The notes beneath the pieces are model-generated. The model was given only the letters and a program-made list of their open reading frames with translations, ran no database searches and had not been told where the DNA came from. A stretch of DNA of 33,711 bases from Oscillospiraceae bacterium. GTDB taxonomy: Bacteria; Bacillota; Clostridia; Oscillospirales; Oscillospiraceae. Made by a program: the position numbers and the translations under genes. The first letter of the stretch is position 1; the number at the start of each line of letters is the position of its first letter. Shown here in pieces: positions 1 to 33,711 of the stretch. The stretch covers positions 1 through 33,711 of the forward strand of contig CADAHL010000015.1 of the NCBI GenBank assembly GCA_902787755.1, given 5' to 3'.

Positions 1-1
1 G

Positions 2-172
2 AAAAAGTTTGACGCAGCTGTTGCCGAAGGCAACCGCGAGACAGCCGTCAGTGCCTATAAAGTTGCTGTTAAGACTGTTGACCGCGCGGCCGGCAAGGGA
101 CTGCTGCATAAGAACAATGCGGCGCACAAGAAGTCCGCTATGGCTACGAAGCTCAACGAGATGGCTGAGTAA
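2..172 (+). CDS. rpsT: 30S ribosomal protein S20, C-terminal part (5' end outside window)
   Basis: Frame 2 runs from the window edge to TAA at 170-172 and encodes the last 56 residues of S20. It contains the family's lysine/alanine-rich helical tail, with DRAAGKGLLHKNNAAHKKS followed by KLNEMAE. S20 is a primary 16S rRNA-binding protein of the small subunit. The start codon is missing because the gene begins left of the window. Codon use leans to GTT, GCT and AAG, unlike the GTG/GCC/CTG-rich genes that follow, as expected for a highly expressed ribosomal gene. A strong hairpin terminator follows the stop codon directly. Confidence 0.95.
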   Translation, partial: KKFDAAVAEGNRETAVSAYKVAVKTVDRAAGKGLLHKNNAAHKKSAMATKLNEMAE

Positions 173-182
173 GTCATCCACA

Positions 183-238
183 GCGAAAGGGACGCAGGGA
201 ACGATGGTTTCCGGCGTCCCTTTCGCGTTTTCGGGAGT
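183..238 (+). terminator. Rho-independent terminator of rpsT
   Basis: A perfect 13-bp stem (GCGAAAGGGACGC at 183-195 with GCGTCCCTTTCGC at 214-226) is followed by the T-rich tail GTTTTCGGGAGTTTT. The loop is 18 nt. It lies 11 bases after the rpsT stop codon. Confidence 0.85.
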
Positions 239-281
239 TTTCTGTCCTTTGATGCCGCGCAGGCGTCATATTCCCTATCTC

Positions 282-310
282 TTGACGCTCCCGGCGGTCG
301 GGACTATAAT
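282..310 (+). promoter_or_regulatory. Sigma-A promoter of the lipid kinase gene
   Basis: TTGACG (282-287) and TATAAT (305-310) are separated by 17 bp. Transcription would start near 317, just ahead of the GGGAAAGGAG ribosome binding site. Confidence 0.85.
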
Positions 311-335
311 CGTCACTGATGGGAAAGGAGCCGAT

Positions 336-1226
336 ATGCACCGTAACTTGATGTTGATCGTGAACCCCGCTGCCGGACGGGGCGCCTATAAAGTCAATCT
401 GGCAGACGCGCTGCACACCCTGGACCAGGGCGGTCTGCGCACAACCTTGTTTTTCACCGCCTCCCGGGGAGACGCCACCCGCTTTGCCGCCGAGCACGCC
501 CGGAACTATGATGTGATCGCCTGCATCGGGGGAGACGGCACCCTCAGTGAGGTCATGGCGGGCCTGATGCAGCTGGAGACCCGCCCACCCCTGGGATATA
601 TTCCCATGGGTACAGCCAATGATGTGGCCACCACCCTGGATCTGCCGAAGAACGATACCGTTGGCGCGGCTCGCCGAATCCTCTACGGTACGCCCCACCC
701 CTTTGACGTGGGCGGCTTTGGGGAGAAAAACTACTTCGCCTATATCGCGGCCTTCGGGGCCTTTACCGAGGTAAGCTATGTCACACCCCAGGATCAGAAA
801 AAGACCCTGGGACATCTGGCGTACGTGCTCCAGGGAGCGGCCCTTCTGCCCAGCCTGAGGACCTGGCACGCCCGGGTGGAATACGACGACGGGGTGTTCG
901 AGGGAAATCTGCTCTACGGCAGCATGTCCAATTCCACCTCTGTGGCGGGCATCGTCAAGCTCCGGGAGGAGATGGTGAGTCTGGGCGACGGCATGAGCGA
1001 GCTGGTGCTCATCAAGGACCCGGAGACGGTGGTGGGTCTGAGCGAGGTGGTGGATTCGGTGCTGTCCCAGCGCTTCGACAGCGACAAGCTGCTGATCCTG
1101 CACACCCGGAGGGCCAAATTCTTCTTTGACGAGCCGGTATCCTGGACCCGGGACGGCGAGGCCGGCGGAGAGCACCGCCAGATCGAGCTGTGCAACCACA
1201 AGGCCGCCATCGACATGATTTTCTGA
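336..1226 (+). CDS. Diacylglycerol kinase family lipid kinase (DagK/YegS-like)
   Basis: The 296-residue protein has the hallmark motifs of the diacylglycerol kinase catalytic fold: NPAAGRG at residues 10-16, GGDGT at 65-69 for ATP binding, and IPMGTANDVA at 89-98. Such cytosolic, membrane-associated kinases phosphorylate diacylglycerol or a related lipid, recycling it to phosphatidic acid for phospholipid and lipoteichoic acid turnover. The start ATG lies 5 bases after GGGAAAGGAG. The reading frame stays open further upstream, but that part overlaps rpsT and its terminator and is not credible. Length fits the family (about 290-310). The gene has its own consensus promoter, and the asnS promoter begins at its stop codon. 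The exact lipid substrate cannot be told from sequence. Confidence 0.92.
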   Translation: MHRNLMLIVNPAAGRGAYKVNLADALHTLDQGGLRTTLFFTASRGDATRFAAEHARNYDVIACIGGDGTLSEVMAGLMQLETRPPLGYIPMGTANDVATTLDLPKNDTVGAARRILYGTPHPFDVGGFGEKNYFAYIAAFGAFTEVSYVTPQDQKKTLGHLAYVLQGAALLPSLRTWHARVEYDDGVFEGNLLYGSMSNSTSVAGIVKLREEMVSLGDGMSELVLIKDPETVVGLSEVVDSVLSQRFDSDKLLILHTRRAKFFFDEPVSWTRDGEAGGEHRQIELCNHKAAIDMIF

Positions 1227-1255
1227 TTGCAAAATCCCATGATCCTGTATATAAT
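1227..1255 (+). promoter_or_regulatory. Sigma-A promoter of asnS
   Basis: TTGCAA (1227-1232) and TATAAT (1250-1255) are separated by 17 bp. The -35 box directly abuts the stop codon of the lipid kinase. About 60 nt of leader precede the asnS ATG, too short for a T-box riboswitch. Confidence 0.8.
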
Positions 1256-1323
1256 GGTAGACCCTGACAAAAATATGCGTGCCAGGCCTGTGCCGCCCGG
1301 CACAAAGAAAGGAACGGTGTCCC

Positions 1324-2718
<1,395 letters not shown>

Positions 2719-2766
2719 GAAAATTGCCATCCTGTGAAGCGTTTCGCAGGCAAAAGGATAGAAAGC

Positions 2767-2798
2767 AAAGGGGTGTGAAATTTTTTCACACCCCTTTT
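2767..2798 (+). terminator. Hairpin terminator/attenuator between asnS and the glycosidase gene
   Basis: AAAGGGGTGTGAA (2767-2779) pairs perfectly with TTCACACCCCTTT (2785-2797) around a T-rich loop. It ends 14 bases before the next start codon, so it may act both as asnS terminator and as an attenuator. A weaker hairpin (CTGTGAA/TTTCGCAG, 2733-2750) precedes it. Confidence 0.7.
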
Positions 2799-2811
2799 CA
2801 CGGAGAAAACG

Positions 2812-3999
2812 ATGAAGAAAAGGAAAAGTCCCATTCCCCTGCTGCTGTTTCTGGTTCTCCTGGCGGTGGCGGCGGGGATCATTGTGCTGCGGATGGGGAG
2901 AGGACCGGAGGCCCCTGTGATCGCCCCGGAGCCGAGCCCCGCTCCGGCGGAGTCTGTGCCGGGAACGGAACCGGGCCCGGAGTCCGTATCTACCCCGGAG
3001 CCCACGCCCGAACCCACCCCGGAACCGACGCCGGAGCCTACCCCGGAGCCGATCCACTACGTGATCGAGGAGAACGCCCTGTCCGGGCCCGTGCCCCGGG
3101 AGGAGAACTACGGCGCCAGTCAGGACCCAATGGAGCTGGCCGCTCTGCTGGAGACCGAGGAGGCCAGGACCCTCATCGGAGACCGGGAGCTGGTTTGGAA
3201 CCCGGAGATCGCCTTTTTCCCCAATTCCTATGTGGGCTGGTATCTGGACGAGACCATCCTGTGCATCGTCTGGCAGGAGGTGGAGGCCCGGGGAGTGGGC
3301 ACCTTCTCGGAAATCCTGGTGGCTGACGGCAGCCAGCTGAGGCGAAAGATCTCCGGAGATCAGCTCTGGAGCTTTGATTTCAAGACCACCACCGAGTACG
3401 CCCAGATGACCAACGCCGTGCTGGCCTTCGGCGGAGATTTTTACTACCACGACCGGGCCTGCGGCATCGGAGTCTATCAGCGGCAGCTCTACCGCTTCGA
3501 GCCCAACAGCTGCGATACCTGCTATATCACCTCCGACGGAGACATGCTCTTCAGCTACCGGGGTCAGTTTTCCGAACAATGGGAGGCCGAGCAGTTCATC
3601 GCCGACAACGACGTGCTGTTTTCCCTCTGCTTCGGGCCGGTGCTTATTGACGACGGGGTGGACGTGACCCCGGAAACCTACACCTGGGGCGAGGTCAACG
3701 ACGAATACGCCCGCAGCGCTCTGGGGATGCTGGGACCGCTGCACTATCTGACTCTGAACATTAACTGCGGCACCATGGACACCATCGGCACCTGGGAATA
3801 CTACTACCTGGCCACCCTGCGCCAGGCAGCCGACGCCATGATCGCCCGGGGCTGCGTCAAGGCCTACGCCCTGGATGGCGGCCAGACTGCCACCACGGTG
3901 TTTCACGGCGTGCGCATCAACCCCGTCCAGTTCGGCTGGGAAAAGGGCATCAGCGACGTGATCTATTTCGCCACGGCACTACCGGAGGAAGGTGAATAG
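2812..3999 (+). CDS. Membrane-anchored phosphodiester glycosidase family protein (NAGPA/DUF2233-like)
   Basis: A 395-residue protein with a basic N-terminus and one hydrophobic anchor (about residues 8-26), then a Pro/Glu/Thr linker with tandem PTPE units (61-80), then an extracellular globular domain. The C-terminal part carries ALDGGQTATTVFHG (353-366) and a final SDVIYFATALP, matching the LDGGGSS...V.NG...R.V.NAI.F signature of the phosphodiester glycosidase family, which includes the enzyme that uncovers mannose-6-phosphate and bacterial exopolysaccharide-associated proteins. The likely role is cell-surface cleavage of a sugar phosphodiester bond, for example in wall polymers or capsule; this is inferred from family. 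The start follows CGGAG at 2801-2805. No separate promoter is visible between the asnS terminator and the ATG. Confidence 0.72.
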   Translation: MKKRKSPIPLLLFLVLLAVAAGIIVLRMGRGPEAPVIAPEPSPAPAESVPGTEPGPESVSTPEPTPEPTPEPTPEPTPEPIHYVIEENALSGPVPREENYGASQDPMELAALLETEEARTLIGDRELVWNPEIAFFPNSYVGWYLDETILCIVWQEVEARGVGTFSEILVADGSQLRRKISGDQLWSFDFKTTTEYAQMTNAVLAFGGDFYYHDRACGIGVYQRQLYRFEPNSCDTCYITSDGDMLFSYRGQFSEQWEAEQFIADNDVLFSLCFGPVLIDDGVDVTPETYTWGEVNDEYARSALGMLGPLHYLTLNINCGTMDTIGTWEYYYLATLRQAADAMIARGCVKAYALDGGQTATTVFHGVRINPVQFGWEKGISDVIYFATALPEEGE

Positions 4000-4024
4000 T
4001 GCTCAGTGCTTAGTGCATGAAATG

Positions 4025-4060
4025 AACGGCCCCCAGGCGATTCGCCTGGGGGCCGTTTGT
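4025..4060. terminator. Bidirectional terminator hairpin
   Basis: AACGGCCCCCAGGCG (4025-4039) pairs perfectly with CGCCTGGGGGCCGTT (4043-4057) around a 3-nt loop, followed by TTG. It lies between convergent genes (glycosidase on plus, coat protein on minus) and can serve both. The flanks carry degenerate AGTGCTCAGTGCTTAGTGC and TGCTGCGTACTGATC copies of the intergenic repeat also seen near 12890. Confidence 0.7.
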
Positions 4061-4087
4061 CCTGAATGCTGCGTACTGATCGCTCTC

Positions 4088-4336
4088 TCAGCAGGTGGGG
4101 CTGAATTTGTTTCTGGTCTCCTGCAGCTTCTGAGGGGGCACGGCCTCGATCTGATACCAGCCCTTGGAGGCCATCTGATGATAGAGCACGTCGCCCATTG
4201 CCAGGGCATCGTCAAAGGCGGCGGTGAAGGTCTGTCTCACGTTGGCGGTGCCGGATTCGATGGCCCCGTGCATATACAGATCGCAGACGCCCTTGGCGTC
4301 CAGCAGCAGGCCCTCCATGATGCATTTGTCGTCCAT
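4088..4336 (-). CDS. Spore coat protein, CotF-like family
   Basis: The 82-residue protein begins MDDKCIMEGLLLDAKGVCDLYMHG... by family pattern, and contains GAIESGTANV and MASKGWY with a Lys/Phe/Ser-rich end. This matches the short CotF-type spore coat proteins (COG5577) of Clostridia, small helical proteins built into the spore coat in the mother cell. The ATG at 4336 is chosen because GAGGTG lies 6 bases upstream; a TTG at 4354 is in frame but its codons overlap that ribosome binding site. It sits 10 bases after the partner gene (4347-4520), so the two form an operon. Confidence 0.85.
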   Translation of the reverse strand: MDDKCIMEGLLLDAKGVCDLYMHGAIESGTANVRQTFTAAFDDALAMGDVLYHQMASKGWYQIEAVPPQKLQETRNKFSPTC

Positions 4337-4346
4337 AGCGTTCACC

Positions 4347-4520
4347 TCAAACAAGATTGTAGAAGCTCTGGTAGATCCGGCGGTGGCGCTGGGCCATCTC
4401 CCGGACCTGGGCGCTCAGAGCGGGGTCCTGAAGCTGGTTGGCCGCGTTTTCAAACTGGGTGGCCAGCAGCTGGGCGTGGGACAGAGCGTCGTCCACATAG
4501 AGAAGCTCTTTGGTGGTCAT
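4347..4520 (-). CDS. Small spore coat-associated protein
   Basis: The 57-residue all-helical protein starts MTTKELLYVDDALSHAQ and ends MAQRHRRIYQSFYNLV. Short proteins of this pattern (MTTKELLYVEDAL...) usually precede a CotF-like coat gene in Clostridia, as here. AAAGGAG lies 8 bases upstream of the ATG at 4520; a TTG at 4538 overlaps that site and is less likely. It is the first gene of a two-gene unit. Upstream on the minus strand, GGGAATACTATTG resembles a mother-cell sigma factor -10 element, but no convincing -35 was found, so no promoter is called. Structural role inferred from family and context. Confidence 0.8.
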   Translation of the reverse strand: MTTKELLYVDDALSHAQLLATQFENAANQLQDPALSAQVREMAQRHRRIYQSFYNLV

Positions 4521-4585
4521 GGGAAAGCTCCTTTCCAAATGAAGTTACAGCAATAGTATTCCCGTTTTGAAACAAGAAATACATA

Positions 4586-4624
4586 AAAAAATGTATGGGA
4601 GAGGCGCGTCTCTCCCATACATTT
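4586..4624 (-). terminator. Terminator of the acidic membrane protein gene
   Basis: Read on the minus strand, AAATGTATGGGAGAG (4624 down to 4610) pairs with CTCTCCCATACATTT (4603 down to 4589), followed by a T run (complement of AAAAAA at 4585-4590). It lies 25 bases after the stop codon at 4649. Confidence 0.85.
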
Positions 4625-4648
4625 ATTGAACCGTCAAAGAAGGAAAAA

Positions 4649-5479
4649 CTAACCCCGGCGGGCCTGATCGGCGATGGCCAGGATGTCCTCCCGGGTCAGA
4701 GGCTGGAGCTTCTCCTCTTCCTCCGGCTCCGGTTCGGGAGCGGGATCGGGGAGGGCCTTCCGCCGCTTGTGTTCCTTCAGGCAGAAGCTGCCCACGGACA
4801 GCCCCAGGATCAGGAAGATACCCACCGCCCGGACGATGGCCTCGATCCGGGGGTAGTCCGCCCAGAACAGGGGCAGGACGATATCCGCCAGGGCCAGCAG
4901 GCCGGCGGCGATCAGCAGGCCAAACAGATTCCGCTTTTTCAGCAGATCCTTCACTTTCAGGTCCGGAAATACCGTTTTCGCCGCCAGCACGAAGGCCGCG
5001 GCCATCGCCGCCAGCAGCAGGACCCAGCCCAGGAGCTTGCCCAGCACCGGGCTCAGAACGCCGGACCACAGGGCGGTGGCCAGGGTGATGATGCCGAAGC
5101 CCAGGGCCCACAGAGGCAGGATCACCAGCAGACGCACCGCGTAGGGCAGCTGCAGGATCTTCTGCCGCAGTCCGGCCCGGACGCCGACGCCATCCCGGGC
5201 GCGCTCCTCCTCTTCCTCCTGTTCGGTCTCCTCTCCCGCATCCTCGACGGGCTTGTCCCCGTCTCCGCCGGGGCCGTCCAGGTCGTCATCGTCGTTCTGG
5301 ACCACAGCCACCGGTTCCAGGGGCTGTTCCTCGGCCAGCAGGGCCTCCGGAGAGTGAAACAGGCCGCCTACCAGCACGCTCAGGGAGGTGACCACGGCCA
5401 CGCCGCCCATGACGACCTTGCGCCTGGCCTCCCGGGCCTTTTCCTCCACGCTGAGTTTCTCCTTTTCTTCCCCGGGCAT
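4649..5479 (-). CDS. Polytopic membrane protein with acidic loop, unknown function
   Basis: I do not recognise this 276-residue protein. It has a charged N-terminus, a first membrane segment at about residues 21-41, a very acidic linker (NDDDDLDGP... to EQEEEEER, about 62-93), then four closely spaced hydrophobic segments (about 115-137, 148-168, 186-206 and 215-234) and a Pro/Glu-rich tail (PAPEPEPEEEE, 247-256) ending in a short helix. The ATG at 5479 is preceded by AAAGGAGGT; an in-frame start at 5545 lies upstream of the promoter -10 box and can be excluded. It is a single-gene unit with promoter and terminator. The acidic loop could bind cations or a cell-wall partner, but that is a guess. 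Confidence 0.8.
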   Translation of the reverse strand: MPGEEKEKLSVEEKAREARRKVVMGGVAVVTSLSVLVGGLFHSPEALLAEEQPLEPVAVVQNDDDDLDGPGGDGDKPVEDAGEETEQEEEEERARDGVGVRAGLRQKILQLPYAVRLLVILPLWALGFGIITLATALWSGVLSPVLGKLLGWVLLLAAMAAAFVLAAKTVFPDLKVKDLLKKRNLFGLLIAAGLLALADIVLPLFWADYPRIEAIVRAVGIFLILGLSVGSFCLKEHKRRKALPDPAPEPEPEEEEKLQPLTREDILAIADQARRG

Positions 5480-5516
5480 TCCAACGACCTCCTTTCCCGA
5501 AAGCTTCTTTGACTGT

Positions 5517-5545
5517 ATTGTAGTACGATCCTTAGACGAAGTCAA
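5517..5545 (-). promoter_or_regulatory. Sigma-A promoter of the acidic membrane protein gene
   Basis: On the minus strand TTGACT (5545-5540) and TACAAT (5522-5517) are 17 bp apart. The start site near 5510 leaves a leader of about 30 nt with the AAAGGAGGT ribosome binding site. Confidence 0.82.
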
Positions 5546-5572
5546 AGCGTTTTTGTTTCTCCGCAGAAAGCA

Positions 5573-5610
5573 GAGCGAGCCGAAGAACCGGATGATTCTT
5601 CGACTCGCTT
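5573..5610 (-). terminator. Possible terminator hairpin after the acyl-CoA ligase gene
   Basis: GCGAGCCGAAGAA (5575-5587) pairs with TTCTTCGACTCGC (5596-5608) with one wobble position. There is no clear T run on the minus strand, so termination is uncertain. A second small GC hairpin (GGCGG/CCGCC) lies near 5625-5637. Confidence 0.35.
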
Positions 5611-5653
5611 TGTCAGAGCGGAAGGGCGGAGCCGCCCGTCCGGCTGGGGTGCC

Positions 5654-7411
5654 TTACGCGCTCAGCTTCTTGAACTCTTCCTCTTCCAGGACGCGGTAGG
5701 CCACCTTGCCCACCAGGGTTTTGGGCATATCCTCCTTGAACTCAATGTCATAGGGCATGGCGTACTTGGCGATATGCTTGCGGCAGTAGTCCAGCAGCTC
5801 CTGCTTGGTCTCCTCATTGGCGGGGACGTTGGCGGCAAGCTTCACGAAGGCCTTCACCTTCTGCATCTTGTAGGCGTCGGGAACGCCGATGACGCAGCTC
5901 ATCTGCACCTTCTCGTGGGCGTCCAGAATGTTTTCGATCTGGGCGGGGTACACGTTGTAGCCGGAGGAGATGATCATCCTCTTGGCCCGGCCCTTGAAGT
6001 AGATGAAGCCCTCCTCGTCCTGGGTGCCCAGATCGCCGGTGTAGACCCAGGTCAGGCCGTCGGCGTGCTTCCGCAGGGTCTGGGCGGTCTCCTCCGGGTG
6101 CTTCATGTACTCCTTCATGACCGTGGGACCGGCCAGCAGGATCTCGCCCTCGGTGCCGTAGGGCAGCTCCCGGTCCGTGCCGGGGGCTACGATCTTCATG
6201 TAAACGTCGGGCAGGGGGATGCCGATGCTGCCCTCCTTGGCCTTGGTCAGGGGGGTAAGGCAGCAGGCGGTGACGGTCTCGGTGGTGCCGTAGCCCTCCC
6301 GGACCTGAATGGTAGCCTTGTGGTCCTTGAGGAACTTGTCGAACTTCTTCTTCAGCTCGATGGACAGACTGTCGCCGCCGGAGAACACGCCCTTCAGGCA
6401 GCTCAGATCCGCGCCGTCCATGCTGGGCAGGCGCAGCAGCGCTTCATACAGCGTGGGCACGCCGGCGATGAAGTTGCAGCGGTATTTGACCAGATCCTTG
6501 GCGTAGCTCTTGGCGGTAAACTGGGGGATCAGGATGCACCGGCCGCCCTGAGAGAGCATGGTGTGCACGCAGACGCCCAGACCGAAGCCGTGGAACAGAG
6601 GCATGGCGGCCAGCATCTTGTCGCCGGGGCGGAAGATGGGGTTGGCGGCGATGACCTGCTGACCCAGCGCGTTGAAGTTCCGGTTGGTCAGCACGATGCC
6701 CTTGGTGGTGCCGGTGGTGCCGCCGGAATAGAGGATGACGGCGGGGTCCTCGCCCTTGTGATGGACCCGGAACTCACCGGTGACGGTCTCGCCCCGGCGC
6801 AGGAAGTCGTTCCAGAGCAGGACCGGCGCGTTCCTGGGCACCTTGGGGGTCCACTGGATCTTGCTGTGCTTTTTGATGGCCTTGGAGATGGGGTCGATGA
6901 TGTTCTTCACGTCAAAGCCCAGCTTCATCACCGGGGACAGGGCGTCCTTGATGTCGGCGATGATCAGGTTCTTCACCTTGGTGTTGGCCCGGATATTGGC
7001 AAATTTCTGATAGAACTGGCCCAGGGTGATAGCGGTCTCGCTCTCGGAGACGGTCAGGTACAGCTCGATCTCCTTTTCGGCGGACAGGGGGTGGATCATA
7101 TTGCCGATGGCGCCCACCAGATTCACGGCGTAGAACATATAGATGGCCTGGGGGCAGTTGGGCATGGCGATGGTGACCTTGTCGTTCTCCTTCACGCCGA
7201 TGGCCTTCAGGGCCCGGGCGCAGCGCTCGATCTCCCGGATCATCTCGGGATACGTAGTGGACTTGCCCATGAAGTCGAAGGCCACGTTCTCGGGGTACTG
7301 CCGTGCGATCTTTTCCACGGCCTGGAACATGGAGCCCTCGAAGTAATCCAGATGCATGGGGACCTCGCCCATAAAGGGCGCCCAGGGAGTCTTGGCGGTA
7401 ATGGTTTCCAT
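5654..7411 (-). CDS. AMP-dependent synthetase / fatty-acid--CoA ligase family protein
   Basis: A 585-residue class I adenylate-forming enzyme, expected to activate a carboxylic acid as acyl-AMP and transfer it to CoA. Visible motifs are the P-loop YSGGTTGTTKG (228-238), YGTTE (374-378), YTGD (457-460), the hinge GRAKRMIISSGYNVYP (474-489) and the C-terminal catalytic lysine in PKTLVGKVAYR (K569). The length and the GRAKRMI hinge fit long- or medium-chain fatty acyl-CoA ligases; the substrate is not determinable. The ATG at 7411 follows GGAAGGAG. The frame stays open to 7669 only by reading through the 58-bp repeat array, which is not a credible extension. It is downstream of, and on the same strand as, the E2-like acyltransferase gene, separated by that array. 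Confidence 0.9.
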   Translation of the reverse strand: METITAKTPWAPFMGEVPMHLDYFEGSMFQAVEKIARQYPENVAFDFMGKSTTYPEMIREIERCARALKAIGVKENDKVTIAMPNCPQAIYMFYAVNLVGAIGNMIHPLSAEKEIELYLTVSESETAITLGQFYQKFANIRANTKVKNLIIADIKDALSPVMKLGFDVKNIIDPISKAIKKHSKIQWTPKVPRNAPVLLWNDFLRRGETVTGEFRVHHKGEDPAVILYSGGTTGTTKGIVLTNRNFNALGQQVIAANPIFRPGDKMLAAMPLFHGFGLGVCVHTMLSQGGRCILIPQFTAKSYAKDLVKYRCNFIAGVPTLYEALLRLPSMDGADLSCLKGVFSGGDSLSIELKKKFDKFLKDHKATIQVREGYGTTETVTACCLTPLTKAKEGSIGIPLPDVYMKIVAPGTDRELPYGTEGEILLAGPTVMKEYMKHPEETAQTLRKHADGLTWVYTGDLGTQDEEGFIYFKGRAKRMIISSGYNVYPAQIENILDAHEKVQMSCVIGVPDAYKMQKVKAFVKLAANVPANEETKQELLDYCRKHIAKYAMPYDIEFKEDMPKTLVGKVAYRVLEEEEFKKLSA

Positions 7412-7444
7412 AGCGGTAACTCCTTCCTTTTTGCTTACCGTTCT

Positions 7445-7700
7445 GCTTCCCCCTCCGGGGAAGTGGCCCAAGGGGCCAATCATGCTTCCCCCACAGGGGG
7501 AAGTGGCCCGAAGGGCCGATAGGGATAACGCCTTCCTATTTGCTTCCCCCACAGGGGGAAGTGGCCCGAAGGGCCGATAGGGATAGCGCCTTCCTATTTG
7601 CTTCCCCCACAGGGGGAAGTGGCCCGAAGGGCCGATGGTATAAAACGCCTTCCTATTTGCTTCCCCCACAGGGGGAAGTGGCCCGAAGGGCCGATAGGGG
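7445..7700. repeat. Tandem 58-59 bp double-hairpin repeat array
   Basis: Four near-identical units start at 7484, 7542, 7600 and 7659 (the last truncated at 7700), preceded by a diverged unit at 7445-7483. Each unit holds two perfect hairpins, CTTCCCCC-ACA-GGGGGAAG and GGCCC-GAA-GGGCC, plus a spacer ending in GCCTTCCTATTT. The array fills the gap between the E2-like gene and the acyl-CoA ligase gene, so a transcript across both would carry about ten stacked hairpins. A single related copy lies in reverse orientation at 15584-15630. Confidence 0.95.
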
Positions 7701-7710
7701 TACTACAATA

Positions 7711-8601
7711 TTACTTGAAGTCAAAGTTGCTGGGCTCGCCGATGGGCTGGTCCAGAAGCTCGGGATGGGCGAAGATGTGCTTGACCAGCTTCAGGCTGCG
7801 CACGAAATAGAAGCCGTCGGCGATGCGCTCGTCCAGGGTGGCGCCCAGATCCACCACGTCCCGGATCTGCTTGCTGCCGTCGGGCATGACCAGTTCCTCC
7901 TTGTGGATGGTGCCGATGGCGGCCACGATGCTGTTGGTGCCGTAGTCGTTCAGGTGGTGGTACACCGCGGGGCCCTTGATGCTGCCCAGGTTGGTCAGCA
8001 GCACCGTTGAGTAGTTTGTATCCCCATCGGTGAGAAACTTGGGGTTGACGCCCCAGAAGTCCAGGCAGCGGATGATCCCGATGATGGGGATGAGCAGGAG
8101 CCGGGGGATCTTGGCGAAGGCGTCCACGGTGGCGTCGATGCCGCCGGTGGAGTGCTCGCTCTTCTTGGTCTCCTTCACCTGGCCCGCGATCTTATAGCTC
8201 AGGCTGTCCAGGGTATCCGTGTCCTTGGGGGTGAAGAACATCAGGGCCTCCTCCGCGTGATCGGAGAAACGGCGCTTGGCTACAAAGCTCAGGCTGATGT
8301 CGTAGCGCTCGTACATCCGCCGCCCCTGGATGAAGCGGTTCATCTTGGGCCGCTCCCGGATCATTCGGGCGATGGCTACGATGAAGCAGTGCATCAGGGT
8401 GGTTTTGTATTCCGGGTGCTGGGCGTTCTTCTTCTCCAGCCACTGCAGCAGCTCGGTCACGTCGATCTTCTCGTTGACGTAGACCTCCGCCGCGGTGCGG
8501 TTGGGCATCAGGTGCATCATGATGGTGGTCAGGCCCGGCACGTCCCGGACCCAGCGCCCGTCCCGGCGGTCCCCGAAGCGTCTCTTCACAGTCTCGCTCA
8601 T
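7711..8601 (-). CDS. 2-oxoacid dehydrogenase E2-like acyltransferase domain protein (catalytic His apparently replaced)
   Basis: The 296-residue protein resembles the catalytic domain of dihydrolipoamide acyltransferases (CAT-like fold) without lipoyl or subunit-binding domains. The stretch TTLMHCFIVAIARMIRERPKMNRF (about 67-90) and the C-terminal LDERIADGFYFVRSLK (256-271) align with E2 regions. In E2 enzymes the latter reads DHRVVDG with a catalytic His; here it is DERIADG, so Glu258 takes the His position while Asp262 is kept. It may be an inactive or repurposed acyltransferase. The ATG at 8601 follows GGAGG 8 bases upstream; an in-frame start at 8625 is upstream of that site. It has its own promoter and precedes the acyl-CoA ligase, suggesting shared work on an acyl group (inference). 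Confidence 0.78.
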   Translation of the reverse strand: MSETVKRRFGDRRDGRWVRDVPGLTTIMMHLMPNRTAAEVYVNEKIDVTELLQWLEKKNAQHPEYKTTLMHCFIVAIARMIRERPKMNRFIQGRRMYERYDISLSFVAKRRFSDHAEEALMFFTPKDTDTLDSLSYKIAGQVKETKKSEHSTGGIDATVDAFAKIPRLLLIPIIGIIRCLDFWGVNPKFLTDGDTNYSTVLLTNLGSIKGPAVYHHLNDYGTNSIVAAIGTIHKEELVMPDGSKQIRDVVDLGATLDERIADGFYFVRSLKLVKHIFAHPELLDQPIGEPSNFDFK

Positions 8602-8636
8602 AGGTTCATCCTCCACTCTTTGCAAGGTCTGCAGGG

Positions 8637-8665
8637 ATTGTAACCGATATCGACAGAAAAAACAA
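8637..8665 (-). promoter_or_regulatory. Likely sigma-A promoter of the E2-like / acyl-CoA ligase unit
   Basis: On the minus strand TTGTTT (8665-8660) and TACAAT (8642-8637) are 17 bp apart, followed after about 35 nt by the ATG at 8601. An AT-rich stretch (8670-8705) lies upstream and could act as an UP-like element. Confidence 0.65.
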
Positions 8666-8731
8666 GATTATCCGGCATTTTTATTTTTAATTTTTTAATT
8701 ACTTATTCTGGAAGCCGGAAAAAGACCGCCG

Positions 8732-8760
8732 TTGACAGCCCGGAGCGGATAGGCTATAAT
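8732..8760 (+). promoter_or_regulatory. Perfect-consensus sigma-A promoter of cysE
   Basis: TTGACA (8732-8737), 17-bp spacer, TATAAT (8755-8760). Both boxes match consensus exactly. The start site near 8767 gives a leader of about 105 nt before the cysE ATG, enough for a regulatory leader. Confidence 0.92.
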
Positions 8761-8798
8761 TTGACCGCTGATTTTCACGGAAAGAGAGAGACCCCTTT

Positions 8799-8849
8799 AT
8801 GCCCGTTCCTGTCCGGACGCACCGATGTCGGCTCTTCTTCGTACAATAG
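8799..8849 (+). CDS. Possible 16-codon leader ORF upstream of cysE
   Basis: Within the cysE leader, ATG at 8799 opens a 16-codon frame ([16 protein letters not shown], then TAG at 8847-8849). The upstream GGAAAGAGAGAG (8779-8790) could serve as a weak ribosome binding site. It contains one Cys codon (TGT at 8826) and ends 22 bases before the cysE ATG. It could be a cysteine-responsive leader peptide, but one Cys codon is weak support and no terminator/antiterminator pair is obvious. Confidence 0.25.
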
Positions 8850-8871
8850 AAACGAGGAAGGGAGAAGCCTT

Positions 8872-9540
8872 ATGTTTAACAATCTGCGTGAGACCATAGC
8901 GGCCTATCAGGCCAGGGACCCGGCGGCCACCTCGGGCTTTGAGGTGCTGACGCTGTACCCGGGCATCAAGGCGGTGCTGAGCCACCGGCGGGCCCACTGG
9001 TGCTACACCCACGGGCTGAAGCTGCTGGCGAGAATGATCTCCCAGGCCAGCCGCCGCCGCACCGGGATCGAGATCCACCCGGGCGCCACCATCGGCAAAC
9101 GTCTGGTCATTGACCACGGCATGGGCGTGGTCATCGGCGAGACCGCCGAGATCGGGGACGACTGCCTGATCTACCACGGCGTCACCCTGGGCGGCACCGG
9201 CAAGGACGTGGGCAAGCGCCACCCCACTATCGGCAACAACGTGCTGATCGGCACCGGCGCCAAGGTCCTGGGACCCATCACCATCGGCGACAACAGCCGC
9301 GTGGCGGCCAACTCCGTGGTCCTGAAGGACATTCCGGAAAACTGCACCGCCGTAGGCATCCCCGCCCGGGTGGTCCGGAGAGCGGGCGAAAAGGTCAACT
9401 ACGTCTCCGAGGTGGACCATGTCACCGACGTGGCCGATCCCATCGGCACGGAGCTGGCGGCCATTCAGTCGGATATCGCCAAGCTCAAAAAACGGGAGGC
9501 CGAGCTGGAGCAGCAGGGCGGCGACAACTGGATCATCTGA
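8872..9540 (+). CDS. cysE: Serine O-acetyltransferase
   Basis: The 222-residue protein transfers acetyl from acetyl-CoA to L-serine, giving O-acetylserine for cysteine synthesis in the cytoplasm. The left-handed beta-helix of hexapeptide repeats runs from about residue 66 to 165 ([44 protein letters not shown]). The catalytic DHG (81-83) and [10 protein letters not shown] (101-110) are intact, and GIPARVV closes the helix as in the short SAT form. The C-terminal tail forms a charged coiled coil (about 196-215). The ATG at 8872 follows GGAAGGGAG. It is monocistronic, with a consensus promoter, a possible leader ORF and a terminator at 9550. No T-box or S-box was recognised. Confidence 0.96.
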
Positions 9541-9549
9541 GAAAGCCGG

Positions 9550-9587
9550 GGGCTGTGAGGAAAACATCTTCACAGCCCTTTTTCTTT
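9550..9587 (+). terminator. Rho-independent terminator of cysE
   Basis: GGGCTGTGA (9550-9558) pairs with TCACAGCCC (9570-9578), followed by TTTTTCTTTTCC. Confidence 0.9.
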
Positions 9588-9615
9588 TCCTATGCGGAGA
9601 GACGGAAAACTCCCC

Positions 9616-9644
9616 TTGCATTTTTCTCTCCCTTGCCGTAGAAT
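9616..9644 (+). promoter_or_regulatory. Sigma-A promoter of the antiporter gene
   Basis: TTGCAT (9616-9621) and TAGAAT (9639-9644) with 17-bp spacing, 27 bases before the ATG and just ahead of GAAGGAG. Confidence 0.75.
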
Positions 9645-9671
9645 GTCGGGGTTTGAAGGAGATGTTATACT

Positions 9672-10964
9672 ATGAATTCGCTTTTGGCTCTATCTGTCGC
9701 CATGTTTGCGGGACTCATGATGACCCGTGTGCTCAACCGCTGGCACCTGCCGGACGTGACCGCCTATCTGCTGGCGGGGGTGCTGATTGGCCCCAGTCTG
9801 CTGGGCGCCCTGCACATCCCCGGTCTGGGCTTTGCCAGCATGGAGGCCCTGGACAAGGTGAAGATCCTGTCCAATGTGGCTCTGGGCTTTATCGCCTTCT
9901 CTATCGGCAGCGAGTTTCGGCTCTCCCAGCTGAAGGAGACCGGCAAGCAGGCCCTGGTGGTCGGTATTCTCCAGGCGGTGGTCACTACCCTGGTGGTGGA
10001 TCTGGCCATGCTGGCGGTCCACATGATCGCCCCCCAGGTGCTCTCTCTGCCTGCCGCCATCACCCTGGGCGCCATCGCCGCCGCCACCGCCCCTGCCGCC
10101 ACCCTGATGGTGGTGCGCCAGTACAAGGCCAAGGGCAAGCTCACCGATCTGCTGCTGCCCATCGTGGCCCTGGACGACGCGGTGGGCCTGGTGCTCTTTG
10201 CCGTGTCCTTCGGTGTGGCCGAGGCCCTGGTGAAGGGTGTGGTGGACGTGTACACCATCATTTTCAATCCCCTCATCGAGATCGTCGCCTCCCTGCTGCT
10301 GGGCGCCGCCGCCGGCTGGCTGCTGACCAGGCTGGAGACCCTGTTCCACTCCAATACCAACCGTCTGGCCATGTCCATCGGCTTCGTGTTTCTGACCGTG
10401 GCCCTGTCCATGATGACCATCCCCCTGGGCCGGGTGGAGATCGGCTTCTCCTCCCTGCTGGTTTGCATGATGCTGGGCAGCGTGTTCTGCAACCTCTGCC
10501 CCCTGTCCGAGGAGATCATGGGCAAGGCCGACCGCTGGACCGCCCCGCTGATGGTGCTGTTCTTTGTCATCTCCGGCGCCGAGCTGGAGCTGGGGGTGTT
10601 CGCCAAGCTGTCCTCGGTGCTGGTGGGCCTGGTGTATATCGCCTCCCGCTGCCTGGGCAAATACCTGGGCGCCCGGGAGTCGTCCAGGCTCATGGGCTGT
10701 GACAGGAATGTGGTGCGGTATCTGGGCATCACCCTGTGGCCCCAGGCGGGGGTAGCCCTGGGCATGTGCGTCACCGCCGGGCAGCTGCCGGGCGACGGTC
10801 CCCTGATCCGGAACATCGTGCTCTTCGCCGTGCTGGTCTATGAGATCTTCGGGCCGGTGATGACCAAGTGGGCCCTGACCAGAGCCGGAGATATCCAGCC
10901 CAAGAGCGAGGAGGTCCTGCACCGCCGGGAGCGGAAGCTGGCCGAGGCTGCGGCAAAGAAATAA
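9672..10964 (+). CDS. Cation:proton antiporter, CPA2 (Kef/NhaP-type) family
   Basis: A 430-residue integral membrane protein with about 12-13 hydrophobic segments throughout and a short charged C-terminal tail (RAGDIQPKSEEVLHRRERKL). It contains PAATLMVVRQYKAKGKLTD and IVALDDAVGLVLFAVSFG (about 164-181), where the paired acidic residues in LDDAVGL fit the ion-binding site of sodium/proton exchanger family proteins. It lacks the RCK/TrkA-N domain of full KefB/KefC. It would exchange Na+ or K+ for H+ across the cell membrane; the ion is not determinable. The ATG at 9672 follows GAAGGAG by 10 bases. The stop codon directly abuts the glmS -35 box and no terminator separates them, so read-through into glmS is possible. 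Confidence 0.88.
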   Translation: MNSLLALSVAMFAGLMMTRVLNRWHLPDVTAYLLAGVLIGPSLLGALHIPGLGFASMEALDKVKILSNVALGFIAFSIGSEFRLSQLKETGKQALVVGILQAVVTTLVVDLAMLAVHMIAPQVLSLPAAITLGAIAAATAPAATLMVVRQYKAKGKLTDLLLPIVALDDAVGLVLFAVSFGVAEALVKGVVDVYTIIFNPLIEIVASLLLGAAAGWLLTRLETLFHSNTNRLAMSIGFVFLTVALSMMTIPLGRVEIGFSSLLVCMMLGSVFCNLCPLSEEIMGKADRWTAPLMVLFFVISGAELELGVFAKLSSVLVGLVYIASRCLGKYLGARESSRLMGCDRNVVRYLGITLWPQAGVALGMCVTAGQLPGDGPLIRNIVLFAVLVYEIFGPVMTKWALTRAGDIQPKSEEVLHRRERKLAEAAAKK

Positions 10965-10993
10965 TTGCGTCCCGGGAGCCGGAGTGGTATAAT
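10965..10993 (+). promoter_or_regulatory. Sigma-A promoter of glmS
   Basis: TTGCGT (10965-10970) and TATAAT (10988-10993), 17-bp spacer. The start site near 11000 leaves only about 32 nt of leader, too short for a glmS ribozyme. Confidence 0.82.
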
Positions 10994-11031
10994 CCTTTTG
11001 TTCATTTCATTGGCTGAAGGAGGCTGGGCCT

Positions 11032-12870
11032 ATGTGCGGTATCGTGGGATATGTGGGCAGAGAGCAGGCGGCGCCCATTCTGCTGGACGGCCTGGAGCAC
11101 CTGGAGTACCGGGGCTACGACTCCGCCGGTGTGGCGGTGCTGGGCCCCACACGGGGGCTGCAGATGAAAAAGGCCAAGGGCCGGCTGAAGGTCCTCAGCG
11201 CCATGGTGGACGGGGGCCGGACCATGGAGGGCTGCCTGGGCATCGGGCACACCCGCTGGGCCACCCACGGCCAGCCCAACGACGTCAACTCCCACCCCCA
11301 CCTGAGCCAGGACGAGCGCATCGCCGTGGTCCATAACGGGATCATCGAAAACTACGTGGAGATCAAGGAATTTCTCATCTCCCAGGGGATCCGCTTCCAG
11401 TCGGAGACCGACACCGAGGTGGTGGCCCAGCTGCTGGGCTTCTACTACAAGGAGACCGGAGACCTGATGGGCTCGGTCTATCGGGTGCTCCACCGGATCG
11501 AGGGGGCTTACGCCCTGGGCATCCTCTGCGCCGATGTGCCCGACGCCTTCGTGGCCGCCCGGAAGGACGCGCCGCTGCTGCTGGGCTACGGCGAGGGCTG
11601 CAGCTTTGTGGCCTCGGACGTGACGGCCATCATCAAGCACACCCGGGACGTGTCCTATATGGAGGACGGCGAGGTGGCGGTGGTGCGCGCCGACGGCATC
11701 CGGGTCTTCAACGCCATGGGCCAGCCCATCGAGAAGGAGCACAGCTTCATCGACTGGGACGTGAGCGCCGCGGAAAAGGGCGGCTATCCGCATTTCATGT
11801 TCAAGGAGATCCTGGAGCAGCCGGAGGCGGTGCGCAAGACGGTCTCCCCCCGGCTTCGCAACGGGGAGATCTGCTTTGAGGAGCTGAGCCTGACGGACGA
11901 GCAGATCCGGGCCTACAAGCGGCTCTTCATCGTGGCCTGCGGCTCCAGCTACCACGTGGGCATGGTGGGCAAGTACAACCTGGAGCGGCTGCTGCGCATC
12001 CCGGTGGACGTGATGCTGGCCTCCGAATTCCGCTACGCGGACCCGCTGGTGGATCAGGATACCCTGGTCATCGTCATCAGCCAGTCCGGCGAGACCCTGG
12101 ACACCATGGCCGCCCTGCGCCAGGCCAGGGCCCTGGGCGGGCGGATCCTGTCCATCGTGAACGTGGTGGGCAGCTCCATCGCCCGGGAGGCGGACGACGT
12201 GCTCTACACCTGGGCCGGACCGGAGATCGCCGTGGCCACGACAAAGGCCTACAGCACCCAGCTGGTGCTGCTGGATATGCTGGGCCTGTACTTTGCCCGG
12301 ATCCGGGGCAGCGTGACCGAGGAGGAATCCGAGCGAATCCTGGAGGGTCTGCGGGCCCTGCCCGAGATGATGGAGCGGGTGCTGCAGGAGAAGGAGGAGA
12401 TCCAGTATCTGGCCTCCCGCTACTTCAACCACGACTCCGTGTTCTATATCGGCCGGAACCTGGACTACGCCCTGGGCCTGGAGAGCAGCCTGAAGCTGAA
12501 GGAGATCTCCTATATCCACTCCGAGGCCTACGCCTCCGGCGAACTGAAGCACGGCACCATCTCCCTCATTGAGCCGGGCACCCTGGTGGTGGCTCTGGGG
12601 ACCTACACACCCCTGTTTGAGAAGACCCTGTCCAATATCGTGGAGGTCCAGGCCCGGGGCGCGGATGTGGTGGCCCTGACCACCGAGAGCCGCCGGGACG
12701 ATATGCGCAAGACCGTGCCCAACGTGCTGACCGTGCCGGATACCCACGTGATCCTGGAGCCCTCCCTGGGCATCATCCCCATGCAGCTGTTCGCCTACTA
12801 TGTGGCGCTGCAGCGGGGCTGCGATATCGACAAGCCCAGAAATCTGGCAAAATCCGTCACGGTGGAGTAG
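11032..12870 (+). CDS. glmS: Glutamine--fructose-6-phosphate aminotransferase (isomerizing)
   Basis: The 612-residue cytoplasmic enzyme makes glucosamine-6-phosphate from fructose-6-phosphate and glutamine, the first step to UDP-GlcNAc and peptidoglycan. After Met removal the N-terminal Cys2 (MCGIVGYVG) is the glutaminase nucleophile; HTRWATHG (about 73-80) and EYRGYDSAG are typical of the class II amidotransferase domain. Two SIS sugar-isomerase domains follow (VACGSSYHVGM, ISQSGETLDT, and HGTISLIEPG in the second), and the protein ends KPRNLAKSVTVE as in the family. The ATG follows GAAGGAGGC. The leader is short and lacks the glmS ribozyme found in many Firmicutes, so feedback control must differ. 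Confidence 0.98.
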   Translation: MCGIVGYVGREQAAPILLDGLEHLEYRGYDSAGVAVLGPTRGLQMKKAKGRLKVLSAMVDGGRTMEGCLGIGHTRWATHGQPNDVNSHPHLSQDERIAVVHNGIIENYVEIKEFLISQGIRFQSETDTEVVAQLLGFYYKETGDLMGSVYRVLHRIEGAYALGILCADVPDAFVAARKDAPLLLGYGEGCSFVASDVTAIIKHTRDVSYMEDGEVAVVRADGIRVFNAMGQPIEKEHSFIDWDVSAAEKGGYPHFMFKEILEQPEAVRKTVSPRLRNGEICFEELSLTDEQIRAYKRLFIVACGSSYHVGMVGKYNLERLLRIPVDVMLASEFRYADPLVDQDTLVIVISQSGETLDTMAALRQARALGGRILSIVNVVGSSIAREADDVLYTWAGPEIAVATTKAYSTQLVLLDMLGLYFARIRGSVTEEESERILEGLRALPEMMERVLQEKEEIQYLASRYFNHDSVFYIGRNLDYALGLESSLKLKEISYIHSEAYASGELKHGTISLIEPGTLVVALGTYTPLFEKTLSNIVEVQARGADVVALTTESRRDDMRKTVPNVLTVPDTHVILEPSLGIIPMQLFAYYVALQRGCDIDKPRNLAKSVTVE

Positions 12871-12886
12871 GGCAGTTCGGGATGGA

Positions 12887-12935
12887 GTGCGCAGTGCTGC
12901 GTACAGTGCTCAGGAAATAGTGCTCAGTACTCAGG
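12887..12935. repeat. Degenerate AGTGCTCAGTAC-type short repeats
   Basis: The stretch holds four to five imperfect copies of an 11-14 base unit of the form AGTGC(T/G)CAGTACT. Related stretches lie at 3999-4018, 4062-4080 and 24462-24475. Here it forms the left part of the mosaic intergenic block 12887-13146. Confidence 0.6.
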
Positions 12936-12941
12936 ACATGG

Positions 12942-12980
12942 ACCGGGGCGGTGCGGGAGAAACGTACCGCTCCGGTTTTG
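12942..12980 (+). terminator. Terminator hairpin downstream of glmS (repeat module B)
   Basis: ACCGGGGCGGTGCG (12942-12955) pairs with CGTACCGCTCCGGT (12963-12976) with two wobble positions, followed by TTTT. The same hairpin type recurs at 15731-15764 and, degenerate, at 24483-24521. Confidence 0.65.
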
Positions 12981-13025
12981 CCATAGGGGCCGACACCCGC
13001 GCGGTTCAGGGTCATATTCATAAAA

Positions 13026-13071
13026 ATCTCCGGTGAAAACGGAAAATGTCCGAATTCACCGGAGATTTTTT
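13026..13071. terminator. Bidirectional terminator hairpin (repeat module D)
   Basis: ATCTCCGGTGAA (13026-13037) pairs perfectly with TTCACCGGAGAT (13055-13066). T runs occur on both strands (TTTTTT after the right arm on plus, complement of AAAAA on minus), so it can stop both glmS and the convergent gene at 13150. A copy of the same 41-bp element lies inverted at 24618-24658. Confidence 0.85.
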
Positions 13072-13117
13072 GGTTTTTTAGTTTTCCCCTGCGGCGGAGA
13101 CGGCAAATCACGATCAG

Positions 13118-13146
13118 TTCCGAATTCCGAACTCCGAATTCCGAAC
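13118..13146. repeat. 29-bp CCGAATTCCGAAC direct repeat (module E), copy 1
   Basis: A 29-bp stretch made of alternating CCGAATT and CCGAACT units. An identical 29-bp copy occurs at 15678-15706 and a rearranged one at 24711-24740. All three lie in intergenic DNA next to other palindromic modules. Confidence 0.85.
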
Positions 13147-13149
13147 GGA

Positions 13150-13584
13150 TCAGAGATAGGGCCGCACGTCGTCGGCCAGCTGCTGCTCGGCCCGGATCAG
13201 GCGCTTGGCCAGATCCTTGGACTGCTCATCCGCCGCCTGATACTCATTGAGATAGCGGCTCAGGGATTTGACGCCCATGTTGCAGCCGTCGGTCATCAGA
13301 TCGGCGATGGTGTGGTCCGAGTCGTGCATGCCCAGGGTCATGTTGGTCTTCAGCCAGGACATGCCCTCCGCAATGGGGTTGGGATCCTTGCCCTCGTCCC
13401 CGAAGCGGTCCAGATGGGCCCGGATCTGTCGGCTCAGCTCCTCGTGCTCCCGGCGGCTTTCACTGAGGCAGCGGCTCAGGGGCTGGGCGTGGACAAAGCT
13501 CAGCACGTCGTCGATGGAGCTGACGCCCATCTTGGCCCCCGCGTCGCACTCCCGCAGCAGACGAATGGTATCTTTTTCGATCAT
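13150..13584 (-). CDS. Ferritin-like four-helix protein of unknown function
   Basis: A 144-residue, almost entirely helical protein starting MIEKDTIRLLRECDAGAKMG and ending AKRLIRAEQQLADDVRPYL. It carries SRREHEELSRQIRAHLD, a GKDPNP loop and DLMTDGCNMGVKSLSRYLNEY. This matches a conserved clostridial protein with a ferritin-like/DUF2383-type four-helix arrangement. EH and D/H pairs are present but a full di-iron site is not obvious, so metal binding is uncertain. The ATG at 13584 is chosen because AAAGGA lies 10 bases upstream; another ATG at 13596 sits inside that site. It is convergent with glmS, sharing the terminator at 13026, and follows the SPFH-RHH-DUF1648 genes on the same strand with an 84-bp gap. 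Confidence 0.75.
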   Translation of the reverse strand: MIEKDTIRLLRECDAGAKMGVSSIDDVLSFVHAQPLSRCLSESRREHEELSRQIRAHLDRFGDEGKDPNPIAEGMSWLKTNMTLGMHDSDHTIADLMTDGCNMGVKSLSRYLNEYQAADEQSKDLAKRLIRAEQQLADDVRPYL

Positions 13585-13668
13585 AAAAAAACGCATCCTT
13601 TCCCAGAGATACCCTTAGTATTTCCGGAAAAGGACGCGAGCATGCGAAAAAATTGAAAATGCAGGGGC

Positions 13669-14109
13669 CTATTTTCTGGACGCTTCCACCAGCAGATACA
13701 CCAGCGGGGCGAAGGTGGCGGTGAGAGTCACCGGCAGAAACCAGCTGCCCAGATCCCGGCCCAGGGCGGAGCACAGGGTCATCCACGCAAACATCAGGGC
13801 CAGGACCAGGCGCAGCACGGCCACCATGTTGGCGGCCGCCGCCAGGGTCCGGGGATTTCTGTTGGGCACGTTCCAGGCGTCCGGGAAGAAGGAGACCAGG
13901 GTGACCAGGCCCAGCAGGAACCAGCCCATGACCAGGGGAAACAGGATCGTGCTCTTGTTCCCGAAGGCGTCGGCGGAGCCGTCGGGGCCGAAGTGGGTGG
14001 GGACCTGATCGGGCAGCTGCCCCCAGCGGATGATCACGAACAGGGTGACCGCCAGCAGCACCGCCGCGGCCAGGCCGGTCATGATGTGGTGCCAGAGTTT
14101 GGGACGCAT
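13669..14109 (-). CDS. DUF1648 domain membrane protein
   Basis: A 146-residue protein with four hydrophobic segments (about residues 9-27, 55-76, 95-115 and 120-140). The first loop carries [20 protein letters not shown], the DUF1648 signature (LP..VP.HF...G.AD) known from SdpI-type and transcription-factor-linked membrane proteins. SdpI in Bacillus subtilis is an immunity and signalling protein; whether this one signals is unknown. The ATG at 14109 follows GAGGAGGAG, and upstream codons in the frame overlap the RHH gene. It is the last gene of the SPFH (14333-15367), RHH (14123-14326), DUF1648 unit, with a 13-bp gap after the RHH stop. Confidence 0.85.
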
Positions 14110-14122
14110 CGCTTTCTCCTCC

Positions 14123-14326
14123 TCACTCGATGTCCAGCTCGATGGGCTTGTCGATCTCCTCGCCCACATACTTGCCGTTTTTCTTCCGCTGCCGGACGCA
14201 CTCGGTGAGCAGATACTCGATCTGCCCGTTCAGGGAGCGGAAGTCGTCCTCCGCCCACTGGGCCAGGGCCGCGTACAGCTTGGGACTCAGGCGCAGAGGC
14301 ACCTGCTTCTTTGCGTTGTCAGCCAT
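14123..14326 (-). CDS. Ribbon-helix-helix (Arc-like) DNA-binding protein
   Basis: The 67-residue protein has the short beta-strand [19 protein letters not shown] followed by a second helix ([19 protein letters not shown]), the Arc/MetJ-type ribbon-helix-helix pattern; such proteins bind DNA as dimers over palindromic half-sites. The C-terminal tail is acidic ([12 protein letters not shown]). The start ATG lies 6 bases after the SPFH stop codon and no good ribosome binding site precedes it, suggesting translational coupling. It is the middle gene of the SPFH operon. The two TGATATCA palindromes in the operon promoter are natural candidates for its target (inference), which would make the operon autoregulated. 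Confidence 0.85.
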
Positions 14327-14332
14327 GGGGCA

Positions 14333-15367
14333 TCAATACAGGGAGCCGGAGTTGACCACCGGCTGGGCGTCCCGGTTGCCGCAGAGCACCACCAGGAGGT
14401 TGGAGACCATGGCGGCCTTCCGCTCCTCGTCCAGCTGGACGGTGTTATTCTCGCTCAGCCGCTCCAGGGCCATCTCCACCATGCCAACCGCGCCGTCCAC
14501 GATCATCTTCCGGGCGTCGATGATGGCGGAAGCCTGCTGCCGCTGGAGCATGACCGCGGCGATCTCGGGGGCGTAGGCCAGGTAGGTGATCCGGGCCTCG
14601 ATGATCTGGATGCCGGCCTCGTGGACCTTGGACTGGATCTCGTCCTTGATCCGCTGGGCCACCAGCTCGCTGGAGCCCCGGAGGCTGCCCTCGTCGGCCA
14701 CGCCGTCGCCGGTGGTGTCCACGCCGGGGGCCACGTCATAGGGATAGATGCGCACGATGTTGCGCACTGCGCTGTCGCACTGCAGGGACAGGTACTCCTT
14801 GTAGTTGTCCACGTTGAACACCGCCTTGGCGGTATCAGTGACCCGCCAGATGACCGCAATGCCGATCTCCACGGGGTTACCCAGGCAGTCGTTGATCTTC
14901 TGCTTGGAGTTGGACAGGGTCATGGCCTTGAGAGAGATCTTCTTGCTGGGCATCTCGGCGGTAGCGTCCACGCTCTTGCCCAGGGCCGCGTTCAGCAGGG
15001 CGTTGCCCTGCGCGTTGGCATCTACGTCGCCGGACTGGCTCAGCTTGGTCTTGGCCGCGGGGTTCACTGCCACGCAGAAGGGATTGACGCAGTAGAAGCC
15101 CTCCTCCTTCAGGGTGCCGATGTACTTGCCGAACAGGGTCAGCACCAGGGCCTCCTGAGGTTTCAGTACCTTCAGACCCAAGAAGGGGACCCAGCCGACC
15201 GACAGCCACAGAATGCCCAGGACCATCAGGGGCACGAAGCCTGTGCGCCCGTTGTCCAGCTGGATGCCGCTGACCACGATCAGGGCGAAGGCCGCCAGAT
15301 ACAGCAGGATGAACAGAAACATCATGGCCATCCCGTTTTTCTTGTTGTTGAGAACGATTTCCTTCAT
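14333..15367 (-). CDS. SPFH/Band 7 domain membrane protein
   Basis: The 344-residue protein has two N-terminal membrane segments (about residues 13-36 and 44-64), then [31 protein letters not shown], the start of an SPFH (stomatin/prohibitin/flotillin) domain, continuing through [25 protein letters not shown] helical region follows ([21 protein letters not shown]...), with the [13 protein letters not shown] segment typical of stomatins. Such proteins form large oligomers on the membrane and organise protein quality control or membrane microdomains. The ATG follows AAAGGAGG. It heads the SPFH-RHH-DUF1648 operon, a pairing seen in other Clostridia. The partner NfeD-type protease is not present next to it. 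Confidence 0.9.
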
Positions 15368-15386
15368 TGGGAAAACCTCCTTTGCT

Positions 15387-15423
15387 TGATATCAAAATGA
15401 TATCACGACAATATTATATTGTC
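15387..15423 (-). promoter_or_regulatory. Double-palindrome operator in the SPFH operon promoter
   Basis: Two identical 8-bp palindromes TGATATCA (15387-15394 and 15398-15405) lie 3 bp apart over and downstream of the -10 box. A 17-bp perfect inverted repeat, GACAATAT-T-ATATTGTC (15407-15423), covers the spacer and the -35 box. A bound repressor at either would block RNA polymerase. The RHH protein encoded in the operon is a candidate regulator. Confidence 0.65.
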
Positions 15424-15425
15424 AA
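15397..15425 (-). promoter_or_regulatory. Sigma-A promoter of the SPFH-RHH-DUF1648 operon
   Basis: On the minus strand TTGACA (15425-15420), 17-bp spacer, TATCAT (15402-15397). The start site near 15390 gives a leader of about 23 nt. Confidence 0.82.
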
Positions 15426-15449
15426 GCATTTTCGATGCGGAAAAGTGAA

Positions 15450-15534
15450 GGTAAAGTGAAAAGATAAAAGAGAAGAGTGAAGAGCTGCGGTATGCCGCTT
15501 CGCGGCATGGATCGGATCCGCCGCGAAGCGGCAT
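15450..15534. repeat. Palindromic intergenic repeat with GTGAAGAG leader
   Basis: A purine-rich lead-in (AAAAGTGAAG, AGAAGAGTGAAGAGCT) precedes a 15-bp perfect inverted repeat: ATGCCGCTTCGCGGC (15492-15506) with GCCGCGAAGCGGCAT (15520-15534). Each arm is itself a small hairpin. The same lead-in and first arm recur at 21421-21492, so this is a dispersed element. Confidence 0.85.
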
Positions 15535-15542
15535 CACGCTTG

Positions 15543-15650
15543 CCTCCCCAACGGGGGAGGTGTCGCGAAGCGACGGTGGGGGTTCCCCCTATCGGCCTTC
15601 GGCCACTTCCCCCTGAGGGGGAAGCAGGGGCTGCCGAGGGCGTCAGCCCC
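15543..15650. repeat. Cluster of three further hairpin repeats
   Basis: First, CCTCCCC-AACG-GGGGAGG and GTCGC-GAA-GCGAC (15543-15574). Second, 15584-15630 is a reverse-oriented relative of the 58-bp array unit at 7445-7700 (CCCCCTATCGGCC-TTC-GGCC and CTTCCCCC-TGA-GGGGGAAG). Third, GGGGCTG (15627-15633) with CAGCCCC (15644-15650). With 15450-15534 and 15678-15706 this fills the whole gap 15426-15730; no gene is visible there. Confidence 0.85.
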
Positions 15651-15677
15651 TACGTAAAACGGTACGCTCTCGCAAAA

Positions 15678-15706
15678 TTCCGAATTCCGAACTCCGAATT
15701 CCGAAC
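15678..15706. repeat. 29-bp CCGAATTCCGAAC repeat (module E), copy 2
   Basis: Identical over 29 bp to 13118-13146, 2.5 kb away, on the same strand. Confidence 0.85.
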
Positions 15707-15730
15707 TCCACTGCAGGCCCTCAGAACAAA

Positions 15731-15764
15731 ACCGGGATGGTACCTTGATTCGTACCATCCCGGT
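15731..15764 (-). terminator. Terminator of the DUF1295 operon (module B hairpin)
   Basis: ACCGGGATGGTAC (15731-15743) pairs perfectly with GTACCATCCCGGT (15752-15764). On the minus strand it is followed by TTTTG. It lies 37 bases after the stop codon at 15801 and belongs to the same hairpin family as 12942-12980. Confidence 0.82.
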
Positions 15765-15800
15765 CTTCCTATCCAAAAAACGAAAAGCTGAAAACGGCGC

Positions 15801-16601
15801 TCACGCCACCAGCCACTTGTACTTCTCCACGCTGTACAGCGGGACGAAGGGCAGCAGGATGGGCACGGTCTTGACGTACTTCTGGTACTCGGGGTCCTTG
15901 CCGTAGTTCTTGTTCTGGCGGATCTCCAGACGGCGGGCGCCGGAGAACATGACGAAGATGATGCCGCCGTAGCCCAGCAGGCACACCAGCCACTGCCAGC
16001 CGCGGACCGCGCCGATGCCGGAGATGAACACGCCGGTCCAGAAGATCATCTCGCCCAGGTAGTTGGGGCAGCGGACGATGCGGAACAGGCCGGTGTCCAC
16101 AAAACGCTTGGGGTTGACCTTCTTGGCTTTGTTCTTCTGAATGTCAGCGGCGGACTCCAGGGTGATGCCGCAGATCATGATCACAGCGCTGATGTAGACC
16201 CAGGCGTTGGAGCCGGCGTTGTTATACAGCCGGAAGAACACAGGGGAGACCTGGGTGGCGTAGAGCAGGGCGCAGGTGACCCAGATGGCCAGCTTCACGC
16301 CCATGGGGACGGTCTTGCCGTCCTTGATCTCGCCCACCATGTTTTTCTTGTAGGAGCTGCTCTTCAGTTCCCGGTAGGCCAGATATCCGCCCAGGCGGCA
16401 GCCGTAGAGGAAGAAGATCACGCAGCACAGGATGGTGCCCAGGGTCAGGGTCTTGCCGAAGAGGATCAGCATCAGAAGGCCCGCGGCGGCGATGGAGAAG
16501 CCGTAGCCCAGGGAGATGAACCAGACGTAGTTTTTAAAGCCGATGGAGCTGACGAGCATCGCCAGCGCGAAGAGAAGCCAGAAATACCAGGCAGGATACA
16601 T
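15801..16601 (-). CDS. DUF1295 / steroid 5-alpha-reductase-like membrane enzyme
   Basis: A 266-residue polytopic protein with about six to seven membrane segments. The C-terminal conserved region reads GLFRIVRCPNYLGEMIFWTG (171-190), matching the R.RHPNY.GE motif of DUF1295, steroid 5-alpha-reductase and isoprenylcysteine methyltransferase proteins, with Cys in place of the usual His before Pro. EIRQNKNYGKDPEYQKY near the end is also typical. Family members reduce enone double bonds of steroids or methylate prenyl groups in the membrane, so the chemistry is not settled. The ATG follows GAAAGAAGG. It is the last gene of the operon that starts at 18891, 28 bp after its neighbour, and ends at a strong terminator. 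Context suggests reductive work on a hydrophobic substrate. Confidence 0.82.
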   Translation of the reverse strand: MYPAWYFWLLFALAMLVSSIGFKNYVWFISLGYGFSIAAAGLLMLILFGKTLTLGTILCCVIFFLYGCRLGGYLAYRELKSSSYKKNMVGEIKDGKTVPMGVKLAIWVTCALLYATQVSPVFFRLYNNAGSNAWVYISAVIMICGITLESAADIQKNKAKKVNPKRFVDTGLFRIVRCPNYLGEMIFWTGVFISGIGAVRGWQWLVCLLGYGGIIFVMFSGARRLEIRQNKNYGKDPEYQKYVKTVPILLPFVPLYSVEKYKWLVA

Positions 16602-16629
16602 GAGTTTTTCCTTCTTTCCTTAATATGAT

Positions 16630-17235
16630 TTACAGCTTGAATTCCCGGAGGCCGCCCTTGTACAGCGTCCGGACGCCAAAGAACAGCAGCAGCTGGCCCA
16701 GGGTGTTGACCCCCTGCTCGATCCAGTTGGCGGAGGCGGTCTCTCCACCCCGGGAGGCCAGGTAGCCCATGCCCATGTAGCAGAAGAAGCAGAGGATGAA
16801 AATGGGGATCAGCCAGGCTCTTTTCATTTTCCCGGCCACCACGCCGAGACCTGCGCACATGCCGCCCAGGCCCAGCACCATCATGCTGATGCAGCCCAGG
16901 GTCAAGGGAGCCATCAGCGCCGCCGTTTTCTTTTTCAGGGCCAGCATCAGCACGATGGACAGGCCCGTCAGCAGCAGACCGACGGATTCCAGCGGCAGGA
17001 ACAGATTGTTGAGCAGCGGAAAGGCGCCGATCCCGGTGGCGATCAGCAGCTTATAGGTGGCCTTCAGGATCCCGGCCAGGAAGGCGATGCACACGCCGCC
17101 GTCCAGGCAGGCGAAGACGCCCCCGGCCATTTTGTTGTACAGGCTGCGCATCAGCATCACGCCGCTGACGCCGAAGAGAATGCTGGGGATGTAGTCGAAC
17201 AGCGCCATGGGGATGGTAAAAACATATCCTTCCAT
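16630..17235 (-). CDS. Polytopic membrane protein, unknown function
   Basis: I do not recognise this 201-residue protein. It has six or seven hydrophobic segments with short loops: MALFDYIPSILFGVSGVMLM near the start, then GGVFACLDGGVCIAFLAGIL, a stretch ending FLPLESVGLLLTGLSIVLML, two or three further segments, and a short basic end (LYKGGLREFKL). Glycine and cysteine are frequent in the membrane parts. The start ATG at 17235 is preceded by GGGGGGACC, a purine-rich but not classical site. It sits 12 bases after the flavin-reductase-like gene and 28 before the DUF1295 gene in one operon, so it probably acts as a partner or transporter in the same pathway. Confidence 0.75.
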   Translation of the reverse strand: MEGYVFTIPMALFDYIPSILFGVSGVMLMRSLYNKMAGGVFACLDGGVCIAFLAGILKATYKLLIATGIGAFPLLNNLFLPLESVGLLLTGLSIVLMLALKKKTAALMAPLTLGCISMMVLGLGGMCAGLGVVAGKMKRAWLIPIFILCFFCYMGMGYLASRGGETASANWIEQGVNTLGQLLLFFGVRTLYKGGLREFKL

Positions 17236-17247
17236 GGTGGTCCCCCC

Positions 17248-18186
17248 TTACTTTTTGGCCTTCTCCTTGGCTCGCTTGTCGTTGATGATCTTCATTTCCT
17301 TCTCGGTGATCTCGGTGACGCCGTTCTCCTTGGCCCAGGCCACGCAGCCCTTGAGCACCGTGGGCAGGAAGATCCTGGGCACGTTCAGGATGGTCTGCAG
17401 GGCGTCGTCGGTGAAGTGGACGTTGGGATCGGTGCGGTCGGCGGCGTAGCGCACGGAGGACAGGGTGGCCTCCCGCAGCGGCAGGATCTCGGGCACCAGG
17501 CGCGGGGTCCGGGCAAACCAGAAGTTCTTGCTGTCCCGATAGCCGTGGCAGACCAGCACGTTGGGCCACAGGCGGCCCTTCACGCCGTTGATGATGTTGT
17601 CATAGTACTTGGGCTTCATCAGAACCTTGTCGATGCGCAGGATGAAGTGGGCGCCGTACTGGGTGGTGATGCCGTTGAAATCCCGGTAGGGAGGGGGATA
17701 GCAGCCGTCCACCAGCTGGCGGCCGATGTCCTCGGTGGCGTTCTCCAGATCGCTCATCCAGGTGCACTCCATGACCTGATAGGCCTCGGAAACCACTTTG
17801 GGCCGGGGAGTCTTGGGATCCTCGGCGATGCACAGACCGTCCTCCAGGGTGAAGCCGAAGTTCTTCATCTTCTCGGCGGGGGTGTCGCCGGGCCAGCCCT
17901 GGGCCACGATCTTCTTGTGGTAGCCCCGTCCCTCGGGCATGAAGTTGATGGCCACCTGCTTGCGCCCGGCCAGCAGATGCTGGGCGGTGTTGGAGGAGTT
18001 GCGGGCCTCCAGGACCATGGCGTAGTAGCCCTTGCCGGCGATGTAGTAGGGGAAGCACAGGGAGTAGGAGCCTACCGATGTGCTGCCGTCCTCAGCCAGG
18101 GTGGAGATCATGACCGTGGGCATGGGGTAGTAGGAGCTGGTCTGGTAGAAGTTGTCTACGATGCGAAGGTCTTTGAAGCTGCTCAT
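17248..18186 (-). CDS. Flavin-reductase-like protein with C-terminal PCP_red-like domain
   Basis: The 312-residue soluble protein starts with a flavin reductase / FMN-binding split-barrel pattern: SYYPMPTVMISTLAEDGSTS (18-37), then SSNTAQHLLAGRKQVAINFMP (64-84). The C-terminal part from about residue 258 (FTDDALQTILNVPR..., VAWAKENGVTEITEKEM) fits the PCP_red domain (proto-chlorophyllide reductase 57 kDa subunit, PF08369), a small helical module also found in anaerobic non-photosynthetic bacteria. The tail is lysine-rich. The predicted role is FMN-dependent redox or electron transfer; the substrate is unknown. The ATG at 18186 follows AGAGAGGA. It is the second gene of the operon from 18891, 24 bases after the first. 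The domain calls are from memory of the families and should be confirmed by profile search. Confidence 0.7.
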   Translation of the reverse strand: MSSFKDLRIVDNFYQTSSYYPMPTVMISTLAEDGSTSVGSYSLCFPYYIAGKGYYAMVLEARNSSNTAQHLLAGRKQVAINFMPEGRGYHKKIVAQGWPGDTPAEKMKNFGFTLEDGLCIAEDPKTPRPKVVSEAYQVMECTWMSDLENATEDIGRQLVDGCYPPPYRDFNGITTQYGAHFILRIDKVLMKPKYYDNIINGVKGRLWPNVLVCHGYRDSKNFWFARTPRLVPEILPLREATLSSVRYAADRTDPNVHFTDDALQTILNVPRIFLPTVLKGCVAWAKENGVTEITEKEMKIINDKRAKEKAKK

Positions 18187-18210
18187 GCGATATCCTCTCT
18201 TTCTTATATA

Positions 18211-18891
18211 TTAATTTTTGCTTTTCGATTGAAACCGGGCGTAGAGCAAAAAGCACAGGGCCATGCCCACCTCACCGAACATGCTGATGTAGAAGATCAG
18301 GTCGGTGTTGCCCGTGGCGGGACCCAGGGCGGAGAACAGGAACATCAGAAAGCCGGACAGAAACAGCAGCGGCGTCTTCTGCCGGATCCACACCAGGATC
18401 CCGGCGATCATCAGGGGGATCACCGTGCCGAAGGACAGCAGCATGCTCACGCCGTTGGCCCAGGCCGGGGTGGATTCCGCCGAACGGCAGCGGACCACGC
18501 CCGCCGCCTCCACCGTCTCCAGCACCGTGGCAAAGCCCTCGGCCAGGCCCAGGGCGATGACGAGAGCGGTGAAGACCCAGACGACGGTTTTCCAGGGCTT
18601 TTTGAAGTTCAGCGCATAGGCGCAGATAGGAAAGAGCAGGGGGATCAGCCCGCCGTGGAACACGAAGCGCAGCCGGCTCAGAGGCAGGTACAGGGGCCCG
18701 GCCTGCAGGAGCCTGCCCAGGGCGATGATCAGCGGATCGTAGAACAGGCCGAAGGCCACCAGGGCCGTGAGCAGGTACAGGGGCGTCCTCTTCTCCCGCC
18801 AGCCCTTCAGAGCCAGAACAAAGATCAGCGCCTGCACCGCGGTGACCAGCCAGACCGCCGCCGGGCAGGACGCAAGCAGAAATCCTCTCAT
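18211..18891 (-). CDS. Seven-segment membrane protein, unknown function
   Basis: A 226-residue protein with about seven hydrophobic segments and short basic loops (KGWREKRT, NFKKPWK, IRQKTP); the N-terminus likely faces outside and the C-terminal tail (YARFQSKSKN) inside. A hydrophilic loop with VVRCRSAESTPAWANG (about residues 131-146) interrupts the middle. It is not assigned to a family; the pattern resembles small 7TM sensor or histidine-kinase-like input modules without any signalling domain. GGAAGGG lies 7 bases before the ATG. It is the first gene of the four-gene operon (18891 to 15801), directly behind the divergent promoter. Confidence 0.75.
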   Translation of the reverse strand: MRGFLLASCPAAVWLVTAVQALIFVLALKGWREKRTPLYLLTALVAFGLFYDPLIIALGRLLQAGPLYLPLSRLRFVFHGGLIPLLFPICAYALNFKKPWKTVVWVFTALVIALGLAEGFATVLETVEAAGVVRCRSAESTPAWANGVSMLLSFGTVIPLMIAGILVWIRQKTPLLFLSGFLMFLFSALGPATGNTDLIFYISMFGEVGMALCFLLYARFQSKSKN

Positions 18892-18945
18892 GGGATCACC
18901 CTTCCTGTGGTGTGATACGGAACATATTGTATGATCCTACAAAAA

Positions 18946-18975
18946 ATTATACTACCGGCGGGATAACACTGTCAA
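18946..18975 (-). promoter_or_regulatory. Sigma-A promoter of the four-gene redox/membrane operon
   Basis: On the minus strand TTGACA (18975-18970), 18-bp spacer, TATAAT (18951-18946); both boxes are consensus. It is divergent from the SDR promoter, with 29 bp between the two -35 boxes. Confidence 0.85.
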
Positions 18976-19004
18976 GAATTCCTCAAGGTTTTCCCCGACT
19001 GCCC

Positions 19005-19033
19005 TTGCGAAGTGTCGGAGAGACTGGTAGAAT
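19005..19033 (+). promoter_or_regulatory. Sigma-A promoter of the SDR gene
   Basis: TTGCGA (19005-19010), 17-bp spacer, TAGAAT (19028-19033), about 30 bases before the SDR ATG with CTGAGGAGG in between. Confidence 0.75.
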
Positions 19034-19061
19034 GGAGAAAAAACCTGAGGAGGCAATCGTT

Positions 19062-19862
19062 ATGAGTACCGCAGTCATTACCGGCAGCACCAGGGGCCTG
19101 GGCTTTGAGATGGCCAAGCTCTTTCACAGAGAGGGCTGGGATCTGGTTCTCAACGGCACCAACCCGGAGCGTCTGCAGAAAGCGGTGGAGCAGCTGCGCG
19201 CCCTGCCCGGCGGCCGGGTGGAGGGCAAGACCGGGAGCGTGGCCTCCGGGGAGGAGCTGCAGGCCCTGGCGGACTTCGCCGCGGAGACCTTCGGCAGCGT
19301 CCAAATCTGGATCAACAACGCCGGCGTCAACCAGCCCATGAAGGCCATCTGGGAGCTGAGCGAGGCGGAGATCGACGCCATTCTGAACATCGACCTGCGG
19401 GGCGCCATCCTGGGCAGCCGCGTGGCGGCCCGGATGATGGAAAAGCAGCCCGAAGGCGGCTTTATCTATAACCTGGAGGGCTACGGCAGCAACGACGCCA
19501 TGATGCTGGGTCTGAACCTCTACGGCACCAGCAAGCGGGCGGTGACCCACTTCACCGTGGCCCTGGCCAGAGAGCTGGAGGAGCGGGGCGGCAAGGTGAA
19601 GGCCGGGCGTCTGTCCCCGGGCATCATGATCACCGATTTCACCGTGAAGGCCCTGGGCGGCAAGGAGAGCATCCAGCTTCCGGAGAAGACCAAGAAGGTC
19701 TACAACATCCTGGGCGACTACCCCGACGTGGTAGCGGCCCATCTGGTAAAGGGTATGCTGGAAAACACCAAAAACAACGCCCACATCGAATGGCTCACCA
19801 CCGGCAAGGCCGCCTGGCGCTTCCTGACCGCCGGCTTCAACAAGAGAAACTTCTTTGACTGA
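19062..19862 (+). CDS. SDR family oxidoreductase, NYC1/NOL (chlorophyll b reductase)-like
   Basis: A 266-residue classical short-chain dehydrogenase. The cofactor motif is TGSTRGLG (7-14), the structural motif NNAG (85-88), and the catalytic Tyr/Lys are Y154 and K158 in LYGTSK. Several stretches recall plant NYC1/NOL: IWINNAGVN, RMMEKQPEGGFIYNLEGYGS and SPGIMITD, plus the C-terminal WLTTGKAAWRFLTAGFNKR. It would reduce a carbonyl with NAD(P)H; chlorophyll itself is an unlikely substrate here. AGGAGG lies 8 bases before the ATG at 19062. It is divergent from the four-gene redox operon and 27 bases ahead of a membrane protein gene on the same strand, so it likely shares a pathway with them. Confidence 0.85.
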   Translation: MSTAVITGSTRGLGFEMAKLFHREGWDLVLNGTNPERLQKAVEQLRALPGGRVEGKTGSVASGEELQALADFAAETFGSVQIWINNAGVNQPMKAIWELSEAEIDAILNIDLRGAILGSRVAARMMEKQPEGGFIYNLEGYGSNDAMMLGLNLYGTSKRAVTHFTVALARELEERGGKVKAGRLSPGIMITDFTVKALGGKESIQLPEKTKKVYNILGDYPDVVAAHLVKGMLENTKNNAHIEWLTTGKAAWRFLTAGFNKRNFFD

Positions 19863-19889
19863 TATTTCCACAGAAAAGAGAGAAAAGCC

Positions 19890-21398
19890 ATGAATCCTTT
19901 GGAAAAGCCCCGTCGGCTGTGGGACGGCCTGTTCTTCCTGGGCCTGTTTCTGCTGATGTACTGCTTCTATCGCTATGCCCATCCCCTGGTGCTGGTCTCC
20001 CTGGACGACTGGGCCTACTACGGCCATGCCCGGCTGGCCATCCCCTTCCCCCGGTTCTGGAACCCCTCCCGGGTGCTGCCGGAGACCCTGATGCCCCTGG
20101 CCGGGAGTCTGGGGGCCCTGCTCTTCGGCCTGTGCGGGGACTATGTGAAGGCCCAGGTGACGTCCCTGGCCCTGGTCTTCTCCCTGTGCATCGCGGGCTA
20201 TGTGTTCTGCTTCTATGATCTGGCGCGGAAAAAGCTGACCCTGGAGCGGCCGGCGGCCATGCTGCTGAGCCTGGGCTTCCTGCTGCTGCACTTTCTGATC
20301 TTCCGGAGCCAAAAGAGCGGGAACGTGCATCTGTTCTACGAGACCGACGTGGTCTGCATCTTCTTTTATATCATCCCCGCTCTGCTGAACGGCGCCCTGC
20401 TGATGCTGGATCTGGCGGAGGATCTGCTGGGCGAGCTTCTGAAGCCGGGGCGGCTGTTCCGAAAGGCTCTGACGGTGCTGGCGCTGTACCTGGCGGTGTT
20501 CTCCAACCTGTTTGGCAGCGTGCTCTTTGCCGCCTATGTGGGCGTCCGCCTGCTGGCGGCGCTGATCGGGGCGATTCGGAGAAAGCAGCCCCTTGCCGAT
20601 TTTCTGAAGGAACACCTGGCGGCGCTGCTGGTGCTGGCAAGCTGGCTTGCGGCGGTGATCTTCGAGGCCATGGGCGGCCGGGCCAAGGCGTCCGGCGGCG
20701 TGGGCGAGTCCCTGGGCAGCCGGTTCTCCCAGGGCCTGGGCTGGTTCGGGCTGCTGTGCCGGAAGATGAGTCCCCTGTTCCTGGGCCTGCTGGCCCTGGG
20801 CGCGCTGTTTGCCCTGATCCTGCTGCTTCTGCGGCGCCGGGACAGGGAGAAGCACCGGAGCCTGCTGGCGCCCCTGGCGCTGTTCGGGATCCTGGCGGCG
20901 CTGTGCCTGGTGTATCTGCTGCTGCTGGGCGCGGTGGTGGATCCGCCCTACCTCAACCAGCCGGGCACGGACTTCCCCTTCTTCTTTTTCCTGCCCCTGG
21001 GGCTGTGCTGGTGCCTGGGCTATGCCCTGCAGCGCTGGAAGCGGCTGCTGCTGGTGCTGCCGGTGGCGCTGCTGGTGCTCTATACCGGCATCATCACCCC
21101 CTCCCGCGCCTTCGCCGACTACAACAGCCTGGGCTTTTCCTCCAAAACCTGTATGGAGATCAATTATGACCTGATCGACCAGGTCCTCCGGGCCGAAGAG
21201 GAGGGACTCCGGGAGGTCACGCTGAAGACGATGGACTCGGGCGTTGGCTTCGACGGCTGGCCCCACAGCACCGTCTATATGGGCGACGTGCTGGCGGACC
21301 TGTTCTACCGCCACGGCCTGGTGGGCGAGTATATTGCCATCCAGATGGAGCCCAGCCAGGAATTCAACGAGGCCCACGGGCTGATTTTCTCAAAATAA
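19890..21398 (+). CDS. Large polytopic membrane protein, GT-C/DUF6056-like
   Basis: A 502-residue protein with about 11-12 hydrophobic segments. An extracytoplasmic loop after the first segment holds VSLDDWAYYGHARL (about residues 34-47); an acidic pair in the first loop is typical of GT-C fold glycosyltransferases that use polyprenyl-phosphate sugars, and the overall look resembles DUF6056 / Gtr-type proteins. The C-terminal soluble part (from about residue 405) is outside the membrane and contains EEGLREVTLKTMDSGVG. A sugar transfer to a lipid or wall polymer is the best guess, at low confidence. The ATG follows AAAAGAGAGAAAAGCC. It is probably co-transcribed with the SDR gene 27 bp upstream. 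Confidence 0.72.
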   Translation: MNPLEKPRRLWDGLFFLGLFLLMYCFYRYAHPLVLVSLDDWAYYGHARLAIPFPRFWNPSRVLPETLMPLAGSLGALLFGLCGDYVKAQVTSLALVFSLCIAGYVFCFYDLARKKLTLERPAAMLLSLGFLLLHFLIFRSQKSGNVHLFYETDVVCIFFYIIPALLNGALLMLDLAEDLLGELLKPGRLFRKALTVLALYLAVFSNLFGSVLFAAYVGVRLLAALIGAIRRKQPLADFLKEHLAALLVLASWLAAVIFEAMGGRAKASGGVGESLGSRFSQGLGWFGLLCRKMSPLFLGLLALGALFALILLLLRRRDREKHRSLLAPLALFGILAALCLVYLLLLGAVVDPPYLNQPGTDFPFFFFLPLGLCWCLGYALQRWKRLLLVLPVALLVLYTGIITPSRAFADYNSLGFSSKTCMEINYDLIDQVLRAEEEGLREVTLKTMDSGVGFDGWPHSTVYMGDVLADLFYRHGLVGEYIAIQMEPSQEFNEAHGLIFSK

Positions 21399-21420
21399 GG
21401 GAAGAGATAAAAGTGAAGAG

Positions 21421-21512
21421 ATAAAAGTGAAGAGTGAAGAGCTATGGTATGCCGCTTCGCGGCATGGATTGGAATCCGTCGGCGAAGCCGACACCACAAC
21501 TCTTCACTCTTC
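21421..21512. repeat. MITE-like palindromic repeat with 13-bp terminal inverted repeats
   Basis: GAAGAGTGAAGAG (21429-21441) and CTCTTCACTCTTC (21500-21512) are perfect inverted repeats flanking two internal hairpins, ATGCCGC-TTC-GCGGCAT (21449-21465) and GTCGGC-GAA-GCCGAC (21478-21492). The left half closely matches 15470-15510. It lies between convergent genes and might also help stop transcription, although no T run follows. Confidence 0.85.
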
Positions 21513-21533
21513 TCTATTCACTTTTCCCTTCAC

Positions 21534-22253
21534 TCACTCGTCCTTTTTCTTCTCCAGCTCCTTCATGTAGCCGGCGGTGATGATGCCGGCGGGGAGGGCC
21601 ACGATGGCGATGCCGAAGATGGAGGAGGCCATGGCCACCAGCCGCCCGGCGGTGGTGACCGGATAGATGTCCCCGTAGCCCACGGTGGTCAGCAGCACGG
21701 TGGCCCAGTAGATGGCCTCGAAGAAATCGTCAAAGGAATCGGGCTCGGCGTTGAAAATGACGAGGGCGGAGATCAGAATATAGGCGACGGCCAGAGAACC
21801 TACCGCCAACAGAGATTCCCGGGAGCCCTTGAGGACGTTGCCGATGATTTTCAGGCTTTTGGAGTAGCGCACCACCCGCAGCACCCGGAACACCCGCAGG
21901 GCCCGCATCAGCCGCAGCAGACGCAGGACCTTGAAGCCCGCGTTGAGCACCGTCAGGGAGGGCAGGATGCTCAGCAAGTCAATGAGCGCCATCAGGGAGA
22001 AGGGATAGCGCAGGAAGGACAGGAGCCCGGGCTTCTGGAATTTATAGTCCGCGGTGGACCAGCGCAGCAGATAATCCACCATGAACACCGCCACGGTGAC
22101 GACGTCCAGGGCGATAAGCAGAGGCGTGGTCTGCTTGAAGACCAGGGGCACCATGCTCAGCAGGATCATTGCCATCATGAACGCATCATAGTAATAGCTG
22201 GCCCGATCGTCCTCCTTGGCCACTTCGATGATCTCAAAGATCCGTTTTCTCAT
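21534..22253 (-). CDS. Voltage-gated potassium channel (six-segment ion transporter family)
   Basis: The 239-residue protein has the six-segment architecture of a Kv-type channel subunit that assembles as a membrane tetramer. S4 (111-129) carries seven arginines at exact every-third positions (R111, 114, 117, 120, 123, 126, 129). The pore helix and selectivity filter read TTVGYGD (189-195), the K+ signature. S6 contains VALPAGIITAGYM. A very short cytoplasmic tail (KELEKKKDE) lacks an RCK or cyclic-nucleotide domain. The start ATG at 22253 has a weak ribosome binding site (CGGAG). It has its own promoter, whose boxes lie between the start codon and the stop of the upstream DUF4173 gene. It probably controls membrane potential or K+ efflux. 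Confidence 0.93.
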   Translation of the reverse strand: MRKRIFEIIEVAKEDDRASYYYDAFMMAMILLSMVPLVFKQTTPLLIALDVVTVAVFMVDYLLRWSTADYKFQKPGLLSFLRYPFSLMALIDLLSILPSLTVLNAGFKVLRLLRLMRALRVFRVLRVVRYSKSLKIIGNVLKGSRESLLAVGSLAVAYILISALVIFNAEPDSFDDFFEAIYWATVLLTTVGYGDIYPVTTAGRLVAMASSIFGIAIVALPAGIITAGYMKELEKKKDE

Positions 22254-22283
22254 GTTCTCAGGCTCCGTTTCCCGTTTTTCTTC

Positions 22284-22311
22284 ATTATAGAATACGAAAG
22301 CCGCTTGTCAA
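22284..22311 (-). promoter_or_regulatory. Sigma-A promoter of the K+ channel gene
   Basis: On the minus strand TTGACA (22311-22306), 16-bp spacer, TATAAT (22289-22284). Both boxes are consensus; spacing is one base shorter than optimal. Confidence 0.82.
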
Positions 22312-22319
22312 GCCCGGTC

Positions 22320-23651
22320 TTACACCAGGCACAGCAGGCTCAGGCTGCCCATGGCGATCAGCAGCCAGAGCTTCAGGCTCTTTTTCCCGGTGGTGAGGGA
22401 GTAGCCCGCGGCCAGGCAGCCCAGAATCAGCACGCAGACCAGCCAGCTGGACTGGAGGCGCAGGGGCGTGAAGCCGAAGCAGTCGATGTACAGCCAGAGC
22501 TTGGACAGGGCCACCACCGCCAGCAGCAGGCTCTCCGCCAGCAGCACCAGGCACAGCGCCAGACTCAGCCGGTCCTCCCGCACGGGCCTCACGGAGGAGC
22601 GGACCATCAGCCACAGCAGCACCAGGTTCACCGCCATCACCCGGCACAGCTCAAAGAAGCCCTGGCGGGCGTATTGGGACACGATGAAGCCCTCGGGCAG
22701 GGTCCGGGTGAAGGCCCCGAAGAGATACCGGGCCTGGAGTACGAAGAAGACCAGATACAGCAGGCAGAAGCAGCCGCAGAGGATGGGCCACACCGGAGCG
22801 GGCACCCGGCGCAGCTTTGTCAGCCCCTCCCGCCAGCCTGCCGCCCGGGCATCCAGCGTCTCCCGGTCTTCCCGGGCGGAGCCGGCCAGCAGACCGAAGA
22901 TCCAGGCCCCCACGGGCAGGCTCAGAAAGACCATGAACCAGTCGATATCCCAGTCCGGCAGCGTGAGCCAGCGCAGCACCCGGCTGACCAGCCGGTCAAA
23001 GCTCTCGTCCGCCGCCTGGAGCAGCCGGGTGGCCAGGAAAAACAGCAGCACCGCCAGGCATACCGCCCCCAGGCTCCAGAACACCGCGCCCCAGGCCGGA
23101 CGCTTTTTGCCCCGGCCGATCCGGCTTAGGCCGTACCACAGGCTGCGGACGCGCAGAAAAGAGTGCTTGAAGGGGAAGATCACGAAGCCGTCCAGCCCGT
23201 CTACCGGCAGCAGATGGCCGCTTTCGCCCTCCAGCAGACTGCCGCTGCGGTGCAGCACCCACCACACGGCGTCCAGATGCAGGAACAACAGGCACTGGCT
23301 CTGATCCCAGACGGGCTCGGGGCCGTCGGCCCTATCACCGCGCAGCAGCATCCCGGCCAGGATCAGGCCCAGGCACAGAAGCCAGAACCAGCTCTCCCGG
23401 GTCCGGGGCTTCTCCCAGCAGAGCAGCTCCGTCAGCGCCACGAAGCCCAGGGTGAAGAGCAGCAGAGCCCAACGGATATCCTCCCAGCCAAAGAGGATCC
23501 GGTCTACGTACACATAGGCCAGAGCAAAGAGCAGCACCGCCGCCAGGATCTCCCGCCAGGAGGCGGAAAAGGCCGGTGCTTTCGGCATTTCGGGCGCAGA
23601 AATCCCTCCGGCGGCCGCCCGGACCTCCGGCATCGTATTGTTGTTATCCAC
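22320..23651 (-). CDS. DUF4173/DUF4153-type polytopic membrane protein
   Basis: A 443-residue protein with about ten to twelve membrane segments after a hydrophilic N-terminus. SQYARQGFFELCRVMAVNLV (about residues 336-355) is the conserved YAR.GFF.L..V...NL motif of DUF4173 proteins. The function of the family is unknown. The start is a GTG at 23651, supported by AGGAGG 8 bases upstream; the next in-frame ATG is six codons later and has no such site. It is the third gene of the DUF2975, XRE regulator, DUF4173 unit on the minus strand, 50 bp after the regulator. No terminator is visible before the K+ channel promoter. Confidence 0.82.
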   Translation of the reverse strand: MDNNNTMPEVRAAAGGISAPEMPKAPAFSASWREILAAVLLFALAYVYVDRILFGWEDIRWALLLFTLGFVALTELLCWEKPRTRESWFWLLCLGLILAGMLLRGDRADGPEPVWDQSQCLLFLHLDAVWWVLHRSGSLLEGESGHLLPVDGLDGFVIFPFKHSFLRVRSLWYGLSRIGRGKKRPAWGAVFWSLGAVCLAVLLFFLATRLLQAADESFDRLVSRVLRWLTLPDWDIDWFMVFLSLPVGAWIFGLLAGSAREDRETLDARAAGWREGLTKLRRVPAPVWPILCGCFCLLYLVFFVLQARYLFGAFTRTLPEGFIVSQYARQGFFELCRVMAVNLVLLWLMVRSSVRPVREDRLSLALCLVLLAESLLLAVVALSKLWLYIDCFGFTPLRLQSSWLVCVLILGCLAAGYSLTTGKKSLKLWLLIAMGSLSLLCLV

Positions 23652-23701
23652 TTCAGAAACCTCCTGTTCCTAAAAAACGAAAACTGAAAACCGTCCCCGG
23701 C

Positions 23702-23908
23702 TTATTCGTCGATAAATTCCAGAATATCCCCTGGCTGACACTGCAGCTCGTGGCACAGGGCCATCAGGGTGGAAAAACGGATGGCCTTGGCCTTGCCGGT
23801 TTTGAGGATGGAGAGGTTGGCCGGGGTGATGCCGACCTTCTCCGCCAGCTCCCCGCCGGAGATCTTCCGCCGGGCCATCATCACGTCCAGATTCACACGG
23901 ATCTCCAT
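23702..23908 (-). CDS. XRE-family helix-turn-helix regulator (YozG-like)
   Basis: The 68-residue protein is essentially one Cro/CI-type HTH domain: MMARRKISGGELAEKVGITP, then ANLSILKTGKAKAIRFSTL as the recognition helix region, closing with HELQCQPGDILEFI. Small XRE proteins of this kind are usually paired with a DUF2975 membrane protein, as here (9-bp gap). GAGGTGG lies ahead of the ATG at 23908. It likely regulates its own operon through the inverted repeat TTTTATCG-N5-CGATAAAA upstream of the promoter (inference). Confidence 0.92.
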   Translation of the reverse strand: MEIRVNLDVMMARRKISGGELAEKVGITPANLSILKTGKAKAIRFSTLMALCHELQCQPGDILEFIDE

Positions 23909-23917
23909 GGCGCCACC

Positions 23918-24367
23918 TCAGATCGTCAGATCCAGCTCGGACTTCATGGCGATGGCCTGCTGGAACACGTTTTTCACCACGCGCACGATGAGGGCCATGA
24001 AGCCCGCCGCCAGGGCCACGAACAGGAAGGGGAGATAGAACAGACTGCCGCCCAGAGCCACCAGGGCTCCGGCGACACAGCACCAGCTGACGTGCCGCAG
24101 AAGCTCCACGTTCTCCGGCACGAAGACCTGGGCCCTGCGCAGATTGCCCAGCAGCCTCCACATCCTGAACAGCAGCAGCCAGGCAAAGACGCTGCCCACG
24201 TAGACGGTGCCCAGCATGCCCAGACCGGAGCTTACGCCGATGCCCCGCAGGCGGGCAAGCCAGCCCACGGCCCAATAGCCGCCCAGATCCAACGCCAGCA
24301 GCAGCCCGGCAAACACCGCCACCCCGATCTGACTGAACAGAATGCTTTTCCCCGGATCGTTTTGCAT
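23918..24367 (-). CDS. DUF2975 family membrane protein
   Basis: A 149-residue protein with four hydrophobic segments (roughly residues 11-32, 46-70, 93-115 and 112-132). RMWRLLGNLRRAQVFVPENVELLRHVSW fits the DUF2975 pattern (L....G..F...N...LR...), and the end KSELDLTI matches the usual SE.DLTI tail. The family is of unknown function and is nearly always next to a small XRE regulator. The ATG at 24367 follows AAAGGGG; an in-frame GTG at 24385 would place the start before that site. It is the first gene of the operon, just behind a consensus promoter. Confidence 0.85.
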   Translation of the reverse strand: MQNDPGKSILFSQIGVAVFAGLLLALDLGGYWAVGWLARLRGIGVSSGLGMLGTVYVGSVFAWLLLFRMWRLLGNLRRAQVFVPENVELLRHVSWCCVAGALVALGGSLFYLPFLFVALAAGFMALIVRVVKNVFQQAIAMKSELDLTI

Positions 24368-24390
24368 CTCGATCGCCCCTTTCACCCCGG

Positions 24391-24419
24391 AGTATAACAG
24401 TCGCGTTTCTGTTTGTCAA
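24391..24419 (-). promoter_or_regulatory. Sigma-A promoter of the DUF2975-XRE-DUF4173 operon
   Basis: On the minus strand TTGACA (24419-24414), 17-bp spacer, TATACT (24396-24391). Confidence 0.85.
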
Positions 24420-24424
24420 CATAA

Positions 24425-24445
24425 TTTTATCGAAAAACGATAAAA
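24425..24445. promoter_or_regulatory. Inverted-repeat operator candidate for the XRE regulator
   Basis: TTTTATCG (24425-24432), AAAAA, CGATAAAA (24438-24445): a perfect 8-bp inverted repeat with a 5-bp centre, ending 5 bp upstream of the -35 box. Its position just upstream would also suit an activator. Confidence 0.6.
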
Positions 24446-24461
24446 AGCGCGCGGGAATTCG

Positions 24462-24740
24462 TTCTCAGTGCGCAGGGCAGGGACCGGGGTGGTGCGCGTT
24501 GAGCATACCGTCCCGGTTTTTCCACTAAAGGGGCCGACGCCTGCCCGCAGCCCGGTTTCTATCGTAGGGGCGACCCTTGCGGTCGCCCGACGGAGAGAGA
24601 TCCGGGATATCGCAGCCATCTCCGGTGAATTCGGACGTATCCCATTTTCACCGGAGATCACAGCCGTCTTGGACCCTGATTCCCTACGGGATAGCGCTCC
24701 GCCTGCACAATTCCGAACTCCGAATTCCGAACTCCGAATT
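24462..24740. repeat. Mosaic intergenic repeat block upstream of mfd
   Basis: In order: a TTCTCAGTGCGCAGG stretch; a degenerate module B hairpin (24483-24521, ACCGGGGTGGTGC / ATACCGTCCCGGTTTTT); GGGGCCGACGCC; a GGGCGACC-N5-GGTCGCCC hairpin (24568-24588); module D (24618-24658) in inverted orientation relative to 13026-13066; and module E (24711-24740). No gene is visible in 24446-24784. Confidence 0.85.
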
Positions 24741-24766
24741 TCCCCCTTCCTTCCCGGCGAAGAATC

Positions 24767-24775
24767 TGTTATAAT
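24767..24775 (+). promoter_or_regulatory. Extended -10 promoter of mfd
   Basis: TGTTATAAT (24767-24775) is an extended -10 element; the -35 region (TTCCTT at 24747-24752) is poor. The ATG begins only 10 bases after the -10 box, so the transcript would start about 3 nt before or at the start codon. Confidence 0.65.
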
Positions 24776-24784
24776 ACCTCTGCT

Positions 24785-27700
24785 ATGAATGTGCTTTTGA
24801 ATCAAATATTTGAAAACAAGGAAGCCGCCGCCCTCCCGGGCCTGTTGGAGAGCGGAGGACTTCCTGCGCTCGTTTCCGGGCTTTCGGCGGTGCATCGGGC
24901 CAATCTGGCCGCCGCCCTCCGGGATCGGAGCGGCCTTCCCCTCTTTGTCCTCTGCCCGGACGACAGCGCCGCGGAGAATATGGCGGCGGATCTGCAGAGC
25001 ATGCTGGGGGAGGACGTGCGCCTTCTCAATATGCGGGACTTCACCTTCTACCCGGTGGAGGCCGCCTCCCGCCAGGCCGAGCAGAAGCGTATCGCCGCCC
25101 TCTACGCCTTGGCCTCCGGGAAGGCTCCGGTGACGGTGGCTTCTGTGGCGGGCCTTCTCCAGCGGACCCTGCCGCCGCAGACCCTTCGGGAGGCGGCCCT
25201 GACCGTGAGCCTGGACAGCAGCGTTCCCATCGAACAGATCGAGGAAACGCTGGTCCGCTGCGGCTATGTGCGCACCGAACAGGTGGAGGGACCGGGGCAG
25301 TTTGCCCACCGGGGCGGGATCCTGGATTTCTACTCCCCCGCCGAGTCTCAGCCGGTGCGCCTGGAGTTCTGGGGCGACGACATCGACTCCATCAGCTATT
25401 TCGACATCGCCACCCAGCGCCGGGAGGAGGGAATGCGCCAATGCGTCATTCTCCCCGCCGCCGAGACCCTGCCCCCGCTGACGGTGGGGGGCGTGGAGGC
25501 CCTGGCCAATGAGGTGGAGGCCTTCGCCGCCCGCTATGCCAGAAAACGCAGCAGCGAGAGCGCGGCCACCCTGGCCGCCAATCTCCGTTCCGACGCCGAG
25601 CGGCTGCGGGCCGGCGTGCTGCTCTCCGACGCCGACCGCTATCTGCCGGTGATCTATCCCATGGCCAGCGGCGCCGATTACATCCCCGAGGACGCCCTGG
25701 TGCTGCTGGATCAGCCAGCCCGCTGCGCCGAACGGGCCCGGGACTACTCCAAACAGCTTGCCGAGGACATCCGGGAGCTGCAGAAGCGGGGCCAGATCGC
25801 CATGTCCGCCGAGGGCTTCCTGCTGAACTGGGACAGCCTGATGAAGCGGCTGGGGGACTTCCCCGTGTACATGGCCGAGGCCTTTACCGTGGGGCGCTGT
25901 CCTCTGGCGCCCAAAACCATGACCAGTCTGGCCGCCAAGGCCCTGCCCAGTTATGCCGGCAGCGCCCAGACCGCCGCCGAGGACGTGGGCCTGTATCTGA
26001 AGCAGGGCTACCGGGTGGTGGTCCTGGCCGGAGACGAGCGGCGGGCCAAGGTGCTCCAGGATTTCTTCTCGGAGCATGAGATCCCGGCGCTGATCCGCCA
26101 GCCCCTGGAGAAGCTGCCCGAGGAGGGACAGTGCGTCATCGCCATCGGCTCCATCTCCTCCGGCATCGAGTATCCCGGCATCCGCCTGGCCATTCTCACC
26201 GACGCCCAGCTGATCCGCCGCCGGGACCGGGCCCGGGAGAAAAAGCGGAAGAAGCTGCCTGCGGACCGGCAGCGGATCGAGAGCTATTCCGATCTGTCGG
26301 TGGGAGATTTCGTGGTCCACGAGAACCACGGCATCGGCCGCTTCTCCGGCATTGTGAAGATGCGGGTGGACGGCATCGAGAAGGACTATGTGAAGATCAA
26401 CTACGCCGGTTCGGACGTGCTGTACGTGCCGGCCACCCAGCTGGACCTGGTGACCAAGTACACCGGCGCCGGCGAGGAGAAGCCGGTCAAGCTCAGCAAG
26501 ATGGGCGGGGCCGAGTGGACGAAGACCCGGCAGCGGGCCAAGAGCGCCGCCCGGGATATGGCCAAGCAGCTCATCGCGCTGTATGCCGAGCGCCAGCGCC
26601 TGCCCGGTCACGCCTTCCGGGAGGATACCCCCTGGCAGACCGAGTTCGAGGACAACTTCGGCTATACCGAGACCGACGATCAGCTCCGCTGTGTGGCGGA
26701 GATCAAGCGGGATATGGAGTCCCCGGTGCCCATGGACCGGCTGCTGTGCGGGGACGTGGGCTTCGGCAAGACCGAGGTGGCCCTGCGGGCGGTGATGAAA
26801 TGCGTGCTGGACGGCAAGCAGGCCGCCATTCTGGTGCCCACCACGGTGCTGGCCCAGCAGCACTATCAGACCGCGCTGCAGCGCTTCTTCGGCTTTCCGG
26901 TGAACATCGAGGTCCTCAGCCGCTTCCGGACGCCGGGGCAGATCGCCAAGGCGCTCAAGGAGATCAGCCAGGGCCGCTGCGATCTGGTGATCGGCACCCA
27001 CCGGCTGCTCTCCAAGGACGTGGTGTTCAAGGACCTGGGCCTGCTGGTGGTGGACGAGGAACAGCGCTTCGGCGTGGGCCACAAGGAGCGGCTCAAGGAG
27101 CTCAGCCGCACGGTGGACGTGTTGACCCTGTCGGCCACGCCTATTCCCCGGACCCTGAACATGGCCATGTCCGGCATCCGGGACATGTCCACCATCGAGG
27201 AGCCGCCGGAGGACCGGCTGCCGGTGCAGACCTTCGTCATGGAGCATGACTGGAGCCTGATCGGCGACGCCATCCGCCGGGAGCTGCAGCGGGGCGGCCA
27301 GGTCTATTATCTGCACAACCGCATCGACGATATCGAGCGCTGCGCCAAGCGGCTGCGGGACATGCTGGAGGACGTGAACGTCGGCGTTGCCCACGGCCAG
27401 ATGGACAAGGCCATGCTGGCCGGCGTTATGGAAAATGTGGTCAGCGGCCAGATCCAGGTGCTGGTGTGCACCACCATCATCGAGACCGGCATCGATATCC
27501 CCAACGTCAACACCCTGATCATCGAGGACGCGGACCGGCTGGGCCTGGCCCAGCTGCACCAGATCCGGGGCCGGGTGGGCCGCTCCACCCGACGGGCCAG
27601 CGCGTATCTCACCTTCCGGCGGGATAAGGTGCTCACCGAGGTGGCGGAGAAGCGCCTGAGCGCCATCCGGGACTTCGCCCAGTTCGGCTCCGGCTTCAAG

Positions 27701-28297
27701 ATCGCCATGCGGGATCTGGAGATCCGGGGTGCGGGCAACCTGCTGGGGGCCGAGCAGTCCGGACATATGATCGACGTGGGCTACGATATGTATATGAAGC
27801 TGCTGGAGGAGGCGGTGCTGGAGGCCCGGGGCATCCCCGCCCCCAAGCGGGCCGACTGCTCCGCGGATCTGGCGGTGTCCGCCAATATCCCGGAGAGCTA
27901 CGTGCGCTCCTCCGAGCAGAGGATGGATCTGTACCGGCGCATTGCCCTCATCCGCACCGAGGCGGAGGCGGACGATCTGACCGACGAGCTGGTGGACCGC
28001 TTCGGCGAGCCCCCTCCGGGGGTCAACGCGCTGATCCACGTGGCGCTGCTCCGGGGCGAGGCCGGCAAGGCCGGGATCACCGATATCGCCCAGAAAGCGG
28101 GCTACCTGCGTTTTACCGTATCCAACTTCGACCTGGAGCGGGTGACCACGCTCTACGCCAGGCCCGAGTACAAGGGGCGGCTCCGGGTGGAGCCCGGGGA
28201 CGTGCCCATTCTCAGCCTGAAACTCAAATATAAAGGCAGGGTCATCGAGGAGGCCCGGAATTTTGCCCGGGACTGGGGCGCTGACGCGCCGGCGTGA
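24785..28297 (+). CDS. mfd: Transcription-repair coupling factor
   Basis: The 1170-residue protein is a full-length Mfd, which removes RNA polymerase stalled at DNA damage and recruits UvrA. The N-terminal UvrB-like part contains GGILDFYSPAESQPVRLEFW. The RNA polymerase-interacting CarD-like domain begins near residue 504 (VGDFVVHENHGIGRFSGI). The SF2 translocase follows, with Walker A CGDVGFGKTEVALRA (about 653-667), DEEQRFGVGHKE (about 757-768), LSATPIPRTLN, and QIRGRVGRS. The C-terminal TRCF domain is present. The start fits the family N-terminus (MN.LL...). No ribosome binding site precedes the ATG, and the -10 box is 10 bases away, so translation may be leaderless. Confidence 0.97.
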   Translation: MNVLLNQIFENKEAAALPGLLESGGLPALVSGLSAVHRANLAAALRDRSGLPLFVLCPDDSAAENMAADLQSMLGEDVRLLNMRDFTFYPVEAASRQAEQKRIAALYALASGKAPVTVASVAGLLQRTLPPQTLREAALTVSLDSSVPIEQIEETLVRCGYVRTEQVEGPGQFAHRGGILDFYSPAESQPVRLEFWGDDIDSISYFDIATQRREEGMRQCVILPAAETLPPLTVGGVEALANEVEAFAARYARKRSSESAATLAANLRSDAERLRAGVLLSDADRYLPVIYPMASGADYIPEDALVLLDQPARCAERARDYSKQLAEDIRELQKRGQIAMSAEGFLLNWDSLMKRLGDFPVYMAEAFTVGRCPLAPKTMTSLAAKALPSYAGSAQTAAEDVGLYLKQGYRVVVLAGDERRAKVLQDFFSEHEIPALIRQPLEKLPEEGQCVIAIGSISSGIEYPGIRLAILTDAQLIRRRDRAREKKRKKLPADRQRIESYSDLSVGDFVVHENHGIGRFSGIVKMRVDGIEKDYVKINYAGSDVLYVPATQLDLVTKYTGAGEEKPVKLSKMGGAEWTKTRQRAKSAARDMAKQLIALYAERQRLPGHAFREDTPWQTEFEDNFGYTETDDQLRCVAEIKRDMESPVPMDRLLCGDVGFGKTEVALRAVMKCVLDGKQAAILVPTTVLAQQHYQTALQRFFGFPVNIEVLSRFRTPGQIAKALKEISQGRCDLVIGTHRLLSKDVVFKDLGLLVVDEEQRFGVGHKERLKELSRTVDVLTLSATPIPRTLNMAMSGIRDMSTIEEPPEDRLPVQTFVMEHDWSLIGDAIRRELQRGGQVYYLHNRIDDIERCAKRLRDMLEDVNVGVAHGQMDKAMLAGVMENVVSGQIQVLVCTTIIETGIDIPNVNTLIIEDADRLGLAQLHQIRGRVGRSTRRASAYLTFRRDKVLTEVAEKRLSAIRDFAQFGSGFKIAMRDLEIRGAGNLLGAEQSGHMIDVGYDMYMKLLEEAVLEARGIPAPKRADCSADLAVSANIPESYVRSSEQRMDLYRRIALIRTEAEADDLTDELVDRFGEPPPGVNALIHVALLRGEAGKAGITDIAQKAGYLRFTVSNFDLERVTTLYARPEYKGRLRVEPGDVPILSLKLKYKGRVIEEARNFARDWGADAPA

Positions 28298-28305
28298 AAT
28301 GACGC

Positions 28306-28334
28306 TTGTGCAAAGCCCGCAGGCGTGCTATCAT
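28306..28334 (+). promoter_or_regulatory. Probable sigma-A promoter of the foldase gene
   Basis: TTGTGC (28306-28311), 17-bp spacer, TATCAT (28329-28334), about 35 bases before the ATG at 28370. Confidence 0.6.
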
Positions 28335-28369
28335 GCAGGGGAACCCTGTGTGGAAAGGAACGAACTATC

Positions 28370-29611
28370 ATGAAAAAGACTGTGATTCTACTGATCGTTG
28401 TGGGACTGGTGGCCGTGGGCCTGATCGGCTTCCTCCTGGGCCGGGGCGACAGCCGGGAGGCTTCCCCCGCGGCCGAGCTGGAGGTGACTCCGGCTGAGAC
28501 GGCGGAGACCCTGCCCGGCGAGCCCGCGCCCGATGAGAGCGCGCCCTCCGCAGGCGCCCGCGCTCTGGATTACGCGGCGCTGTACGCCAGCCATGACCCC
28601 GCCGAGGTCGTGATGGAAGGGCCTGACGGCCAGCTGACCTGGGGCGAGTATTTCTATCTGCTCTACTCTCAGGCCCGCCAGATCAGCGATTATTTTGACA
28701 GCATGCAGATGTACTACGGCGTCAGCGACGACTGGGACGACGTGGCCGAGGGCGAGGATACCACCTACGCCCAGCTGGTGGTGGACAGTGCCGCCGCCAT
28801 CGGCCGGCAATTCCTGGCCATCGAGGGCTATGCCGAGGATCACGGCGTGACGCTGACGCCGGAAAACGAGGAGACGCTCCGGCAGATGCTGCAGGAGGAT
28901 ATGGTAAACGCCTGCGGCGAGGGCGCCACCGAGGAGGATTTCGACGCGCACCTGAAGGAGATCTTCATGACCCGGGAGCTGTACGACCGGATCCAGCGGA
29001 CCAACCTGCTGTACCAGGAGAACTTCAACCAGGTCTACGGCCAGGACGGCGCGCTCTATGACGAGGCCGCCGCCGTGCGCTTCCTGGAGGAGAACGGCTA
29101 CATGGCCGCGCACCACATCCTGCTCCTGAACAGCGACGAGACCACCGGCGAGGCCCTGCCCCCGGAGAAGCTGGAGGAGAACCGGATGCTCATGGAGCAG
29201 TGGGCGGAGGAGCTTCGGGCCATCGAGGACCCGGAGGCGAGACTGGCCCGCTTTGCCGAGCTGAAGGCGGAGTTCTGCCAGGACGGCGGCAAGGCCACAT
29301 ATCCCGACGGCTATACCTTCACCCCGGGGACCATGGTCCCGGAATTTGAGGACGCGACGCTGGCGCTGGAGCCCTATGGGGTCTCCGATCCGGTGGAGTC
29401 CAGCTACGGCATCCATCTGATCATGCGTCTGCCTCTGACGGCACAGAACCTGGTCTTCGGCAACAGCCCCAGGACCGCGCTGGCCCTGGCTGCCAACGCC
29501 GATTACGGCCAGGCCCTCCAGGAGAAGCTGGATTCCCTGCAGGTGGAGATCAAGGGCGGCGTGGACAGCATCGATCTGCTGCAGTTCCTGCAGGCCCCGG
29601 TCACGGAGTGA
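28370..29611 (+). CDS. Membrane-anchored parvulin-type peptidyl-prolyl isomerase / foldase
   Basis: A 413-residue protein with an N-terminal signal-anchor (residues 2-22, KKTVILLIVVGLVAVGLIGFL) and no lipobox Cys, followed by an Ala/Glu/Pro-rich linker. The middle is helical, like the SurA/PrsA N-domain (about residues 60-230). A PpiC-type parvulin domain (about 243-365) begins AAHHILLLNSDE and contains GTMVPEFEDATLALEPYGVS and SSYGIHLIMRL, the family's M.PEFE.A...L..G..S.PV....G.H.I pattern. It would help fold secreted proteins at the outer face of the membrane. The ATG follows GGAAAGGAACG. A long C-terminal extension ends at 29611, and the gene shares a bidirectional terminator with the convergent ger operon. 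Confidence 0.85.
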   Translation: MKKTVILLIVVGLVAVGLIGFLLGRGDSREASPAAELEVTPAETAETLPGEPAPDESAPSAGARALDYAALYASHDPAEVVMEGPDGQLTWGEYFYLLYSQARQISDYFDSMQMYYGVSDDWDDVAEGEDTTYAQLVVDSAAAIGRQFLAIEGYAEDHGVTLTPENEETLRQMLQEDMVNACGEGATEEDFDAHLKEIFMTRELYDRIQRTNLLYQENFNQVYGQDGALYDEAAAVRFLEENGYMAAHHILLLNSDETTGEALPPEKLEENRMLMEQWAEELRAIEDPEARLARFAELKAEFCQDGGKATYPDGYTFTPGTMVPEFEDATLALEPYGVSDPVESSYGIHLIMRLPLTAQNLVFGNSPRTALALAANADYGQALQEKLDSLQVEIKGGVDSIDLLQFLQAPVTE

Positions 29612-29660
29612 GCGCTCCGGGCTTTTCCGGGCCCGATCCCAAGCGCGAAAAACCAATAAA

Positions 29661-29705
29661 AGCGGCGGGTCCCATGACGGAGGTCATGGGACCCGCTGCT
29701 TTTTT
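29661..29705. terminator. Bidirectional terminator between the foldase gene and the ger operon
   Basis: AGCGGCGGGTCCCATGAC (29661-29678) pairs with GTCATGGGACCCGCTGCT (29683-29700) with one wobble, flanked by AATAAA on the left and TTTTT on the right. It overlaps the last codons of the minus-strand permease gene, whose stop is at 29684. Confidence 0.88.
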
Positions 29706-30790
29706 CGACGGATCCCTACAATATATATAATAGGAACGAGGCCGAAGGCCACGGCCAGATTACAGACGGGGATGATCCTTTGGGACCAGGTCTCCAGGCT
29801 GGTCTGATCCGGACCCAGGATAAGCCCCAGACCCACGGCGGCCAGAGAGCAGACCGGGATCAGCCAGCGCCCTCCCGTCCAGTCCGTACGCTTCGGCAGC
29901 GAGAGGGACTCCCCAAGCCCCAGACTCCGGCGCAGGCAGCGCTGCGCGCCATAGAGCAGGGCCGAGGTCATCAGAAAGTCCGGGAAGATCCACAGGGCTA
30001 CGACCAGGGCCTCCAGCCGCTCCAGGGTGCGGAAGAACACCAGGTTGCGCACCAGGGTGAAGAAGGGCAGACTCAGGCGGGCGGTGAGCTCCGGGCCGAA
30101 GCGGCCCAGCACGGAGACACACAGATCGAGGAGCAGAAGCGACATTCCGCCAAGCCACAGGAGCCAGTCCCGGAGGCGGTTTCCGGGCGGCAGGCCCCGG
30201 GGCAGAAGCAGCCAGGGCAGATACAGACCGAAGCTCAGCACGTCCACCACCGGATACATCCCCCGGACCGCACCCGGCAGATCCCCCGGGGCCAGAGGCC
30301 AAAGCTCTCCCCAATCGATCCCCCGAAGGGCAAACAGCAGCACCGGAGCCAGACATAGCAGCACAAGCGGCAGCACCATCCGGGCCAGCCGGAGCAGGCT
30401 GCGCAGAGAGCCCAGCGCGGCGATCAGGCCCAGAAAGCCCATGCAGACCACGAACAGACCCGGACGGGCGCTGGGAAACAGGGCCAGGATCATCCTCTCG
30501 GCCCCGGTGCGCAGGGTGAAGCCTGCCTCCAGGATCAGCCAGAGCCCCAGCAGAAGTTCGACCGCCCGGCCAACGCGCCTCCCCAGGCCCTGCTCCGCCA
30601 GCTCGCATAGGCCGCAGGGCAGACGGCACAGAAAAAAGGCATAGACTGTCAGCAGCGGCAGAGCCAGCAGGGCCGAGAGCCAGGCGGCCCTGCCCGCTGT
30701 CCCGGCGGAGAAAGAAGGGTAAAGCCGCAGAGCGGGCGACAGCAGCGCAATAGCGCACAGCGCTGTCATTTGTCCCCGGGTGATCTTCAC
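29684..30790 (-). CDS. gerAB: Spore germination receptor B subunit (GerAB/GerKB-type permease)
   Basis: A 368-residue integral membrane protein with about ten segments, of the endospore germination permease family (PF03845, APC superfamily), which binds the germinant in the inner spore membrane. The protein starts VKITRGQMTALCAIALLSPAL..., where ITRGQ is usual for the family. The start is a GTG at 30790 that overlaps the stop codon of the C-subunit gene in a 4-bp GTGA, with GGGGAGG 7 bases upstream; the open frame further upstream overlaps that gene and is not used. It is the last gene of the operon in order A-C-B. The C-terminal end overlaps the shared terminator hairpin. The ger subtype and the germinant cannot be assigned from sequence. 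Confidence 0.88.
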   Translation of the reverse strand: MKITRGQMTALCAIALLSPALRLYPSFSAGTAGRAAWLSALLALPLLTVYAFFLCRLPCGLCELAEQGLGRRVGRAVELLLGLWLILEAGFTLRTGAERMILALFPSARPGLFVVCMGFLGLIAALGSLRSLLRLARMVLPLVLLCLAPVLLFALRGIDWGELWPLAPGDLPGAVRGMYPVVDVLSFGLYLPWLLLPRGLPPGNRLRDWLLWLGGMSLLLLDLCVSVLGRFGPELTARLSLPFFTLVRNLVFFRTLERLEALVVALWIFPDFLMTSALLYGAQRCLRRSLGLGESLSLPKRTDWTGGRWLIPVCSLAAVGLGLILGPDQTSLETWSQRIIPVCNLAVAFGLVPIIYIVGIRRKKQRVP

Positions 30791-31917
30791 AGGCCCGCCT
30801 CCCCGATGTCGCTGCTGTTCTCCAGCCGCCCCTGCACCGAGACGCTGAGCGACAGATCCTCCGGAAGCGGAAAGTCCCCGGTAATCTTTCCCGGCGCCAG
30901 ACGCTCCAGCCGGGAACCCAGACCGACCGGATCCGTCTGCTCCTGTACCATGAGCGCCAGAGCTGCTCCGATGCGCCGGGAGACCTCCGATTCCAGCAGC
31001 TCCGTCAGTTCCCGGGCATAGGCCGGAGACCGGGGATCCGCCCCCACCGGGCACTCGGCCACCGAGGCCCGGACCCGGGCGGACACCTTCAGAGAACGGA
31101 AGACGCCGTCCCTGTCAAATTCCGGCTCCAGCGCGGTCTCTCCCTCCTGGAGCTCCAGCACCGCCTCCCGCCCGAAGCGGTCCCGGACGCTCAGCTGCCA
31201 GATCCCGACCCGCCCCATCAGCAGGCACAGCCCCAGGGACTGGTCCATGTCCGCAAAGCCGATCAGCCGCTGATCCCGAAACAGCGCCAGACCGACAGGC
31301 GCGGCGGTCAGGAGGGGCTTTTCCCCGTCGGCCTCCGCGGCCTCCTGCAGTTCCAGGGCCCAGACGGCGCCGGAGCCGGAACGGATCAGGGAGCGATACA
31401 GATCCCGCACCGTGAAGACCGGGGCGCCCCGACGGCGCTCCAACCGGGTCTGGGCCGCTTCCAGCAGGTCTGTGACGCCTTTCGCTCCATAGTCGGCGGC
31501 CATCAGATCCGCCGCCTGACCGTCCTTGAGAAGAAACAGAGGCATGTCCAGCCGCAGATCGGCGGAGCGGGCCACGTAGCTCAGCACCGGCTCGACGCCC
31601 TGGCGGGCCAGGCTCTCCCCCACTACCAGCTGCTTCAGATGCCCGCAGAACAGCTCCTCTTCCGTAGACTGCTCCCGGACCCGGGACAGCGCCCGGGGGA
31701 TATCGGGGCCATCGGCGGTCAGGCACAGGGCCTCTCCCGAGGGATCGGCCTCCGGGGCCGCGGCCAGGCTGAGCCGGATCCCGCCCGGCGCCTGATCCAG
31801 GCCGATGACCTGCAGGACCCGCAGCTGCTCCACCTCGTAGGCTTCCCCCTGCAGTCCCCCGCAGCCGCAGAGGGCCAGGGAAGTCAGGGCCAGAAGCAGG
31901 GAAAGATATGGTTTCAT
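30787..31917 (-). CDS. gerAC: Spore germination receptor C subunit (Ger(x)C lipoprotein)
   Basis: The 376-residue lipoprotein has a signal peptide with lipobox LCGC, so Cys19 is the likely lipidated residue (Cys17 lies just before it). Typical Ger(x)C features follow: an early VLQVIGLDQAPGGIRLSLAAA strand pair, then STEEELFCGHLKQLVVGESLARQG and a C-terminal region with RELTELLESEVSRRIGAALA. The subunit sits on the outer face of the inner spore membrane in complex with the A and B subunits. The ATG at 31917 overlaps the A-subunit stop by 4 bp (ATGA), with AAGGAGGAGG upstream. The longer open frame upstream overlaps the A gene and is rejected. Confidence 0.9.
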   Translation of the reverse strand: MKPYLSLLLALTSLALCGCGGLQGEAYEVEQLRVLQVIGLDQAPGGIRLSLAAAPEADPSGEALCLTADGPDIPRALSRVREQSTEEELFCGHLKQLVVGESLARQGVEPVLSYVARSADLRLDMPLFLLKDGQAADLMAADYGAKGVTDLLEAAQTRLERRRGAPVFTVRDLYRSLIRSGSGAVWALELQEAAEADGEKPLLTAAPVGLALFRDQRLIGFADMDQSLGLCLLMGRVGIWQLSVRDRFGREAVLELQEGETALEPEFDRDGVFRSLKVSARVRASVAECPVGADPRSPAYARELTELLESEVSRRIGAALALMVQEQTDPVGLGSRLERLAPGKITGDFPLPEDLSLSVSVQGRLENSSDIGEAGL

Positions 31918-33377
31918 GGATCGGACCTCCTCCTTTTGCCGTTCCGGCGCTGCGGCAGATGGATCAGCAGGCGCAGCAGCCCCAGAGGGTGCCCATCGCT
32001 GACCGGCGCGGTGTAGTTCGTGCCGAAGCTGTCCAGATCCGCCAGATGCAGCAGGACCAGACAGCAGATCAGGCCCATGCCGTACAGGCCGCCCAGGATC
32101 GCCCCGAATACCAGCAGCAGCCGGACCAGCCGCACCGCAAAGGCCAGATCCTGACTGGGCAGGGTGTAGCAGCAGATGCCGGACACCGCCACCACGATAA
32201 TGGCCAGGGGCGAGACCAGGCTGGCTTCTACCGCCGCCTGGCCCACGATCAGGGCTCCGATGATGGACACCGTGTCGCCGATGGGATTGGGCATGCGCAG
32301 ACCCGCCTCCTGGAGCAGGCTGAAGGCCAGCAGCATGCACAGCACCTCCAGGGCTGTGGAGAAGGGCACGTCCCGTTCCGCTTCGATGATGCTCAGCAGC
32401 AGCCGGGTGGGGATCATCTCCTGATGGAAGCGGGCCACAGCCACGTAGAAGCCGGGCAGCAGCGCGCCGGTGATCAGGGCCAGCCAGCGCAGCATGCTCA
32501 GCTGCGTGGCGACCAGAAAATGGGTGCTGCTGTCCCCGGTGACCTTCATGAACTCCGACAGATCCACCGGCAGGATCAGGCCGATGGGCAGCCCGTCGGC
32601 CAAAAGACCGATCCGGCCCTGGGACAGGTGCATGGCGAAACGATCCGGCCGCTCGGTGTGAATGAGCTGGGGAAAGGGGGAGGCGGGACAGTCGGAGAGC
32701 GCTGCCTCCAGTGGACCGGTGGCCAGCAGCGCCTCGGGGTCCAGTGCGTCCAATCGTCGCTGCACCTCCGTCAGGACCCGGGGGTCGGCGCGGCTATTCA
32801 GATACAGCAGGGAGACGCGGGTTCGGCTCTCCCGGCCGAGCTGTGAGTTCAGCAGCTTCAGATCCGGAGTAGCCAAGCGCTGGCGGATCAGGGCGGTATT
32901 GACCCGCAGCGCTTCGGTGAAGGAGTCCTTTGCCCCCTTCAGACTTTTCTCCAGGCTGGGTTCGGAGACGGACCGAGTCTGGGACGAGCGGACTTCAAAG
33001 CAAAGGGCGGTTCCCAGGCCCGGGAAAAGCAAAGCGCAGCTCCCGTGGCACAGCTCCTCGGCCGCGGTCTCTGGATCCCGCAGCTCCCGAACGCTGCAGC
33101 GGGTGATCCCGCCGGAGCGGATCCGTTCAAGACAGGCGGTTTCACTGAATACCTCCTCGGCCCGCAGCCGGGAGGTGAGAGGGCGGATCACGTCCTCAGA
33201 GATCTGATCGCCGGAGACCGGCCCGTCCAGCCAGCAGGCCGTGAGACGAAGACGCCCGGCGAGACCGAAATCCAGGTCCCGGGAAATAAAATCATCGCAG
33301 CCGGAGAACAGCGCCTCCAGCGCCTTGAGGGTCACGGCGGGAGCCCGGGGATCGCCGTTTGACGTGTGAACTTCCAT
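31914..33377 (-). CDS. gerAA: Spore germination receptor A subunit (GerA family)
   Basis: A 487-residue protein with a large soluble N-terminal domain (about residues 1-285) and then five or so membrane segments. The conserved GerA block LLQEAGLRMPNPIGDTVSII and VGQAAVEASLVSPLAIIVVA lies at about 350-395, and SFGTNYTAPVSDGHP near the C-terminus fits family members. It is the core receptor subunit in the inner spore membrane that triggers germination. The ATG at 33377 has a weak ribosome binding site (AGGAT). It heads the A-C-B operon and is preceded by a candidate sigma-G promoter. The N-terminal domain is somewhat compact but complete, and the rest looks intact. Confidence 0.93.
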   Translation of the reverse strand: MEVHTSNGDPRAPAVTLKALEALFSGCDDFISRDLDFGLAGRLRLTACWLDGPVSGDQISEDVIRPLTSRLRAEEVFSETACLERIRSGGITRCSVRELRDPETAAEELCHGSCALLFPGLGTALCFEVRSSQTRSVSEPSLEKSLKGAKDSFTEALRVNTALIRQRLATPDLKLLNSQLGRESRTRVSLLYLNSRADPRVLTEVQRRLDALDPEALLATGPLEAALSDCPASPFPQLIHTERPDRFAMHLSQGRIGLLADGLPIGLILPVDLSEFMKVTGDSSTHFLVATQLSMLRWLALITGALLPGFYVAVARFHQEMIPTRLLLSIIEAERDVPFSTALEVLCMLLAFSLLQEAGLRMPNPIGDTVSIIGALIVGQAAVEASLVSPLAIIVVAVSGICCYTLPSQDLAFAVRLVRLLLVFGAILGGLYGMGLICCLVLLHLADLDSFGTNYTAPVSDGHPLGLLRLLIHLPQRRNGKRRRSDP

Positions 33378-33383
33378 ATCCTG

Positions 33384-33413
33384 TATTATGGACGGGAATC
33401 ATGGTCAATATGT
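33384..33413 (-). promoter_or_regulatory. Candidate sigma-G (forespore) promoter of the ger operon
   Basis: On the minus strand ACATA (33413-33409), 18 bp, CATAATA (33390-33384). The -10 fits the forespore sigma consensus CAT..TA and the -35 is close to G(A/C)ATA. No convincing sigma-A promoter is visible. Germination receptor operons are known sigma-G targets in Bacillus. Confidence 0.5.
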
Positions 33414-33453
33414 GGGGTCGAGAAAAAAGTTTTGAAAAAAGCGAAAATTCTTG

Positions 33454-33482
33454 TTGACAAACCCGGTTTTCGGTGGTATATT
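33454..33482 (+). promoter_or_regulatory. rRNA operon promoter P1
   Basis: TTGACA (33454-33459), 17-bp spacer, TATATT (33477-33482). An A/T-rich stretch (33421-33450) upstream resembles an UP element. Confidence 0.85.
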
Positions 33483-33557
33483 AGCCGAGCGCTTGTGAGG
33501 GACGGCAAGTCCATCGGGTCGGAACCAAAAAAATCTTCAAATAAGATAAAAAAGTTC

Positions 33558-33586
33558 TTGACAAACGGTTTCACGAGTGGTAATAT
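33558..33586 (+). promoter_or_regulatory. rRNA operon promoter P2
   Basis: TTGACA (33558-33563), 17-bp spacer, TAATAT (33581-33586), 104 bp downstream of P1. Both promoters share the spacer pattern AAC..GGTTT..C.....GTGG, suggesting duplication. An A/T-rich stretch (33527-33555) precedes it. Confidence 0.85.
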
Positions 33587-33589
33587 AAA

Positions 33590-33711
33590 CAAGCTGTCGC
33601 CGAGAGGCGGCCGCGGGATGCACCTTGAAAATTGAACAATGTAAGAAAAAGCTTATGCTAAATAAGCACCAGAAAAGGGTTCTTACAACGACGAAAAGTC
33701 GTTAAAAATTC
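33590..33711 (+). promoter_or_regulatory. rRNA operon leader (16S gene expected beyond the window)
   Basis: The leader holds a CGCC-GAGA-GGCG hairpin (33598-33609), the GCACCTTGAAAATTGAACAA segment (33620-33639) that is typical of clostridial rRNA spacers and leaders and includes a boxA-like CTTGAAAA, and a terminal hairpin AACGAC-GAAAA-GTCGTT (33687-33703). No 16S sequence is present yet. The identification rests on tandem strong promoters plus this leader motif. Confidence 0.75.

What the first reader, a model, noticed from the sequence alone, without database searches (positions are those of the whole stretch)
17248..19862. Two proteins with chlorophyll-enzyme-like domains face each other across a divergent promoter
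Seen: the plus-strand SDR has residue patterns (IWINNAGVN, RMMEKQPEGGFIYNLEG, WLTTGKAAWRFL) that recall plant chlorophyll b reductases NYC1/NOL rather than generic SDRs. The minus-strand flavin-reductase-like protein ends in a PCP_red-like helical module known from the light-independent protochlorophyllide reductase B subunit. Known: NYC1/NOL reduce a formyl group on a chlorin; PCP_red occurs in tetrapyrrole enzymes and some anaerobes. Inference: this spore-forming anaerobe may use the pair on dietary chlorophyll-derived or other tetrapyrrole/isoprenoid compounds, or on an endogenous polycyclic lipid.
Basis: partly seen in the sequence, partly recalled or inferred. Interest (0 to 1): 0.7.

Follow-up and report, generated by a model that had tools for sequence, protein, structure and literature searches.

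The report
Possible tetrapyrrole-reducing operon in rumen bacteria
Two genes that look like chlorophyll enzymes turn out to belong to a wider set of reductase genes in rumen and gut bacteria that probably modifies chlorophyll-derived or bile-type pigments, though no substrate has been tested.

Summary
The sequence part of the observation largely holds. The SDR (19062-19862) belongs to a bacterial SDR subfamily that groups with plant NYC1 (NYC1 letters recalled) and not with FabG. The minus-strand flavin-reductase-like protein (17248-18186) ends in a module remotely homologous to PCP_red, although the window copy alone has no Pfam hit. They do not face each other directly: a membrane-protein gene (18211-18891) lies between, and it shares the divergent promoter region with the SDR. 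The SDR is also not a conserved neighbour (3 of 49 close loci, 0 of 26 distant). What recurs is an operon around the flavin protein: MEM201 and a DUF1295 reductase, plus TetR and a NmrA-type reductase in other families. It occurs in 18 of 99 genomes surveyed, all 18 carrying the flavin protein, including the window's own genome (another contig). An EFR1 ferredoxin gene follows in some. I conclude that this is most likely an undescribed reductive tetrapyrrole (chlorophyll-catabolite or bilin) cassette of herbivore-gut Bacillota. Confidence is about 0.5; the substrate is unproven.

The parts
17248..18186 (-). FLAV: 312-aa flavin-reductase-like FMN split-barrel protein with a PCP_red-like C-terminal helical module (residues 256-306)
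17269..17421 (-). PCP_red-like module of FLAV (residues 256-306)
   Evidence: hhalign; controls
16630..17235 (-). MEM201: membrane protein without Pfam match, predicted all-helical; the most frequent neighbour of FLAV (42 of 75 loci)
   Evidence: neighbourhood
15801..16601 (-). DUF1295 / steroid-5-alpha-reductase-family membrane reductase; keeps R-C-P-N-Y-L-G-E
   Evidence: PF06966 102.6 bits, PF02544 24.3 bits; 7c83 E 0.0022; motif read, its NADPH role is recalled
18211..18891 (-). MEM226: multi-TM protein, first gene of the minus-strand run, lies between FLAV and the SDR
   Evidence: neighbourhood
19062..19862 (+). SDR: NYC1/NOL-like short-chain dehydrogenase/reductase, divergent from the operon
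18946..18975 (-). promoter-like site (12 of 12 matches, spacer 18) for MEM226-FLAV-MEM201-DUF1295
19005..19033 (+). promoter-like site (9 of 12 matches, TG before the -10) for the SDR

Best explanation
The minus-strand operon MEM226-FLAV-MEM201-DUF1295, with its divergent NYC1-like SDR here and a bilin-reductase-like gene on another contig of the same genome, is most likely a reductive cassette for dietary or host tetrapyrroles. Proposed working (inferred unless marked): a hydrophobic pigment (pheophorbide-type chlorophyll product, or a bilin) is met at the membrane by MEM201/MEM226. FLAV carries FMN in a split barrel (fold predicted: shown) and uses its PCP_red-like tail to hold or cap the pigment next to the flavin while it passes hydride or single electrons. 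The bilin-reductase-like protein reduces a double bond with electrons from the EFR1 ferredoxin/flavodoxin found beside it in relatives (gene linkage: shown). NAD(P)H reductases (NYC1-like SDR; DVR-like NmrA protein in other lineages) finish side groups: formyl to hydroxymethyl, vinyl to ethyl. DUF1295 reduces a further conjugated bond with NADPH. In other families a TetR regulator would switch the set on by the pigment. The benefit would be an electron sink and/or removal of phototoxic or membrane-active pigment.
For: PCP_red-like module. Flavin split-barrel fold. FDBR-like gene near FLAV in 7 of 49 close and 4 of 26 distant public loci and in G740, which was found through MEM201, not FLAV; the carriers include the window's genus, Erysipelotrichaceae (L077, L079) and L078/L085. 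The FDBR-like profile hits Guillardia PEBB 6qwq at E 7.1e-6 over 177 of 221 positions; 8 of 12 members hit PF05996 at E<=10, best 3.3e-6; one hits the 15,16-dihydrobiliverdin:ferredoxin oxidoreductase model at 8.2e-5 (22.5 bits, cut-off 263); the Asp of the P/S-x-x-x-x-D motif is kept in 25 of 25 copies. FDBR-like in 18 of 99 genomes (own included), all 18 FLAV+, against 1 of 199 (the window's own) in a phylum sample. EFR1 ferredoxin after FDBR in G040, and EFR1-like genes in L031, L033, L101 behind DUF1295 (243.5 bits against a cut-off of 75 for the G040 copy). SDR clade with recalled NYC1. NmrA profile against recalled DVR 68.8 bits; best solved protein 48.9 bits.
Against: No scanned member reaches the Pfam cut-off for PCP_red or Fe_bilin_red. 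The window genome's own FDBR-like copy has no hit to PF05996, though it matches the family profile at 1.3e-66. In PDB the profile's other bilin reductases are not significant (2x9o E 0.78, 2x9j 1.1). PCP_red modules also occur in other Bacillota proteins that look like CGGC and sulfite-reductase types (names recalled), so the module does not prove a chlorin substrate. Many FLAV loci have only TetR or no partner near. DUF1295 has no tetrapyrrole link that I know of. No Staygreen gene was found, but that search had no working control. In the window the FDBR-like gene is not adjacent, and the SDR sits where it lies in some relatives. Co-occurrence is confounded by descent.
Confidence: 0.5

Rival explanations
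1. Isoprenoid or sterol reduction. DUF1295 (steroid 5-alpha-reductase / polyprenal-reductase superfamily) with an SDR works by the oxidise-reduce-reduce logic of human DHRSX and SRD5A3 (recalled) on phytol released from chlorophyll, on polyprenols, or on plant sterols; FLAV supplies reduced flavin.
For: DUF1295 102.6 bits and Steroid_dh 24.3 bits; 7c83 steroid reductase E 0.0022 over 56 residues; NmrA and DUF1295 each lie near FLAV in 8 of 26 distant loci (in L076-L079, L085, L097, L099, L100 both are there); NmrA copies also score on 3Beta_HSD; membrane partners.
Against: Leaves the PCP_red-like module and the linked bilin-reductase-like gene unexplained. The SDR groups with NYC1 (recalled) rather than with E. 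coli HdhA. Only 19 of 49 close and 8 of 26 distant loci show DUF1295 near FLAV, though 30 and 17 have 2.5 kb on both sides.
Confidence: 0.22
2. Host bile pigment (biliverdin or bilirubin) reduction, functionally parallel to BilR/BilV but with other enzyme families.
For: FDBR-like gene and EFR1 ferredoxin. Herbivores excrete both biliverdin and bilirubin, and gut Bacillota reduce bilirubin by OYE enzymes (section 8 of the preprint PMC13252198; passages of PMC10769871).
Against: 14 of 75 public loci come from records that name forestomach or abomasum, where bile pigment should be scarce (general knowledge). NYC1- and DVR-like activities (formyl, 8-vinyl) fit chlorophylls better than bilins.
Confidence: 0.15
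3. General xenobiotic or redox-stress reductase operon under TetR control; the resemblances to chlorophyll enzymes are fold-level only. FLAV works like a nitroreductase, flavoredoxin or ferric reductase.
For: Best fold match is 2-nitrobenzoate nitroreductase NbaA, with flavoredoxins and a ferric reductase below. TetR near FLAV in 11 of 26 distant loci, in several without the other genes.
Against: Four separate tetrapyrrole-enzyme resemblances in one linked set are hard to get by chance. FLAV is 85-96% identical across the genus hits while MEM201 is 52-78% in the same kind of loci, which suggests a specific role.
Confidence: 0.13

Closest known systems
Plant chlorophyll b reductase NYC1/NOL
   Same: SDR subfamily: IWINNAGxN, G-x-G-S before YGxSK, SPG-x-x-x-T and the C-terminal region align nearly full length; one clade 99/96
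   Different: About 29% identity to the recalled NYC1 core, no plastid or thylakoid setting, activity untested; NYC1 letters were recalled
Light-independent protochlorophyllide reductase subunit B (BchB/ChlB), PCP_red module
   Same: C-terminal helical module; one divergent FLAV member touches the BchB models only there (E 0.004)
   Different: Attached to an FMN split barrel instead of a nitrogenase-like subunit; below the Pfam cut-off; no PF08369 match in the genome
Ferredoxin-dependent bilin reductases (PebB/PEBB, PcyA; pre-PcyA of heterotrophs)
   Same: FDBR-like neighbour aligns with 6qwq over most of its length and keeps the motif Asp
   Different: Anaerobic Bacillota, below the Pfam cut-off; context is not the haem-oxygenase/V4R/globin clusters described for pre-PcyA (passages of PMC10151467)
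Gut bilirubin reductase operons bilQRS and bilV
   Same: Gut Bacillota, reductive pigment chemistry with flavodoxin-type partner and a regulator
   Different: BilR/BilV are Old Yellow Enzymes; none is among the genes named here (passages of PMC10769871; sections 5 and 8 of the preprint PMC13252198)
Flavoredoxin / flavin reductase family
   Same: FMN split-barrel fold of the larger N-terminal part of FLAV
   Different: Only 8-14% identity in the best fold matches; carries the PCP_red-like tail

Membership tests
PCP_red (PF08369) | score over the curated cut-off (32.5 bits) | tested here: not met
   window copy none at E<=10; best member 21.1 bits, E 3.3e-4; own genome none at E<=0.001
PCP_red (PF08369) | homology of the module by profile-profile comparison | tested here: met
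   P 96%, E 1.7e-9 (single comparison), score 45.4; 200 shuffles at most 16.5, reversed 15.9
Flavin reductase-like FMN split barrel | fold and sequence family | tested here: met
   20 of 25 members hit PF01613, best 2.8e-7; Foldseek E 8.1e-8. The window copy alone has no Pfam hit
NYC1/NOL chlorophyll b reductase | phylogenetic grouping with NYC1 apart from ordinary SDRs | tested here: inconclusive
   clade 99/96, but the NYC1 sequence was recalled, not fetched
NYC1/NOL chlorophyll b reductase | reduction of the C7 formyl group of chlorophyll b | not testable with these tools
   needs enzyme assay
3-oxoacyl reductase FabG | window SDR in one clade with FabGs | tested here: not met
   p-AU 3.5e-47 with three FabGs
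Ferredoxin-dependent bilin reductase (PF05996), for the linked gene outside the window | score over the curated cut-off (31 bits) | tested here: not met
   best 27.4 bits, E 3.3e-6; 8 of 12 members at E<=10
Ferredoxin-dependent bilin reductase (PF05996), for the linked gene outside the window | homology to a solved FDBR and the motif Asp | tested here: met
   6qwq E 7.1e-6; Asp 25 of 25; that it equals catalytic D105 of PcyA is recalled
DPOR (dark-operative protochlorophyllide reductase) | BchB-type subunit with PCP_red in the genome | tested here: not met
   0 matches in G000
BilR/BilV bilirubin reductase | Old Yellow Enzyme with HGDR or AHAH motif | not tested
   no such gene among those named in the operon; the whole genome was not searched for it
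DUF1295 (PF06966) | score over the curated cut-off (20.4 bits) | tested here: met
   102.6 bits

The most novel reading that the evidence does not exclude
Herbivore-gut Bacillota carry a dedicated chlorophyll-catabolite pathway assembled from relatives of NYC1, the DPOR B-subunit tail, bilin reductase and 8-vinyl reductase. It would carry out steps of the long-known rumen conversion of chlorophyll to phylloerythrin (vinyl to ethyl, chlorin to porphyrin, formyl reduction). FLAV would be a flavin split-barrel enzyme that uses a PCP_red-type tail on a tetrapyrrole, an arrangement I know of nowhere else.
Probability: 0.25. Interest if true: 0.85.

Novelty: new variant of a known kind. Interest (0 to 1): 0.66.

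Why it matters
Grazing animals take in large amounts of chlorophyll, and its bacterial breakdown product phytoporphyrin (phylloerythrin) causes photosensitisation when the liver fails (passages of PMC3907879). I saw no paper naming the bacterial enzymes; the search for chlorophyll, rumen, phylloerythrin, bacteria and degradation listed four papers, of which I read passages of one, so this is no proof of absence. If this cassette acts on chlorophyll products or bilins it gives concrete genes to test, and it would add new enzyme families beside the Old Yellow Enzymes reported for gut bilirubin reduction.

Tried and rejected
SDR-FLAV as a functional pair defined by adjacency: rejected. In 14 stretches around the SDR of relatives only 1 (L163) shows the FLAV operon; the others have varying neighbours, with two (L156, L157) sharing some. 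In public loci it is near FLAV in 3 of 49 close and 0 of 26 distant ones (SDR hits under 60% identity were dropped before this count). Co-occurrence as proof: 16 of 16 SDR+ and 18 of 18 FDBR+ genomes are FLAV+ (Fisher 1e-8 and 4e-10, n = 61 genus genomes treated as independent, which they are not). On the Mfd tree of 57 genomes (4 of 61 left out for missing, short or unfetched Mfd) independent pairs are too few to reach significance (sign test median p 1 and 0.25). Within the genus this stays suggestive; the separate lineages carry the argument. GlmS as a species marker: dropped, genus identities fall into two groups (75-84% and 48-56%). MEM201 fold: no confident match (best E 0.21). Staygreen Mg-dechelatase: 0 of 99, no control rang, so uninformative. 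Literature: DUF1295 with flavin reductase 0 papers; bilin reductase with rumen 0 papers; searches returned mostly unrelated papers; passages of a sterol review (PMC12667688) gave nothing used here. NYC1 and DVR sequences sought in PDB: not there. My ORF caller for neighbourhood reading picks the longest frames and can show antisense frames in GC-rich loci, so the counts use tblastn.
Full report
What is in the window. The window is contig C15 of a 2.54-Mb draft genome, G000. The minus strand carries a tight four-gene run read from 18891 to 15801: MEM226 (18211-18891), FLAV (17248-18186), MEM201 (16630-17235) and DUF1295 (15801-16601), with gaps of 24, 12 and 28 bases. The plus strand carries the SDR from ATG 19062 to 19862. 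The divergent promoter region lies between MEM226 and the SDR, not between FLAV and the SDR: a 12-of-12 site at 18975-18946 for the operon and a 9-of-12 site at 19005-19033 for the SDR.

The flavin protein. Alone, the window copy matches nothing in Pfam at E up to 10. Its family does: of 25 aligned members, 20 match Flavin_Reduct and 2 match PCP_red. One divergent member matches the BchB subunit models only in its tail (E 0.004). Profile-profile comparison of the tail with 19 Bacillota PCP_red segments gives probability 96%, E 1.7e-9, score 45.4 against at most 16.5 in 200 shuffles. A genome search with the whole family profile gave three weak outside hits (E 7e-4 to 1e-3): two by its first part and one, by its last 49 positions, at the place in G373 where PCP_red had been found. 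The AlphaFold model (pLDDT 83, pTM 0.74) matches FMN split-barrel proteins, with nitroreductase NbaA, archaeal FMN-binding proteins and a flavoredoxin on top.

The SDR. It is a classical SDR with YGTSK. Full-length homologues at 42-46% identity occur in 5 of 249 phylum genomes, with no shared neighbours seen except between two of one genus. Among the 40 plasmid records listed of 108 with a match, a Nonomuraea homologue scores 148 bits over the full length and the others at most 97 bits. In a 20-row tree the window SDR, five Bacillota homologues, the Nonomuraea one and NYC1 form one clade (99/96); grouping it with three FabGs is rejected.

Are the two genes a pair? In 61 genomes of the genus (own included) FLAV is found in 25 and the SDR in 16, all 16 within the 25. 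On an Mfd tree of 57 of them most carriers lie in one clade, and the independent comparisons are too few to test. Around the SDR of 14 relatives only one stretch shows the FLAV operon. Among 75 public loci it lies near FLAV in 3 of 49 close ones and 0 of 26 distant ones. The SDR is therefore an optional partner.

What recurs. Near FLAV (centres within 4.5 kb), 35 of 49 close loci have MEM201, 25 MEM226 and 19 DUF1295. Of 26 distant loci, 11 have TetR, 8 NmrA, 8 DUF1295 and 7 MEM201 (many contigs end early: 30 of 49 and 17 of 26 have 2.5 kb on both sides). The order TetR-FLAV-NmrA-DUF1295-MEM201 recurs in Erysipelotrichaceae and other Bacillota, with small differences such as L099. A search with MEM201 alone found one further carrier in 245 class genomes besides the window's own, and that genome (G740) has TetR, FLAV, NmrA, DUF1295 and MEM201 in a row with a bilin-reductase-like gene behind.

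The missing piece. That last gene is a member of a roughly 220-aa family similar to ferredoxin-dependent bilin reductases. Its profile finds Guillardia PEBB (6qwq) among all solved proteins at E 7.1e-6, the only significant hit; 8 of 12 members match PF05996 below its cut-off; and an Asp in the P/S-x-x-x-x-D motif is kept in all 25 copies aligned, including the divergent copy in G000. It lies beside FLAV or a gene or two away in G023, G034, G038, G046, G019, G040, L033, L077, L079, L078, L085 and G740 (the L078 and L085 copies are weak relatives). It is present in 18 of 99 genomes, all 18 FLAV+, and in 1 of 199 phylum genomes, the window's own. In G000 it is on contig C1 at 67814-68458. In G040 the order is FLAV-MEM201-NmrA-FDBR-EFR1; G026, G032 and G046 have NmrA-FDBR runs, with an EFR1-like gene after it in G032 and G046. 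In L031 (G023), L033 and L101 an EFR1 hit lies downstream of DUF1295. The G040 copy is an EFR1 flavodoxin-ferredoxin (243.5 bits), a plausible electron source for a ferredoxin-type bilin reductase.

Reading. Four families in one linked set have their best known kin in chlorophyll or bilin metabolism: PCP_red, bilin reductase, NYC1 (recalled) and, for NmrA, 8-vinyl reductase DVR (recalled; 68.8 bits against 48.9 for the best solved protein). I therefore favour a reductive tetrapyrrole cassette. Of the 75 loci, 14 come from records naming a ruminant forestomach or abomasum, 7 from named parts of the intestine in the same kind of records, 23 bear RUG/RUI/RGIG codes without organ, and 31 are other, which makes dietary chlorophyll plausible. 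Gut bacteria of livestock are known to make phytoporphyrin from chlorophyll (passages of PMC3907879). Pyropheophorbide a and phytoporphyrin are isomers (recalled), so vinyl reduction coupled to chlorin oxidation would suffice. Substrate, direction and every catalytic step are inference.

Limits. Nothing scanned reaches the curated cut-offs for PCP_red or Fe_bilin_red. NYC1 and DVR are recalled. DUF1295, MEM201 and MEM226 have no tetrapyrrole precedent that I know of. The phytol or sterol reading (DUF1295 plus SDR) remains a serious rival.

Noticed in passing
G000:C1:67814-68458 (L273:7021-7659): The window's genome carries a divergent bilin-reductase-like copy, without a PF05996 match of its own but with the motif Asp.
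   Followed up: partly
L282 (G026), L283 (G032), L284 (G046), L285 (G040): A second type of locus, NmrA-FDBR(-EFR1), with FLAV only in G040; G046 has two FDBR-like genes.
   Followed up: partly
L111-L135: In other Bacillota PCP_red modules sit on proteins of about 172 aa that look like CGGC type and of about 300 aa that look like sulfite-reductase type (names recalled), so PCP_red seems a wider redox accessory module.
   Followed up: no
window 11032-12867 (GlmS): GlmS identities across the genus fall into two groups (75-84% and 48-56%), suggesting gene exchange.
   Followed up: no
window 18211-18891 (MEM226): MEM226 has many invariant charged residues in 13 aligned members (D52, H79, E118, R134, E207), which looks enzyme-like; no Pfam family.
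   Followed up: no
window 19890-21395: A 502-aa multi-TM protein without Pfam hit follows the SDR; a 66% homologue follows the SDR in G006 (L153).
   Followed up: no
L077, L079: In Erysipelotrichaceae the bilin-reductase-like gene is divergent from TetR-FLAV, much as the SDR is divergent from the operon in the window.
   Followed up: partly
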